This document shows, piece by piece, positions 1 to 33,005 of a DNA stretch of 33,005 nucleotides (its first letter is position 1; each line of letters starts with the position of its first letter). Made by a program: the position numbers and the translations under genes. Below the pieces are notes generated by a model. It searched no databases. It was not told the origin of the DNA and saw only the letters and a program-made list of their open reading frames with translations. The stretch spans positions 1 to 33,005 of the forward strand of contig CAIOAO010000073.1 of assembly GCA_903855985.1 (NCBI GenBank), read 5' to 3'. The stretch is from an uncultured Opitutia bacterium. Lineage in GTDB: Bacteria > Verrucomicrobiota > Verrucomicrobiia > Opitutales > Opitutaceae.

Positions 1-1497
1 CACGGCGGACCCGAACACGTCGACGGGCCGGCCCAGCGCCGCCAGCGCCGTCGCGACGAAGACGCGGGCCATCTTCTGCTCCGTGACGTCGGTGCTGAAC
101 GCCCCCGCCACGGCCATGTCCACCGTGAACTGATACCAGTCGCGCCAGAGCGCGGCGTCGGCTGGGTCGGACGACTTGAACAGGGCGATGCCCATCTCGT
201 AGGTGTAGCGGCCGCTGGTCTTGATTTCGAGGCGGCTGCCGGTGACCTGGCCCATCACCCGGTAATTGGCGGCCGATTTGCCGGAGCCGGAGTGGAAGCC
301 GAGGCTGACGCCGAACTTCTCGCAGACCGTCCACTGCTTCCTGATCAGCGTCTGCAGCACGGTGTTGTCCGCATACGGCATGTTTTTCTGGAAGCCGAAC
401 GCCGGCGCGATGAAGTTCACCGGCATGTCCAGCACCTCGCACAAGGCGAGCATCAACGCCGTCGTCTCGGGGGTCGTGAGGCCCGGCAGCTCGTCAATGG
501 AGAGCTCGCGCAGGTACGTGCGGCCCACCGGCGTGGTGAACGCGGCCGCGCGCGCGGCGGCGTAGGCGCGGTCGCGGCGCAGCATCTTCTGCATCGGTGT
601 CCACACCGTCGTGAGCAGCTCGTTGAACGCGGCCTCCTCCAGCTTCAGTCCTGCGGCGGACACCCGCGCGCGCGTCTTGGCGACGATGTCGGCGGGAATG
701 TCGGCCAGCTTCGCCGGCTGGTTGAGCGCGAGTTCGGGCGAGAGGTCGAAGGTGATGTAGCTGGCGAGCAGGCAGCCGCGGACCAGGGCGGCCTCGCGCG
801 AGTCAAACTTGCCGCCGATCGGCTGGTGGTCGGCGTTGAAGGACCACGCGATCTTCCGGCGGTGGAAGCCGGTCTTCAGCTTCGACAGCACGCAGCCGTG
901 GCTCATGCCCTCGACGCTCTGGCCCTGGTGGCCCTCGGGGACGTTCGTGCCGATGAAGGGAAACGGCACGGTGTCGAGCCGGCCGCCGAGCATGGCGTCC
1001 ACGTCATAGACGAGCTCGCGCGGGATGGAATTCTGGTTGGCCGTGAGGCCGAGCTCGAGCGAGCTCATCGCCCACTCGACCGCGGGCCAGTGCAGCGTGG
1101 TGAAACGCGCGCCGACCCCGAGCGTGCTGCGGCCGAGTTGCGCGCCGGCCGTCGGGAAAATCGTGGAGGCCGGGTCAAATTCCTGGATGAGGTTCTTCAG
1201 CTTCAGCAGGTTGGTCCAGGTGGCGGGGAAGGCCGTCGTCGCGGCATCGAGCGGGATGCCCTGGTCCAGCGGCAGCGCCGGGGCGTGCAGTTTCCACGCG
1301 CAATCACCCGCGGCGTTCACCAGCAGCGTCCACTCGCCCGCGGCGGTGCGAAAGCGGCTCTTGTCAAACTGACACGCGCGGCCCGCCCGGAGGTCGGCCG
1401 ACAGCGCCGGCCAGTCGAGGCAGAAGTCCGGCGAGATGCACGGGTTCTGCGCGATGCGCAGGTTGTGCTTCAGGAGGAAGTCATTGATGGGTTTCAT
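1..1497 (-). CDS. uxaE: Tagaturonate epimerase UxaE (3' end beyond window)
   Basis: Converts D-tagaturonate to D-fructuronate by C4 epimerisation, joining the galacturonate branch to the glucuronate branch in the cytoplasm. I read 499 codons from ATG at 1497 (MKPINDFLLKHNLRIAQNP) with no stop before base 1, so the C-terminus is missing. Family-like stretches are GVGARFTTLHWP, GTNVPEGHQGQSVEGMSHGC, the pair FHSGSGKSAANY and LEIKTSGRYTYEMG near the C-terminus, resembling the HSGSDKF...KTAGTSYLEA region of UxaE as I recall it. It is the last gene of the pectin cluster, 111 bases after the SDR, and that gap is nearly filled by an inverted repeat. The pairing with a mannonate-oxidoreductase-like SDR supports the assignment. 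The family is recognised from memory of motifs, not an alignment. Confidence 0.8.
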   Translation of the reverse strand, partial: MKPINDFLLKHNLRIAQNPCISPDFCLDWPALSADLRAGRACQFDKSRFRTAAGEWTLLVNAAGDCAWKLHAPALPLDQGIPLDAATTAFPATWTNLLKLKNLIQEFDPASTIFPTAGAQLGRSTLGVGARFTTLHWPAVEWAMSSLELGLTANQNSIPRELVYDVDAMLGGRLDTVPFPFIGTNVPEGHQGQSVEGMSHGCVLSKLKTGFHRRKIAWSFNADHQPIGGKFDSREAALVRGCLLASYITFDLSPELALNQPAKLADIPADIVAKTRARVSAAGLKLEEAAFNELLTTVWTPMQKMLRRDRAYAAARAAAFTTPVGRTYLRELSIDELPGLTTPETTALMLALCEVLDMPVNFIAPAFGFQKNMPYADNTVLQTLIRKQWTVCEKFGVSLGFHSGSGKSAANYRVMGQVTGSRLEIKTSGRYTYEMGIALFKSSDPADAALWRDWYQFTVDMAVAGAFSTDVTEQKMARVFVATALAALGRPVDVFGSAV

Positions 1498-1504
1498 ACG
1501 GTTG

Positions 1505-1601
1505 TAACCGCGAATGGACGCGAATGGACACAAATCCAGAGGGCCAGCAATGGCCTTGGTCCGGTACGAAATTCGCGTCCATTTGCGTCCATTCGCGGTT
1601 A
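1505..1601. repeat. Inverted-repeat (MITE-like) hairpin element, gene-less copy
   Basis: Two 31-base arms, 1505-1535 and 1571-1601, are inverted copies matching at 28 of 31 positions; each outer end reads taaccgcgaatggacgc. The arms are built of a 10-base unit, cgcgaatgga, repeated about three times. The centre holds a further small hairpin (ggcca-gcaa-tggcc). The element fills almost the whole gap between the SDR stop (1609) and the uxaE start (1497). The same arm flanks the GxxExxY gene at 27051-27499. As RNA it would form a long stem inside the operon, which could affect uxaE expression; that effect is inferred. Confidence 0.8.
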
Positions 1602-1608
1602 ATGAATC

Positions 1609-2397
1609 TCAGATCGACATCGCCTGAAAGCCGCCGTCCACAATCAGCTCCTCGCCGGTGATGAACGAGCCGGCGGCATCGCTCGCGAGCAGCAGCGTGG
1701 CCCCGATGAGCTCCCCCGCCCCGCCGAAGCGTTTCATCGGCGTGTGGCCCATGATGCTGGCCACGCGGTCGGGCGTGAGGATCTTCCGGTTCTGTTCGGC
1801 GGGGAAGAAGCCGGGGACGAGCACGTTGACGCGCACCTTGTGCGGCCCCCATTCCCGGGCGAGGTTGAGCGAGAGGTTGTGCAGGGCGCCCTTGGCCGCG
1901 GAATAGGTGAACACGCGGGAGATCGGGGCGAGGCCGGCCATCGAGCCGAGGTTGATGATCGAGCCGCCCGTGCCGCGGTCGACGAGGTATTTCCCAAAGA
2001 CCTGGCAGCCGAGAAACACCGACTTGAGGTCCACGCGCATGATCCGGTCGAACTCCTCCTCGGTGACGTCGAAGAACGGCGTCGCGGAGTTGATGCCCGC
2101 GCCGTTGATGACGATGTCAATGCGGCCGGACTTTTTCAGGACCGCGTCGCGCAACCCCTCGAGCTCGGCCTTGCTCGTGGCCTCGGCGGCATGGAACCAG
2201 CCGGAGCCGCCCGCCGCGGCGATCTTCGCCAGCCGGGCCGCCGCTTTTTCGGCGCTGCGGCCGACGAGGACGACCTCGGCGCCCGCGCCGGCGAGTCCCT
2301 CGGCCATGGCGCCGCAGAGTTCACCCGTGCCGCCGATGACGATGGCGACTTTGCCGGTGAGATTAAAGAGCGAGTGGAGGTAGTCAGCAGGCTTCAT
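1609..2397 (-). CDS. uxuB: SDR-family oxidoreductase, probable D-mannonate oxidoreductase (fructuronate reductase)
   Basis: A 262-residue classical short-chain dehydrogenase. The nucleotide-binding motif is at residues 21-29 (IGGTGELCG), NGAG at 98-101, and the catalytic Ser152, Tyr165 and Lys169 are all present. The GGxGxLCGxMA variant of the glycine motif is typical of the SDR-type mannonate oxidoreductases such as Bacillus YjmF/UxuB, and differs from the TGASRGLG motif of the KduD encoded in the same cluster. The predicted reaction is fructuronate + NAD(P)H to D-mannonate. It lies between the pectate-lyase fusion (35 bases upstream) and uxaE, whose product would be its substrate. The start ATG at 2397 has no Shine-Dalgarno; the leader is pyrimidine-rich. 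Substrate assignment rests on motif and context, so another polyol or sugar-acid substrate remains possible. Confidence 0.72.
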
Positions 2398-2432
2398 AGC
2401 GGGAGAATGGATTGGGGCGGGAGCGGTCGCGA

Positions 2433-5099
2433 TTACTTTTTGCCCGGCAAGTGCGCGCGCAGGAACCGGTCGGCGGCGGCCAGCGTGGGTTCAAACCACG
2501 GGTGAAACAGCCAGAAGGGGTGCGGGGTGTCCGGCACGACCACGGTTTCGCTCGCGATGCCGTTGGCGCGAAGCTTCGCACTCATCTCTGCGCGTCCCGG
2601 CAGGATCGGGGACGTCACCGTGCTGTTGATGAAGAGAGTCGGCGCACTGGCGGGCCCGATATGCGTCAGCGCCGACGCCGCGCGCCACACGTCGGGATGC
2701 TTCTTAAAACTGCCCCCAAGGTAACGCACCGGCGCACTCGGCACCGTCTCCTGCTGAGCCACGAGGGCGGGGCCGGTGAAGTCCGCCAGCCCGTCGATGT
2801 CCACGACGGCCTGCACGGCGCTCGAACCGCCGCGCTCCCCCACTTCGCCTTCGAATTCCGCCAGCCCGTTGGTCGCGCCCAGCAACGCCGCCAGTTGGCC
2901 ACCCGCCGACATGCCGACGACGGCGATGCGTCCCGGATCGATTCCGTAATCGCTTCCGTGTGCCCGCACCCAACGAACCGCCGCCTTCAGGTCGTGCAGC
3001 GCCGCCGGGAAATGAGCCTTGGGGCCGAGGCGATAGCTCACCGGGACCGCGGCGTAGCCGAGGGCGGCGAGGTGCTTGGCAAAGGGACGCTCCATCTCCC
3101 GTGTCCCGCTGTCCCAGCCGCCCGCGTGGATGATGAGCGCGGCCGGCAGCGGCGCGTGGCCCGGACCGCGGAAAACGTCGAGTGCGAGACCGGGCGCGAA
3201 GGCGATGTCCTCGCGGGCGGTGACGCCCGCCGGGAGTTCGTCCGCCACGCGCTGGATGTTCGGATAGTGCAGGCGAACCTCGCGTTCGGCGTTGGCGAGG
3301 GTGAAGCCACTGATGCGCGCGCGCCACGCCGGATAGTCCTTCGCCAGCAGCTTGGCCGGCGAGTCCACGTAGTAGCGGTAACCGCCGCGGCGCTCGGGCT
3401 CGACCTCCGCGAGCGTGTAATGGATCACCGTGTTGCGGCCGGCAAAGATCGGCCGGTTCGTGGGAATTTCGTAGAACCGCGCCCAGATCGGCTTCGCCGT
3501 GGGATCGGGGACGACCCGCGTGTCGCGGCCCTTCGGCAGGTTGGGCGCAGGGATGCGCTCGTAGCGGAGCCCGTTGATCTGCACTGCCCGGAACCAGGCG
3601 ACGGCGGCTTCCACCGCCGCAACGACTTCGGGCGAGGGCTCTTCCACGGCCATCAAGCAGCGAACGACCTCCACGCTCTCGTCGCCGGACAGTGAGATAG
3701 GCTCGAACCGCCGCGCCGGCGCAGGCGCGAGGGTGTCCTCGTCGTGCTGCGCGCACCAAACGGTCTTCACGCCATTGATGGTCACCTGGCAGCGCAGGAT
3801 GCAGTCGCGGCCCTTCGCCACGGCCGCAGCCGCGGGGCCACGCAGCTCGGGCGCGACAAAGGTGAACGGAGCGCGCCCGGCGGCGACGTCCTGCAGGACC
3901 ATCATGACCTCCGCCATCGCGTCGTCGTTGAAGGTAATGTGCGAGTAGTAGCCCTCGCGCAGCGGGTAGAACTGCGGCCAGCCGCCGTTGGGATACTGCG
4001 CGGCGAGCAGGTAGCGGATGCCGCGCTCGACAGCGGCGCGGTGGGCGTCGGTGCCGTTGTTCGCGCTGACGACGCGGGCGAGGAAGCGGATTTGCTGATG
4101 CGTAGAATCGTTGTCGATCGTCGGCATCTGCTCGTCATCCGGCACGGGCTTAGAGCGCGCCGCGGCCTCGGCGGCGGGCGAAAGCGTCATCTCGCGGTTC
4201 TTCGGCCAGCCGCCGTTGGGAAACTGGTAGAGCAGCACCGTGTCGGCGATGTCCCGGGCGTCGGCCGACGCATACCATTCATCCGGCTGGTCCAGGACAT
4301 CCTTCCACTTCACCGGCTGGAACGACCGCGGCGCCGTGGCGGCATCGGGCGCGAGAAATTTCGCGATCGGCAGCTGGATGCGGATCATCTCCGCCGCGAC
4401 GATGCCCGCCACGGCCCGCGCGCCCTTTTCATTGAAATGCGTGTCGTCGTTCTTGCCCTGCGGCAGGCGCGGCAACTCGCCCGGCGCGTAGTGCTGGAAA
4501 AGCGCCTTCGAGCCCACGACGCCCAGATTGGCGAAATACGCCCGGGTGCGGGCCTCGAGGTCCAACAGCGGCACGCCCTCGGCCGCGGCCACCTCCCGCA
4601 CCACGCCGGGATAGGCGCCGTGCGCGTCGTACCATTCCCCGGCCTCAGTCCAGCGGCGCCGCGCGACCGGCGTGGCGAGGACGGGATTCGCCCCCTTTGC
4701 CCGGACCTCGCGCACGAAGCGCGTCAGGTTCGCGCGGTAGTCCGTGTTCGCGTCGGTATAGCGCGCCGGGTCGTCCTTCTTGGTGTCATTGTGCCCGAAC
4801 TGGATGACCACCCAGTCGCCCGGTTGGAGCGCATCGAGCAGCCGCTGCCAGTGGCCCTGGTCGCGAAACGACTTCGTGCTGCGGCCGTTGATCGCACGGT
4901 TGTCGAGCCGCAGCGGCGGCCGGACCAGGTCGCGGAGCAACATGCCCCAGCCGCGCTCGGGCAGGCCAAGGTCGGGTTTGTCCGCGACGGTGGAATCACC
5001 CGCCAGGAACAGCGTGGGACCGGCGGCCGGCGGTGCCGCGGCGAAGGCGGTGGCCGCCACCAGCAACAGCGCGAGCAAAGGTGAGCGCAGGCGGGTCAT
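2433..5099 (-). CDS. Trimodular pectin enzyme: SGNH acetylesterase (CE12-like), PL10 pectate lyase, alpha/beta-hydrolase esterase
   Basis: An 888-residue exported protein with three catalytic modules. Residues 1-22 form a signal peptide. Residues 28 to about 250 are an SGNH/GDSL rhamnogalacturonan-acetylesterase-like domain: GDS with Ser36, NGR at 71-73, GHND at 102-105, and Asp218-x-x-His221. Residues about 265 to 595 are a PL10 pectate lyase, with NGGWP at 295-299 and 371-375 and the [12 protein letters not shown] stretch at 384-395. Residues about 605 to 888 are an alpha/beta hydrolase with HAGGW at 658-662, nucleophile Ser731 in GMSAG, and His860. The usual HGxxD acid site is replaced by INSTVT, so the acid residue is unclear. 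ATG at 5099 is chosen because it begins the signal peptide and follows the transporter stop by one base. The protein should both deacetylate and cleave homogalacturonan outside the cytoplasm; exact ester substrates are inferred. Confidence 0.87.
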
Positions 5100-5100
5100 C

Positions 5101-6516
5101 TCAGGCGCCCTTGAGGTTGATCTGCTCAAAGCGCGGGGCCAGCAGGTGCATGATAATCCAGGCCGTGAGGTAGGCCGAGCCGCAGATGACAAACAGGATC
5201 CCGTAGCCGACCTCGATTTTGCCGAGGGCCGCGAAATGCTGGAGCAGGAGCCCGACGACCCGCGCGATCAGGATGCCGCCCACCGCCCCGGCCATGCCGC
5301 CGATGCCGGTCACGGATGCCACGGCTTTCTTGGGGAACATGTCCGAGACCGTGGTGAAGATATTGGCCGACCAGGCCTGGTGCGCGGAACAGGCGATCGC
5401 GATCGTCGCCACGGCCAGCCAGGTGTTGATCTGGCCCAGGCGAGATGCGAGCAGGACGGAGAGCGGAAAGAGGGCAAAGATGAACATCGCGAGCTTCCGG
5501 GCGCGGCTCGCGTTCATGCCCCCGTTGATGAATTTCTTCGGCAGCCAGCCGCCAAAGATGGAACCGCCCGTGGCGACGGTGTAGACCACGGCGACCGCGA
5601 GGGGCCAGCTGATCACCCCCGGGATGTCGGCCTTGCTGCCAGCGTAATCCGGATGAGCGGCGAGATACGTGCCGACCTTGCGGGCGTTTTCCCCGGTGAG
5701 AAACGCGGGCAGCCAGAACAGATAGAACCACCAGATCGGGTCGGTCAGGAACTTGCCGAGCACAAAGGCCCAGGTCTGGCGAAAAGCCATCAGGCGCGCC
5801 CACGGCACCTTCGTCCCCGCGGGATCGGCCTTCGCGTCCGCCTGCTCATCCGCATCGCTGTGGATGTACTCGTACTCCGCCGGCCGGAGGTGGCCGCTCG
5901 CCAGCTTGGCGGCGGGCGAGGCGTACATGGCGTACCAGAACGCGAGCCAGACGAGGCCCACGGCGCCGGTCAGGACAAAGGCCCATTCCCAACCCCAGGC
6001 GGCTGCGATCGAGGGCACGGCCAGCGGCGCCACGATCGCGCCCACGTTGGCGCCGGAGTTGTACAGGCCGGTGGCAAAGGCGCGTTCCTTCCGCGGGAAC
6101 CACTCGGCAATCGTCTTGTTGGCCGCGGGAAAATTGCCCGCCTCGCTGAACCCCAGCGCCGCGCGCCAGAAGCCGAACGTCACGGTCGTATGCCCGAAAG
6201 CGTGGCCGATGGCGGCCAGGCTCCAGCCGATGAGTGAAAAGGCATAGCCCTGCTTGGTGCCGACCCGGTCGATCAGCCGTCCCGCCGCCAGCATGCCGGC
6301 GGCGTAGGCGACCTGGAAGCAGATCACTACCGTCGAGTAATTCAGCTCCTGGTCCGCCTTGACCGCTCCAAACACCCCGCTGTCCGAGAGGACCTGCTTC
6401 AACAGACCAAGGACGTTCCGGTCGAGGTAGTTGATCGTGGTCGCGAAGAACACGAGCGCGCAGATCGTCCAGCGGTACCGGCCGATCTGTTCGTTGACTT
6501 GGTTAAATTTGTTCAT
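5101..6516 (-). CDS. exuT: MFS hexuronate transporter, ExuT-like (anion:cation symporter family)
   Basis: A 471-residue inner-membrane transporter with about twelve hydrophobic segments, a normal length for the ACS family of the major facilitator superfamily. The N-terminal signature [20 protein letters not shown], followed by [13 protein letters not shown] in the first cytoplasmic loop and [20 protein letters not shown] in TM4-5, is close to E. coli ExuT. It should import galacturonate and related hexuronates released by the GH28 and GH105 activities encoded upstream. It sits between the two large pectinase genes: its start lies three bases after the GH105-GH28 stop (6520), and its TGA is one base before the next ATG. 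It should therefore be expressed with them. The precise substrate (mono- or disaccharide, saturated or unsaturated) cannot be told from sequence. Confidence 0.85.
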
Positions 6517-6519
6517 GGA

Positions 6520-9072
6520 TCACGGGGTGGTCGGGGGTTGGACTGGCTGCGCTACGCGCCGGACGGGGTTGAAGGTCACCCGTACAAACCCGACCGTGCC
6601 GGCTTGCTCCACGACGTCGGGTTGGGTGAGTCCGCGGAAAGTCGAGTCGGTGAGGCGGAGGCCCTCGATCACCGCGCCGGCAAAACCGCGGATATACAAT
6701 ACCCGCGGGCTGGCCGCGCTGGTGATGTGGTCGAGCTGGACGTTGCGCACGACCGGCGGGTGCGCGCCCTTCGCGCCTTCCTCGTAAAGCAGATCAATCG
6801 CCAGCACGGCCTCGGTGACGCGGCCAATCTGGACGCGGCGCATGAAGACGTTTTCAAGCACCCCACCCCGCTGGGCGTTGGACTTGAAGCGCAGCGCGCA
6901 GTCGAGATTCGGGCTGTCCATCGTGCAATCCTCGATAAAGACGTTGCGCACCCCGCCGGAAATCTCGCTGCCGAGCACCACGCCGCCGTGGCCGTCCTTC
7001 ATCGTGCAGCGGCGGATGACGATATTCTCGCTGGGCACGTTGACGCGGCGGCCGTCGTTGTTGCGGCCGGACTTGATCGCGATGCAGTCGTCGCCCGTGT
7101 CGAACACGCAGTCCTCGATGAGCACGTCGCGGGACGACTCCGGGTCACAGCCGTCGTTGTTCGGCCCGTGTGATCTGATCTTCACGCCTCGTACGGTGAC
7201 ATTCTGCGACAGCACCGGATGAATCTCCCACATCGGCGAGCGGATAATCGTCACGCCCTCGACCAGGACATTCCGGCAGCGGTAGAACTGGATAAAGTTC
7301 GGCCGCAGGAACCCGCCGTCACCCAACACGCGCTCCGATACCGGCACGCCCCGCTCCCCCAGATCGAGGAGACGGTCGCGCGCCGCCTGCTGCCGGACGG
7401 GTGGATGGTCCCTGTCGTTCCAGCCCCACCAATTGGATTCGTCCGCCTGACCGTCGAGGGTGCCGGAGCCAGTCACGGCGACGTTCTCCTGTTCGAAGGC
7501 GTAGATCAGCGGGGAATAATTCATGCCCTCGACGCCCTCCCAGCGGGTAAACACCACGGGGTAATCCGCGGGCGCGGTGCTGAACCGGAGGGTCGCGCCG
7601 GCGCTGATGTGCAAATTGACGTTGCTGAGCAGGTGAATCGCTCCGGTGGTCCACTCGCCCGCCGGCACGACGACCCGGCCGCCGCCCGCGGCGTGGCAGG
7701 CCGCAATAGCGTCACCAATCGCCCCGGTAGCACCGACTCCGGGTTTCGCGCCGAAATCGGTGATAGGAAAATCGCCCGCCGGGAAAACCGGGACCTGGAT
7801 GCGGGCAAGGATGCGATCAACGTCGCCCCACCCGCGCACGACTTCCGGCGCCGGGGGCTGCGTGAGGAGTCGCTGCACCTCCAGCCCCGCGAGGATGAAG
7901 GGCGCGACACCCTTGAGGTCGTTTTCGACCACGGGTTCGCTGACGTAATAGTCGAAGCTGCCGTCACGCACCCGCCCACTGGCGGTGGTGTACCCGAGGC
8001 CGGCGACTTCGCAGACGCGGGTGAGATTGACCCCGCCGTCGCCGCCCGTGCGGATACAGTCCCGCACCAGTCCCGCATAACCGCGCAGGACGGCGGGCAG
8101 ATATTTCTCCCGCGACAGATAGCCGCGGTTGATCCCCTTCGCCAAGGCGTACACGAACATACCGGAGGCGGAGGACTCGAGGTAGTTGCCCTTCCTGCCG
8201 GGCTGGTCGAGTACCTGCCACCAGAGTCCGCTCGCGAGGTCCTGGTGAAGCAGGAGACCGTCGGCGAGCTTGCGCAGGACGGCGTTGATCGCCTCGACCT
8301 CGGGATGCGTGGGCGGGAACTCATCGAGGCAGTCCACCAGCGCCATCGCGTACCAACCTTCCGCGCGGCCCCAGAAATTCGGCGAATGACCCGTGGCCGG
8401 GTCGGCCCAGGCCTGGGCGCGTTTTTCGTCCCAGGCGTGGTAGAACAGCCCGCTGCGCTCGTCGTAAGTGTGCCGATCCACGAGCAGGATCTGCTTCGCC
8501 ACGTCATCCAGTGCAGCGGGCTCGGGCAGCAAATTTCCGGCCCGGGCCAGGAACGGCGATGCCATGTACAGACCGTCCAGCCACATCTGCCCCGGGTAAC
8601 GCTGCTTGTGCCAGAACCCCCCCTCGCTCGTGCGTGGCTGCATCGCCAGCTGGCGCAGCAGGTGGCCGAGGGCGATCTTCAGCCGCTCATCTTTCGTCTG
8701 CTCATACCGCAGCTGCAGCGCGCGGCCGGACGTGACCATGTCGAGATTGTATTCCTCGGGCTTGTACGTCGCGATGCTGCCGTCGGGCTGGAGGTAGGAT
8801 TCGACGAGGCTCGCCGCGTAGGTCGTGGTCGCAGCGTCGCTAGTTTGCGCCGCAAGTTTCAGCAACGAGTAGGAGAAAAGTCCGGTGGTGTAGTCCCAGC
8901 GAGCCTTTGGCGTGCCTTGGTAATTGAGCGTCGTCCCGCGCCGGGCCATCTCGGATTGCGCCAACCGCCGCGACCATTCCAGCGGCGTCGCGCCGTTGAA
9001 GGTGGCCGGGGGTTCCGCCGCCACCGCGGCCAAGCCGAGGCCGGCGAACAAGACCAGCAGCCGCGTTTTCAT
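6520..9072 (-). CDS. GH105 unsaturated uronyl hydrolase fused to GH28 polygalacturonase
   Basis: An 850-residue fusion. Residues 1-19 look like a signal peptide. Residues about 30-405 are GH105 (YteR/YesR type), with candidate acid residues Asp111 (DMVTSGRAL) and Asp166 (QMWLDGLYM), plus WGRAEGWYAMALVD. Residues about 435-840 are a right-handed beta-helix GH28 with the family sites NNDGCD (Asp640), DTGDDCIAIKSG (Asp661, Asp662), GHGGVVLGSE (His695) and RFK (Arg728, Lys730). GH105 removes the unsaturated uronic acid left by lyases, giving the KduI substrate; GH28 releases galacturonate. ATG at 9072 starts the signal peptide and overlaps the pectinesterase stop as ATGA. It is one of the two genes here with a clear Shine-Dalgarno (GGAGG, bases 9084-9080, seven bases before ATG). 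Confidence 0.9.
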   Translation of the reverse strand: MKTRLLVLFAGLGLAAVAAEPPATFNGATPLEWSRRLAQSEMARRGTTLNYQGTPKARWDYTTGLFSYSLLKLAAQTSDAATTTYAASLVESYLQPDGSIATYKPEEYNLDMVTSGRALQLRYEQTKDERLKIALGHLLRQLAMQPRTSEGGFWHKQRYPGQMWLDGLYMASPFLARAGNLLPEPAALDDVAKQILLVDRHTYDERSGLFYHAWDEKRAQAWADPATGHSPNFWGRAEGWYAMALVDCLDEFPPTHPEVEAINAVLRKLADGLLLHQDLASGLWWQVLDQPGRKGNYLESSASGMFVYALAKGINRGYLSREKYLPAVLRGYAGLVRDCIRTGGDGGVNLTRVCEVAGLGYTTASGRVRDGSFDYYVSEPVVENDLKGVAPFILAGLEVQRLLTQPPAPEVVRGWGDVDRILARIQVPVFPAGDFPITDFGAKPGVGATGAIGDAIAACHAAGGGRVVVPAGEWTTGAIHLLSNVNLHISAGATLRFSTAPADYPVVFTRWEGVEGMNYSPLIYAFEQENVAVTGSGTLDGQADESNWWGWNDRDHPPVRQQAARDRLLDLGERGVPVSERVLGDGGFLRPNFIQFYRCRNVLVEGVTIIRSPMWEIHPVLSQNVTVRGVKIRSHGPNNDGCDPESSRDVLIEDCVFDTGDDCIAIKSGRNNDGRRVNVPSENIVIRRCTMKDGHGGVVLGSEISGGVRNVFIEDCTMDSPNLDCALRFKSNAQRGGVLENVFMRRVQIGRVTEAVLAIDLLYEEGAKGAHPPVVRNVQLDHITSAASPRVLYIRGFAGAVIEGLRLTDSTFRGLTQPDVVEQAGTVGFVRVTFNPVRRVAQPVQPPTTP

Positions 9073-10019
9073 GGCGCGGCCTCCGAGGGTAGCGGCCAGT
9101 CGCCGAGGACTGCCGGGCGGTTGAACTGCGGCGGCGGCGCGCCGGCCGACACCATCGCCCAGCCCACGCGTCCGGCCGCAACGGCACCCGGGCCGGAGCA
9201 GGCGTATTCGGCGAAGCGCACGAGCGGCGGTTTCACGTTCCACTCGCGCCAGCCCTCGGGCCGGATGCCCGCGCCGAGTTCGCATTGGACGAACGTGGCC
9301 GCCGGCGACTCGTGCCAGGGGCGGCCGAGGTAAACGAGCGGGTTGCCGTAGGGAAATGTCACGCGGCAACGGAAGAACACCAGACCCGCTTGGCCCGCGG
9401 GCGTGGCCGGAGCCGTGATATAGCCCTGATCACGGCAGAAAATCTCGCAGTCCTCAAAGTACGCCGTGGCCGCGCCGTAGATGAAATCCACGTGGCCGGA
9501 AATGTAACAATCGCTGAAATACTGGCGCCCCGCCTCGAGCCGGAGCGTATCCTGCCAGCCGAGGATGCGGCAGCGGCGGAAGCTTACACGGTCCGCTATG
9601 ACCGAACACGCCTGGGCCTGCATGCCCTTGCCGTAGGTGTTCTCCAGCGTGAGATTTTCGACGACCGCGTCGTGCGCCTCCGCCGTGATGAGCAGCGCGG
9701 ACGCCCCCTGCCAGCCGATCGGCGTGCCGTCGGCGCCGGGTATCGCCTGTCCGAGATTGTAGGTGAGCAACGTTGCGGGGCCGGAGCCGCGCAGCGTGAC
9801 GTGCGGCTTGTTCAGGACCGTGTGGCCGAAATACGCGCCGGGTTGCAGCAGGATCAGTTGCGGCGCCGCGTTGTCCGCGGCCACGGCATCGATCGCCTCC
9901 TGCACCGTGCGGCAGTCGGCACCGGCGGAGGGCCCGACGGTTCGGAAGGGCCGTTCACCTGCGCGGCCGGCAATGACTCCGGCGGCAAGACCGAGAACGC
10001 AAAGGCCGAGGCGCAACAT
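9069..10019 (-). CDS. Pectin methylesterase (CE8)
   Basis: A 316-residue exported carbohydrate esterase that removes methyl groups from homogalacturonan, preparing it for the PL10 and GH28 enzymes. Residues 1 to about 20 are a signal peptide. Family sites are visible in order: DCRTVQEAIDAV at 35-46, Gln136 (QACSV), GWQDTL with Gln156 and Asp157, GHVDFIYG with Asp178, and LGRPW with Arg233 and Trp235, which are the catalytic Gln-Gln-Asp-Asp-Arg set of pectinesterases. The length is near the bare catalytic domain, with no extra module. The start at 10019 shares one base with the DUF4861 stop (TGATG), and the stop overlaps the next start (ATGA), so translation of three consecutive genes is coupled. 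Confidence 0.92.
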   Translation of the reverse strand: MLRLGLCVLGLAAGVIAGRAGERPFRTVGPSAGADCRTVQEAIDAVAADNAAPQLILLQPGAYFGHTVLNKPHVTLRGSGPATLLTYNLGQAIPGADGTPIGWQGASALLITAEAHDAVVENLTLENTYGKGMQAQACSVIADRVSFRRCRILGWQDTLRLEAGRQYFSDCYISGHVDFIYGAATAYFEDCEIFCRDQGYITAPATPAGQAGLVFFRCRVTFPYGNPLVYLGRPWHESPAATFVQCELGAGIRPEGWREWNVKPPLVRFAEYACSGPGAVAAGRVGWAMVSAGAPPPQFNRPAVLGDWPLPSEAAP

Positions 10020-11251
10020 CAGGGTGTGGTGGTAAACGTGACAGTGACCGGCGAACGTTCGCGCGCGGCGCAGGCCGCCACGTAGTCGGTCCAGGTTTTC
10101 TCGGTGGCGAACTCGCCGGCAGCGGACCAACCGGCGCCGACGAGGTAATGCAGGGGCTGCCCCGGCGTGACTTTGGCGAGCACGAGGCGGTTGACCTTGT
10201 CCTCGGCATAACCCGAGAACGCGGCGTTGGGCACGATGACCGCGGTGGCGAGTTCGCCGTGGGTTTTTTGGACGACCCACTGCGTAAGCGAGCCGTCCGC
10301 GGTCTGCGGTGTGAAATCAATTTTGGGGTCCTGCCCCTTGTCGGTCGGCGTCTTGTGCAGCCCGATCGCCACGGTCAGCACCGCGGCGGAACCTTCAGTC
10401 ACGGTGAACGTGCTCTCCATCCGGTCGAGGTTGTGGCCGGCCTCGACGGTGAAGCGCTTCGTTTCGGCCACCTTGAAGCCGTCGGCCTGCCACGCGTCAT
10501 AGGTAAGTTCAAACACCGCGCGCACCGGGCCGTTCTCGAGCACCTTCCATCCATGGTAATTGCTGCTCACGGCCAGCGCGTGGCCGTTCCAGATCCCGGT
10601 ACCGCCGCAGCCGCGCGACTGGCTGACATTGTACATGTCCATGCCCTCGCTGAGGTCGTACTTGTGGTAAAAATTGTGCCCCTTGTTGTACCAGCGGTCC
10701 ACGATGGGATAGCTGACCCGCTTGCACCAGACGTCGATGCCGCTGCTGACGAGCACTTCCTTGCCCGAGCCGGCGGGCGCGGGCGCGGCAAGCCCGGGTC
10801 CGTAGATGCGGTGGGCAATCTTGTCGTTCTCCCACGCAAAATCGTCGAGCCGCTCGGGCACGTAGCGGGCAAAGGCCTTGACGGGGAACGGCGGCGTCAC
10901 CGCCTCCGTCTTCACGAGGGTGAACACCGTGGATTTTTCCCCGGCCGCAAAATCATGCTGGAACAGCAGCTCGCCGTAGGCGTCGCCCCGGCCGGTGGCA
11001 TCCTTGAGCGTCGGCACCAGATTGGTGACCTGGTACGGCAGCACATGGCCGGCGGCATCCCTGACCTCGAGGTGATGGATGAGCGCGCCGGGCAGGGCCG
11101 ACGCAACGCGGGCCCAGGGTATGCTGATCGTCTCCGCGGGACGCGCGATGTCCAGGGAGTGCGTGACGGTGACGGTCAGGCGCTCGGCCGCGGACAGCCG
11201 GGACAGCAGGCCGGCCGCCAGGAGCAACATGGCGAAACGGAGGGGTTTCAT
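10019..11251 (-). CDS. DUF4861-family exported protein
   Basis: A 410-residue protein with a signal peptide (residues 1-22, ending SRLSAA). The body, with VEIHHLEVRD-like and LPYQVTNLVP-like beta-rich stretches, VWCKRVSYPIVDRWYNKG, and SQSRGCGGTGIWNG, fits the DUF4861 family, which I know from polysaccharide-utilisation loci and whose chemistry I cannot state. The Trp- and His-rich centre (about residues 165-225) looks like an active or carbohydrate-binding site. The gene lies between kduD and the pectinesterase, sharing one base with the latter and separated by 12 bases from the former, so a role in pectin side-chain or terminal-residue processing is likely but inferred. A recent enzyme-family reassignment of DUF4861 cannot be excluded. 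Confidence 0.75.
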   Translation of the reverse strand: MKPLRFAMLLLAAGLLSRLSAAERLTVTVTHSLDIARPAETISIPWARVASALPGALIHHLEVRDAAGHVLPYQVTNLVPTLKDATGRGDAYGELLFQHDFAAGEKSTVFTLVKTEAVTPPFPVKAFARYVPERLDDFAWENDKIAHRIYGPGLAAPAPAGSGKEVLVSSGIDVWCKRVSYPIVDRWYNKGHNFYHKYDLSEGMDMYNVSQSRGCGGTGIWNGHALAVSSNYHGWKVLENGPVRAVFELTYDAWQADGFKVAETKRFTVEAGHNLDRMESTFTVTEGSAAVLTVAIGLHKTPTDKGQDPKIDFTPQTADGSLTQWVVQKTHGELATAVIVPNAAFSGYAEDKVNRLVLAKVTPGQPLHYLVGAGWSAAGEFATEKTWTDYVAACAARERSPVTVTFTTTP

Positions 11252-11263
11252 GGGGAATCGGGG

Positions 11264-12031
11264 TTAACGCGCCAGCCAGCCACCATCCACCGGCAACGTG
11301 GTGCCGTGGACGTAGTCTGAAGCCGGCGAGGCGAGAAAGACAACGGCCCCCTTCATGTCCGCGCCCGTGCCCCAGCGGCCGGCGGGGATGCGCTCGAGGA
11401 TGGCGCGGTGGCGGGCAGGGTCGGCGCGCAGCTGCGCGGTGTTGTCCGTCTCCATATAGCCGGGCGCGATCGCATTCACGTTGATCCCGAGCGGGGCGAG
11501 TTCGTTGGCCATCGCGCGCGTGAGGCCGCCGAGCGCGCTCTTGGACGCGGCGTACGAGACGACGCGGATGCCGCCTTGGAACGAGAGCAGGGAGGCGGTA
11601 TTGATGATCTTGCCCGGGGCTTTGCGCGCCACGAGCGCGGCCGCGAAGCGCTGGCTCAGCCGGAAGACCGCGCGGAGATTCACGTTCATCACATCGTCCC
11701 AGTCGGTCTCGGAAAATTCGAGCAGCGCCGCGCGGCGGATGATGCCGGCGTTGTTCACGAGGATGTCCGCGGCCCCCAGCTGCGCCGTGACGGCCGCGAG
11801 GATTTTTTCCGCCGCCTGGGCGGCACCGACGTCGATCGCCACCGTGCAGCTGCGCCGGCCGAGTTGCGTGATCGCCTGCGTGACGGCGGAGGTGTCACCC
11901 CGGGCGACGAGCGCGACATCCGCGCCGGCCTCCGCCAGGGCAATGGCCATGTCGGCGCCGAGTCCGCGGGAAGCGCCGGTGACGATGGCCACCCGACCGG
12001 TAAGCCGGAAAGAATCGAGCACGGCGGCCAT
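11264..12031 (-). CDS. kduD: 2-dehydro-3-deoxy-D-gluconate 5-dehydrogenase KduD
   Basis: A 255-residue SDR that reduces 2,5-diketo-3-deoxygluconate to 2-keto-3-deoxygluconate with NAD(P)H in the cytoplasm, the second step after GH105 and KduI. Sequence evidence is strong: TGASRGLG at 18-25, NNAGIIRRA at 93-101, EFSETDWDDVMNVNL, catalytic Ser147, Tyr160, Lys164, then VNAIAPGYMETDNTAQLRAD and the C-terminal LPVDGGWLAR. These match E. coli KduD nearly word for word. It starts 13 bases after the kduI stop and precedes the DUF4861 gene by 12 bases. The leader is C-rich with no Shine-Dalgarno. Confidence 0.95.
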   Translation of the reverse strand: MAAVLDSFRLTGRVAIVTGASRGLGADMAIALAEAGADVALVARGDTSAVTQAITQLGRRSCTVAIDVGAAQAAEKILAAVTAQLGAADILVNNAGIIRRAALLEFSETDWDDVMNVNLRAVFRLSQRFAAALVARKAPGKIINTASLLSFQGGIRVVSYAASKSALGGLTRAMANELAPLGINVNAIAPGYMETDNTAQLRADPARHRAILERIPAGRWGTGADMKGAVVFLASPASDYVHGTTLPVDGGWLAR

Positions 12032-12043
12032 GGGCGGGGGCGG

Positions 12044-12874
12044 TCAGCGCAGCTCGGAGAGCGGCGCGGGGTCCATGTCGGCGAATTCCTGGTTCTCGCC
12101 ACCCATGCCCCAGACGAAGCTGTAGTGGGACGTGCCGACGCCGGAGTGGATGGACCAGGGCGGGGACAACACGGCCTCGCCGTCGCGGACGACGAGGTGG
12201 CGGGTTTCCTGCGGGCGGCCCATGAAATGAAACACGACCTGCTCGGCCGGGAGGTTGAAATACAGGTAGATCTCCGAGCGGCGCAGGTGCGTGTGCGGCG
12301 GCATCGTGTTCCACACGCTGCCTGGCTCGAGCCGGGTGAGGCCCATCACGAGCTGGCAGGTGGGAAACGCGCCAGGGTGGATGAGCTTGTAAATCGTGCG
12401 CTCGTTGGCGCTCTCGCGCTGGCCGAGCCGGGCACCCTCGACCCCCTTGAACGGCACGTGCCGCGTCGGGTAGGCCATGTGCGCCGGATAGCTGAGCAGC
12501 CAGAACCGCGCGGGCTTGGCGGGATTTTGCGAGGCGAAAACGACGCTCTTGGCGCCGCGGCCGAGGTAGAGTGCGTCGTAGGAATCGAGTTTGTATTCGG
12601 TTCCGTCCACGCGCACCACGCCGGGTCCGCCGAGGTTGAGTACGCCAGCCTCGCGGCGCTCGAGGAAATACGCGGCGCGCAAGGCGTCGGGCGAGCCGAG
12701 GGCGAGTTCGCCCGCGGCGGGGCAAATGCCGCCCATGACGGTGCGGTCGGTCTCCCACCAATGCACGCTGATTTCGCCCGGCCGGAAGAGGCCGGTGACG
12801 AGAAATTCACTGCGCAGCTCCTCGGGCGACAGGTTGCTGGCCAGCCGCGAAAGGGCTCGATCGTGGGTTTTCAT
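12044..12874 (-). CDS. kduI: 4-deoxy-L-threo-5-hexosulose-uronate ketol-isomerase KduI
   Basis: A 276-residue cupin isomerase converting 5-keto-4-deoxyuronate, formed from unsaturated galacturonate, into 2,5-diketo-3-deoxygluconate. The metal-site block NTMPPHTHLRRSEIYLYF, the stretch FLERREAGVLNLGG and the end WSIHSGVGTSHYSFVWGMGGEN match E. coli KduI closely. The ATG at 12874 is preferred because it places LRSEFLV at exactly the same distance from the start as LRNEFLV in E. coli KduI; an in-frame ATG at 12892 would add six residues. The leader before 12874 is an unbroken pyrimidine run. It is the first gene after the receptor terminator, so it probably leads the catabolic operon. Confidence 0.95.
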   Translation of the reverse strand: MKTHDRALSRLASNLSPEELRSEFLVTGLFRPGEISVHWWETDRTVMGGICPAAGELALGSPDALRAAYFLERREAGVLNLGGPGVVRVDGTEYKLDSYDALYLGRGAKSVVFASQNPAKPARFWLLSYPAHMAYPTRHVPFKGVEGARLGQRESANERTIYKLIHPGAFPTCQLVMGLTRLEPGSVWNTMPPHTHLRRSEIYLYFNLPAEQVVFHFMGRPQETRHLVVRDGEAVLSPPWSIHSGVGTSHYSFVWGMGGENQEFADMDPAPLSELR

Positions 12875-12935
12875 GGAAGGGAAAGGGAACATCCGGGGAT
12901 GCGTATGGGCTGGAAGCTGTCCGCCGGAAAGGCAA

Positions 12936-12964
12936 GCCGCCCGGAGCCGGATGCTCCGGACGGC
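12936..12964 (-). terminator. Probable terminator after the TonB receptor gene
   Basis: A 12-pair stem (arms 12936-12947 and 12953-12964, loop of five bases) that is perfect apart from one G-U pair on the minus strand. It is followed in the direction of transcription by TTGCCTTTCC, only weakly T-rich. It lies about 20 bases after the receptor stop and before kduI. It may reduce rather than abolish read-through into the catabolic genes. Confidence 0.55.
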
Positions 12965-12982
12965 TGGCCCAAACCCCCAAGC

Positions 12983-15900
12983 TTAGAAGGTGCCCCGGAC
13001 GCCGAGTGTGAGGTGCGGCTCGCCGAACTCGAAGTAGCGCAGCGGGAGGACGACGTTCTGGTTCTGGGTCAGGTAACCCTTGAGGAACTCCTTGCGGGCG
13101 CTGTTGGTGATGTTGCGGACCAGGAAGTACACCGAGGCGTGCTTGCTGATCGCATACTCCACCTTGATGTCCGAGGTGAGTTTCTCGTCCTTGTTGAGGG
13201 TGAGGCGCGTGTCGCCCGCAGGGTTGGCGGTGTTGGCCGTGCCGGTGAAGTAATTCGTGTTCACGAACCCGCCGTAGAGCGACTCCGACACCCAGTTGGT
13301 GGTGACCGTCGTGGTGAAATCACGGAAGCGATAGCCCAGGATGACATTCGCGGTCTTGGGCGAGACGGCGCGCAACTGCGAATACAGCGTGTCCAGCGCG
13401 CGGTACGGGTCGGCATCCTTCGTGTCGACATCGAGGACCGTGAAGTTGGCCTGCAGGCTCAGTCCGTTGAAGGGCGCCGGCAGGAACGTCAGGTTCTGGG
13501 CGTAGGCGATTTCCACGCCCTCGATGCTGGATCTGCTGCCGTTCTCCTTCACCGTGCCCGGCGTGATGCCGTAGTCGGAGGGAGTGAGGCCGTAGTCCGT
13601 GAAGGTCTGGGCGAGCTCGGCCGCCGTCATGCCGCGGGAGATGATGAAGTCCTTAATGTCCTTGTGGAACGCGCTCACGCTGATGACGCCCGAGTTCTTC
13701 AGGTAGTAATCCACCGAGAGATCGTAGTTGTTCGTCGTGTAGGGCTTCAGGTGCGAGGACGGCACGGTGATGACGCCGTCGGTCGAGGAGCCCGTGGTGG
13801 GCACCGTGAACGTCGGCAGCATCTCGCCGTAGTCGGGAATACCGATCGTCTGGCTGAAGCCGCCGCGCACCACGAGGTCGCGCTTCGGCGTGTATTTGAA
13901 GCTGAGCGAGGGATAGAGCGCGTCGAAATCGAGGTTCGCCGTGGTCGTCCGGGCACGGGTCGGATTGCCGGTCCGGGCGGTGGCGTCGATCTTGCGCTTT
14001 TCGTAGCGGACGCCGCCCACCAGGAGCAGGTTGGGATTCAGCTTCAGGTCGACGCGGGCGTAGGCCGCGCTGTTGGTTTCCGTGATGTCGCGGATATCGA
14101 GGACGTTGAGGGTCATTGGCACCGAGGAGAACGTGCTCCAGGCCTTGAACGGATCCACCGAGCCATAGGAGCCGAAGCCGAGCGCGACATCCTTGGTGTA
14201 GTTGGGATCCTGCAGCGCAAGCAGGGCCGCGCCGGTCGTCGCCGGCACCACGCCACGGAAATCGGGCCGGTTGATCGTGCGGTGGGTCTCGTCCACCTCG
14301 GCGCCGGTCATGAGCGTGACGGGCACCGCGAGGCCGGCGAAGTCGATCTTGTAGTCGGCGCGGGCGCCGTCCTTCAGGTCGATCGCCGTCCAGGGGCGGG
14401 ACTGGAAGTTGCTGCCCGTGGCCGTGTTGGTGAGCGTGTAGTTGCCGAGGTTGCGGATGAAATCCAGCGGGACCGGGGTGCCGCCCTGCGTCAGCGTGAT
14501 GACGGGCAGCACGCCGAGGTTATTGGTGCCGTCCAGGGTGAAATTGCTGAAGGTCCCGGCGCCAATGGCCATGACCGACGTCGTGGAGATGAAGCCCTGG
14601 CTGGTGTCGCGGTACTGGCCGTCGGCCCGCGACCAGTACGGGGTGATCGAGAATTCCGACTTGTTCGCGAACTCGTGGCTGAACCGGCCGTTGAAGTGGT
14701 AGGTGGTGCCGTACTTTTCGCGGTAGAGCACGTTGTTCTGGATCTGCGCGCCGGTGCCCGAGGTATAGGTGCCGCCGCTGCCGACCGACGCCGAGCCGAG
14801 GTTGAACTGCGGGCCGCGCTGCGTGAAATCGAGGTCATACCAGTTCCACTGGCCGGTGAGCATCACCTTGGTCGAGTCGCTCAGGTGGTAGTCCAGCTTG
14901 GCGGCGAATGCCTCGCGGTGCGTCAGCTTTTCCTCCTGGCGGATGTTGTACTGCTGCAGCCGCGGTGCCGTCATCACGGTCGGAGCGGTCGTGCCGGTGT
15001 TCCAGGTGAACTCGGTGCGCGGGGAATCGTCGTACTTCTCCGAGAAGCGGTAGTTGACGTTGATGCCCAGCTTCGGGGTGAGCTTGCGCGAGAAGTTGGC
15101 CTCGAGGCTCGGGCGGATGGTGTATTCCTTCTCATGGCCCCACACGCCGCCCTGCTTGCTGAAGTGGAAGTTGGTGCTCGGGGCGGAGAGGGAGAAATTG
15201 TAGGTCAGGCGCTGGTCCTCCTGGATGTCGAAGGCACTCTTGGTGACAAAGTTTACGAAGCCGCCGGTCGAAGTGGCGGGGATGTCGGCGGTCACCGTCT
15301 TGAAGAGCTCGGTGGTCTCGACGTTGTTCATCGCGACCTGCTCGAACTCGAAGCGGCGGGTGTCGTCGGTCGAGGAGGCGCCCGCCATCGGCGTGCCGTC
15401 CACGGCCACGATGGTGAAGGCGGTGCTCAGGCCGCGCAGCGAGATGCCGCGGGCGTCGTTCACGTTATAGTCGATGCTCACGCCGGGCATGAACTTGAGG
15501 TACTCGCCGATGTTGCCCTCGCTGACTTCGCCGAACTGGTCGGCCGCGGCCACCATCTTGGACTGGATCGAGACTTTCTGCAGGTTCACCGCCTGGGACA
15601 TGCCCTCCTTCATGCTCGTCACCTTGAAGGCGCTCATCTGGACCACGTCGGAATTCAGGACCACGGTGACCGACGCCGGCTGACCCGCCGTGATCGTCAC
15701 AGGCATCGTCTTCGGCGAGAGGCCGAAATAGGTCACCACGAGGGACTGTTCGCCCGCCGGCACGCCAGTGAATGCAAACACGCCCTCCCGGCCGGTAGCC
15801 TGGTGGCGGTTGGTCCCCGCCAGCTGCACCTCCGCGCCCTCGAGGTATTTGCCGCTGGAGGCATCCAGCACCTGGCCGGTGACCGTGCCCTCGGCGGGAG

Positions 15901-16051
15901 CCTGGGCCCGGGCCGGCGTCACCGCCAGCAACAGGGCCGCGGCCAGCGCGAGCACGGGGTTAAGGGAAACGAAGCGACGAACTAGGCCGCGGGGGGTGAT
16001 CAGGGGGTGTGGGCGGGACACGCCACACCGCGTCGAGCAGTGAGCCTTCAT
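12983..16051 (-). CDS. TonB-dependent outer-membrane receptor with N-terminal carboxypeptidase-regulatory-like domain
   Basis: A 1022-residue receptor. A long signal sequence ends near residue 49 (TPARA, then QAPAEG). Residues about 55-135 are a carboxypeptidase-regulatory-like beta-sandwich (GTVTGQVLDASSGKYLEGAEV). A plug domain follows, with ISLRGLSTAFTIVAVDGTPM and the ETTELFKTVTADIPATSTGG stretch, then a beta-barrel ending in a terminal Phe (LTLGVRGTF). It should bring pectin oligomers across the outer membrane using TonB energy. No SusD-like lipoprotein is next to it, as is usual in Verrucomicrobiota and unlike Bacteroidota. It is divergent from the IclR regulator and followed by a terminator before kduI. 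Substrate specificity is inferred from context only. The start has a C-rich leader without a Shine-Dalgarno. Confidence 0.9.
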   Translation of the reverse strand: MKAHCSTRCGVSRPHPLITPRGLVRRFVSLNPVLALAAALLLAVTPARAQAPAEGTVTGQVLDASSGKYLEGAEVQLAGTNRHQATGREGVFAFTGVPAGEQSLVVTYFGLSPKTMPVTITAGQPASVTVVLNSDVVQMSAFKVTSMKEGMSQAVNLQKVSIQSKMVAAADQFGEVSEGNIGEYLKFMPGVSIDYNVNDARGISLRGLSTAFTIVAVDGTPMAGASSTDDTRRFEFEQVAMNNVETTELFKTVTADIPATSTGGFVNFVTKSAFDIQEDQRLTYNFSLSAPSTNFHFSKQGGVWGHEKEYTIRPSLEANFSRKLTPKLGINVNYRFSEKYDDSPRTEFTWNTGTTAPTVMTAPRLQQYNIRQEEKLTHREAFAAKLDYHLSDSTKVMLTGQWNWYDLDFTQRGPQFNLGSASVGSGGTYTSGTGAQIQNNVLYREKYGTTYHFNGRFSHEFANKSEFSITPYWSRADGQYRDTSQGFISTTSVMAIGAGTFSNFTLDGTNNLGVLPVITLTQGGTPVPLDFIRNLGNYTLTNTATGSNFQSRPWTAIDLKDGARADYKIDFAGLAVPVTLMTGAEVDETHRTINRPDFRGVVPATTGAALLALQDPNYTKDVALGFGSYGSVDPFKAWSTFSSVPMTLNVLDIRDITETNSAAYARVDLKLNPNLLLVGGVRYEKRKIDATARTGNPTRARTTTANLDFDALYPSLSFKYTPKRDLVVRGGFSQTIGIPDYGEMLPTFTVPTTGSSTDGVITVPSSHLKPYTTNNYDLSVDYYLKNSGVISVSAFHKDIKDFIISRGMTAAELAQTFTDYGLTPSDYGITPGTVKENGSRSSIEGVEIAYAQNLTFLPAPFNGLSLQANFTVLDVDTKDADPYRALDTLYSQLRAVSPKTANVILGYRFRDFTTTVTTNWVSESLYGGFVNTNYFTGTANTANPAGDTRLTLNKDEKLTSDIKVEYAISKHASVYFLVRNITNSARKEFLKGYLTQNQNVVLPLRYFEFGEPHLTLGVRGTF

Positions 16052-16188
16052 AGCAGGGGAGGTTTGGGTGGGGTTACTGGCTAACTCGCTCTATACCGCA
16101 GCCCAGCTTGCGCCGGAAACCGCGGAGGGGAAGAGCGGGTAAAGTCAGGGGTGAGGGGTTATTTCACTAATGAACTTGTCATCCATAT

Positions 16189-16236
16189 TTGAACATGCCA
16201 CGTTTTTGGCAACAAAAATTTTCGGAGTGCCAAAAA
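16189..16236. promoter_or_regulatory. Candidate IclR-family operator in the divergent promoter region
   Basis: The 235-base gap between the receptor and iclR-type genes holds an AT-rich patch with three related half-sites: tgcca at 16196-16200, tggca at 16207-16211 and tgcca at 16228-16232. The first two form a palindrome with a six-base centre; the second and third sit in a 9-base perfect inverted repeat, tttttggca (16203-16211) and tgccaaaaa (16228-16236). A possible -35 box TTGAAC (16189-16194) directly precedes the palindrome. Binding by the adjacent regulator is inferred. The larger repeat could also act as an RNA hairpin. Otherwise nothing clear was seen in the gap. Confidence 0.35.
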
Positions 16237-16286
16237 ACCCCCGCTCTTAAAACTTCGCCGCGTTCCCCCGCCCCGTCCCTTTTCCC

Positions 16287-17105
16287 GTGCCCACCTCCCC
16301 TTCCCCGCGGTCCCCGTCCGCCGCCGATCCCGCCGGCAACGAGCGCTACGTCATCCCCAACCTGCGTAACGCCTGCCGCATCCTGAAGCTGCTCGGCCGG
16401 TCGCCCAACGGCCTCAAGGCCGCCGATCTCGCCCGCGACCTGAAGATTCCCGTCACCACCACGCTGCGCATCATGACCACGCTCTGCCTCGAGGATTTTG
16501 CCCGCAAGGTCGAGGGCCGCTTCGAGCTCGGCCCGGTGCTGATCCAGCTGGGCAACTCCGCCCTCGCCGGCACCGAGATCCGCGAACTCGCCCAACCACT
16601 GCTGCTGCGCCTCACGGAAACCACGGACGAAACCTCCCACCTCGCCATTCCCTGTGACGACCGTGCGCTCATCGTGGCGGTCCAGGACAGCCCCCACCCG
16701 CTCCGCGCCGCGTCGCGCCCCGGCTTTCTCGCCGAACTGCACTGCTCGTCCACCGGCAAAACCTTCCTCGCCTACCTCCACCGCGCGCGGATCGCGGAGA
16801 TCATCGCCGCCAGCCCGCCCACCGCGCGCACCCCGCTGACCCTCACGAAGCTGAACGACATCAAGAAGGAGGCCGACCTCACCCGCAAACGCGGCTTCAG
16901 CCTCGACAACGAGGAGTTCAATCCCGGCGTCCGCTGCCTCGCCGCCCCGGTCTTCGACTCCGACGGCACCGTCGTCGCCGCCATCGGCATCACCGCCGCT
17001 ACCGTGCGTTTCCCCAAGGAGCGCATCCCCGAGATGGCCGCGAAGGTCCGCACGGTCGCCGCCGAGCTCTCCCGGCTTATGGGCTACACCGAACCCCTCC
17101 TGTAA
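16287..17105 (+). CDS. IclR-family transcriptional regulator (KdgR-like by context)
   Basis: A 272-residue regulator read from GTG at 16287. Residues about 22-85 form the winged helix-turn-helix (NACRILKLLGRSPNGLKAADLARDLKIP, here quoted in two parts: ILKLLGRSPNGLKA and DLARDLKIPVTTTLRIM). Residues about 100-265 form the IclR effector-binding domain (LPLLLRLTETTDETSHLAI-like, HCSSTGKTFLAYL, FNPGVRCLAAPVFD, AAIGITAAT). IclR proteins of the KdgR group respond to 2-keto-3-deoxygluconate, the product of the KduI/KduD route encoded opposite, so control of the pectin genes is the simplest inference. It is divergent from the receptor gene and 24 bases upstream of the LarA homologue, likely in one transcript with it. 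The pyrimidine-rich leader lacks a Shine-Dalgarno; a start further downstream near the VIPNL stretch is conceivable. Confidence 0.88.
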   Translation: MPTSPSPRSPSAADPAGNERYVIPNLRNACRILKLLGRSPNGLKAADLARDLKIPVTTTLRIMTTLCLEDFARKVEGRFELGPVLIQLGNSALAGTEIRELAQPLLLRLTETTDETSHLAIPCDDRALIVAVQDSPHPLRAASRPGFLAELHCSSTGKTFLAYLHRARIAEIIAASPPTARTPLTLTKLNDIKKEADLTRKRGFSLDNEEFNPGVRCLAAPVFDSDGTVVAAIGITAATVRFPKERIPEMAAKVRTVAAELSRLMGYTEPLL

Positions 17106-17129
17106 TCCCTGCCGCGGTCCCCGCCCGCC

Positions 17130-18425
17130 ATGCCCGCCCCTTTTTCGCAACTCGCCCCGGCCGGCGGTGAGATCACCGCCGGCCAGGCCGCCGCGCTGAT
17201 CGCCCGCGCCGCGCCCGCCGCGGACTTTCGCGGCCAGCGCGTCCTCCTCATCATCCCCGACGGCACCCGTACCGCGCCGATCGGCCTGATGTTCAAGGCG
17301 CTCCATGCGCACCTCGCCCCCGTCGTCAAAAAATTCGACGTCATGCTCGCACTCGGCACCCACCCCGCGATGTCCGACGAGGCCATCAACGCCCGGGTCG
17401 AGCTCACGCCCGCCGAGCGGAGCGGCGCTTACCGCCAGGTCGAGTTCATCAACCACGAGTGGGACAACCCTGCCGCGCTGCGTGATCTCGGCGTCATCCC
17501 CGCCGACGAAATCCGCACGCTCTCCGCCGGGCTCTTCGCGATGGACGTGCCGGTGCACATCAACCGCCGGCTCTACGATTACGACCGCCTCATCATCTGC
17601 GGCCCGGTCTTCCCGCACGAGGTCGTCGGCTTCTCCGGCGGCAACAAGTACCTCTTCCCCGGCGTCGCCGGCCCGGGCATCCTGAATTTCTTCCACTGGC
17701 TGGGCGCCGTCGTTACCAACCCGATGATCATCGGCAACAAGTGGACGCCCGTCCGCAAGGTCGTGGACCGCGCCGGCGCCATGGTGACGCTGCCGAAACT
17801 CTGCTTCTGCCTCGTGGTCGGCGATGGCGCGAAATTCTCCGGTCTCTTCGCCGGCACGCCCGAGCAGGCGTGGGACGCCGCCAGCGTGCTCTCCCAGGAG
17901 CTGCACATCACGTACAAGGACCACCCGTTCAAGACCGTGCTTTCCTGCGCCCCGCCGATGTACGACGAGCTCTGGGTCGCCGGCAAATGCATGTACAAGC
18001 TCGAGCCCGTCGTCGCCGACGGCGGCGAGCTCATCATCTACGCACCGCACCTGCACGAGGTCTCCGTCACCCACGGCGCCCACATCCGCCGCATCGGCTA
18101 CCACTGCGTGGATTATTTCCTGAAGCAGTGGGACAAGTTCAAGCACGAGCCCTGGGGCACCCTCGCCCACTCGACGCACGTCCACGGCATCGGCACCTAC
18201 GACGCGAAGACCGGGATCGAAACTCCGCGCGTCCGCGTGACCCTCGCCACCGGCCTGACCGAGGCCCAGTGCCGCGAGATTAATTTAGGCTACCGCGACT
18301 GGCGCACGATCCACCCGTCGGATTACGCGAACCGGGAGAATGAGGGCATCCTCCTCGTCCCCAAGGCCGGCGAACGCCTCTACCACCTGCGTTCGAAACC
18401 GCGCTGGGCGGGCGGCGGCGTCTAG
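17130..18425 (+). CDS. LarA-type nickel-pincer racemase/epimerase homologue (DUF2088)
   Basis: A 431-residue LarA superfamily protein. Lactobacillus LarA uses Asp72, Arg75, His108, His174, Lys184 (attached to the pincer cofactor) and His200. Here the matching residues are Asp44 and Arg47 (PDGTR), His78 (LGTHP), His163, Lys173 (PHEVVGFSGGNK) and His189. The 10-residue His-Lys and 16-residue Lys-His spacings are the same as in LarA, so an active nickel enzyme is expected. LarA homologues are known to include lactate, malate and gluconate 2-epimerases. Being next to a pectin-locus IclR regulator suggests a hexonate substrate such as mannonate/gluconate; that is inference. The cofactor genes larB, larC and larE are not in the window. 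The stop shares a CTAG with the convergent next gene. Confidence 0.85.
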   Translation: MPAPFSQLAPAGGEITAGQAAALIARAAPAADFRGQRVLLIIPDGTRTAPIGLMFKALHAHLAPVVKKFDVMLALGTHPAMSDEAINARVELTPAERSGAYRQVEFINHEWDNPAALRDLGVIPADEIRTLSAGLFAMDVPVHINRRLYDYDRLIICGPVFPHEVVGFSGGNKYLFPGVAGPGILNFFHWLGAVVTNPMIIGNKWTPVRKVVDRAGAMVTLPKLCFCLVVGDGAKFSGLFAGTPEQAWDAASVLSQELHITYKDHPFKTVLSCAPPMYDELWVAGKCMYKLEPVVADGGELIIYAPHLHEVSVTHGAHIRRIGYHCVDYFLKQWDKFKHEPWGTLAHSTHVHGIGTYDAKTGIETPRVRVTLATGLTEAQCREINLGYRDWRTIHPSDYANRENEGILLVPKAGERLYHLRSKPRWAGGGV

Positions 18426-18979
18426 TTCTGCGCCGGACCCGTGGGTTTGGGATAAAACTTCACCAGCAGGCCGTGGATCAGCGCCAGGACCACGAGGCCC
18501 GCCGCACCACCGATCAACATGTGGGCGAAAAAATATCCCGCCGCGTCGGGGCGCCCCACCACCGTCGCCGCCGACAGCAGCAGCGCCGAGACGGTCTTCG
18601 CCACGAGATAACCCAGCGGCGCGAACAGCCAGAATCGCGGCGCCTGGCGGATGGCCCAGGCGGTGAAGAGGACGAACACCACCAGCTCCAGCCCCATCAC
18701 GCCGAAAAACTTCCAGGCCGGCAGGCCGGTGACGAGCAGGTTGACCGCCGGTGAAAAGAGGCCGGTCAGCAGGCCAGCGCCCACGCCGTAAAAGTACACC
18801 GCGAGGAATGTCGTCCAGAACACCGGCAGCAGGTACGCGCCCAGCGGACGCGCCCCGCCCCACGGCAGGAGATGCACCGCGAACGGGACCAGCCAGGACA
18901 GGGCGAGCAGCACCGCCGCATCGCGCACGGTGAGTTTCTTGAAGACCCCATCCGGGACAGTCGTCGCAAGGGAGCTCAT
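18422..18979 (-). CDS. Integral membrane protein, probable ECF transporter S component
   Basis: A 185-residue protein with about five to six hydrophobic segments. ATG at 18979 is chosen since it precedes a short cytoplasmic-like start and then TM1 (DAAVLLALSWLVPFAVHLL). The stretch VGAGLLTGLFSPAVNLLVTGLPAW followed by MGLELVVFVLFTAW (quoted in parts) resembles the SPxxxxLLTGMP...LELxxYG pattern of substrate-binding S components of energy-coupling-factor vitamin transporters. It lacks the N-terminal Met-His start of the nickel and cobalt S components, so a nickel role for the neighbouring LarA homologue is not supported. No EcfA or EcfT gene is near, so it would share a general energising module. 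Substrate is unknown. It converges on the LarA homologue with a four-base stop overlap. Confidence 0.55.
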   Translation of the reverse strand: MSSLATTVPDGVFKKLTVRDAAVLLALSWLVPFAVHLLPWGGARPLGAYLLPVFWTTFLAVYFYGVGAGLLTGLFSPAVNLLVTGLPAWKFFGVMGLELVVFVLFTAWAIRQAPRFWLFAPLGYLVAKTVSALLLSAATVVGRPDAAGYFFAHMLIGGAAGLVVLALIHGLLVKFYPKPTGPAQN

Positions 18980-19033
18980 GCCGGTGAACTTAGGGCGCGA
19001 CTCCCCCGGCGCAACCCGCAATCGTTCCGGCGC

Positions 19034-19747
19034 GTGAACCTCATCCTCTTCGAACCTGCCGAACTGGCCGCACCGCTGCCACGGAGCGACCCGCGGGCGG
19101 CCCATCTGCTCGGCGTGCTCCGCCGGTCGGCCGGCGACACGTTCGATGCCGGGCTGCTCAACGGCCCGCGCGGCAAGGGCACGCTCGTGGCGATCGGGGA
19201 CCAGGCGCTGACCCTGGCCTTCGCGTGGGGCGCGGCCCCGCCCCCGCCGGAGCCCATTGCCCTGCTGATCGGTCTGCCGCGTCCGCAGACCGCCCGCGAC
19301 ATCCTCCGCGAGGTCACGGCCCTCGGCGCGGGGGCGCTGCATTTCTTCCGCGCGGAAAAAAGCGAGGCCAGTTACGCCCAGAGCTCGCTGTGGTCATCGG
19401 GCGAATGGCGCCGCCACCTCGTCACCGGCGCGGAACAGGCCTTCGACACCCGGGTGCCCGCCGTCACGCACGGGCAGAGCCTCGTCACCGTGATCGCCGC
19501 CCTGCCCCCGGGCGTGACCCGGCTTGCCCTCGACAATTACGAATCCCCCCAGGCGCTCTCGGCCGTGACCCTCGCGTCTCCGGTCGCGCTTGCGTTCGGA
19601 CCCGAGCGCGGCTGGTCCGCCGCCGAGCGGGACCTGCTGCGCGGGAACGGCTTTGCCTTCGCCCATCTCGGCCCGCGGGTACTGCGCTCCGAGACCGCCG
19701 TCATCGCCGCGCTCGCGGTCGTCAGGGCGAAGCTCGGCTTGCTCTGA
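19034..19747 (+). CDS. rsmE: 16S rRNA (uracil1498-N3)-methyltransferase RsmE
   Basis: A 237-residue SPOUT-class methyltransferase that methylates U1498 of 16S rRNA. The C-terminal knot is plain: VALAFGPERGWSAAERDLL followed by LGPRVLRSETAVIAAL, equivalent to the GPEGGF and LGxRILRxETA motifs of RsmE. GTG at 19034 gives VNLILFEP as the first residues, a normal position for the PUA-like N-terminal domain; the frame is open further upstream but that extension overlaps the divergent S-component gene and has shadow-like composition. The 3' end overlaps rsmD by 26 bases in convergent orientation. Confidence 0.9.
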   Translation: MNLILFEPAELAAPLPRSDPRAAHLLGVLRRSAGDTFDAGLLNGPRGKGTLVAIGDQALTLAFAWGAAPPPPEPIALLIGLPRPQTARDILREVTALGAGALHFFRAEKSEASYAQSSLWSSGEWRRHLVTGAEQAFDTRVPAVTHGQSLVTVIAALPPGVTRLALDNYESPQALSAVTLASPVALAFGPERGWSAAERDLLRGNGFAFAHLGPRVLRSETAVIAALAVVRAKLGLL

Positions 19748-20294
19748 AAAACGCCACGGTCGGCTGGCGGACGCCCTTGCCGAGGCGTTTCACGAGCGTC
19801 CAACCCGGCGGCGTCAGTTCGATCTCACCCGGCATCTCGAAGACCACCAGCGCATCGGGCTTGGGCGCGAGCAGTTCACCCAGGCGCGCGAACAGTGCCG
19901 GGGCCACCTCGGGGATGATTTCGTAGGGCGGATCGATGAACACGACATCCGGCACGCCATCGCCCAGCGGCCCGGTGAGCGCATCGGCCTGGAACACCTC
20001 CACGCCCGCCTCGCCGCGGCCGAGGCTCTTGCACACCGCCGCGAGATTCTGGCGGACGCAGGCCGCGGCCTTCGCGTTTTTCTCCACGAACACCCCGCCG
20101 GCCGCCCCGCGGCTGAGCGCCTCGAGCCCGTAGGCCCCGCTGCCCGCGAACAGGTCGAGAAACCGCGCGCCCACGACATAACCGCCGAGGCTGGAAAACG
20201 CCGCCTGCCGCATCCCGTCCGTCGCCGGCCGGACGGCATCGCCCTTGGGGACGACGAGAGGAATACCGCGGGCCTGGCCACCGGAGATGCGCAT
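19722..20294 (-). CDS. rsmD: 16S rRNA (guanine966-N2)-methyltransferase RsmD
   Basis: A 190-residue class I methyltransferase. MRISGGQARGIPL at the start, VRPATDGMRQAAFSSL, the SAM-binding DLFAGSGAYGLEALSRGA, and the catalytic VFIDPPY motif are those of RsmD, which modifies G966 in the 30S subunit. The length matches the family. It converges on rsmE, with the last eight or so codons of each gene overlapping. The leader before ATG 20294 is a pyrimidine run. The two rRNA methyltransferases are adjacent but not co-transcribed. Confidence 0.92.
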   Translation of the reverse strand: MRISGGQARGIPLVVPKGDAVRPATDGMRQAAFSSLGGYVVGARFLDLFAGSGAYGLEALSRGAAGGVFVEKNAKAAACVRQNLAAVCKSLGRGEAGVEVFQADALTGPLGDGVPDVVFIDPPYEIIPEVAPALFARLGELLAPKPDALVVFEMPGEIELTPPGWTLVKRLGKGVRQPTVAFFRASRASP

Positions 20295-20426
20295 GGGAAT
20301 GGGAAGGGGTATGGTTTTTACCGGAGCAAACCGAGGAATCTAAGAACAATGGCTGGGTTGCGAGATTCCAAACTCTGATTTAATCCTCTCAGTTCACTCC
20401 GTTTTCTTCTGTAAGAATTCATCCGC

Positions 20427-21389
20427 ATGACACCGCCGGGCTCCGACCACTTCAACGGGAAAACCTTTTTCAATCCCGGCGGGCCGGCGGAGCGCGGCCT
20501 GCTCGACGTGCTGCGCTGGCAGTTTTCCAGCCGGCCCGCGCGCTGGCCGCAATGGGTGGAGATTGCCCCGTCGCTCCCGCCCCCGGCACCGGCACCGGCC
20601 GGCGCCAGCGTCACCGCCACCTGGGTCAACCACTCGACCTTCCTGCTGCAAACCGCCGGACACACCCTGCTGACCGACCCGGTTTTCTCCGCGCGCGTCA
20701 GTCCCGTGGCCTGGGCCGGGCCGCGCCGGGTGCATGCGCCGGGGATCACGTTCGAGTCACTGCCGAAAATCGACACGGTGCTCCTGAGCCACGATCACTA
20801 CGACCATTGCGACCTGCCGTCGTTGCGCCGGCTCGCGCGCGAACACCAGCCGGTGTTTGTCGCCCCGCTCGGGCATCACGCGCTGCTCACTGGCGCGGGG
20901 GCGAAACGCATCGTCGAACTCGACTGGTGGCAGGCGCATGAACTGGCTCCGGATCTCACCGTGACCGTCACCCCTTCCCGCCACTGGAGCCGGCGCTCCG
21001 CCGGTGGCACCAACCGGCGGCTGTGGGGCGGATTTTATCTGCACACGGCGGCGCGCCGGGTGTGGTTTTTGGGCGACTCGGGTTATGACGAAGCGCTCTT
21101 CCGCGACATCGGCCGCCGCTGCGGCGCGCCTGATCTCGCGCTCATCCCGATCGGGGCCTACGAGCCCCGGTGGTTTATGTCGGCGGCGCACCTGAATCCC
21201 GCGGAGGCCGTGCTGGCCCATCGCGACAGCGGTGCGCGCCAGAGCGTGGCCATGCACTGGGGTACCTTTCAACTGACGGACGAGGGTCGCGAGCACCCGG
21301 TCCAGGCGCTGGAACAGGCCCGGGCCGAGGCCGGGGTGTCCGCGGAAAGCTTTCGTGTGCTGGCTCCGGGTGAAAGTCTCGGCGTTTAG
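20427..21389 (+). CDS. MBL-fold metallo-hydrolase, NAPE-PLD-like
   Basis: A 320-residue metallo-beta-lactamase-fold protein. The metal motif is LLSHDHYDHCD (HxHxDH) near residue 115, with further probable ligands in SRHWSRR, LGDSGYD and AMHWGTF. GPRRVHAPGI, FFNPGG at the N-terminus and AAHLNPAEAV near the C-terminus are typical of the N-acyl-phosphatidylethanolamine phospholipase D / UlaG-like group. There is no signal peptide, so it should be cytoplasmic. A phospholipid-related substrate would fit the lipid-transport operon downstream, but many members act on other phosphodiesters or lactones. The 132-base gap before it holds a weak promoter-like pair, TTGCGA (20358) and TTTAAT (20379), with a short spacer. 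Confidence 0.82.
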   Translation: MTPPGSDHFNGKTFFNPGGPAERGLLDVLRWQFSSRPARWPQWVEIAPSLPPPAPAPAGASVTATWVNHSTFLLQTAGHTLLTDPVFSARVSPVAWAGPRRVHAPGITFESLPKIDTVLLSHDHYDHCDLPSLRRLAREHQPVFVAPLGHHALLTGAGAKRIVELDWWQAHELAPDLTVTVTPSRHWSRRSAGGTNRRLWGGFYLHTAARRVWFLGDSGYDEALFRDIGRRCGAPDLALIPIGAYEPRWFMSAAHLNPAEAVLAHRDSGARQSVAMHWGTFQLTDEGREHPVQALEQARAEAGVSAESFRVLAPGESLGV

Positions 21390-21556
21390 ATTGCGGCACG
21401 GCCTGAAGCGGTGATCCGGGGCCAAAACGGCCAACTTACAATTTGCGCCAGAACCGGAATCATATAAACGTAGGCCGTTAAATATCATCGCGTTCGGCGG
21501 AACAGTAACCCGCCGTCCGGCACTAACGCTGACTGCCCATTTTCCGACCTGTTTCC

Positions 21557-23044
21557 ATGCCCATTGCCCGTCTGATTGCTGTTTTCTGCTGCCTGGCCGC
21601 GCTCTGCGCGCGTGCCGGTGCGGAAGAGCGCAATCTCTGGCCGGCCCACGTCGCCCAAGTGGACGTCGCGGGTCATGTCACCTCCTCGGAAAGCGTCGGT
21701 CCTCTCGTCTTCCAAAAACCCGGTCCGGACGGGGGAACGGTGTCGGGAGTGCGGCCTTTTTTTGTCCAAACCAAGGATGCGGCCGGGCGGACGACGGTGG
21801 CGTCGGTGCTTTACCCGGTCTACATCTACCGGGCGGACTCCGACACCTACAAGTGGACCGTGCTCAACCTGATCACCGGGGCGGGCCCCCAACAGGCGAA
21901 CGCGACGTCCTCCACGGACCAGACCAAGGCCTTTGACCTCTGGATTTTTTGGTTTTCCCGGCAGACCGGCTCGCCGGAGACCTCCTATCGCGCGCTGTTT
22001 CCCATCGCGGGAAACATCAAGCACCGCTTCGGCAAGGACGAACTCTCCTGGGTGATCTGGCCGCTGTATTTCCGGTCGGAAAAGAACGGCTCGGTCACCA
22101 CCTCCACCCCCTGGCCGTTCATCCAGTCCACCCGCGGCACGGAGACCGGCTTCGCGCTCTGGCCGCTGTTCGGCTGGCGCGACCGGCCCGAGCGTTTCCA
22201 CAAATCCTATTATCTCTGGCCGCTCGCCTGGAACAACACGATCCAGCCCCCGGAGGACGCCCCCGCCGGCACGCCGCCCACCCGGCAGCATGGCTTCATC
22301 CCTTTCTACACCCACGAGCGGCGCGACGGTTTCGTGGACGAAAACTACGTCTGGCCGTTCTTCGGCTACACCGACCGCACACTGCCCTATCGCTATCACG
22401 AGCAGCGCTACCTGTGGCCGTTTTTCGTGCAGGGCGAGGGCGACAACCGCCTGGTCAACCGCTGGGGCCCGTTCTACACGCACTCGGTGATCAAGGGCAT
22501 GGACAAGACCTGGTACCTGTGGCCCCTGGTGCGCCGGGCGAAGTGGGATGATTCCGGCGTGGCGCAGACCCGGACCCAGTTCCTCTACCTGCTCTACTGG
22601 TCCCTCGAGCAGCGGAGCCTGACCAATCCCGCGGCGGCCCCCGCCGACCGCACCCATGTCTGGCCGTTCTTCAGCAAGTGGGACAACGGCGCGGGTCGCC
22701 GGCAGTTCCAGCTGTTCAGCCCCCTCGACGTGTTTTTTCCCGACAACAACAACGTCCGCGAGACGTGGACTCCCCTGTTCGCGCTCTACCGCTCCGACCA
22801 GCGCGCGCCGGACGACAAGCGCTGGTCGCTCCTCTGGCGGGCCGTGACCTGGCGCCAGGAGTACGGCGAGAAGGAGTTTCACCTCGGCCCGCTGTTCAGC
22901 ACGTCATCGCGCGCCGGCTCGAATCGCGTCGCCTTCGGCAACGGTCTCTTCGGCTGGAAACGCAATCCCGGCGAGCCGGGCTCCCACTGGTTCTGGTTCG
23001 ATTTCCCGCCCAAAGTGAACAAACTTCCCCCGCCCTCCCTCTGA
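21557..23044 (+). CDS. Exported protein with repeated W-P-[LF] motifs, first gene of the mla operon
   Basis: A 495-residue protein that I cannot assign to a named family. Residues 1-22 form a signal peptide ending CARAGA. The mature part carries eight strict W-P-[LF] motifs, with the Trp at residues 148, 166, 182, 201, 246, 267, 302 and 349, and looser copies (GPF 284, TPLF 395, GPLF 434). They alternate with aromatic and charged stretches such as YTHERRDGF and WRDRPERF. The pattern of short alternating segments suggests a beta-rich repeat, perhaps an envelope barrel or propeller. Its stop is one base before the mlaE ATG, so it is translationally coupled to a lipid-transport system and may be its periplasmic or outer-membrane partner (no MlaA or MlaC is present). 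The upstream 167 bases hold a TATAAA-like box at 21463-21468 but no convincing -35. Confidence 0.8.
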   Translation: MPIARLIAVFCCLAALCARAGAEERNLWPAHVAQVDVAGHVTSSESVGPLVFQKPGPDGGTVSGVRPFFVQTKDAAGRTTVASVLYPVYIYRADSDTYKWTVLNLITGAGPQQANATSSTDQTKAFDLWIFWFSRQTGSPETSYRALFPIAGNIKHRFGKDELSWVIWPLYFRSEKNGSVTTSTPWPFIQSTRGTETGFALWPLFGWRDRPERFHKSYYLWPLAWNNTIQPPEDAPAGTPPTRQHGFIPFYTHERRDGFVDENYVWPFFGYTDRTLPYRYHEQRYLWPFFVQGEGDNRLVNRWGPFYTHSVIKGMDKTWYLWPLVRRAKWDDSGVAQTRTQFLYLLYWSLEQRSLTNPAAAPADRTHVWPFFSKWDNGAGRRQFQLFSPLDVFFPDNNNVRETWTPLFALYRSDQRAPDDKRWSLLWRAVTWRQEYGEKEFHLGPLFSTSSRAGSNRVAFGNGLFGWKRNPGEPGSHWFWFDFPPKVNKLPPPSL

Positions 23045-23045
23045 C

Positions 23046-23798
23046 ATGAAACAAATCACCGCCATCCTCGAGGGTTTTGGCAGCACCCTGCAGCTCCTGA
23101 TCCGCTCCATCGGCTATGCGGGCACGCTGCCGCGCCAATGGGGGCGCTTCATCGAGCAGTGCTACATGATCGGCTACACCACGCTGCCGATCGTCGCCAT
23201 CCTGAGCTTCTTCATCGGCAGCGTGCTGGCACTGCAGGCGGGCTATTCGATGCAGAATTTCGGCACCCAGCAGTTCATCGGCTCCCTCGTCGGCCTCTCG
23301 ATGGCCCGCGAGCTCGGCCCGGTGATGGTGGCCATCCTCGTCGCCGGCCGCGTCGGCTCCGCCATCGCCGCCGAGCTGGCCTCGATGAAAGTCTACCAGG
23401 AGGTCGACGCCCTCGTGACGATGAACATCCCCCCCGCCCGGATGCTCGTGATGCCCCGGCTCGCCGCCTCGCTCGTGATGGTGCCGGTGCTCGCGCTCAT
23501 CGGCGACCTGGTCGGCTGGTTCGGCGGCGCGATCGTCTCGAAATACACCGCGATCATCAGCATCGAGCCGGAGGCCTACTTTGCCGTGCTGCGGCACTAC
23601 ACGCATTTCAAGGATGTGCTCAACGGCCTGGTCAAGGCCGAGATCTTCGGCTTCGTGGTCGTGCTCGTCTGCTGCAACATCGGCCTCAACACCCGCGGCG
23701 GCCCGCGCGAGATCGGCGCCTCCGTCACCCGCGCCGTCGTCGTCTCCCTGATCCTCATCCTCGTGCTCGATTACTTCGTCACGCAAATCCTCACCTAA
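23046..23798 (+). CDS. mlaE: MlaE-family ABC transporter permease
   Basis: A 250-residue inner-membrane permease of the MCE/Mla phospholipid-trafficking system. The MlaE core is evident: GLSMARELGPVMVAILVAGR, GSAIAAELASMKVYQEVDAL, NIPPARMLVMPRLAA, and the C-terminal GLNTRGGPREIGASVTRAVV. About five transmembrane segments follow an N-terminal amphipathic stretch. It begins one base after the previous stop and ends one base before mlaF (TAA C ATG). The leader is CCCTCCCTCTGAC, with no Shine-Dalgarno, so it probably depends on coupling. Confidence 0.93.
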   Translation: MKQITAILEGFGSTLQLLIRSIGYAGTLPRQWGRFIEQCYMIGYTTLPIVAILSFFIGSVLALQAGYSMQNFGTQQFIGSLVGLSMARELGPVMVAILVAGRVGSAIAAELASMKVYQEVDALVTMNIPPARMLVMPRLAASLVMVPVLALIGDLVGWFGGAIVSKYTAIISIEPEAYFAVLRHYTHFKDVLNGLVKAEIFGFVVVLVCCNIGLNTRGGPREIGASVTRAVVVSLILILVLDYFVTQILT

Positions 23799-23799
23799 C

Positions 23800-24606
23800 A
23801 TGGCCGGCACCTCCCACACCCGCAATCCGTTCACGCAGGTCGAGACCCCGGCGGTCGGCGTCACCGTCGAGCACCTTTCGAAAAACTTCGGCAGCCTCAA
23901 GGTGCTCAAGGACGTCTCCTTTGCGGTGCAGCCCGGCGAGATCTTCGTGCTGATGGGCCCCAGCGGCTCGGGCAAGAGCGTCCTGCTCAAGCATATCGTC
24001 GGCCTCGAGCTGCCGACCGCGGGCCGCGTGGCCGTGGACGGCCATGACGCCGCCTCGGAGGAGACGCGCGAGCGCGTGCGCATGGCCCTGGTCTTCCAGT
24101 CGGGCGCGCTGTTCAACTCGCTCAGCGTCTACGACAACCTCGCGCTCTACCCGCGCGAGCACCGCCTCGCCGACGAGGCCGGCATCCGCCAGAAGGTGAT
24201 GCACGCGCTGAAGATCCTCTCGCTCGAGGGCACCGCGAAGAAATTTCCCGCCGACCTGTCCGGCGGCATGAAGAAGCGCGTCGCCATCGCCCGCGCCCTC
24301 GTGATGGAGCCCCAGCTCATGCTCTACGACGAGCCCACCAGCGAGCTCGACCCGGTGATGTCGGCCACCATCAGCGAGATCATCGCCTCCCTGCGCGTGG
24401 AGTACCGCGTCACCACCATCGTCGTGTCCCACGACCGCGATCTCGCCCTCAACATCGCGGACCGCGTCGGCATCCTGATGGACGGCAAGCTCATCTTCCT
24501 CGGCCCGCCCTCGGAGCTGAAACAGCCCAAGGACCCCATCGTGGCCGACTTCCTCACGCCCAAGATCGACCTGCAGCATCCCCGTTTTAAGCAATTGGAG
24601 ACCTGA
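23800..24606 (+). CDS. mlaF: MlaF-family ABC transporter ATP-binding protein
   Basis: A 268-residue ATPase that powers MlaE. Motifs are complete: Walker A GPSGSGKS at 53-60, Q-loop Gln100 (VFQSGALF), signature LSGGM at 153-157, Walker B LMLYDE at 173-178, and switch His211. An N-terminal extension of about 20 residues precedes the first strand. MlaF proteins usually read PTAGLDP after Walker B; here it is PTSELDPV. No MlaB (STAS) gene is adjacent. It lies between mlaE (one base) and mlaD (four bases). Confidence 0.94.
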   Translation: MAGTSHTRNPFTQVETPAVGVTVEHLSKNFGSLKVLKDVSFAVQPGEIFVLMGPSGSGKSVLLKHIVGLELPTAGRVAVDGHDAASEETRERVRMALVFQSGALFNSLSVYDNLALYPREHRLADEAGIRQKVMHALKILSLEGTAKKFPADLSGGMKKRVAIARALVMEPQLMLYDEPTSELDPVMSATISEIIASLRVEYRVTTIVVSHDRDLALNIADRVGILMDGKLIFLGPPSELKQPKDPIVADFLTPKIDLQHPRFKQLET

Positions 24607-24610
24607 TACC

Positions 24611-25609
24611 ATGAACAACTCGCAACAGACCGCCCGCGTCGGGCTTTTCTTCGTCCTCGGACTCGCCCTGACCTGGGTGACGTTCGCCACCCTCAGCGGC
24701 GGGAGCATTTTCAAAAACCAGGGCTACAAGCTCATCGCCGGCTTCGAGAGTCTCAAGGAGCTCAAGAAGGGCGACGAGGTCCGCATGGCCGGCGTGACCA
24801 TCGGCTCCGTCTTGGAAACCCACCTCGACCTCACCCACCGCCGCGGCGTGGCGACCCTGCAGATCGAGCCCGACATCCAGATCCCCGGGGACTCCACCGC
24901 CAGCATCGTCATGGCCGGCCTCATCGGCACGAATTACATTGGCGTCGAGCTCGGCTCCGCGGGCGCTGCGCCGCTCACCCCCGGCTCCGAGATCCGCACC
25001 AAGGTCACACCCGACATCAACACGATCATGACTGAGATCGGCAACCTCGGCCAGAAGCTCGACGGCGCCTTCAGCTCCTTCAGCACCGCGATCAGCGGCG
25101 ACGGCAAGTCACCGGGGCTGTTCCAGAAACTCGACAAGGTCATCACGGATAACGGCGAGAAGGTCACCGCCACCATGACCAACCTCCAGGAGATCACGAC
25201 CAAGCTGAACAGCGGCGAGGGCACCCTCGGCAAACTCATCAACGATCCCGCCCTGCACGAAGAGCTCGTCGCCGCCGTGAGCGAGATCAAGTCCACCGCC
25301 GCCGAGGCCAAGACCTTCGTCACCGACGCGCAGGCCGTCATGACCCAGGTGAAGTCCGGCAAGGGCACCCTCGGGGTGCTGGTGTATGACGAGGCCTCCG
25401 CCAACAACCTCAAGGCCTCCGTCGCCAATATCCGCGCCGTCTCCGACAAGCTCGCCAAGGGCGAGGGCACGCTCGGCAAGCTCATCAACGACGACACGCT
25501 CTACAACACCGCGCAAAGCACGCTCAAGAAGGCCGACCGTGCCATCGACGGCCTCGGCGACTCCGGCCCGATCACCGCCGTCGGCATCGTCGCGAACTCG
25601 CTGTTCTGA
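24611..25609 (+). CDS. mlaD: MlaD-family MCE-domain protein with a repeat-bearing C-terminal tail
   Basis: A 332-residue substrate-binding subunit. Residues about 10-29 form one membrane anchor; residues about 38-118 are the MCE domain (GYKLIAGFESLKELKKGDEV, VRMAGVTIGSV, MAGLIGTNYIGVELG). MlaD of E. coli is about 183 residues, so the 200-residue tail is extra. The tail is helical, rich in Lys, Asp and Thr, and carries three clear copies of a G-[EK]-G-T-L-G-x-L-[IV]-x-D motif at about 201, 249 and 283, plus a weaker one at 162. Such tails form tunnels or coiled assemblies across the periplasm in other MCE proteins. It is one of two genes in the window with a clear Shine-Dalgarno (GGAG at 24597-24600), though with a long ten-base spacer. 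Confidence 0.9.
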   Translation: MNNSQQTARVGLFFVLGLALTWVTFATLSGGSIFKNQGYKLIAGFESLKELKKGDEVRMAGVTIGSVLETHLDLTHRRGVATLQIEPDIQIPGDSTASIVMAGLIGTNYIGVELGSAGAAPLTPGSEIRTKVTPDINTIMTEIGNLGQKLDGAFSSFSTAISGDGKSPGLFQKLDKVITDNGEKVTATMTNLQEITTKLNSGEGTLGKLINDPALHEELVAAVSEIKSTAAEAKTFVTDAQAVMTQVKSGKGTLGVLVYDEASANNLKASVANIRAVSDKLAKGEGTLGKLINDDTLYNTAQSTLKKADRAIDGLGDSGPITAVGIVANSLF

Positions 25610-25626
25610 ACTGACCGGGTTTCGTC

Positions 25627-25649
25627 GGGGCGCAGCCTGGCTGCGCCCC
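25627..25649 (+). terminator. Probable terminator of the mla operon
   Basis: Perfect stem ggggcgcag (25627-25635) with ctgcgcccc (25641-25649), extended by one more C-G pair over a three-base loop, 17 bases after the mlaD stop. It is followed by only two T residues, so termination strength is uncertain. Confidence 0.55.
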
Positions 25650-25687
25650 TTGCCCCCATCCCTCCGAGCGGGATCGAGGCGGCGCAA

Positions 25688-25717
25688 TAAAACGGCAGCA
25701 CGGAACGGGATGCTGCC
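25688..25717 (-). terminator. Rho-independent terminator of argG
   Basis: Read on the minus strand, GGCAGCA and TGCTGCC (25717-25711 and 25700-25694) form a seven-pair stem with a ten-base loop followed by GTTTTATT. It lies about 50 bases past the argG stop. Together with the mla hairpin it separates two convergent operons. Confidence 0.7.
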
Positions 25718-25768
25718 TCCCGGTATTTCCGCTCTTCCGCGTTATTGCGGTAAAAACGATTTCCGCGA

Positions 25769-26995
25769 TCAGACCTTCGGCCCGCCCTGCGCGAGGCTCC
25801 GCGCCCGGAGGCGCAGGCCGTTCAGCCGGATGAAGCCGGTCGCGTCCGTCTGGTTGTACCAGCTCTTCACGCCTTCCATCGACGCGATGTTCATGTCGTA
25901 GAGCGAGTACTTCGACTTGCGGCCGCAGGTGATGATGTTGCCCTTGTAGAGCTTGAGGCGGACGGTGCCGGTGACGTACTTCTGGCTCTCGTCCACCAGC
26001 GCCTGCAGCGCCTCGCGCTCGGGGGCGAACCAGAACCCGTAGTAAACGAGTTCGGCGTACTTCGGGATGAGCGAGTCGCGGAGGTGCATGACCTCGCGGT
26101 CCATCGTGAGCGACTCCACCTGGCGGTGGGCCTGCATCAGGATCGTGCCGCCCGGGGTCTCGTACACGCCGCGGCTCTTCATGCCGACAAAGCGGTTCTC
26201 GACGAGGTCCACGCGGCCGATGCCGTGCTTGCCGCCGAGCTTGTTGAGGGCCTTGAGCACGCCCGCGGGGGTGAGCTTCTGGCCGTTCACGCTGACGCAA
26301 TTGCCCTTCACGAAGTCGAGCTCGACGTATTCCGGCTTGTTCGGCGCGTCCTCCGGCGAGACGGAGAGCTTGAACATGCCCTTGTTCGCCTTGGTCGTCG
26401 GGTCGAACCACGGGTCCTCGAGGATGCCCGCCTCATAGGAGATATGGAGGAGGTTGCGGTCCATCGAGTACGGCTTCTTCAGCGAGGCCTCGACGGGAAT
26501 CTTGTGCTCGGCGCAGTACGCGATCATCTCGGCGCGGCCGGGAAACTCGTTGCGGAAATTCTCGAGCTTCCAGGGCGCGAGGATCTGCAGGCGCGGATTG
26601 AGCGCCATGTAGGTGAGCTCGAAGCGGCACTGGTCGTTGCCCTTGCCGGTGGCGCCGTGCGCGACCGTGTCGGCCTTTTCCTTCCGGGCGATCTCAACCT
26701 GCGCCTTCGCGATCAGTGGGCGCGCGATCGAGGTGCCGAGGTAGTACTGGCCCTCGTAAATCGCGTTGGCGCGGATCATCGGGTAGATGAAGTCGCGGGC
26801 GAATTCCTCGACGAGATCGAGCGTGTAGTGCTTCGACGCCCCGGTCTTGCGCGCCTTCTGCGGCAGGCCCTTGAGCTCCTCCTCCTGGCCGATGTCGGCG
26901 GCGAAGGTGACGATTTCGGCGTCGTAGGTTTCGCGCAGCCACTTGACGATGACCGACGTGTCGAGGCCGCCGGAGTATGCGAGGACGATTTTCAT
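25769..26995 (-). CDS. argG: Argininosuccinate synthase
   Basis: A 408-residue cytoplasmic enzyme that joins citrulline and aspartate using ATP. The N-terminal P-loop [10 protein letters not shown] (6-15), [12 protein letters not shown], the substrate stretch [11 protein letters not shown] and [12 protein letters not shown] are diagnostic, and length is normal. It lies downstream of argF, separated from it by the repeat-bounded GxxExxY gene, and has its own terminator. The leader GGCCTCC before ATG is pyrimidine-rich, not a Shine-Dalgarno. argH is not in the window. Confidence 0.97.
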
Positions 26996-27050
26996 GGAGG
27001 CCAGCAGGTTGAACCTGCCCGGCTCCCGGGGGCAAATCCAAACCAGAAGC

Positions 27051-27499
27051 TAACCGCGAATCGACGCGAATTAACGCGAATGGTCGGAAAGGACTAGTCG
27101 CTCCCACTCAAGTTTCGCACGCTTGAAGTTGAGGACCAGGCCGACTCGGCAACCGGTGATACGGAGATAGTTAAGCATCTGGCCACGCTCATGATCGGTA
27201 ATGCGGTCGATAATCTTGGTTTCGATGATGACGGAACCAAAGGCGATCAGGTCGGGCACATACTCTGAGACTTGCACGGACTTATACACCACGGGAAAGC
27301 GTTTTTGCTGTTCGCAAGGGATCTTGGCCGCCGCGAGTTCCACCACCAAGGCATTTTCATAGGGCTTCTCATGCAAGCCATGCCCAATTCCGTTTAGAAC
27401 TTCCAAGGCTGCCCCGACCAAACGGTAAATCTCCTGTCTCATTAACACGTCATCGGATTCCATATCCGATTCGCGTTAATTCGCGTCCATTCGCGGTTA
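27051..27499. repeat. 31-base inverted repeats bounding the GxxExxY gene
   Basis: The arms 27051-27081 and 27469-27499 are inverted copies matching at 30 of 31 positions, with outer ends taaccgcgaat and an internal cgcgaatt/gacgcgaa ten-base periodicity. They enclose only the GxxExxY gene, whose stop codon lies inside the left arm and whose ATG is five bases from the right arm. The same arm sequence occurs at 1505-1601. No flanking target duplication was evident. Confidence 0.85.
27071..27463 (-). CDS. GxxExxY-family protein inside a repeat-bounded element
   Basis: A 130-residue protein of the GxxExxY family (PDDEXK_3-like). The name motif is at GLHEKPYENAL (about residues 29-39); VVYKSVQVSEYVPDLIAFG and VIIETKIIDRITDHERGQML carry the D-x-n-(E)-x-K pattern of the restriction-nuclease-like fold (Asp near 71, Glu-Thr-Lys near 81-83), and YLRITGCRVGLVLNF follows. 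Function is unknown; a nuclease-like role is suggested only by the fold. Base composition is lower in G+C than its neighbours, consistent with acquisition. Its last codons and TAA stop are made from the left inverted repeat, so gene and repeat move or evolve as one unit. It interrupts the arginine gene cluster between argF and argG. Confidence 0.82.
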   Translation of the reverse strand: MESDDVLMRQEIYRLVGAALEVLNGIGHGLHEKPYENALVVELAAAKIPCEQQKRFPVVYKSVQVSEYVPDLIAFGSVIIETKIIDRITDHERGQMLNYLRITGCRVGLVLNFKRAKLEWERLVLSDHSR

Positions 27500-27504
27500 C
27501 GAAA

Positions 27505-28452
27505 TCAGGTGCGCCTTTTTTCCGTTAGCGCCGCGAGGATGGCCTTCTGCATGTGCAGGCGGTTCTCGGCCTGGTCGAAGATGATCGAGCGCGGGTTGTC
27601 GAGCACGGCCTGCTCGACCTCCTCGCCGGCGTGGGCCGGGAGGCAGTGCATGAACAGGGCGTCGCGCTTCGCTGCGGCAAACAGCTTCGCTGTCACCGCG
27701 TAGGGCTTCATGTCCGCGACCCGCTGCGCGTCCTCCTCTTCCTGGCCCATGCTCGTCCACACGTCGGTGTAGACGATGTCGGCGTCCTTCACCGCCTCGT
27801 AAGGGTCGCTGGTGAAATGATAATCGGGCGCGCGGCCCTCCGCCTTGAGCTGGGCCTGGATTTCCGGGCTCGGCGCATAACCGGCCGGGCCGGCGAGCGA
27901 GATCTTCATCCCAAACAGGCTCGCGCCGAGGATCCACGAGTTGGCCATGTTGAAGGCCGTGTCGCCGAGGTAGGCGATCTTGCGGCCCTTCAGCGCCGCC
28001 ACGAGATCGCCGCCCGGGGCGGCCCAGCGCTCGGCCGCGGTGAAGGCGTCGGTGTAGATCTGGCAGGGGTGCAGGAAGTCGGTCAGCGCGTTGATCACCG
28101 GCACGGTGGCGTGCTTCGTCAGCTCCACCACGTCCGCATGGTCGTACGTCCGCACGATCAGGCCGTGCACAAAGCGCGAGAGCACCTTGGCGGTGTCCTG
28201 GATGGTCTCGCCCCGCCCGAACTGGATGTCGTTCTTGTTCAGGAACAGGGGATTGCCGCCCAGCTCATGAATGCCGACCTCGAAGGAGACCCGGGTGCGC
28301 GTGCTCGACTTGGCGAAGATCATCGCCCACGTCTGCCCGCCCAGCACCGGCGCCGCCGGCTGGCCACGGCCCTGCTTCAAACGACGCGCCGCGGCAAAGA
28401 GCCCCGGCAATTCGTTGGCCGCAAAGTCCGTTTCCTTGATGAAATGCTTCAT
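27505..28452 (-). CDS. argF: Ornithine carbamoyltransferase
   Basis: A 315-residue enzyme making citrulline from ornithine and carbamoyl phosphate. Motifs present are the carbamoyl-phosphate loop STRTR (50-54), HPCQ, and FMHCLPAH near the C-terminus. ATG at 28452 (MKHFIKETDF) is chosen because it gives the family length and start; the frame is open 13 codons further upstream without family similarity. The stop lies six bases from the outer edge of the inverted repeat around the GxxExxY gene. argD ends about 60 bases upstream. Confidence 0.95.
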   Translation of the reverse strand: MKHFIKETDFAANELPGLFAAARRLKQGRGQPAAPVLGGQTWAMIFAKSSTRTRVSFEVGIHELGGNPLFLNKNDIQFGRGETIQDTAKVLSRFVHGLIVRTYDHADVVELTKHATVPVINALTDFLHPCQIYTDAFTAAERWAAPGGDLVAALKGRKIAYLGDTAFNMANSWILGASLFGMKISLAGPAGYAPSPEIQAQLKAEGRAPDYHFTSDPYEAVKDADIVYTDVWTSMGQEEEDAQRVADMKPYAVTAKLFAAAKRDALFMHCLPAHAGEEVEQAVLDNPRSIIFDQAENRLHMQKAILAALTEKRRT

Positions 28453-28513
28453 GAAAGCCGGAAGGTATAAACCCTCCGCCGGTCTTTCCACGAGTGAAAA
28501 GTGCGTCCTGCGG

Positions 28514-29731
28514 TCAGGCCTTGGCCGTCAGGACCGCGCGGAAGATTTCGACCGAGCGGGCCAGTTCCTCGGCCGTCGCAATGAACGGCGGCAGCACGCG
28601 GATGGCGTTCCCGCCCGAGCCGACGACCAGCAGGCCGCGCTCGCGCAGGGCCGTCAGGTAGGGCGCCGTGTCGGACGCAAATTGCAGGCCGATCAGGAAG
28701 CCCCGGCCCCGGACGCCGGTGAGCTGCTTCGGGAACTCGGCCGCGAGTTTCTTAAAGTCCTCGATCCAGGGGCCGCTCAGCGCGGTGACCTTCTCAAGGA
28801 GCTTGTCGCGCGCCAGCACGTCCAGCACCGCCAGCCCGGCCGCACACGCGAGCGGCGTGCCGCCAAAGGTGGTGCCGTGTGAACCCGGCGTAAACAGGTC
28901 GGCGAACCGGTCACTGATCCAGACCGCCCCGATGGGAAACCCGCCGCCGAGCCCCTTGGCCATGGCGATGGCGTCCGGCCGCACGCCGGCATGCTCGAAC
29001 GCGTAGAATTTGCCCGTCCGCCCCACCCCGCACTGCACTTCGTCAAGCAGCAGCAGCAGGTTGTGTTTGTCACAGAGCTGGCGCAGCCCGCGCAGGAATT
29101 CCGGCGTGCAGGGATGGATGCCGGACTCGCCCTGGATGGACTCGACCAGGATGGCGGAGGTCTGGTCATCAATCAGGTCGGCAAAGCTCTGCAGGTTGTT
29201 CAGCTCGCCGAAGACAAAGCCCGGCACGAGCGGCCGGAAGCCCTTCTGGATCTTCTCCTGCGGCGTCGCGCTCATGCCGCCGAACATGCGGCCGTGAAAA
29301 GCGTTCTGGGCGCAGATGACCTTGTAGCATTTTCCCTCCTCGCCGCTCTTGGCGACCCCATGCAGCCGGGAAAGCTTGATCATCGCCTCGTCGGCCTCGC
29401 CGCCGCTGTTGCAGAAGAACACCCGGCCCGGGCCCGCGTAGCCCACGATGCGCTTCGCGAGTTCGCCCTGGTTGGGATGGCGGAAGAGGTTGCTGACATG
29501 GATGAGCTCGCCGGCCTGGCGCGCGATCGCGGCCACCCAGTCCGGATGGCAGTGCCCCAGCGCGTTGACGGCGATGCCGGAGGTGAAGTCGAGGTAGCAG
29601 TTCCCCGCGTCATCCCAGATCTGCGTGCCGCGGCCGCGCACGACCGTGATGGGCGCGCGGGCATAATTCTTCAACACGTTCGCGTCGTAGAGCTCGGCGG
29701 TGTTGGTCCGGACGATGGAGGGCGGGTTCAT
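28514..29731 (-). CDS. argD: Acetylornithine aminotransferase
   Basis: A 405-residue class III PLP aminotransferase converting N-acetylglutamate semialdehyde to N-acetylornithine. Evidence is FCNSGGEADEAMIKL, NAFHGRMFGGMSAT, LLLLDEVQCGVGRTG with Asp230, and the PLP lysine Lys259 in AMAKGLGGGFPIGAVW. The start ATG at 29731 directly abuts a hairpin repeat; the reading frame runs into the repeat upstream but that part is not family sequence. The class also includes succinylornithine and ornithine transaminases, but position between argB and argF settles the role. Confidence 0.95.
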   Translation of the reverse strand: MNPPSIVRTNTAELYDANVLKNYARAPITVVRGRGTQIWDDAGNCYLDFTSGIAVNALGHCHPDWVAAIARQAGELIHVSNLFRHPNQGELAKRIVGYAGPGRVFFCNSGGEADEAMIKLSRLHGVAKSGEEGKCYKVICAQNAFHGRMFGGMSATPQEKIQKGFRPLVPGFVFGELNNLQSFADLIDDQTSAILVESIQGESGIHPCTPEFLRGLRQLCDKHNLLLLLDEVQCGVGRTGKFYAFEHAGVRPDAIAMAKGLGGGFPIGAVWISDRFADLFTPGSHGTTFGGTPLACAAGLAVLDVLARDKLLEKVTALSGPWIEDFKKLAAEFPKQLTGVRGRGFLIGLQFASDTAPYLTALRERGLLVVGSGGNAIRVLPPFIATAEELARSVEIFRAVLTAKA

Positions 29732-29736
29732 GAAAT

Positions 29737-29807
29737 TTTCGATTTTTGGATTTTCGAGTTTCGATTTCAGATCAGACGAATCGAAACTCGAAAATCGAAA
29801 ATCGAAA
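29737..29807. repeat. Intergenic hairpin repeat between argB and argD
   Basis: Left arm 29737-29766 (tttcgattttt...gagtttcgatt) is an inverted copy of right arm 29779-29807 (aatcgaaactcgaaaatcg...), with one small gap or mismatch and a 12-base loop. Arms are made of a repeated tttcga/tcgaaa unit. The element is AT-rich in a GC-rich region and fills most of the 82-base gap between argB and argD. It would form a long RNA stem and also touches the argD leader. It differs in sequence from the repeats at 1505 and 27051. Confidence 0.75.
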
Positions 29808-29813
29808 TTGGCG

Positions 29814-30695
29814 TCAGCCTTGGACGATCTCGGTGCCGATGCCGTTGGTGGTGAAGATCTCCAGCAGGAGGCTGTGCGGCAGGCGGCCGTCGATGAAGTG
29901 GACGCGCTGGACGCCTTCCTCGAGCGCACGGATGGCGCTCTGGACCTTCGGGCGCATGCCCTTGTCGATGACGCCCTTCTTCTTCAGGTCATCGACCTGG
30001 CTGATCTTGAGCGTGGAAATCAGCGACTCGGGGTCCGCCGGGTTGGCGAGCAGCCCGGGCACGTCACTCATGTAAACCAGCCGGCGGGCGCGCAGCGCGC
30101 TCGCGACGCGGCCCGCCACGAGGTCGGCGTTCACATTGTAAGGCTTGCCGTCGAGGCCCTCGGCCACGGGCGAGATGACGGGGATGAAGCCGTCCGCCAT
30201 CTCCTTCTTGATGAGTTTCACCTTCACCTCGGTCACGTCGCCGACGTAGCCGAGGTCCACGGCGTTGCCGTTGTCGTCCTTGGTCATCTTCTCGCAGACC
30301 AGCACGGTGTCGCCCGGGAGGCCCTTCGGCCGGCCCTTGGCCGAGCTGATGGCGTCGCAGACGTCCTTGTTGACGATCTCATCGAGCGTTTTCTTCACGA
30401 CGGCGATCGTGGCCTCGTCGGTCACCCGCTGGCCGTTGATGAAATTGGCCTTCAGGCCGGAGGACTCCATCGCGCGGGTGATGGCCTTGCCGCCGCCGTG
30501 CACGACGACGACGCTGATGCCCGCCGCCGCGAGGAACGCGATGTCGTAGGCGACGCGCGTGCGGGCGACCGGGTCGGGGTCGTCCATGAAGCTCCCGCCG
30601 TACTTGACCACGAAGATCGAGCCCCGGAAGTCCTGGATGTAGGGCAGCGCCTCGATCAGCACCCTGGCCTTCGCCGTGATTTCAGCGACATTCAT
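29814..30695 (-). CDS. argB: Acetylglutamate kinase
   Basis: A 293-residue amino-acid kinase that phosphorylates N-acetylglutamate, the usual control point of arginine synthesis. [12 protein letters not shown] (Lys31), [43 protein letters not shown] and [10 protein letters not shown] are typical. The N-terminal extension (about residues 1-25, [20 protein letters not shown]) is of the type found in the arginine-sensitive hexameric enzymes, so feedback inhibition is likely (inference). It is the first gene of the minus-strand arginine cluster, divergent from argJ across 207 bases in which I see no definite promoter. Confidence 0.96.
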
Positions 30696-30902
30696 CGCGG
30701 TTAAAGCGCGCGGCCCGGGGCCGCGGAAAGGTCGGAGGAGAGATGATCGGTGCTCACGGGAATGATTTGGGCGAAGTCAGGAAAAGAAATAAGGCACAGC
30801 TGCCGCGCATTTCCACAAAAATTTTCACGCCGCGCGACCCGCGCGGACTCGTCACAATAAAATCTGCTTCACTCCGGGGCCCCGCCCGCGCAGTTCTTTT
30901 CC

Positions 30903-32219
30903 GTGCCCAGCACAAATCTCACGTTCGCTTCCCGCGCCGCCCACCGTGCCTGGCTCGCCGCCGAGGGTGCCCTGCCCGCGGGTTTCCGCGTCGGCACGGT
31001 GCGCTTTGATTTCATCCCGCGCGAGGCGCCCAAGCCCGCGAAGATGACGCTCACGCTCATCGCGCTCGACCGGCCCACGCCGGATTTCGCCGCGGTCTTC
31101 ACGCGCAACGCCTTTCCCGGCGCCCCGGTCATCGTCGGCCGCCAGCGGCTTGGCGCCGCCTCCCTCGGCGCGATCATCGTGAACAACAAGATCTCGAACG
31201 TCTGCGCCCCCGGCGGCGTGGAGGCGTCCGAGCGCGTTTGCGCGGAAACCGCCCGGCTGCTGCAGCTCGGCGCCAGCCAGATCCTGCCCAGCTCCACCGG
31301 CGTCATCGGCTGGGGCTTGCCGGTGGACGCGATGATCACCGCCCTGCCCTCGGTCACCGCGGCCCTCGCGCCCGGCTCCATCCTGCCCGCCGCCGAGGGC
31401 ATCGTGACAACCGATCTTTACCCGAAAATCCGCCGCGCGACCGTCGGCGGCGGCTCCATCGTCGGCATCGCCAAGGGCGCGGGCATGATCGAGCCTAACA
31501 TGGCCACGATGCTCGTCTATGTGCTGACCGACATCGCCATCCCGCGCGCCACGCTGCGCGCAATGCTCACCCGGGTCGTCAACACCAGCTTCAACACCAT
31601 CAGCGTGGATAGCGACACCAGCACCTCGGACACCGTCGCGTTGCTGTCCTCCGGCCAAGTCTCCGGCGTGGACCAGGCCGCCTTTGAGCAGGCGCTCACC
31701 ACCGTCTGCCGCGACCTCGCGGAGGACGTCGTGCGCAATGGCGAGGGTGTCCGCCATGTGATCCGGGTGTCCGTCCAGCGCGCCGCCACCGTGGAACTCG
31801 CCCGCGACCTCGGCAAGGCGATCGTCAACGCCCCGCTCTTCAAGTGCGCCGTCGCCGGCAATGACCCCAATGTCGGCCGGCTCGTCCAGGCCATCGGCAA
31901 ACACGTCGGCGCGCACGCCCCCGGCACCGACCTGTCGAAGCTCAGGCTCACGCTCGGGGGCATCGAGATTTTCTCCGGCGGGGTGTTCCAACTGAACCCC
32001 GACAAGGAAAAGGCGCTCGTCGCCCACCTGAAGGGCGCCGAGCTCTACGCCAGCGCCACGCCCAAGGACGGCGTGTTCACCGCCCCCATCGACTATCCGC
32101 CACACGAACGCTGCGTGGAGCTCAACGTGGACCTCGGCAGCGGCACCGCCGCCGCAGTCGTCCTCGGCGGCGACCTCACCCACGAATACATCAGCGAAAA
32201 CGCCGACTACCGGAGCTAG
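30903..32219 (+). CDS. argJ: Bifunctional glutamate N-acetyltransferase / ornithine acetyltransferase
   Basis: A 438-residue ArgJ, which recycles the acetyl group from N-acetylornithine to glutamate. The self-cleavage site is visible: KGAGMIEPNMATML, with cleavage expected between Ala201 and Thr202. SSTGVIGWGLP (130-140), SFNTISVDSDTSTSDT and VAGNDPNVGR support the call. Start is GTG at 30903 after a pyrimidine-rich leader. It is about 30 residues longer than many ArgJ proteins, partly at the N-terminus. Presence of argJ indicates the cyclic pathway, but whether it is mono- or bifunctional cannot be read from sequence. Its stop overlaps the convergent esterase stop in a CTAG. Confidence 0.95.
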   Translation: MPSTNLTFASRAAHRAWLAAEGALPAGFRVGTVRFDFIPREAPKPAKMTLTLIALDRPTPDFAAVFTRNAFPGAPVIVGRQRLGAASLGAIIVNNKISNVCAPGGVEASERVCAETARLLQLGASQILPSSTGVIGWGLPVDAMITALPSVTAALAPGSILPAAEGIVTTDLYPKIRRATVGGGSIVGIAKGAGMIEPNMATMLVYVLTDIAIPRATLRAMLTRVVNTSFNTISVDSDTSTSDTVALLSSGQVSGVDQAAFEQALTTVCRDLAEDVVRNGEGVRHVIRVSVQRAATVELARDLGKAIVNAPLFKCAVAGNDPNVGRLVQAIGKHVGAHAPGTDLSKLRLTLGGIEIFSGGVFQLNPDKEKALVAHLKGAELYASATPKDGVFTAPIDYPPHERCVELNVDLGSGTAAAVVLGGDLTHEYISENADYRS

Positions 32220-33005
32220 GCTTTCGGCGTCCCGAACAGTTCCGCCAGTCCGGCGCGATAGGCATCCGGCAGGGCGTTGAAGTGGTGCCGCTTGGGAAAA
32301 CGCTGCGACGTCCAGTGCAGGCCCTGAAAGGGTTTCGCCGCGAGCTGGGCCTCCAGCAAGGTGAGATCGCCCGTCATCGAGTCCGAGTCCTTCTCCCCCA
32401 CGCTGAGTGCGAGGTGCGCCGACAGGGAGGCCTGGCGGTCGCGCAGGCGCTGGGCCTGGCCCAGGATATTGCGGTCGTCCCACCACACCGATGGGGCCCC
32501 GGCCAGGTAGTGGGTGAAAAAAGGCTTCGCCTGAAACAGCGCGTACAGCACCAGCAGCGAGCCCAGCGAGTAGCCGGCAATCCCACGCGGCGAAGATTTC
32601 ACCGGGTAGCGTCGCTCGATTTCCGGCCAGAGTGTGGCGGTGAGGAATTTCAAAAACGGCTTCGCCCCACCGCTGGTGGGTTCAAAGGAGTGCGCCGTCG
32701 GCGTGTAGTCGCGTCCGCGCTGGTTCGTGCCCTTGCCGTAACTCGCGCCGTACCCCACCCCGACCAGCAGCAGCGGTGGAAGCTTGCCGGCCTGGCGGAG
32801 CGCCTGGTACGCCGCGACCGCGGCCTCAAACTGGTCGTCGCCATCGAGGCACAGCACCGTGGGCCAGGGCCCGGGGGTCTGCGCCGCGTCAGGCGCGAAA
32901 ACATAGAGCCAATACTCCGTGCCGGTCTCAGGGGAGGACAACTTGAAGGCGGGCTGCATGCGAATCACCGCAGGAAACCCGGATCCTGATCCGCCGCAAC
33001 CGCCA
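32216..33005 (-). CDS. Alpha/beta-hydrolase esterase (esterase D / IroE-like), probable lipoprotein, 5' end beyond window
   Basis: The hydrolase domain reads from about MQPAFKLSSPETGTEYWLYVFAP, with the oxyanion region LCLDGDDQF, VGYGASYGKGTNQRGRDYTP, nucleophile elbow GYSLGS, a probable acid in SVGEKDSDS and His in RHHFNAL. This is the esterase D / enterochelin-esterase-like family (PF00756). Possible starts are GTG 32968 and ATG 32959. However, the frame stays open to base 33005 and reads GGCGGSGSGFPAVIRM, which looks like a lipobox cysteine followed by a Gly/Ser linker, so I believe the true start and signal peptide lie outside the window and the protein is membrane-anchored. The substrate is unknown. 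It is convergent with argJ, sharing CTAG at the stops. Confidence 0.72.
   Translation of the reverse strand, partial: GGCGGSGSGFPAVIRMQPAFKLSSPETGTEYWLYVFAPDAAQTPGPWPTVLCLDGDDQFEAAVAAYQALRQAGKLPPLLLVGVGYGASYGKGTNQRGRDYTPTAHSFEPTSGGAKPFLKFLTATLWPEIERRYPVKSSPRGIAGYSLGSLLVLYALFQAKPFFTHYLAGAPSVWWDDRNILGQAQRLRDRQASLSAHLALSVGEKDSDSMTGDLTLLEAQLAAKPFQGLHWTSQRFPKRHHFNALPDAYRAGLAELFGTPKA

What the first reader, a model, noticed from the sequence alone, without database searches (positions are those of the whole stretch)
21557..25609. W-P-[LF] repeat protein coupled to MlaEFD: possible new envelope partner of a lipid transporter
An exported protein with eight strict and several loose W-P-[LF] motifs precedes mlaE by one base. 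The operon lacks MlaA, MlaB and MlaC. The protein may replace them as the outer-membrane or periplasmic component. The coupling and motif are seen; the role is inferred.
Basis: partly seen in the sequence, partly recalled or inferred. Interest (0 to 1): 0.65.

Follow-up and report, generated by a model that had tools for sequence, protein, structure and literature searches.

The report
Unnamed partner protein of a lipid transporter
In many Verrucomicrobiota, a lipid pump between the two cell membranes is paired with an unnamed, probably exported, ribbon-like protein where its two usual outer-side parts are missing, which makes that protein a candidate for their replacement.

Summary
ORF 21557-23044 (495 aa, signal-like N-terminus, eight W-P-[LF]) ends one base before mlaE, then mlaF and a long mlaD. 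No Pfam, NCBIfam, PHROGs or PDB-sequence match; no Pfam match for 30 family members. mlaE lies directly downstream in 80 of 80 named loci and in 16 of 20 distant loci, 19-25% identical. In 288 genomes of the phylum the gene is largely complementary to MlaA (14 both, 113 and 99 alone); among 25 genomes of its family MlaA occurs in 1 of 20 carriers and 5 of 5 non-carriers. Its MlaE lies apart from the MlaA-linked lineage. Its MlaD is long with a conserved tail, 89 of 89 against 0 of 13 MlaA-type. AlphaFold gives about 45 short strands (pLDDT 89); the core resembles TCP10, MORN and OspA sheets. In residues 144-354, hydrophobic turns alternate with polar ones (one exception), so one edge looks hydrophobic. 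Best reading: a dedicated periplasmic/outer-membrane partner in place of MlaA/MlaC. Location, binding and function are inferred.

The parts
21557..23044 (+). W-P-[LF] protein (495 aa), family without a name, first gene of the operon
   Evidence: no family match; AlphaFold model
21557..21622 (+). presumed signal peptide (residues 1-22, A-G-A before E-E)
   Evidence: read by eye and from homologues; no signal-peptide program was run
22058..22066 (+). W-P-L motif 1 (residues 168-170)
22112..22120 (+). W-P-F motif 2 (186-188)
22160..22168 (+). W-P-L motif 3 (202-204)
22217..22225 (+). W-P-L motif 4 (221-223)
22352..22360 (+). W-P-F motif 5 (266-268)
22415..22423 (+). W-P-F motif 6 (287-289)
22520..22528 (+). 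W-P-L motif 7 (322-324)
22661..22669 (+). W-P-F motif 8 (369-371)
21971..22591 (+). core (residues 139-345) modelled alone: meander of short strands; hydrophobic turns alternate with polar turns, one exception
23046..23798 (+). mlaE, permease
   Evidence: PF02405 5.5e-74, TIGR00056; trees
23800..24606 (+). mlaF, ATPase
   Evidence: PF00005 8.1e-35
24611..25609 (+). mlaD, long form (332 aa): N-terminal hydrophobic helix, MCE domain, long region read as helical, conserved tail
   Evidence: PF02470 1.9e-13, residues 38-113; MlaD was not modelled
25559..25606 (+). C-terminal tail of MlaD (residues 317-332), found in every MlaD examined from operons with the W-P-[LF] gene and in none of the MlaA-type

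Best explanation
The 495-residue protein is the dedicated fourth component of a distinct Mla lineage: W-P-[LF] protein, MlaE, MlaF, long MlaD. It is exported, and in some distant lineages it looks like a lipoprotein. It acts on the periplasmic and outer-membrane side of the transporter, in the place that MlaC and MlaA hold in the classical system. Proposed mechanism: six long MlaD subunits form a channel with the MCE ring at the inner membrane and a helical tube across the periplasm; their conserved hydrophobic tails (PITAVG...LF in the window) dock on the partner. The partner is a long beta-ribbon, probably a single-layer sheet. Its two faces are polar and one edge is a row of W-P-[LF] and similar turns; [quoted passage not shown] Shown here: gene order and its conservation, complementarity with MlaA, separate MlaE lineages, the MlaD type and tail, and a predicted all-beta architecture whose turns alternate between hydrophobic and polar. 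Inferred: location, contact with MlaD, the MlaD hexamer, membrane insertion, lipid handling, direction of transport.
For: mlaE directly downstream in 80 of 80 named loci, mlaF in 77, mlaD in 75; the misses lie where the contig ends. mlaE starts 1 base after the stop in 43, and overlaps it by 4 in 25, of 78 loci measured (two of the 80 left out because the mlaE alignment did not begin at residue 1). The gene on the other side is found in only 33 of 65 loci with room. 16 of 20 distant loci chosen by me keep the four-gene order. All 127 genomes with a hit have MlaE, against 140 of 161 without. MlaA: 14 of 127 carriers, 99 of 161 non-carriers; own family 1 of 20 versus 5 of 5, rest of the order 0 of 7 versus 8 of 11. 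MlaE of these operons separates from the 13 MlaA-linked MlaE with support 100/99. MlaD is 318-354 aa in 73 named operons and 147-175 in 9 of 13 MlaA operons (the other four starts were not resolved); the tail motif is in 73 of 73 named and 16 of 16 distant, 0 of 13 MlaA-type, and better conserved (0.85) than the 126-300 region (0.68), about as the N-terminal helix (0.81). Model and turns. Precedent: long MlaD bridges the envelope without MlaA/MlaC in Veillonella, barrel absent from PVC MlaD (PMC10665443, section 9 read); PqiC may anchor PqiB at the outer membrane (PMC12436622, passages).
Against: No experiment and no prediction of a complex. Five genomes carry a homologue with no mlaE in the stretch read (G226, G138, G167, G036, G032), and weaker W-P-[LF]-like repeats occur in long proteins without mlaE (L218-L221). 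Long MlaD without this gene exists in other lineages of the phylum, so long MlaD does not need it as such; 62 of 288 genomes have neither gene. The 2x2 tests are not corrected for kinship. The careful tree came with a warning that long branches meet; in the wider quick tree the two clades of W-P-[LF]-linked MlaE are not sisters, with weak support (80). Strands of 4-8 residues are short for a classical outer-membrane barrel. Whole-model fold matches are weak (query TM 0.08-0.16), and one of the ten turns expected to be polar (158-159, FG) is hydrophobic.
Confidence: 0.55

Rival explanations
1. Scaffold or tether: the ribbon braces or anchors the MlaD tube between the membranes (as PqiC may do for PqiB) but never touches lipid.
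For: Same genomic evidence; the faces are polar and the best structural matches of the core include protein-binding sheets, e.g. TCP10 with a STIL peptide (titles); PqiC may serve to anchor the end of PqiB (PMC12436622, passages).
Against: A plain scaffold would not obviously need a kept row of W-P-[LF] turns: 12 of 19 invariant columns across 30 members, 19 of them distant, are prolines.
Confidence: 0.25
2. Assembly or quality-control factor for the MlaEFD complex, present in sub-stoichiometric amounts and not part of the working transporter.
For: First gene of the operon, with a start of mlaE at +1 or -4 in 68 of 78 loci.
Against: Complementary with MlaA, which is a working part, not an assembly factor; other Mla lineages of the phylum lack it.
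Confidence: 0.08
3. General envelope protein of a wider W-P-[LF] repeat superfamily whose link to mla is only co-transcription.
For: W-P-[LF]-like repeats also occur in unlinked proteins, two with a lipobox (L218, L219), and unlinked copies in five genomes.
Against: Coupling kept at 19-25% identity across the phylum, separate MlaE lineages, all 127 carriers have MlaE.
Confidence: 0.1

Closest known systems
Canonical Mla system, MlaFEDB-MlaC-MlaA (E. coli)
   Same: MlaE, an ABC ATPase and an MCE-domain MlaD in one operon.
   Different: No MlaA or MlaC match in the genome; MlaD about twice as long with another C-terminus; extra beta protein of an unnamed family; MlaE apart from the MlaA-linked lineage of this phylum.
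Three-component trans-envelope Mla of Veillonella parvula (long MlaD with its own C-terminal barrel; PMC10665443)
   Same: MlaEFD without MlaA/MlaC and with an elongated MlaD.
   Different: By sequence MlaD ends in a 16-residue hydrophobic tail rather than a ten-stranded barrel (not modelled); a separate gene supplies a beta protein.
Pqi / Mpc systems with the outer-membrane lipoprotein PqiC
   Same: An MCE protein paired with an outer-membrane-side partner; this genome has a locus with a PF03886 lipoprotein too, L178.
   Different: The W-P-[LF] protein has no PF03886 match and no resemblance to PqiC was seen in the structure searches.
CPAP TCP10/G-box, MORN-repeat and OspA sheets (single-layer open beta-sheets; recalled, for OspA also by entry titles)
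   Same: Best structural matches of the core: TCP10 Z 11.5 (rmsd 15.6, 175 aligned), MORN1 Z 10.3 (10.6, 165), OspA Z 8.8 (7.1, 148), junctophilin-2 Z 8.6 (9.3, 162).
   Different: No sequence similarity; large rmsd; a common architecture at most, not shown to be homologous.

Membership tests
MlaEFD transporter (operon) | MlaE permease, ABC ATPase and MCE-domain MlaD in one operon | tested here: met
   PF02405, PF00005, PF02470 over cut-off in consecutive genes
Canonical six-component Mla system | MlaA and MlaC present | tested here: not met
   no PF04333 and no PF05494 match in the genome
Canonical six-component Mla system | short E. coli-type MlaD | tested here: not met
   332 aa with a long region and tail after the MCE domain
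MlaA | PF04333 domain | tested here: not met
   no Pfam hit at E<=1 for the 495-aa protein, none for 30 members at E<=0.01
MlaA | outer-membrane lipoprotein | tested here: inconclusive
   no clear lipobox in the window protein (by eye); a clear lipobox by eye in 8 of 19 distant members, 5 of the 16 that are mlaE-linked
PqiC / ABC_trans_aux lipoprotein | PF03886 domain | tested here: not met
   a positive example is in L178
Veillonella-type MlaD | C-terminal beta-barrel domain in MlaD | tested here: inconclusive
   by sequence only a short hydrophobic tail; MlaD was not modelled
MORN-repeat protein | MORN sequence motif | tested here: not met
   no MORN hit in Pfam at E<=1
MORN-like single-layer sheet | single-layer open antiparallel meander | tested here: inconclusive
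   best matches with telling titles are of this kind, Z 8-11.5 but rmsd 7-16; coordinates could not be inspected
Outer-membrane beta-barrel | closed barrel of strands long enough to cross the membrane | tested here: inconclusive
   strands of 4-8 residues; weak barrel matches, Z 5.8 for the whole and 6.8 for the core; closure not inspected

The most novel reading that the evidence does not exclude
A new kind of intermembrane lipid-transfer device: a beta-ribbon of about 45 strands (roughly 20 nm if it is one straight sheet) whose one edge, a row of W-P-[LF] turns, forms a hydrophobic rail between MlaD and the outer membrane, used in place of MlaC plus MlaA.
Probability: 0.2. Interest if true: 0.85.

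Novelty: new variant of a known kind. Interest (0 to 1): 0.68.

Why it matters
The Veillonella study suggested that most diderm bacteria may use long MlaD without MlaA/MlaC, reported that the MlaD barrel is completely absent from the PVC group, and speculated about as yet unidentified proteins needed for barrel folding (PMC10665443, section 9 read, Discussion passage). How barrel-less MlaD reaches the outer membrane is thus open. This family is a concrete candidate partner in much of Verrucomicrobiota and makes the question testable with one gene. The data also suggest that in this phylum the end of the MCE protein and its operon partner change together: MlaA-type, W-P-[LF]-type, a PqiC-like locus and a fourth kind have different MlaD ends.

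Tried and rejected
Known domain: nothing in Pfam, NCBIfam, PHROGs or PDB sequences. Whole-model Foldseek against PDB gave teneurin, ciliary, propeller and other proteins at query TM 0.08-0.16, taken as noise; in the viral library MORN-repeat proteins came first and fifth, TM 0.17 and 0.22; Foldseek with the core gave no row at E<=0.001, best TCP10 at E 0.01, TM 0.31. Beta-propeller or outer-membrane barrel: considered; in the second look barrels rank below open sheets, which does not exclude them. MlaA homologue: rejected. Plasmid records: no match. Occurrence outside the phylum could not be tested: the single genome-contig scan used patterns from relatives in the own order, and the genome search centres lie in the phylum. 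Literature: seven searches listed no paper that describes this family; only open-licence PMC papers were searched, and of these I read one section and passages of PMC10665443 and passages of PMC12436622.

Counts and choices: one search found 156 loci and kept the best 80; all 80 were used for gene order. A2 used 78 of them plus the window; A4 used 70 of these 78 plus the window. The 20 distant loci were picked by me from the better hits (19 genomes). Trees used 83 and 70 rows that I chose. Weak hits G038, G202, G206, G219 are inside the 127; without them 123, of which 12 have MlaA; G206 is a long unlinked protein. A first motif pattern for the MlaD tail matched nothing in any set because its spacing was wrong; the mended one is. 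My rule for MlaD starts failed in four of 13 MlaA-type loci (lengths 71, 71, 95, 251).
Full report
What is there. The ORF at 21557-23044 codes for 495 residues and ends one base before mlaE; mlaF and a 332-residue mlaD follow. It has eight strict W-P-[LF], against 0.33 expected from shuffles with a maximum of 4 in 5,000. It starts with a hydrophobic stretch and an A-x-A-type site (by eye). It matches no family in Pfam, NCBIfam or PHROGs and no PDB sequence, and none of 30 members of the wide alignment, itself included, matches Pfam.

A conserved partner of mlaE. Of 38 close genomes, the own one included, 23 have a homologue; mlaE is directly downstream in 21 of those 23, and stretches of 14 and 11 kb showed none near the other two, G036 and G032. 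A scan of named genomes found 156 loci and kept 80, titled Opitut-, Verrucomicrobi- or by genera of Opitutaceae. mlaE is directly downstream on the same strand in 80 of 80, mlaF in 77, mlaD in 75; the misses lie where the contig ends. The mlaE start is 1 base after the stop in 43 and overlaps it by 4 in 25 of 78 loci measured. The gene upstream is found in only 33 of 65 loci with room, so general synteny does not explain this. In the rest of the phylum the profile has hits in 127 of 288 genomes, or 138 with the wider profile A3, some of these partial hits in long frames. Of 20 distant loci that I picked, 16 have mlaE-mlaF-mlaD next in line. Over 87 loci with a hit (several genomes appear more than once), 80 have mlaE next; the other 7 belong to three genomes, G226, G138 and G167.

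It stands where MlaA would stand. All 127 carriers have MlaE; 140 of 161 non-carriers do. MlaA occurs in 113 of 288 genomes: 14 of 127 carriers and 99 of 161 non-carriers (odds ratio 0.078, Fisher 2e-19, not corrected for kinship). Among the 25 genomes of the own family in that draw the contrast is 1 of 20 against 5 of 5; in the rest of the order 0 of 7 against 8 of 11. MlaC occurs in 30 genomes, 7 of them carriers (odds ratio 0.35, p 0.019). Of the 14 genomes with both MlaA and this gene I inspected the MlaA place in seven: in G132, G208 and G240 it lies in a separate mlaE operon on another contig, with an MlaE of the other lineage; in G094, G199, G301 and G302 no mlaE is within the 6-7 kb fetched. 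In G072, G078, G084, G121 and G252 the two genes lie on different contigs by the coordinates; G038 and G219 are weak hits and were not inspected.

Separate Mla lineages. In a careful tree of 83 MlaE, the 69 from operons with this gene and the 13 from MlaA operons lie on opposite sides of one branch, support 100/99; the program warned that long branches meet. With 20 further MlaE from operons without this gene, and with no MlaA beside them by the coordinates, a quick tree shows MlaE linked to this gene in two clades (99 and 100) that are not sisters (weak, 80), the MlaA-linked clade (97), a Pqi-like group that includes the second locus of this genome, and a fourth group from other families of the class plus G040. 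MlaD differs in step. With this gene it is 318-354 residues long in 73 named loci, and its tail motif is present in 73 of 73 named and 16 of 16 distant MlaD, ending in F in all but one. In the MlaA operons it is 147-175 long in 9 of 13 (the other starts were not resolved) and the motif is in 0 of 13. The last 16 residues have a majority identity of 0.85, against 0.68 for residues 126-300 and 0.81 for the N-terminal helix.

Structure. AlphaFold with 79 sequences gives mean pLDDT 89.2, pTM 0.74, about 45 strands of 4-8 residues. The core alone (207 residues) reaches 93.9 and 0.76. The whole model has no convincing match. For the core, the first 39 rows are TCP10/SAS-4, MORN1, junctophilin and OspA entries, seven ciliary or axonemal chains whose titles do not name the protein, and one designed protein; the first barrel, OmpU, is at rank 40 (Z 6.8). 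Z up to 11.5 with rmsd 7-16 shows a common architecture at most, and the tool warns that repeats reach such values; that these are single-layer sheets is partly recalled. Between residues 144 and 354 the 21 loops alternate: the 11 odd ones are hydrophobic (FPI, IWPL, TPWPF, WPL, LWPL, IPF, VWPF, LWPF, GPF, LWPL, LYLL), and of the 10 even ones 9 are polar (NG, TE, PER, QPPEDAPAGTPP, DG, TLPYR, DN, KG, SG) and one is not (FG, 158-159); both faces are equally polar (Kyte-Doolittle -0.90 and -0.99). In a meander this puts the W-P-[LF] turns on one edge. Twelve of the 19 invariant columns of the wide alignment are prolines.

How it may work. The Veillonella work supports a long MlaD that bridges the envelope without MlaA and MlaC by its own barrel, and reports that no such barrel is found in PVC MlaD (PMC10665443: section 9 read, other passages seen). 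PqiC is described as an outer-membrane ring that may anchor the end of PqiB (PMC12436622, passages). I propose that the W-P-[LF] protein is the corresponding piece here: it receives the tails of the MlaD hexamer and contacts the outer membrane by its hydrophobic edge. A lipobox in 8 of 19 distant members, 5 of them mlaE-linked (by eye), fits a place at a membrane. None of this is shown directly.

Against. Copies with no mlaE in the stretch read exist in five genomes, and looser W-P-[LF] repeats exist in long unlinked proteins. Other long-MlaD operons do without it, so it is the partner of some lineages, not of long MlaD in general; 62 of 288 genomes have neither this gene nor MlaA. The distribution outside the phylum is untested.

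Verdict. Observation confirmed; interpretation supported at the level of genomes and predicted structure; function open. It appears new as a partner family in a known kind of system, within the seven literature searches made.

Noticed in passing
window 20427-21389 (+): The gene just upstream is a metallo-beta-lactamase-fold protein similar to N-acyl-phosphatidylethanolamine phospholipase D (PDB 4qn9, E 6.8e-62); a relative is present in 33 of 65 named loci with room upstream. A possible lipid link.
   Followed up: partly
L178 (G000:C14:30000-43000), 5109-8737: Second MCE locus of the same genome: MlaE with about 125 extra N-terminal residues (no STAS match in Pfam at 0.01), an ABC ATPase, an MCE protein and a PF03886 lipoprotein, a Pqi/Mpc-like system.
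   Followed up: partly
L158-L162, L164, L166, L168, L177: MlaA operons with short MlaD (147-175 aa, E. coli-like end) in this phylum, with MlaC beside MlaA by coordinates, although the Veillonella paper states that short MlaD is restricted to Proteobacteria.
   Followed up: partly
L226, L228-L232, L237, L238, L241, L245: A fourth MlaE group; the 8 MlaD found there share another end (G-[IV]-L-[FR]-Y in 7, GILH in L241), with no W-P-[LF] gene in the operon and no MlaA beside it; perhaps a further unknown partner.
   Followed up: no
L022 1492-3549: In genome G021 the W-P-[LF] frame lacks about its last 50 residues and runs without a stop into mlaE: a fusion or an assembly fault.
   Followed up: partly
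L218 3358-5832, L219 2810-5446, L220, L221: Long frames (825-1,425 aa; L218 and L219 with a lipobox) with W-P-[LF]-like repeats and no mlaE in the stretch: perhaps a wider repeat superfamily.
   Followed up: partly
genomes of families f28 and f33, e.g. G063:C18, G060:C1: The MlaA domain mostly lies in open frames of about 640-880 residues there, much longer than MlaA alone.
   Followed up: no
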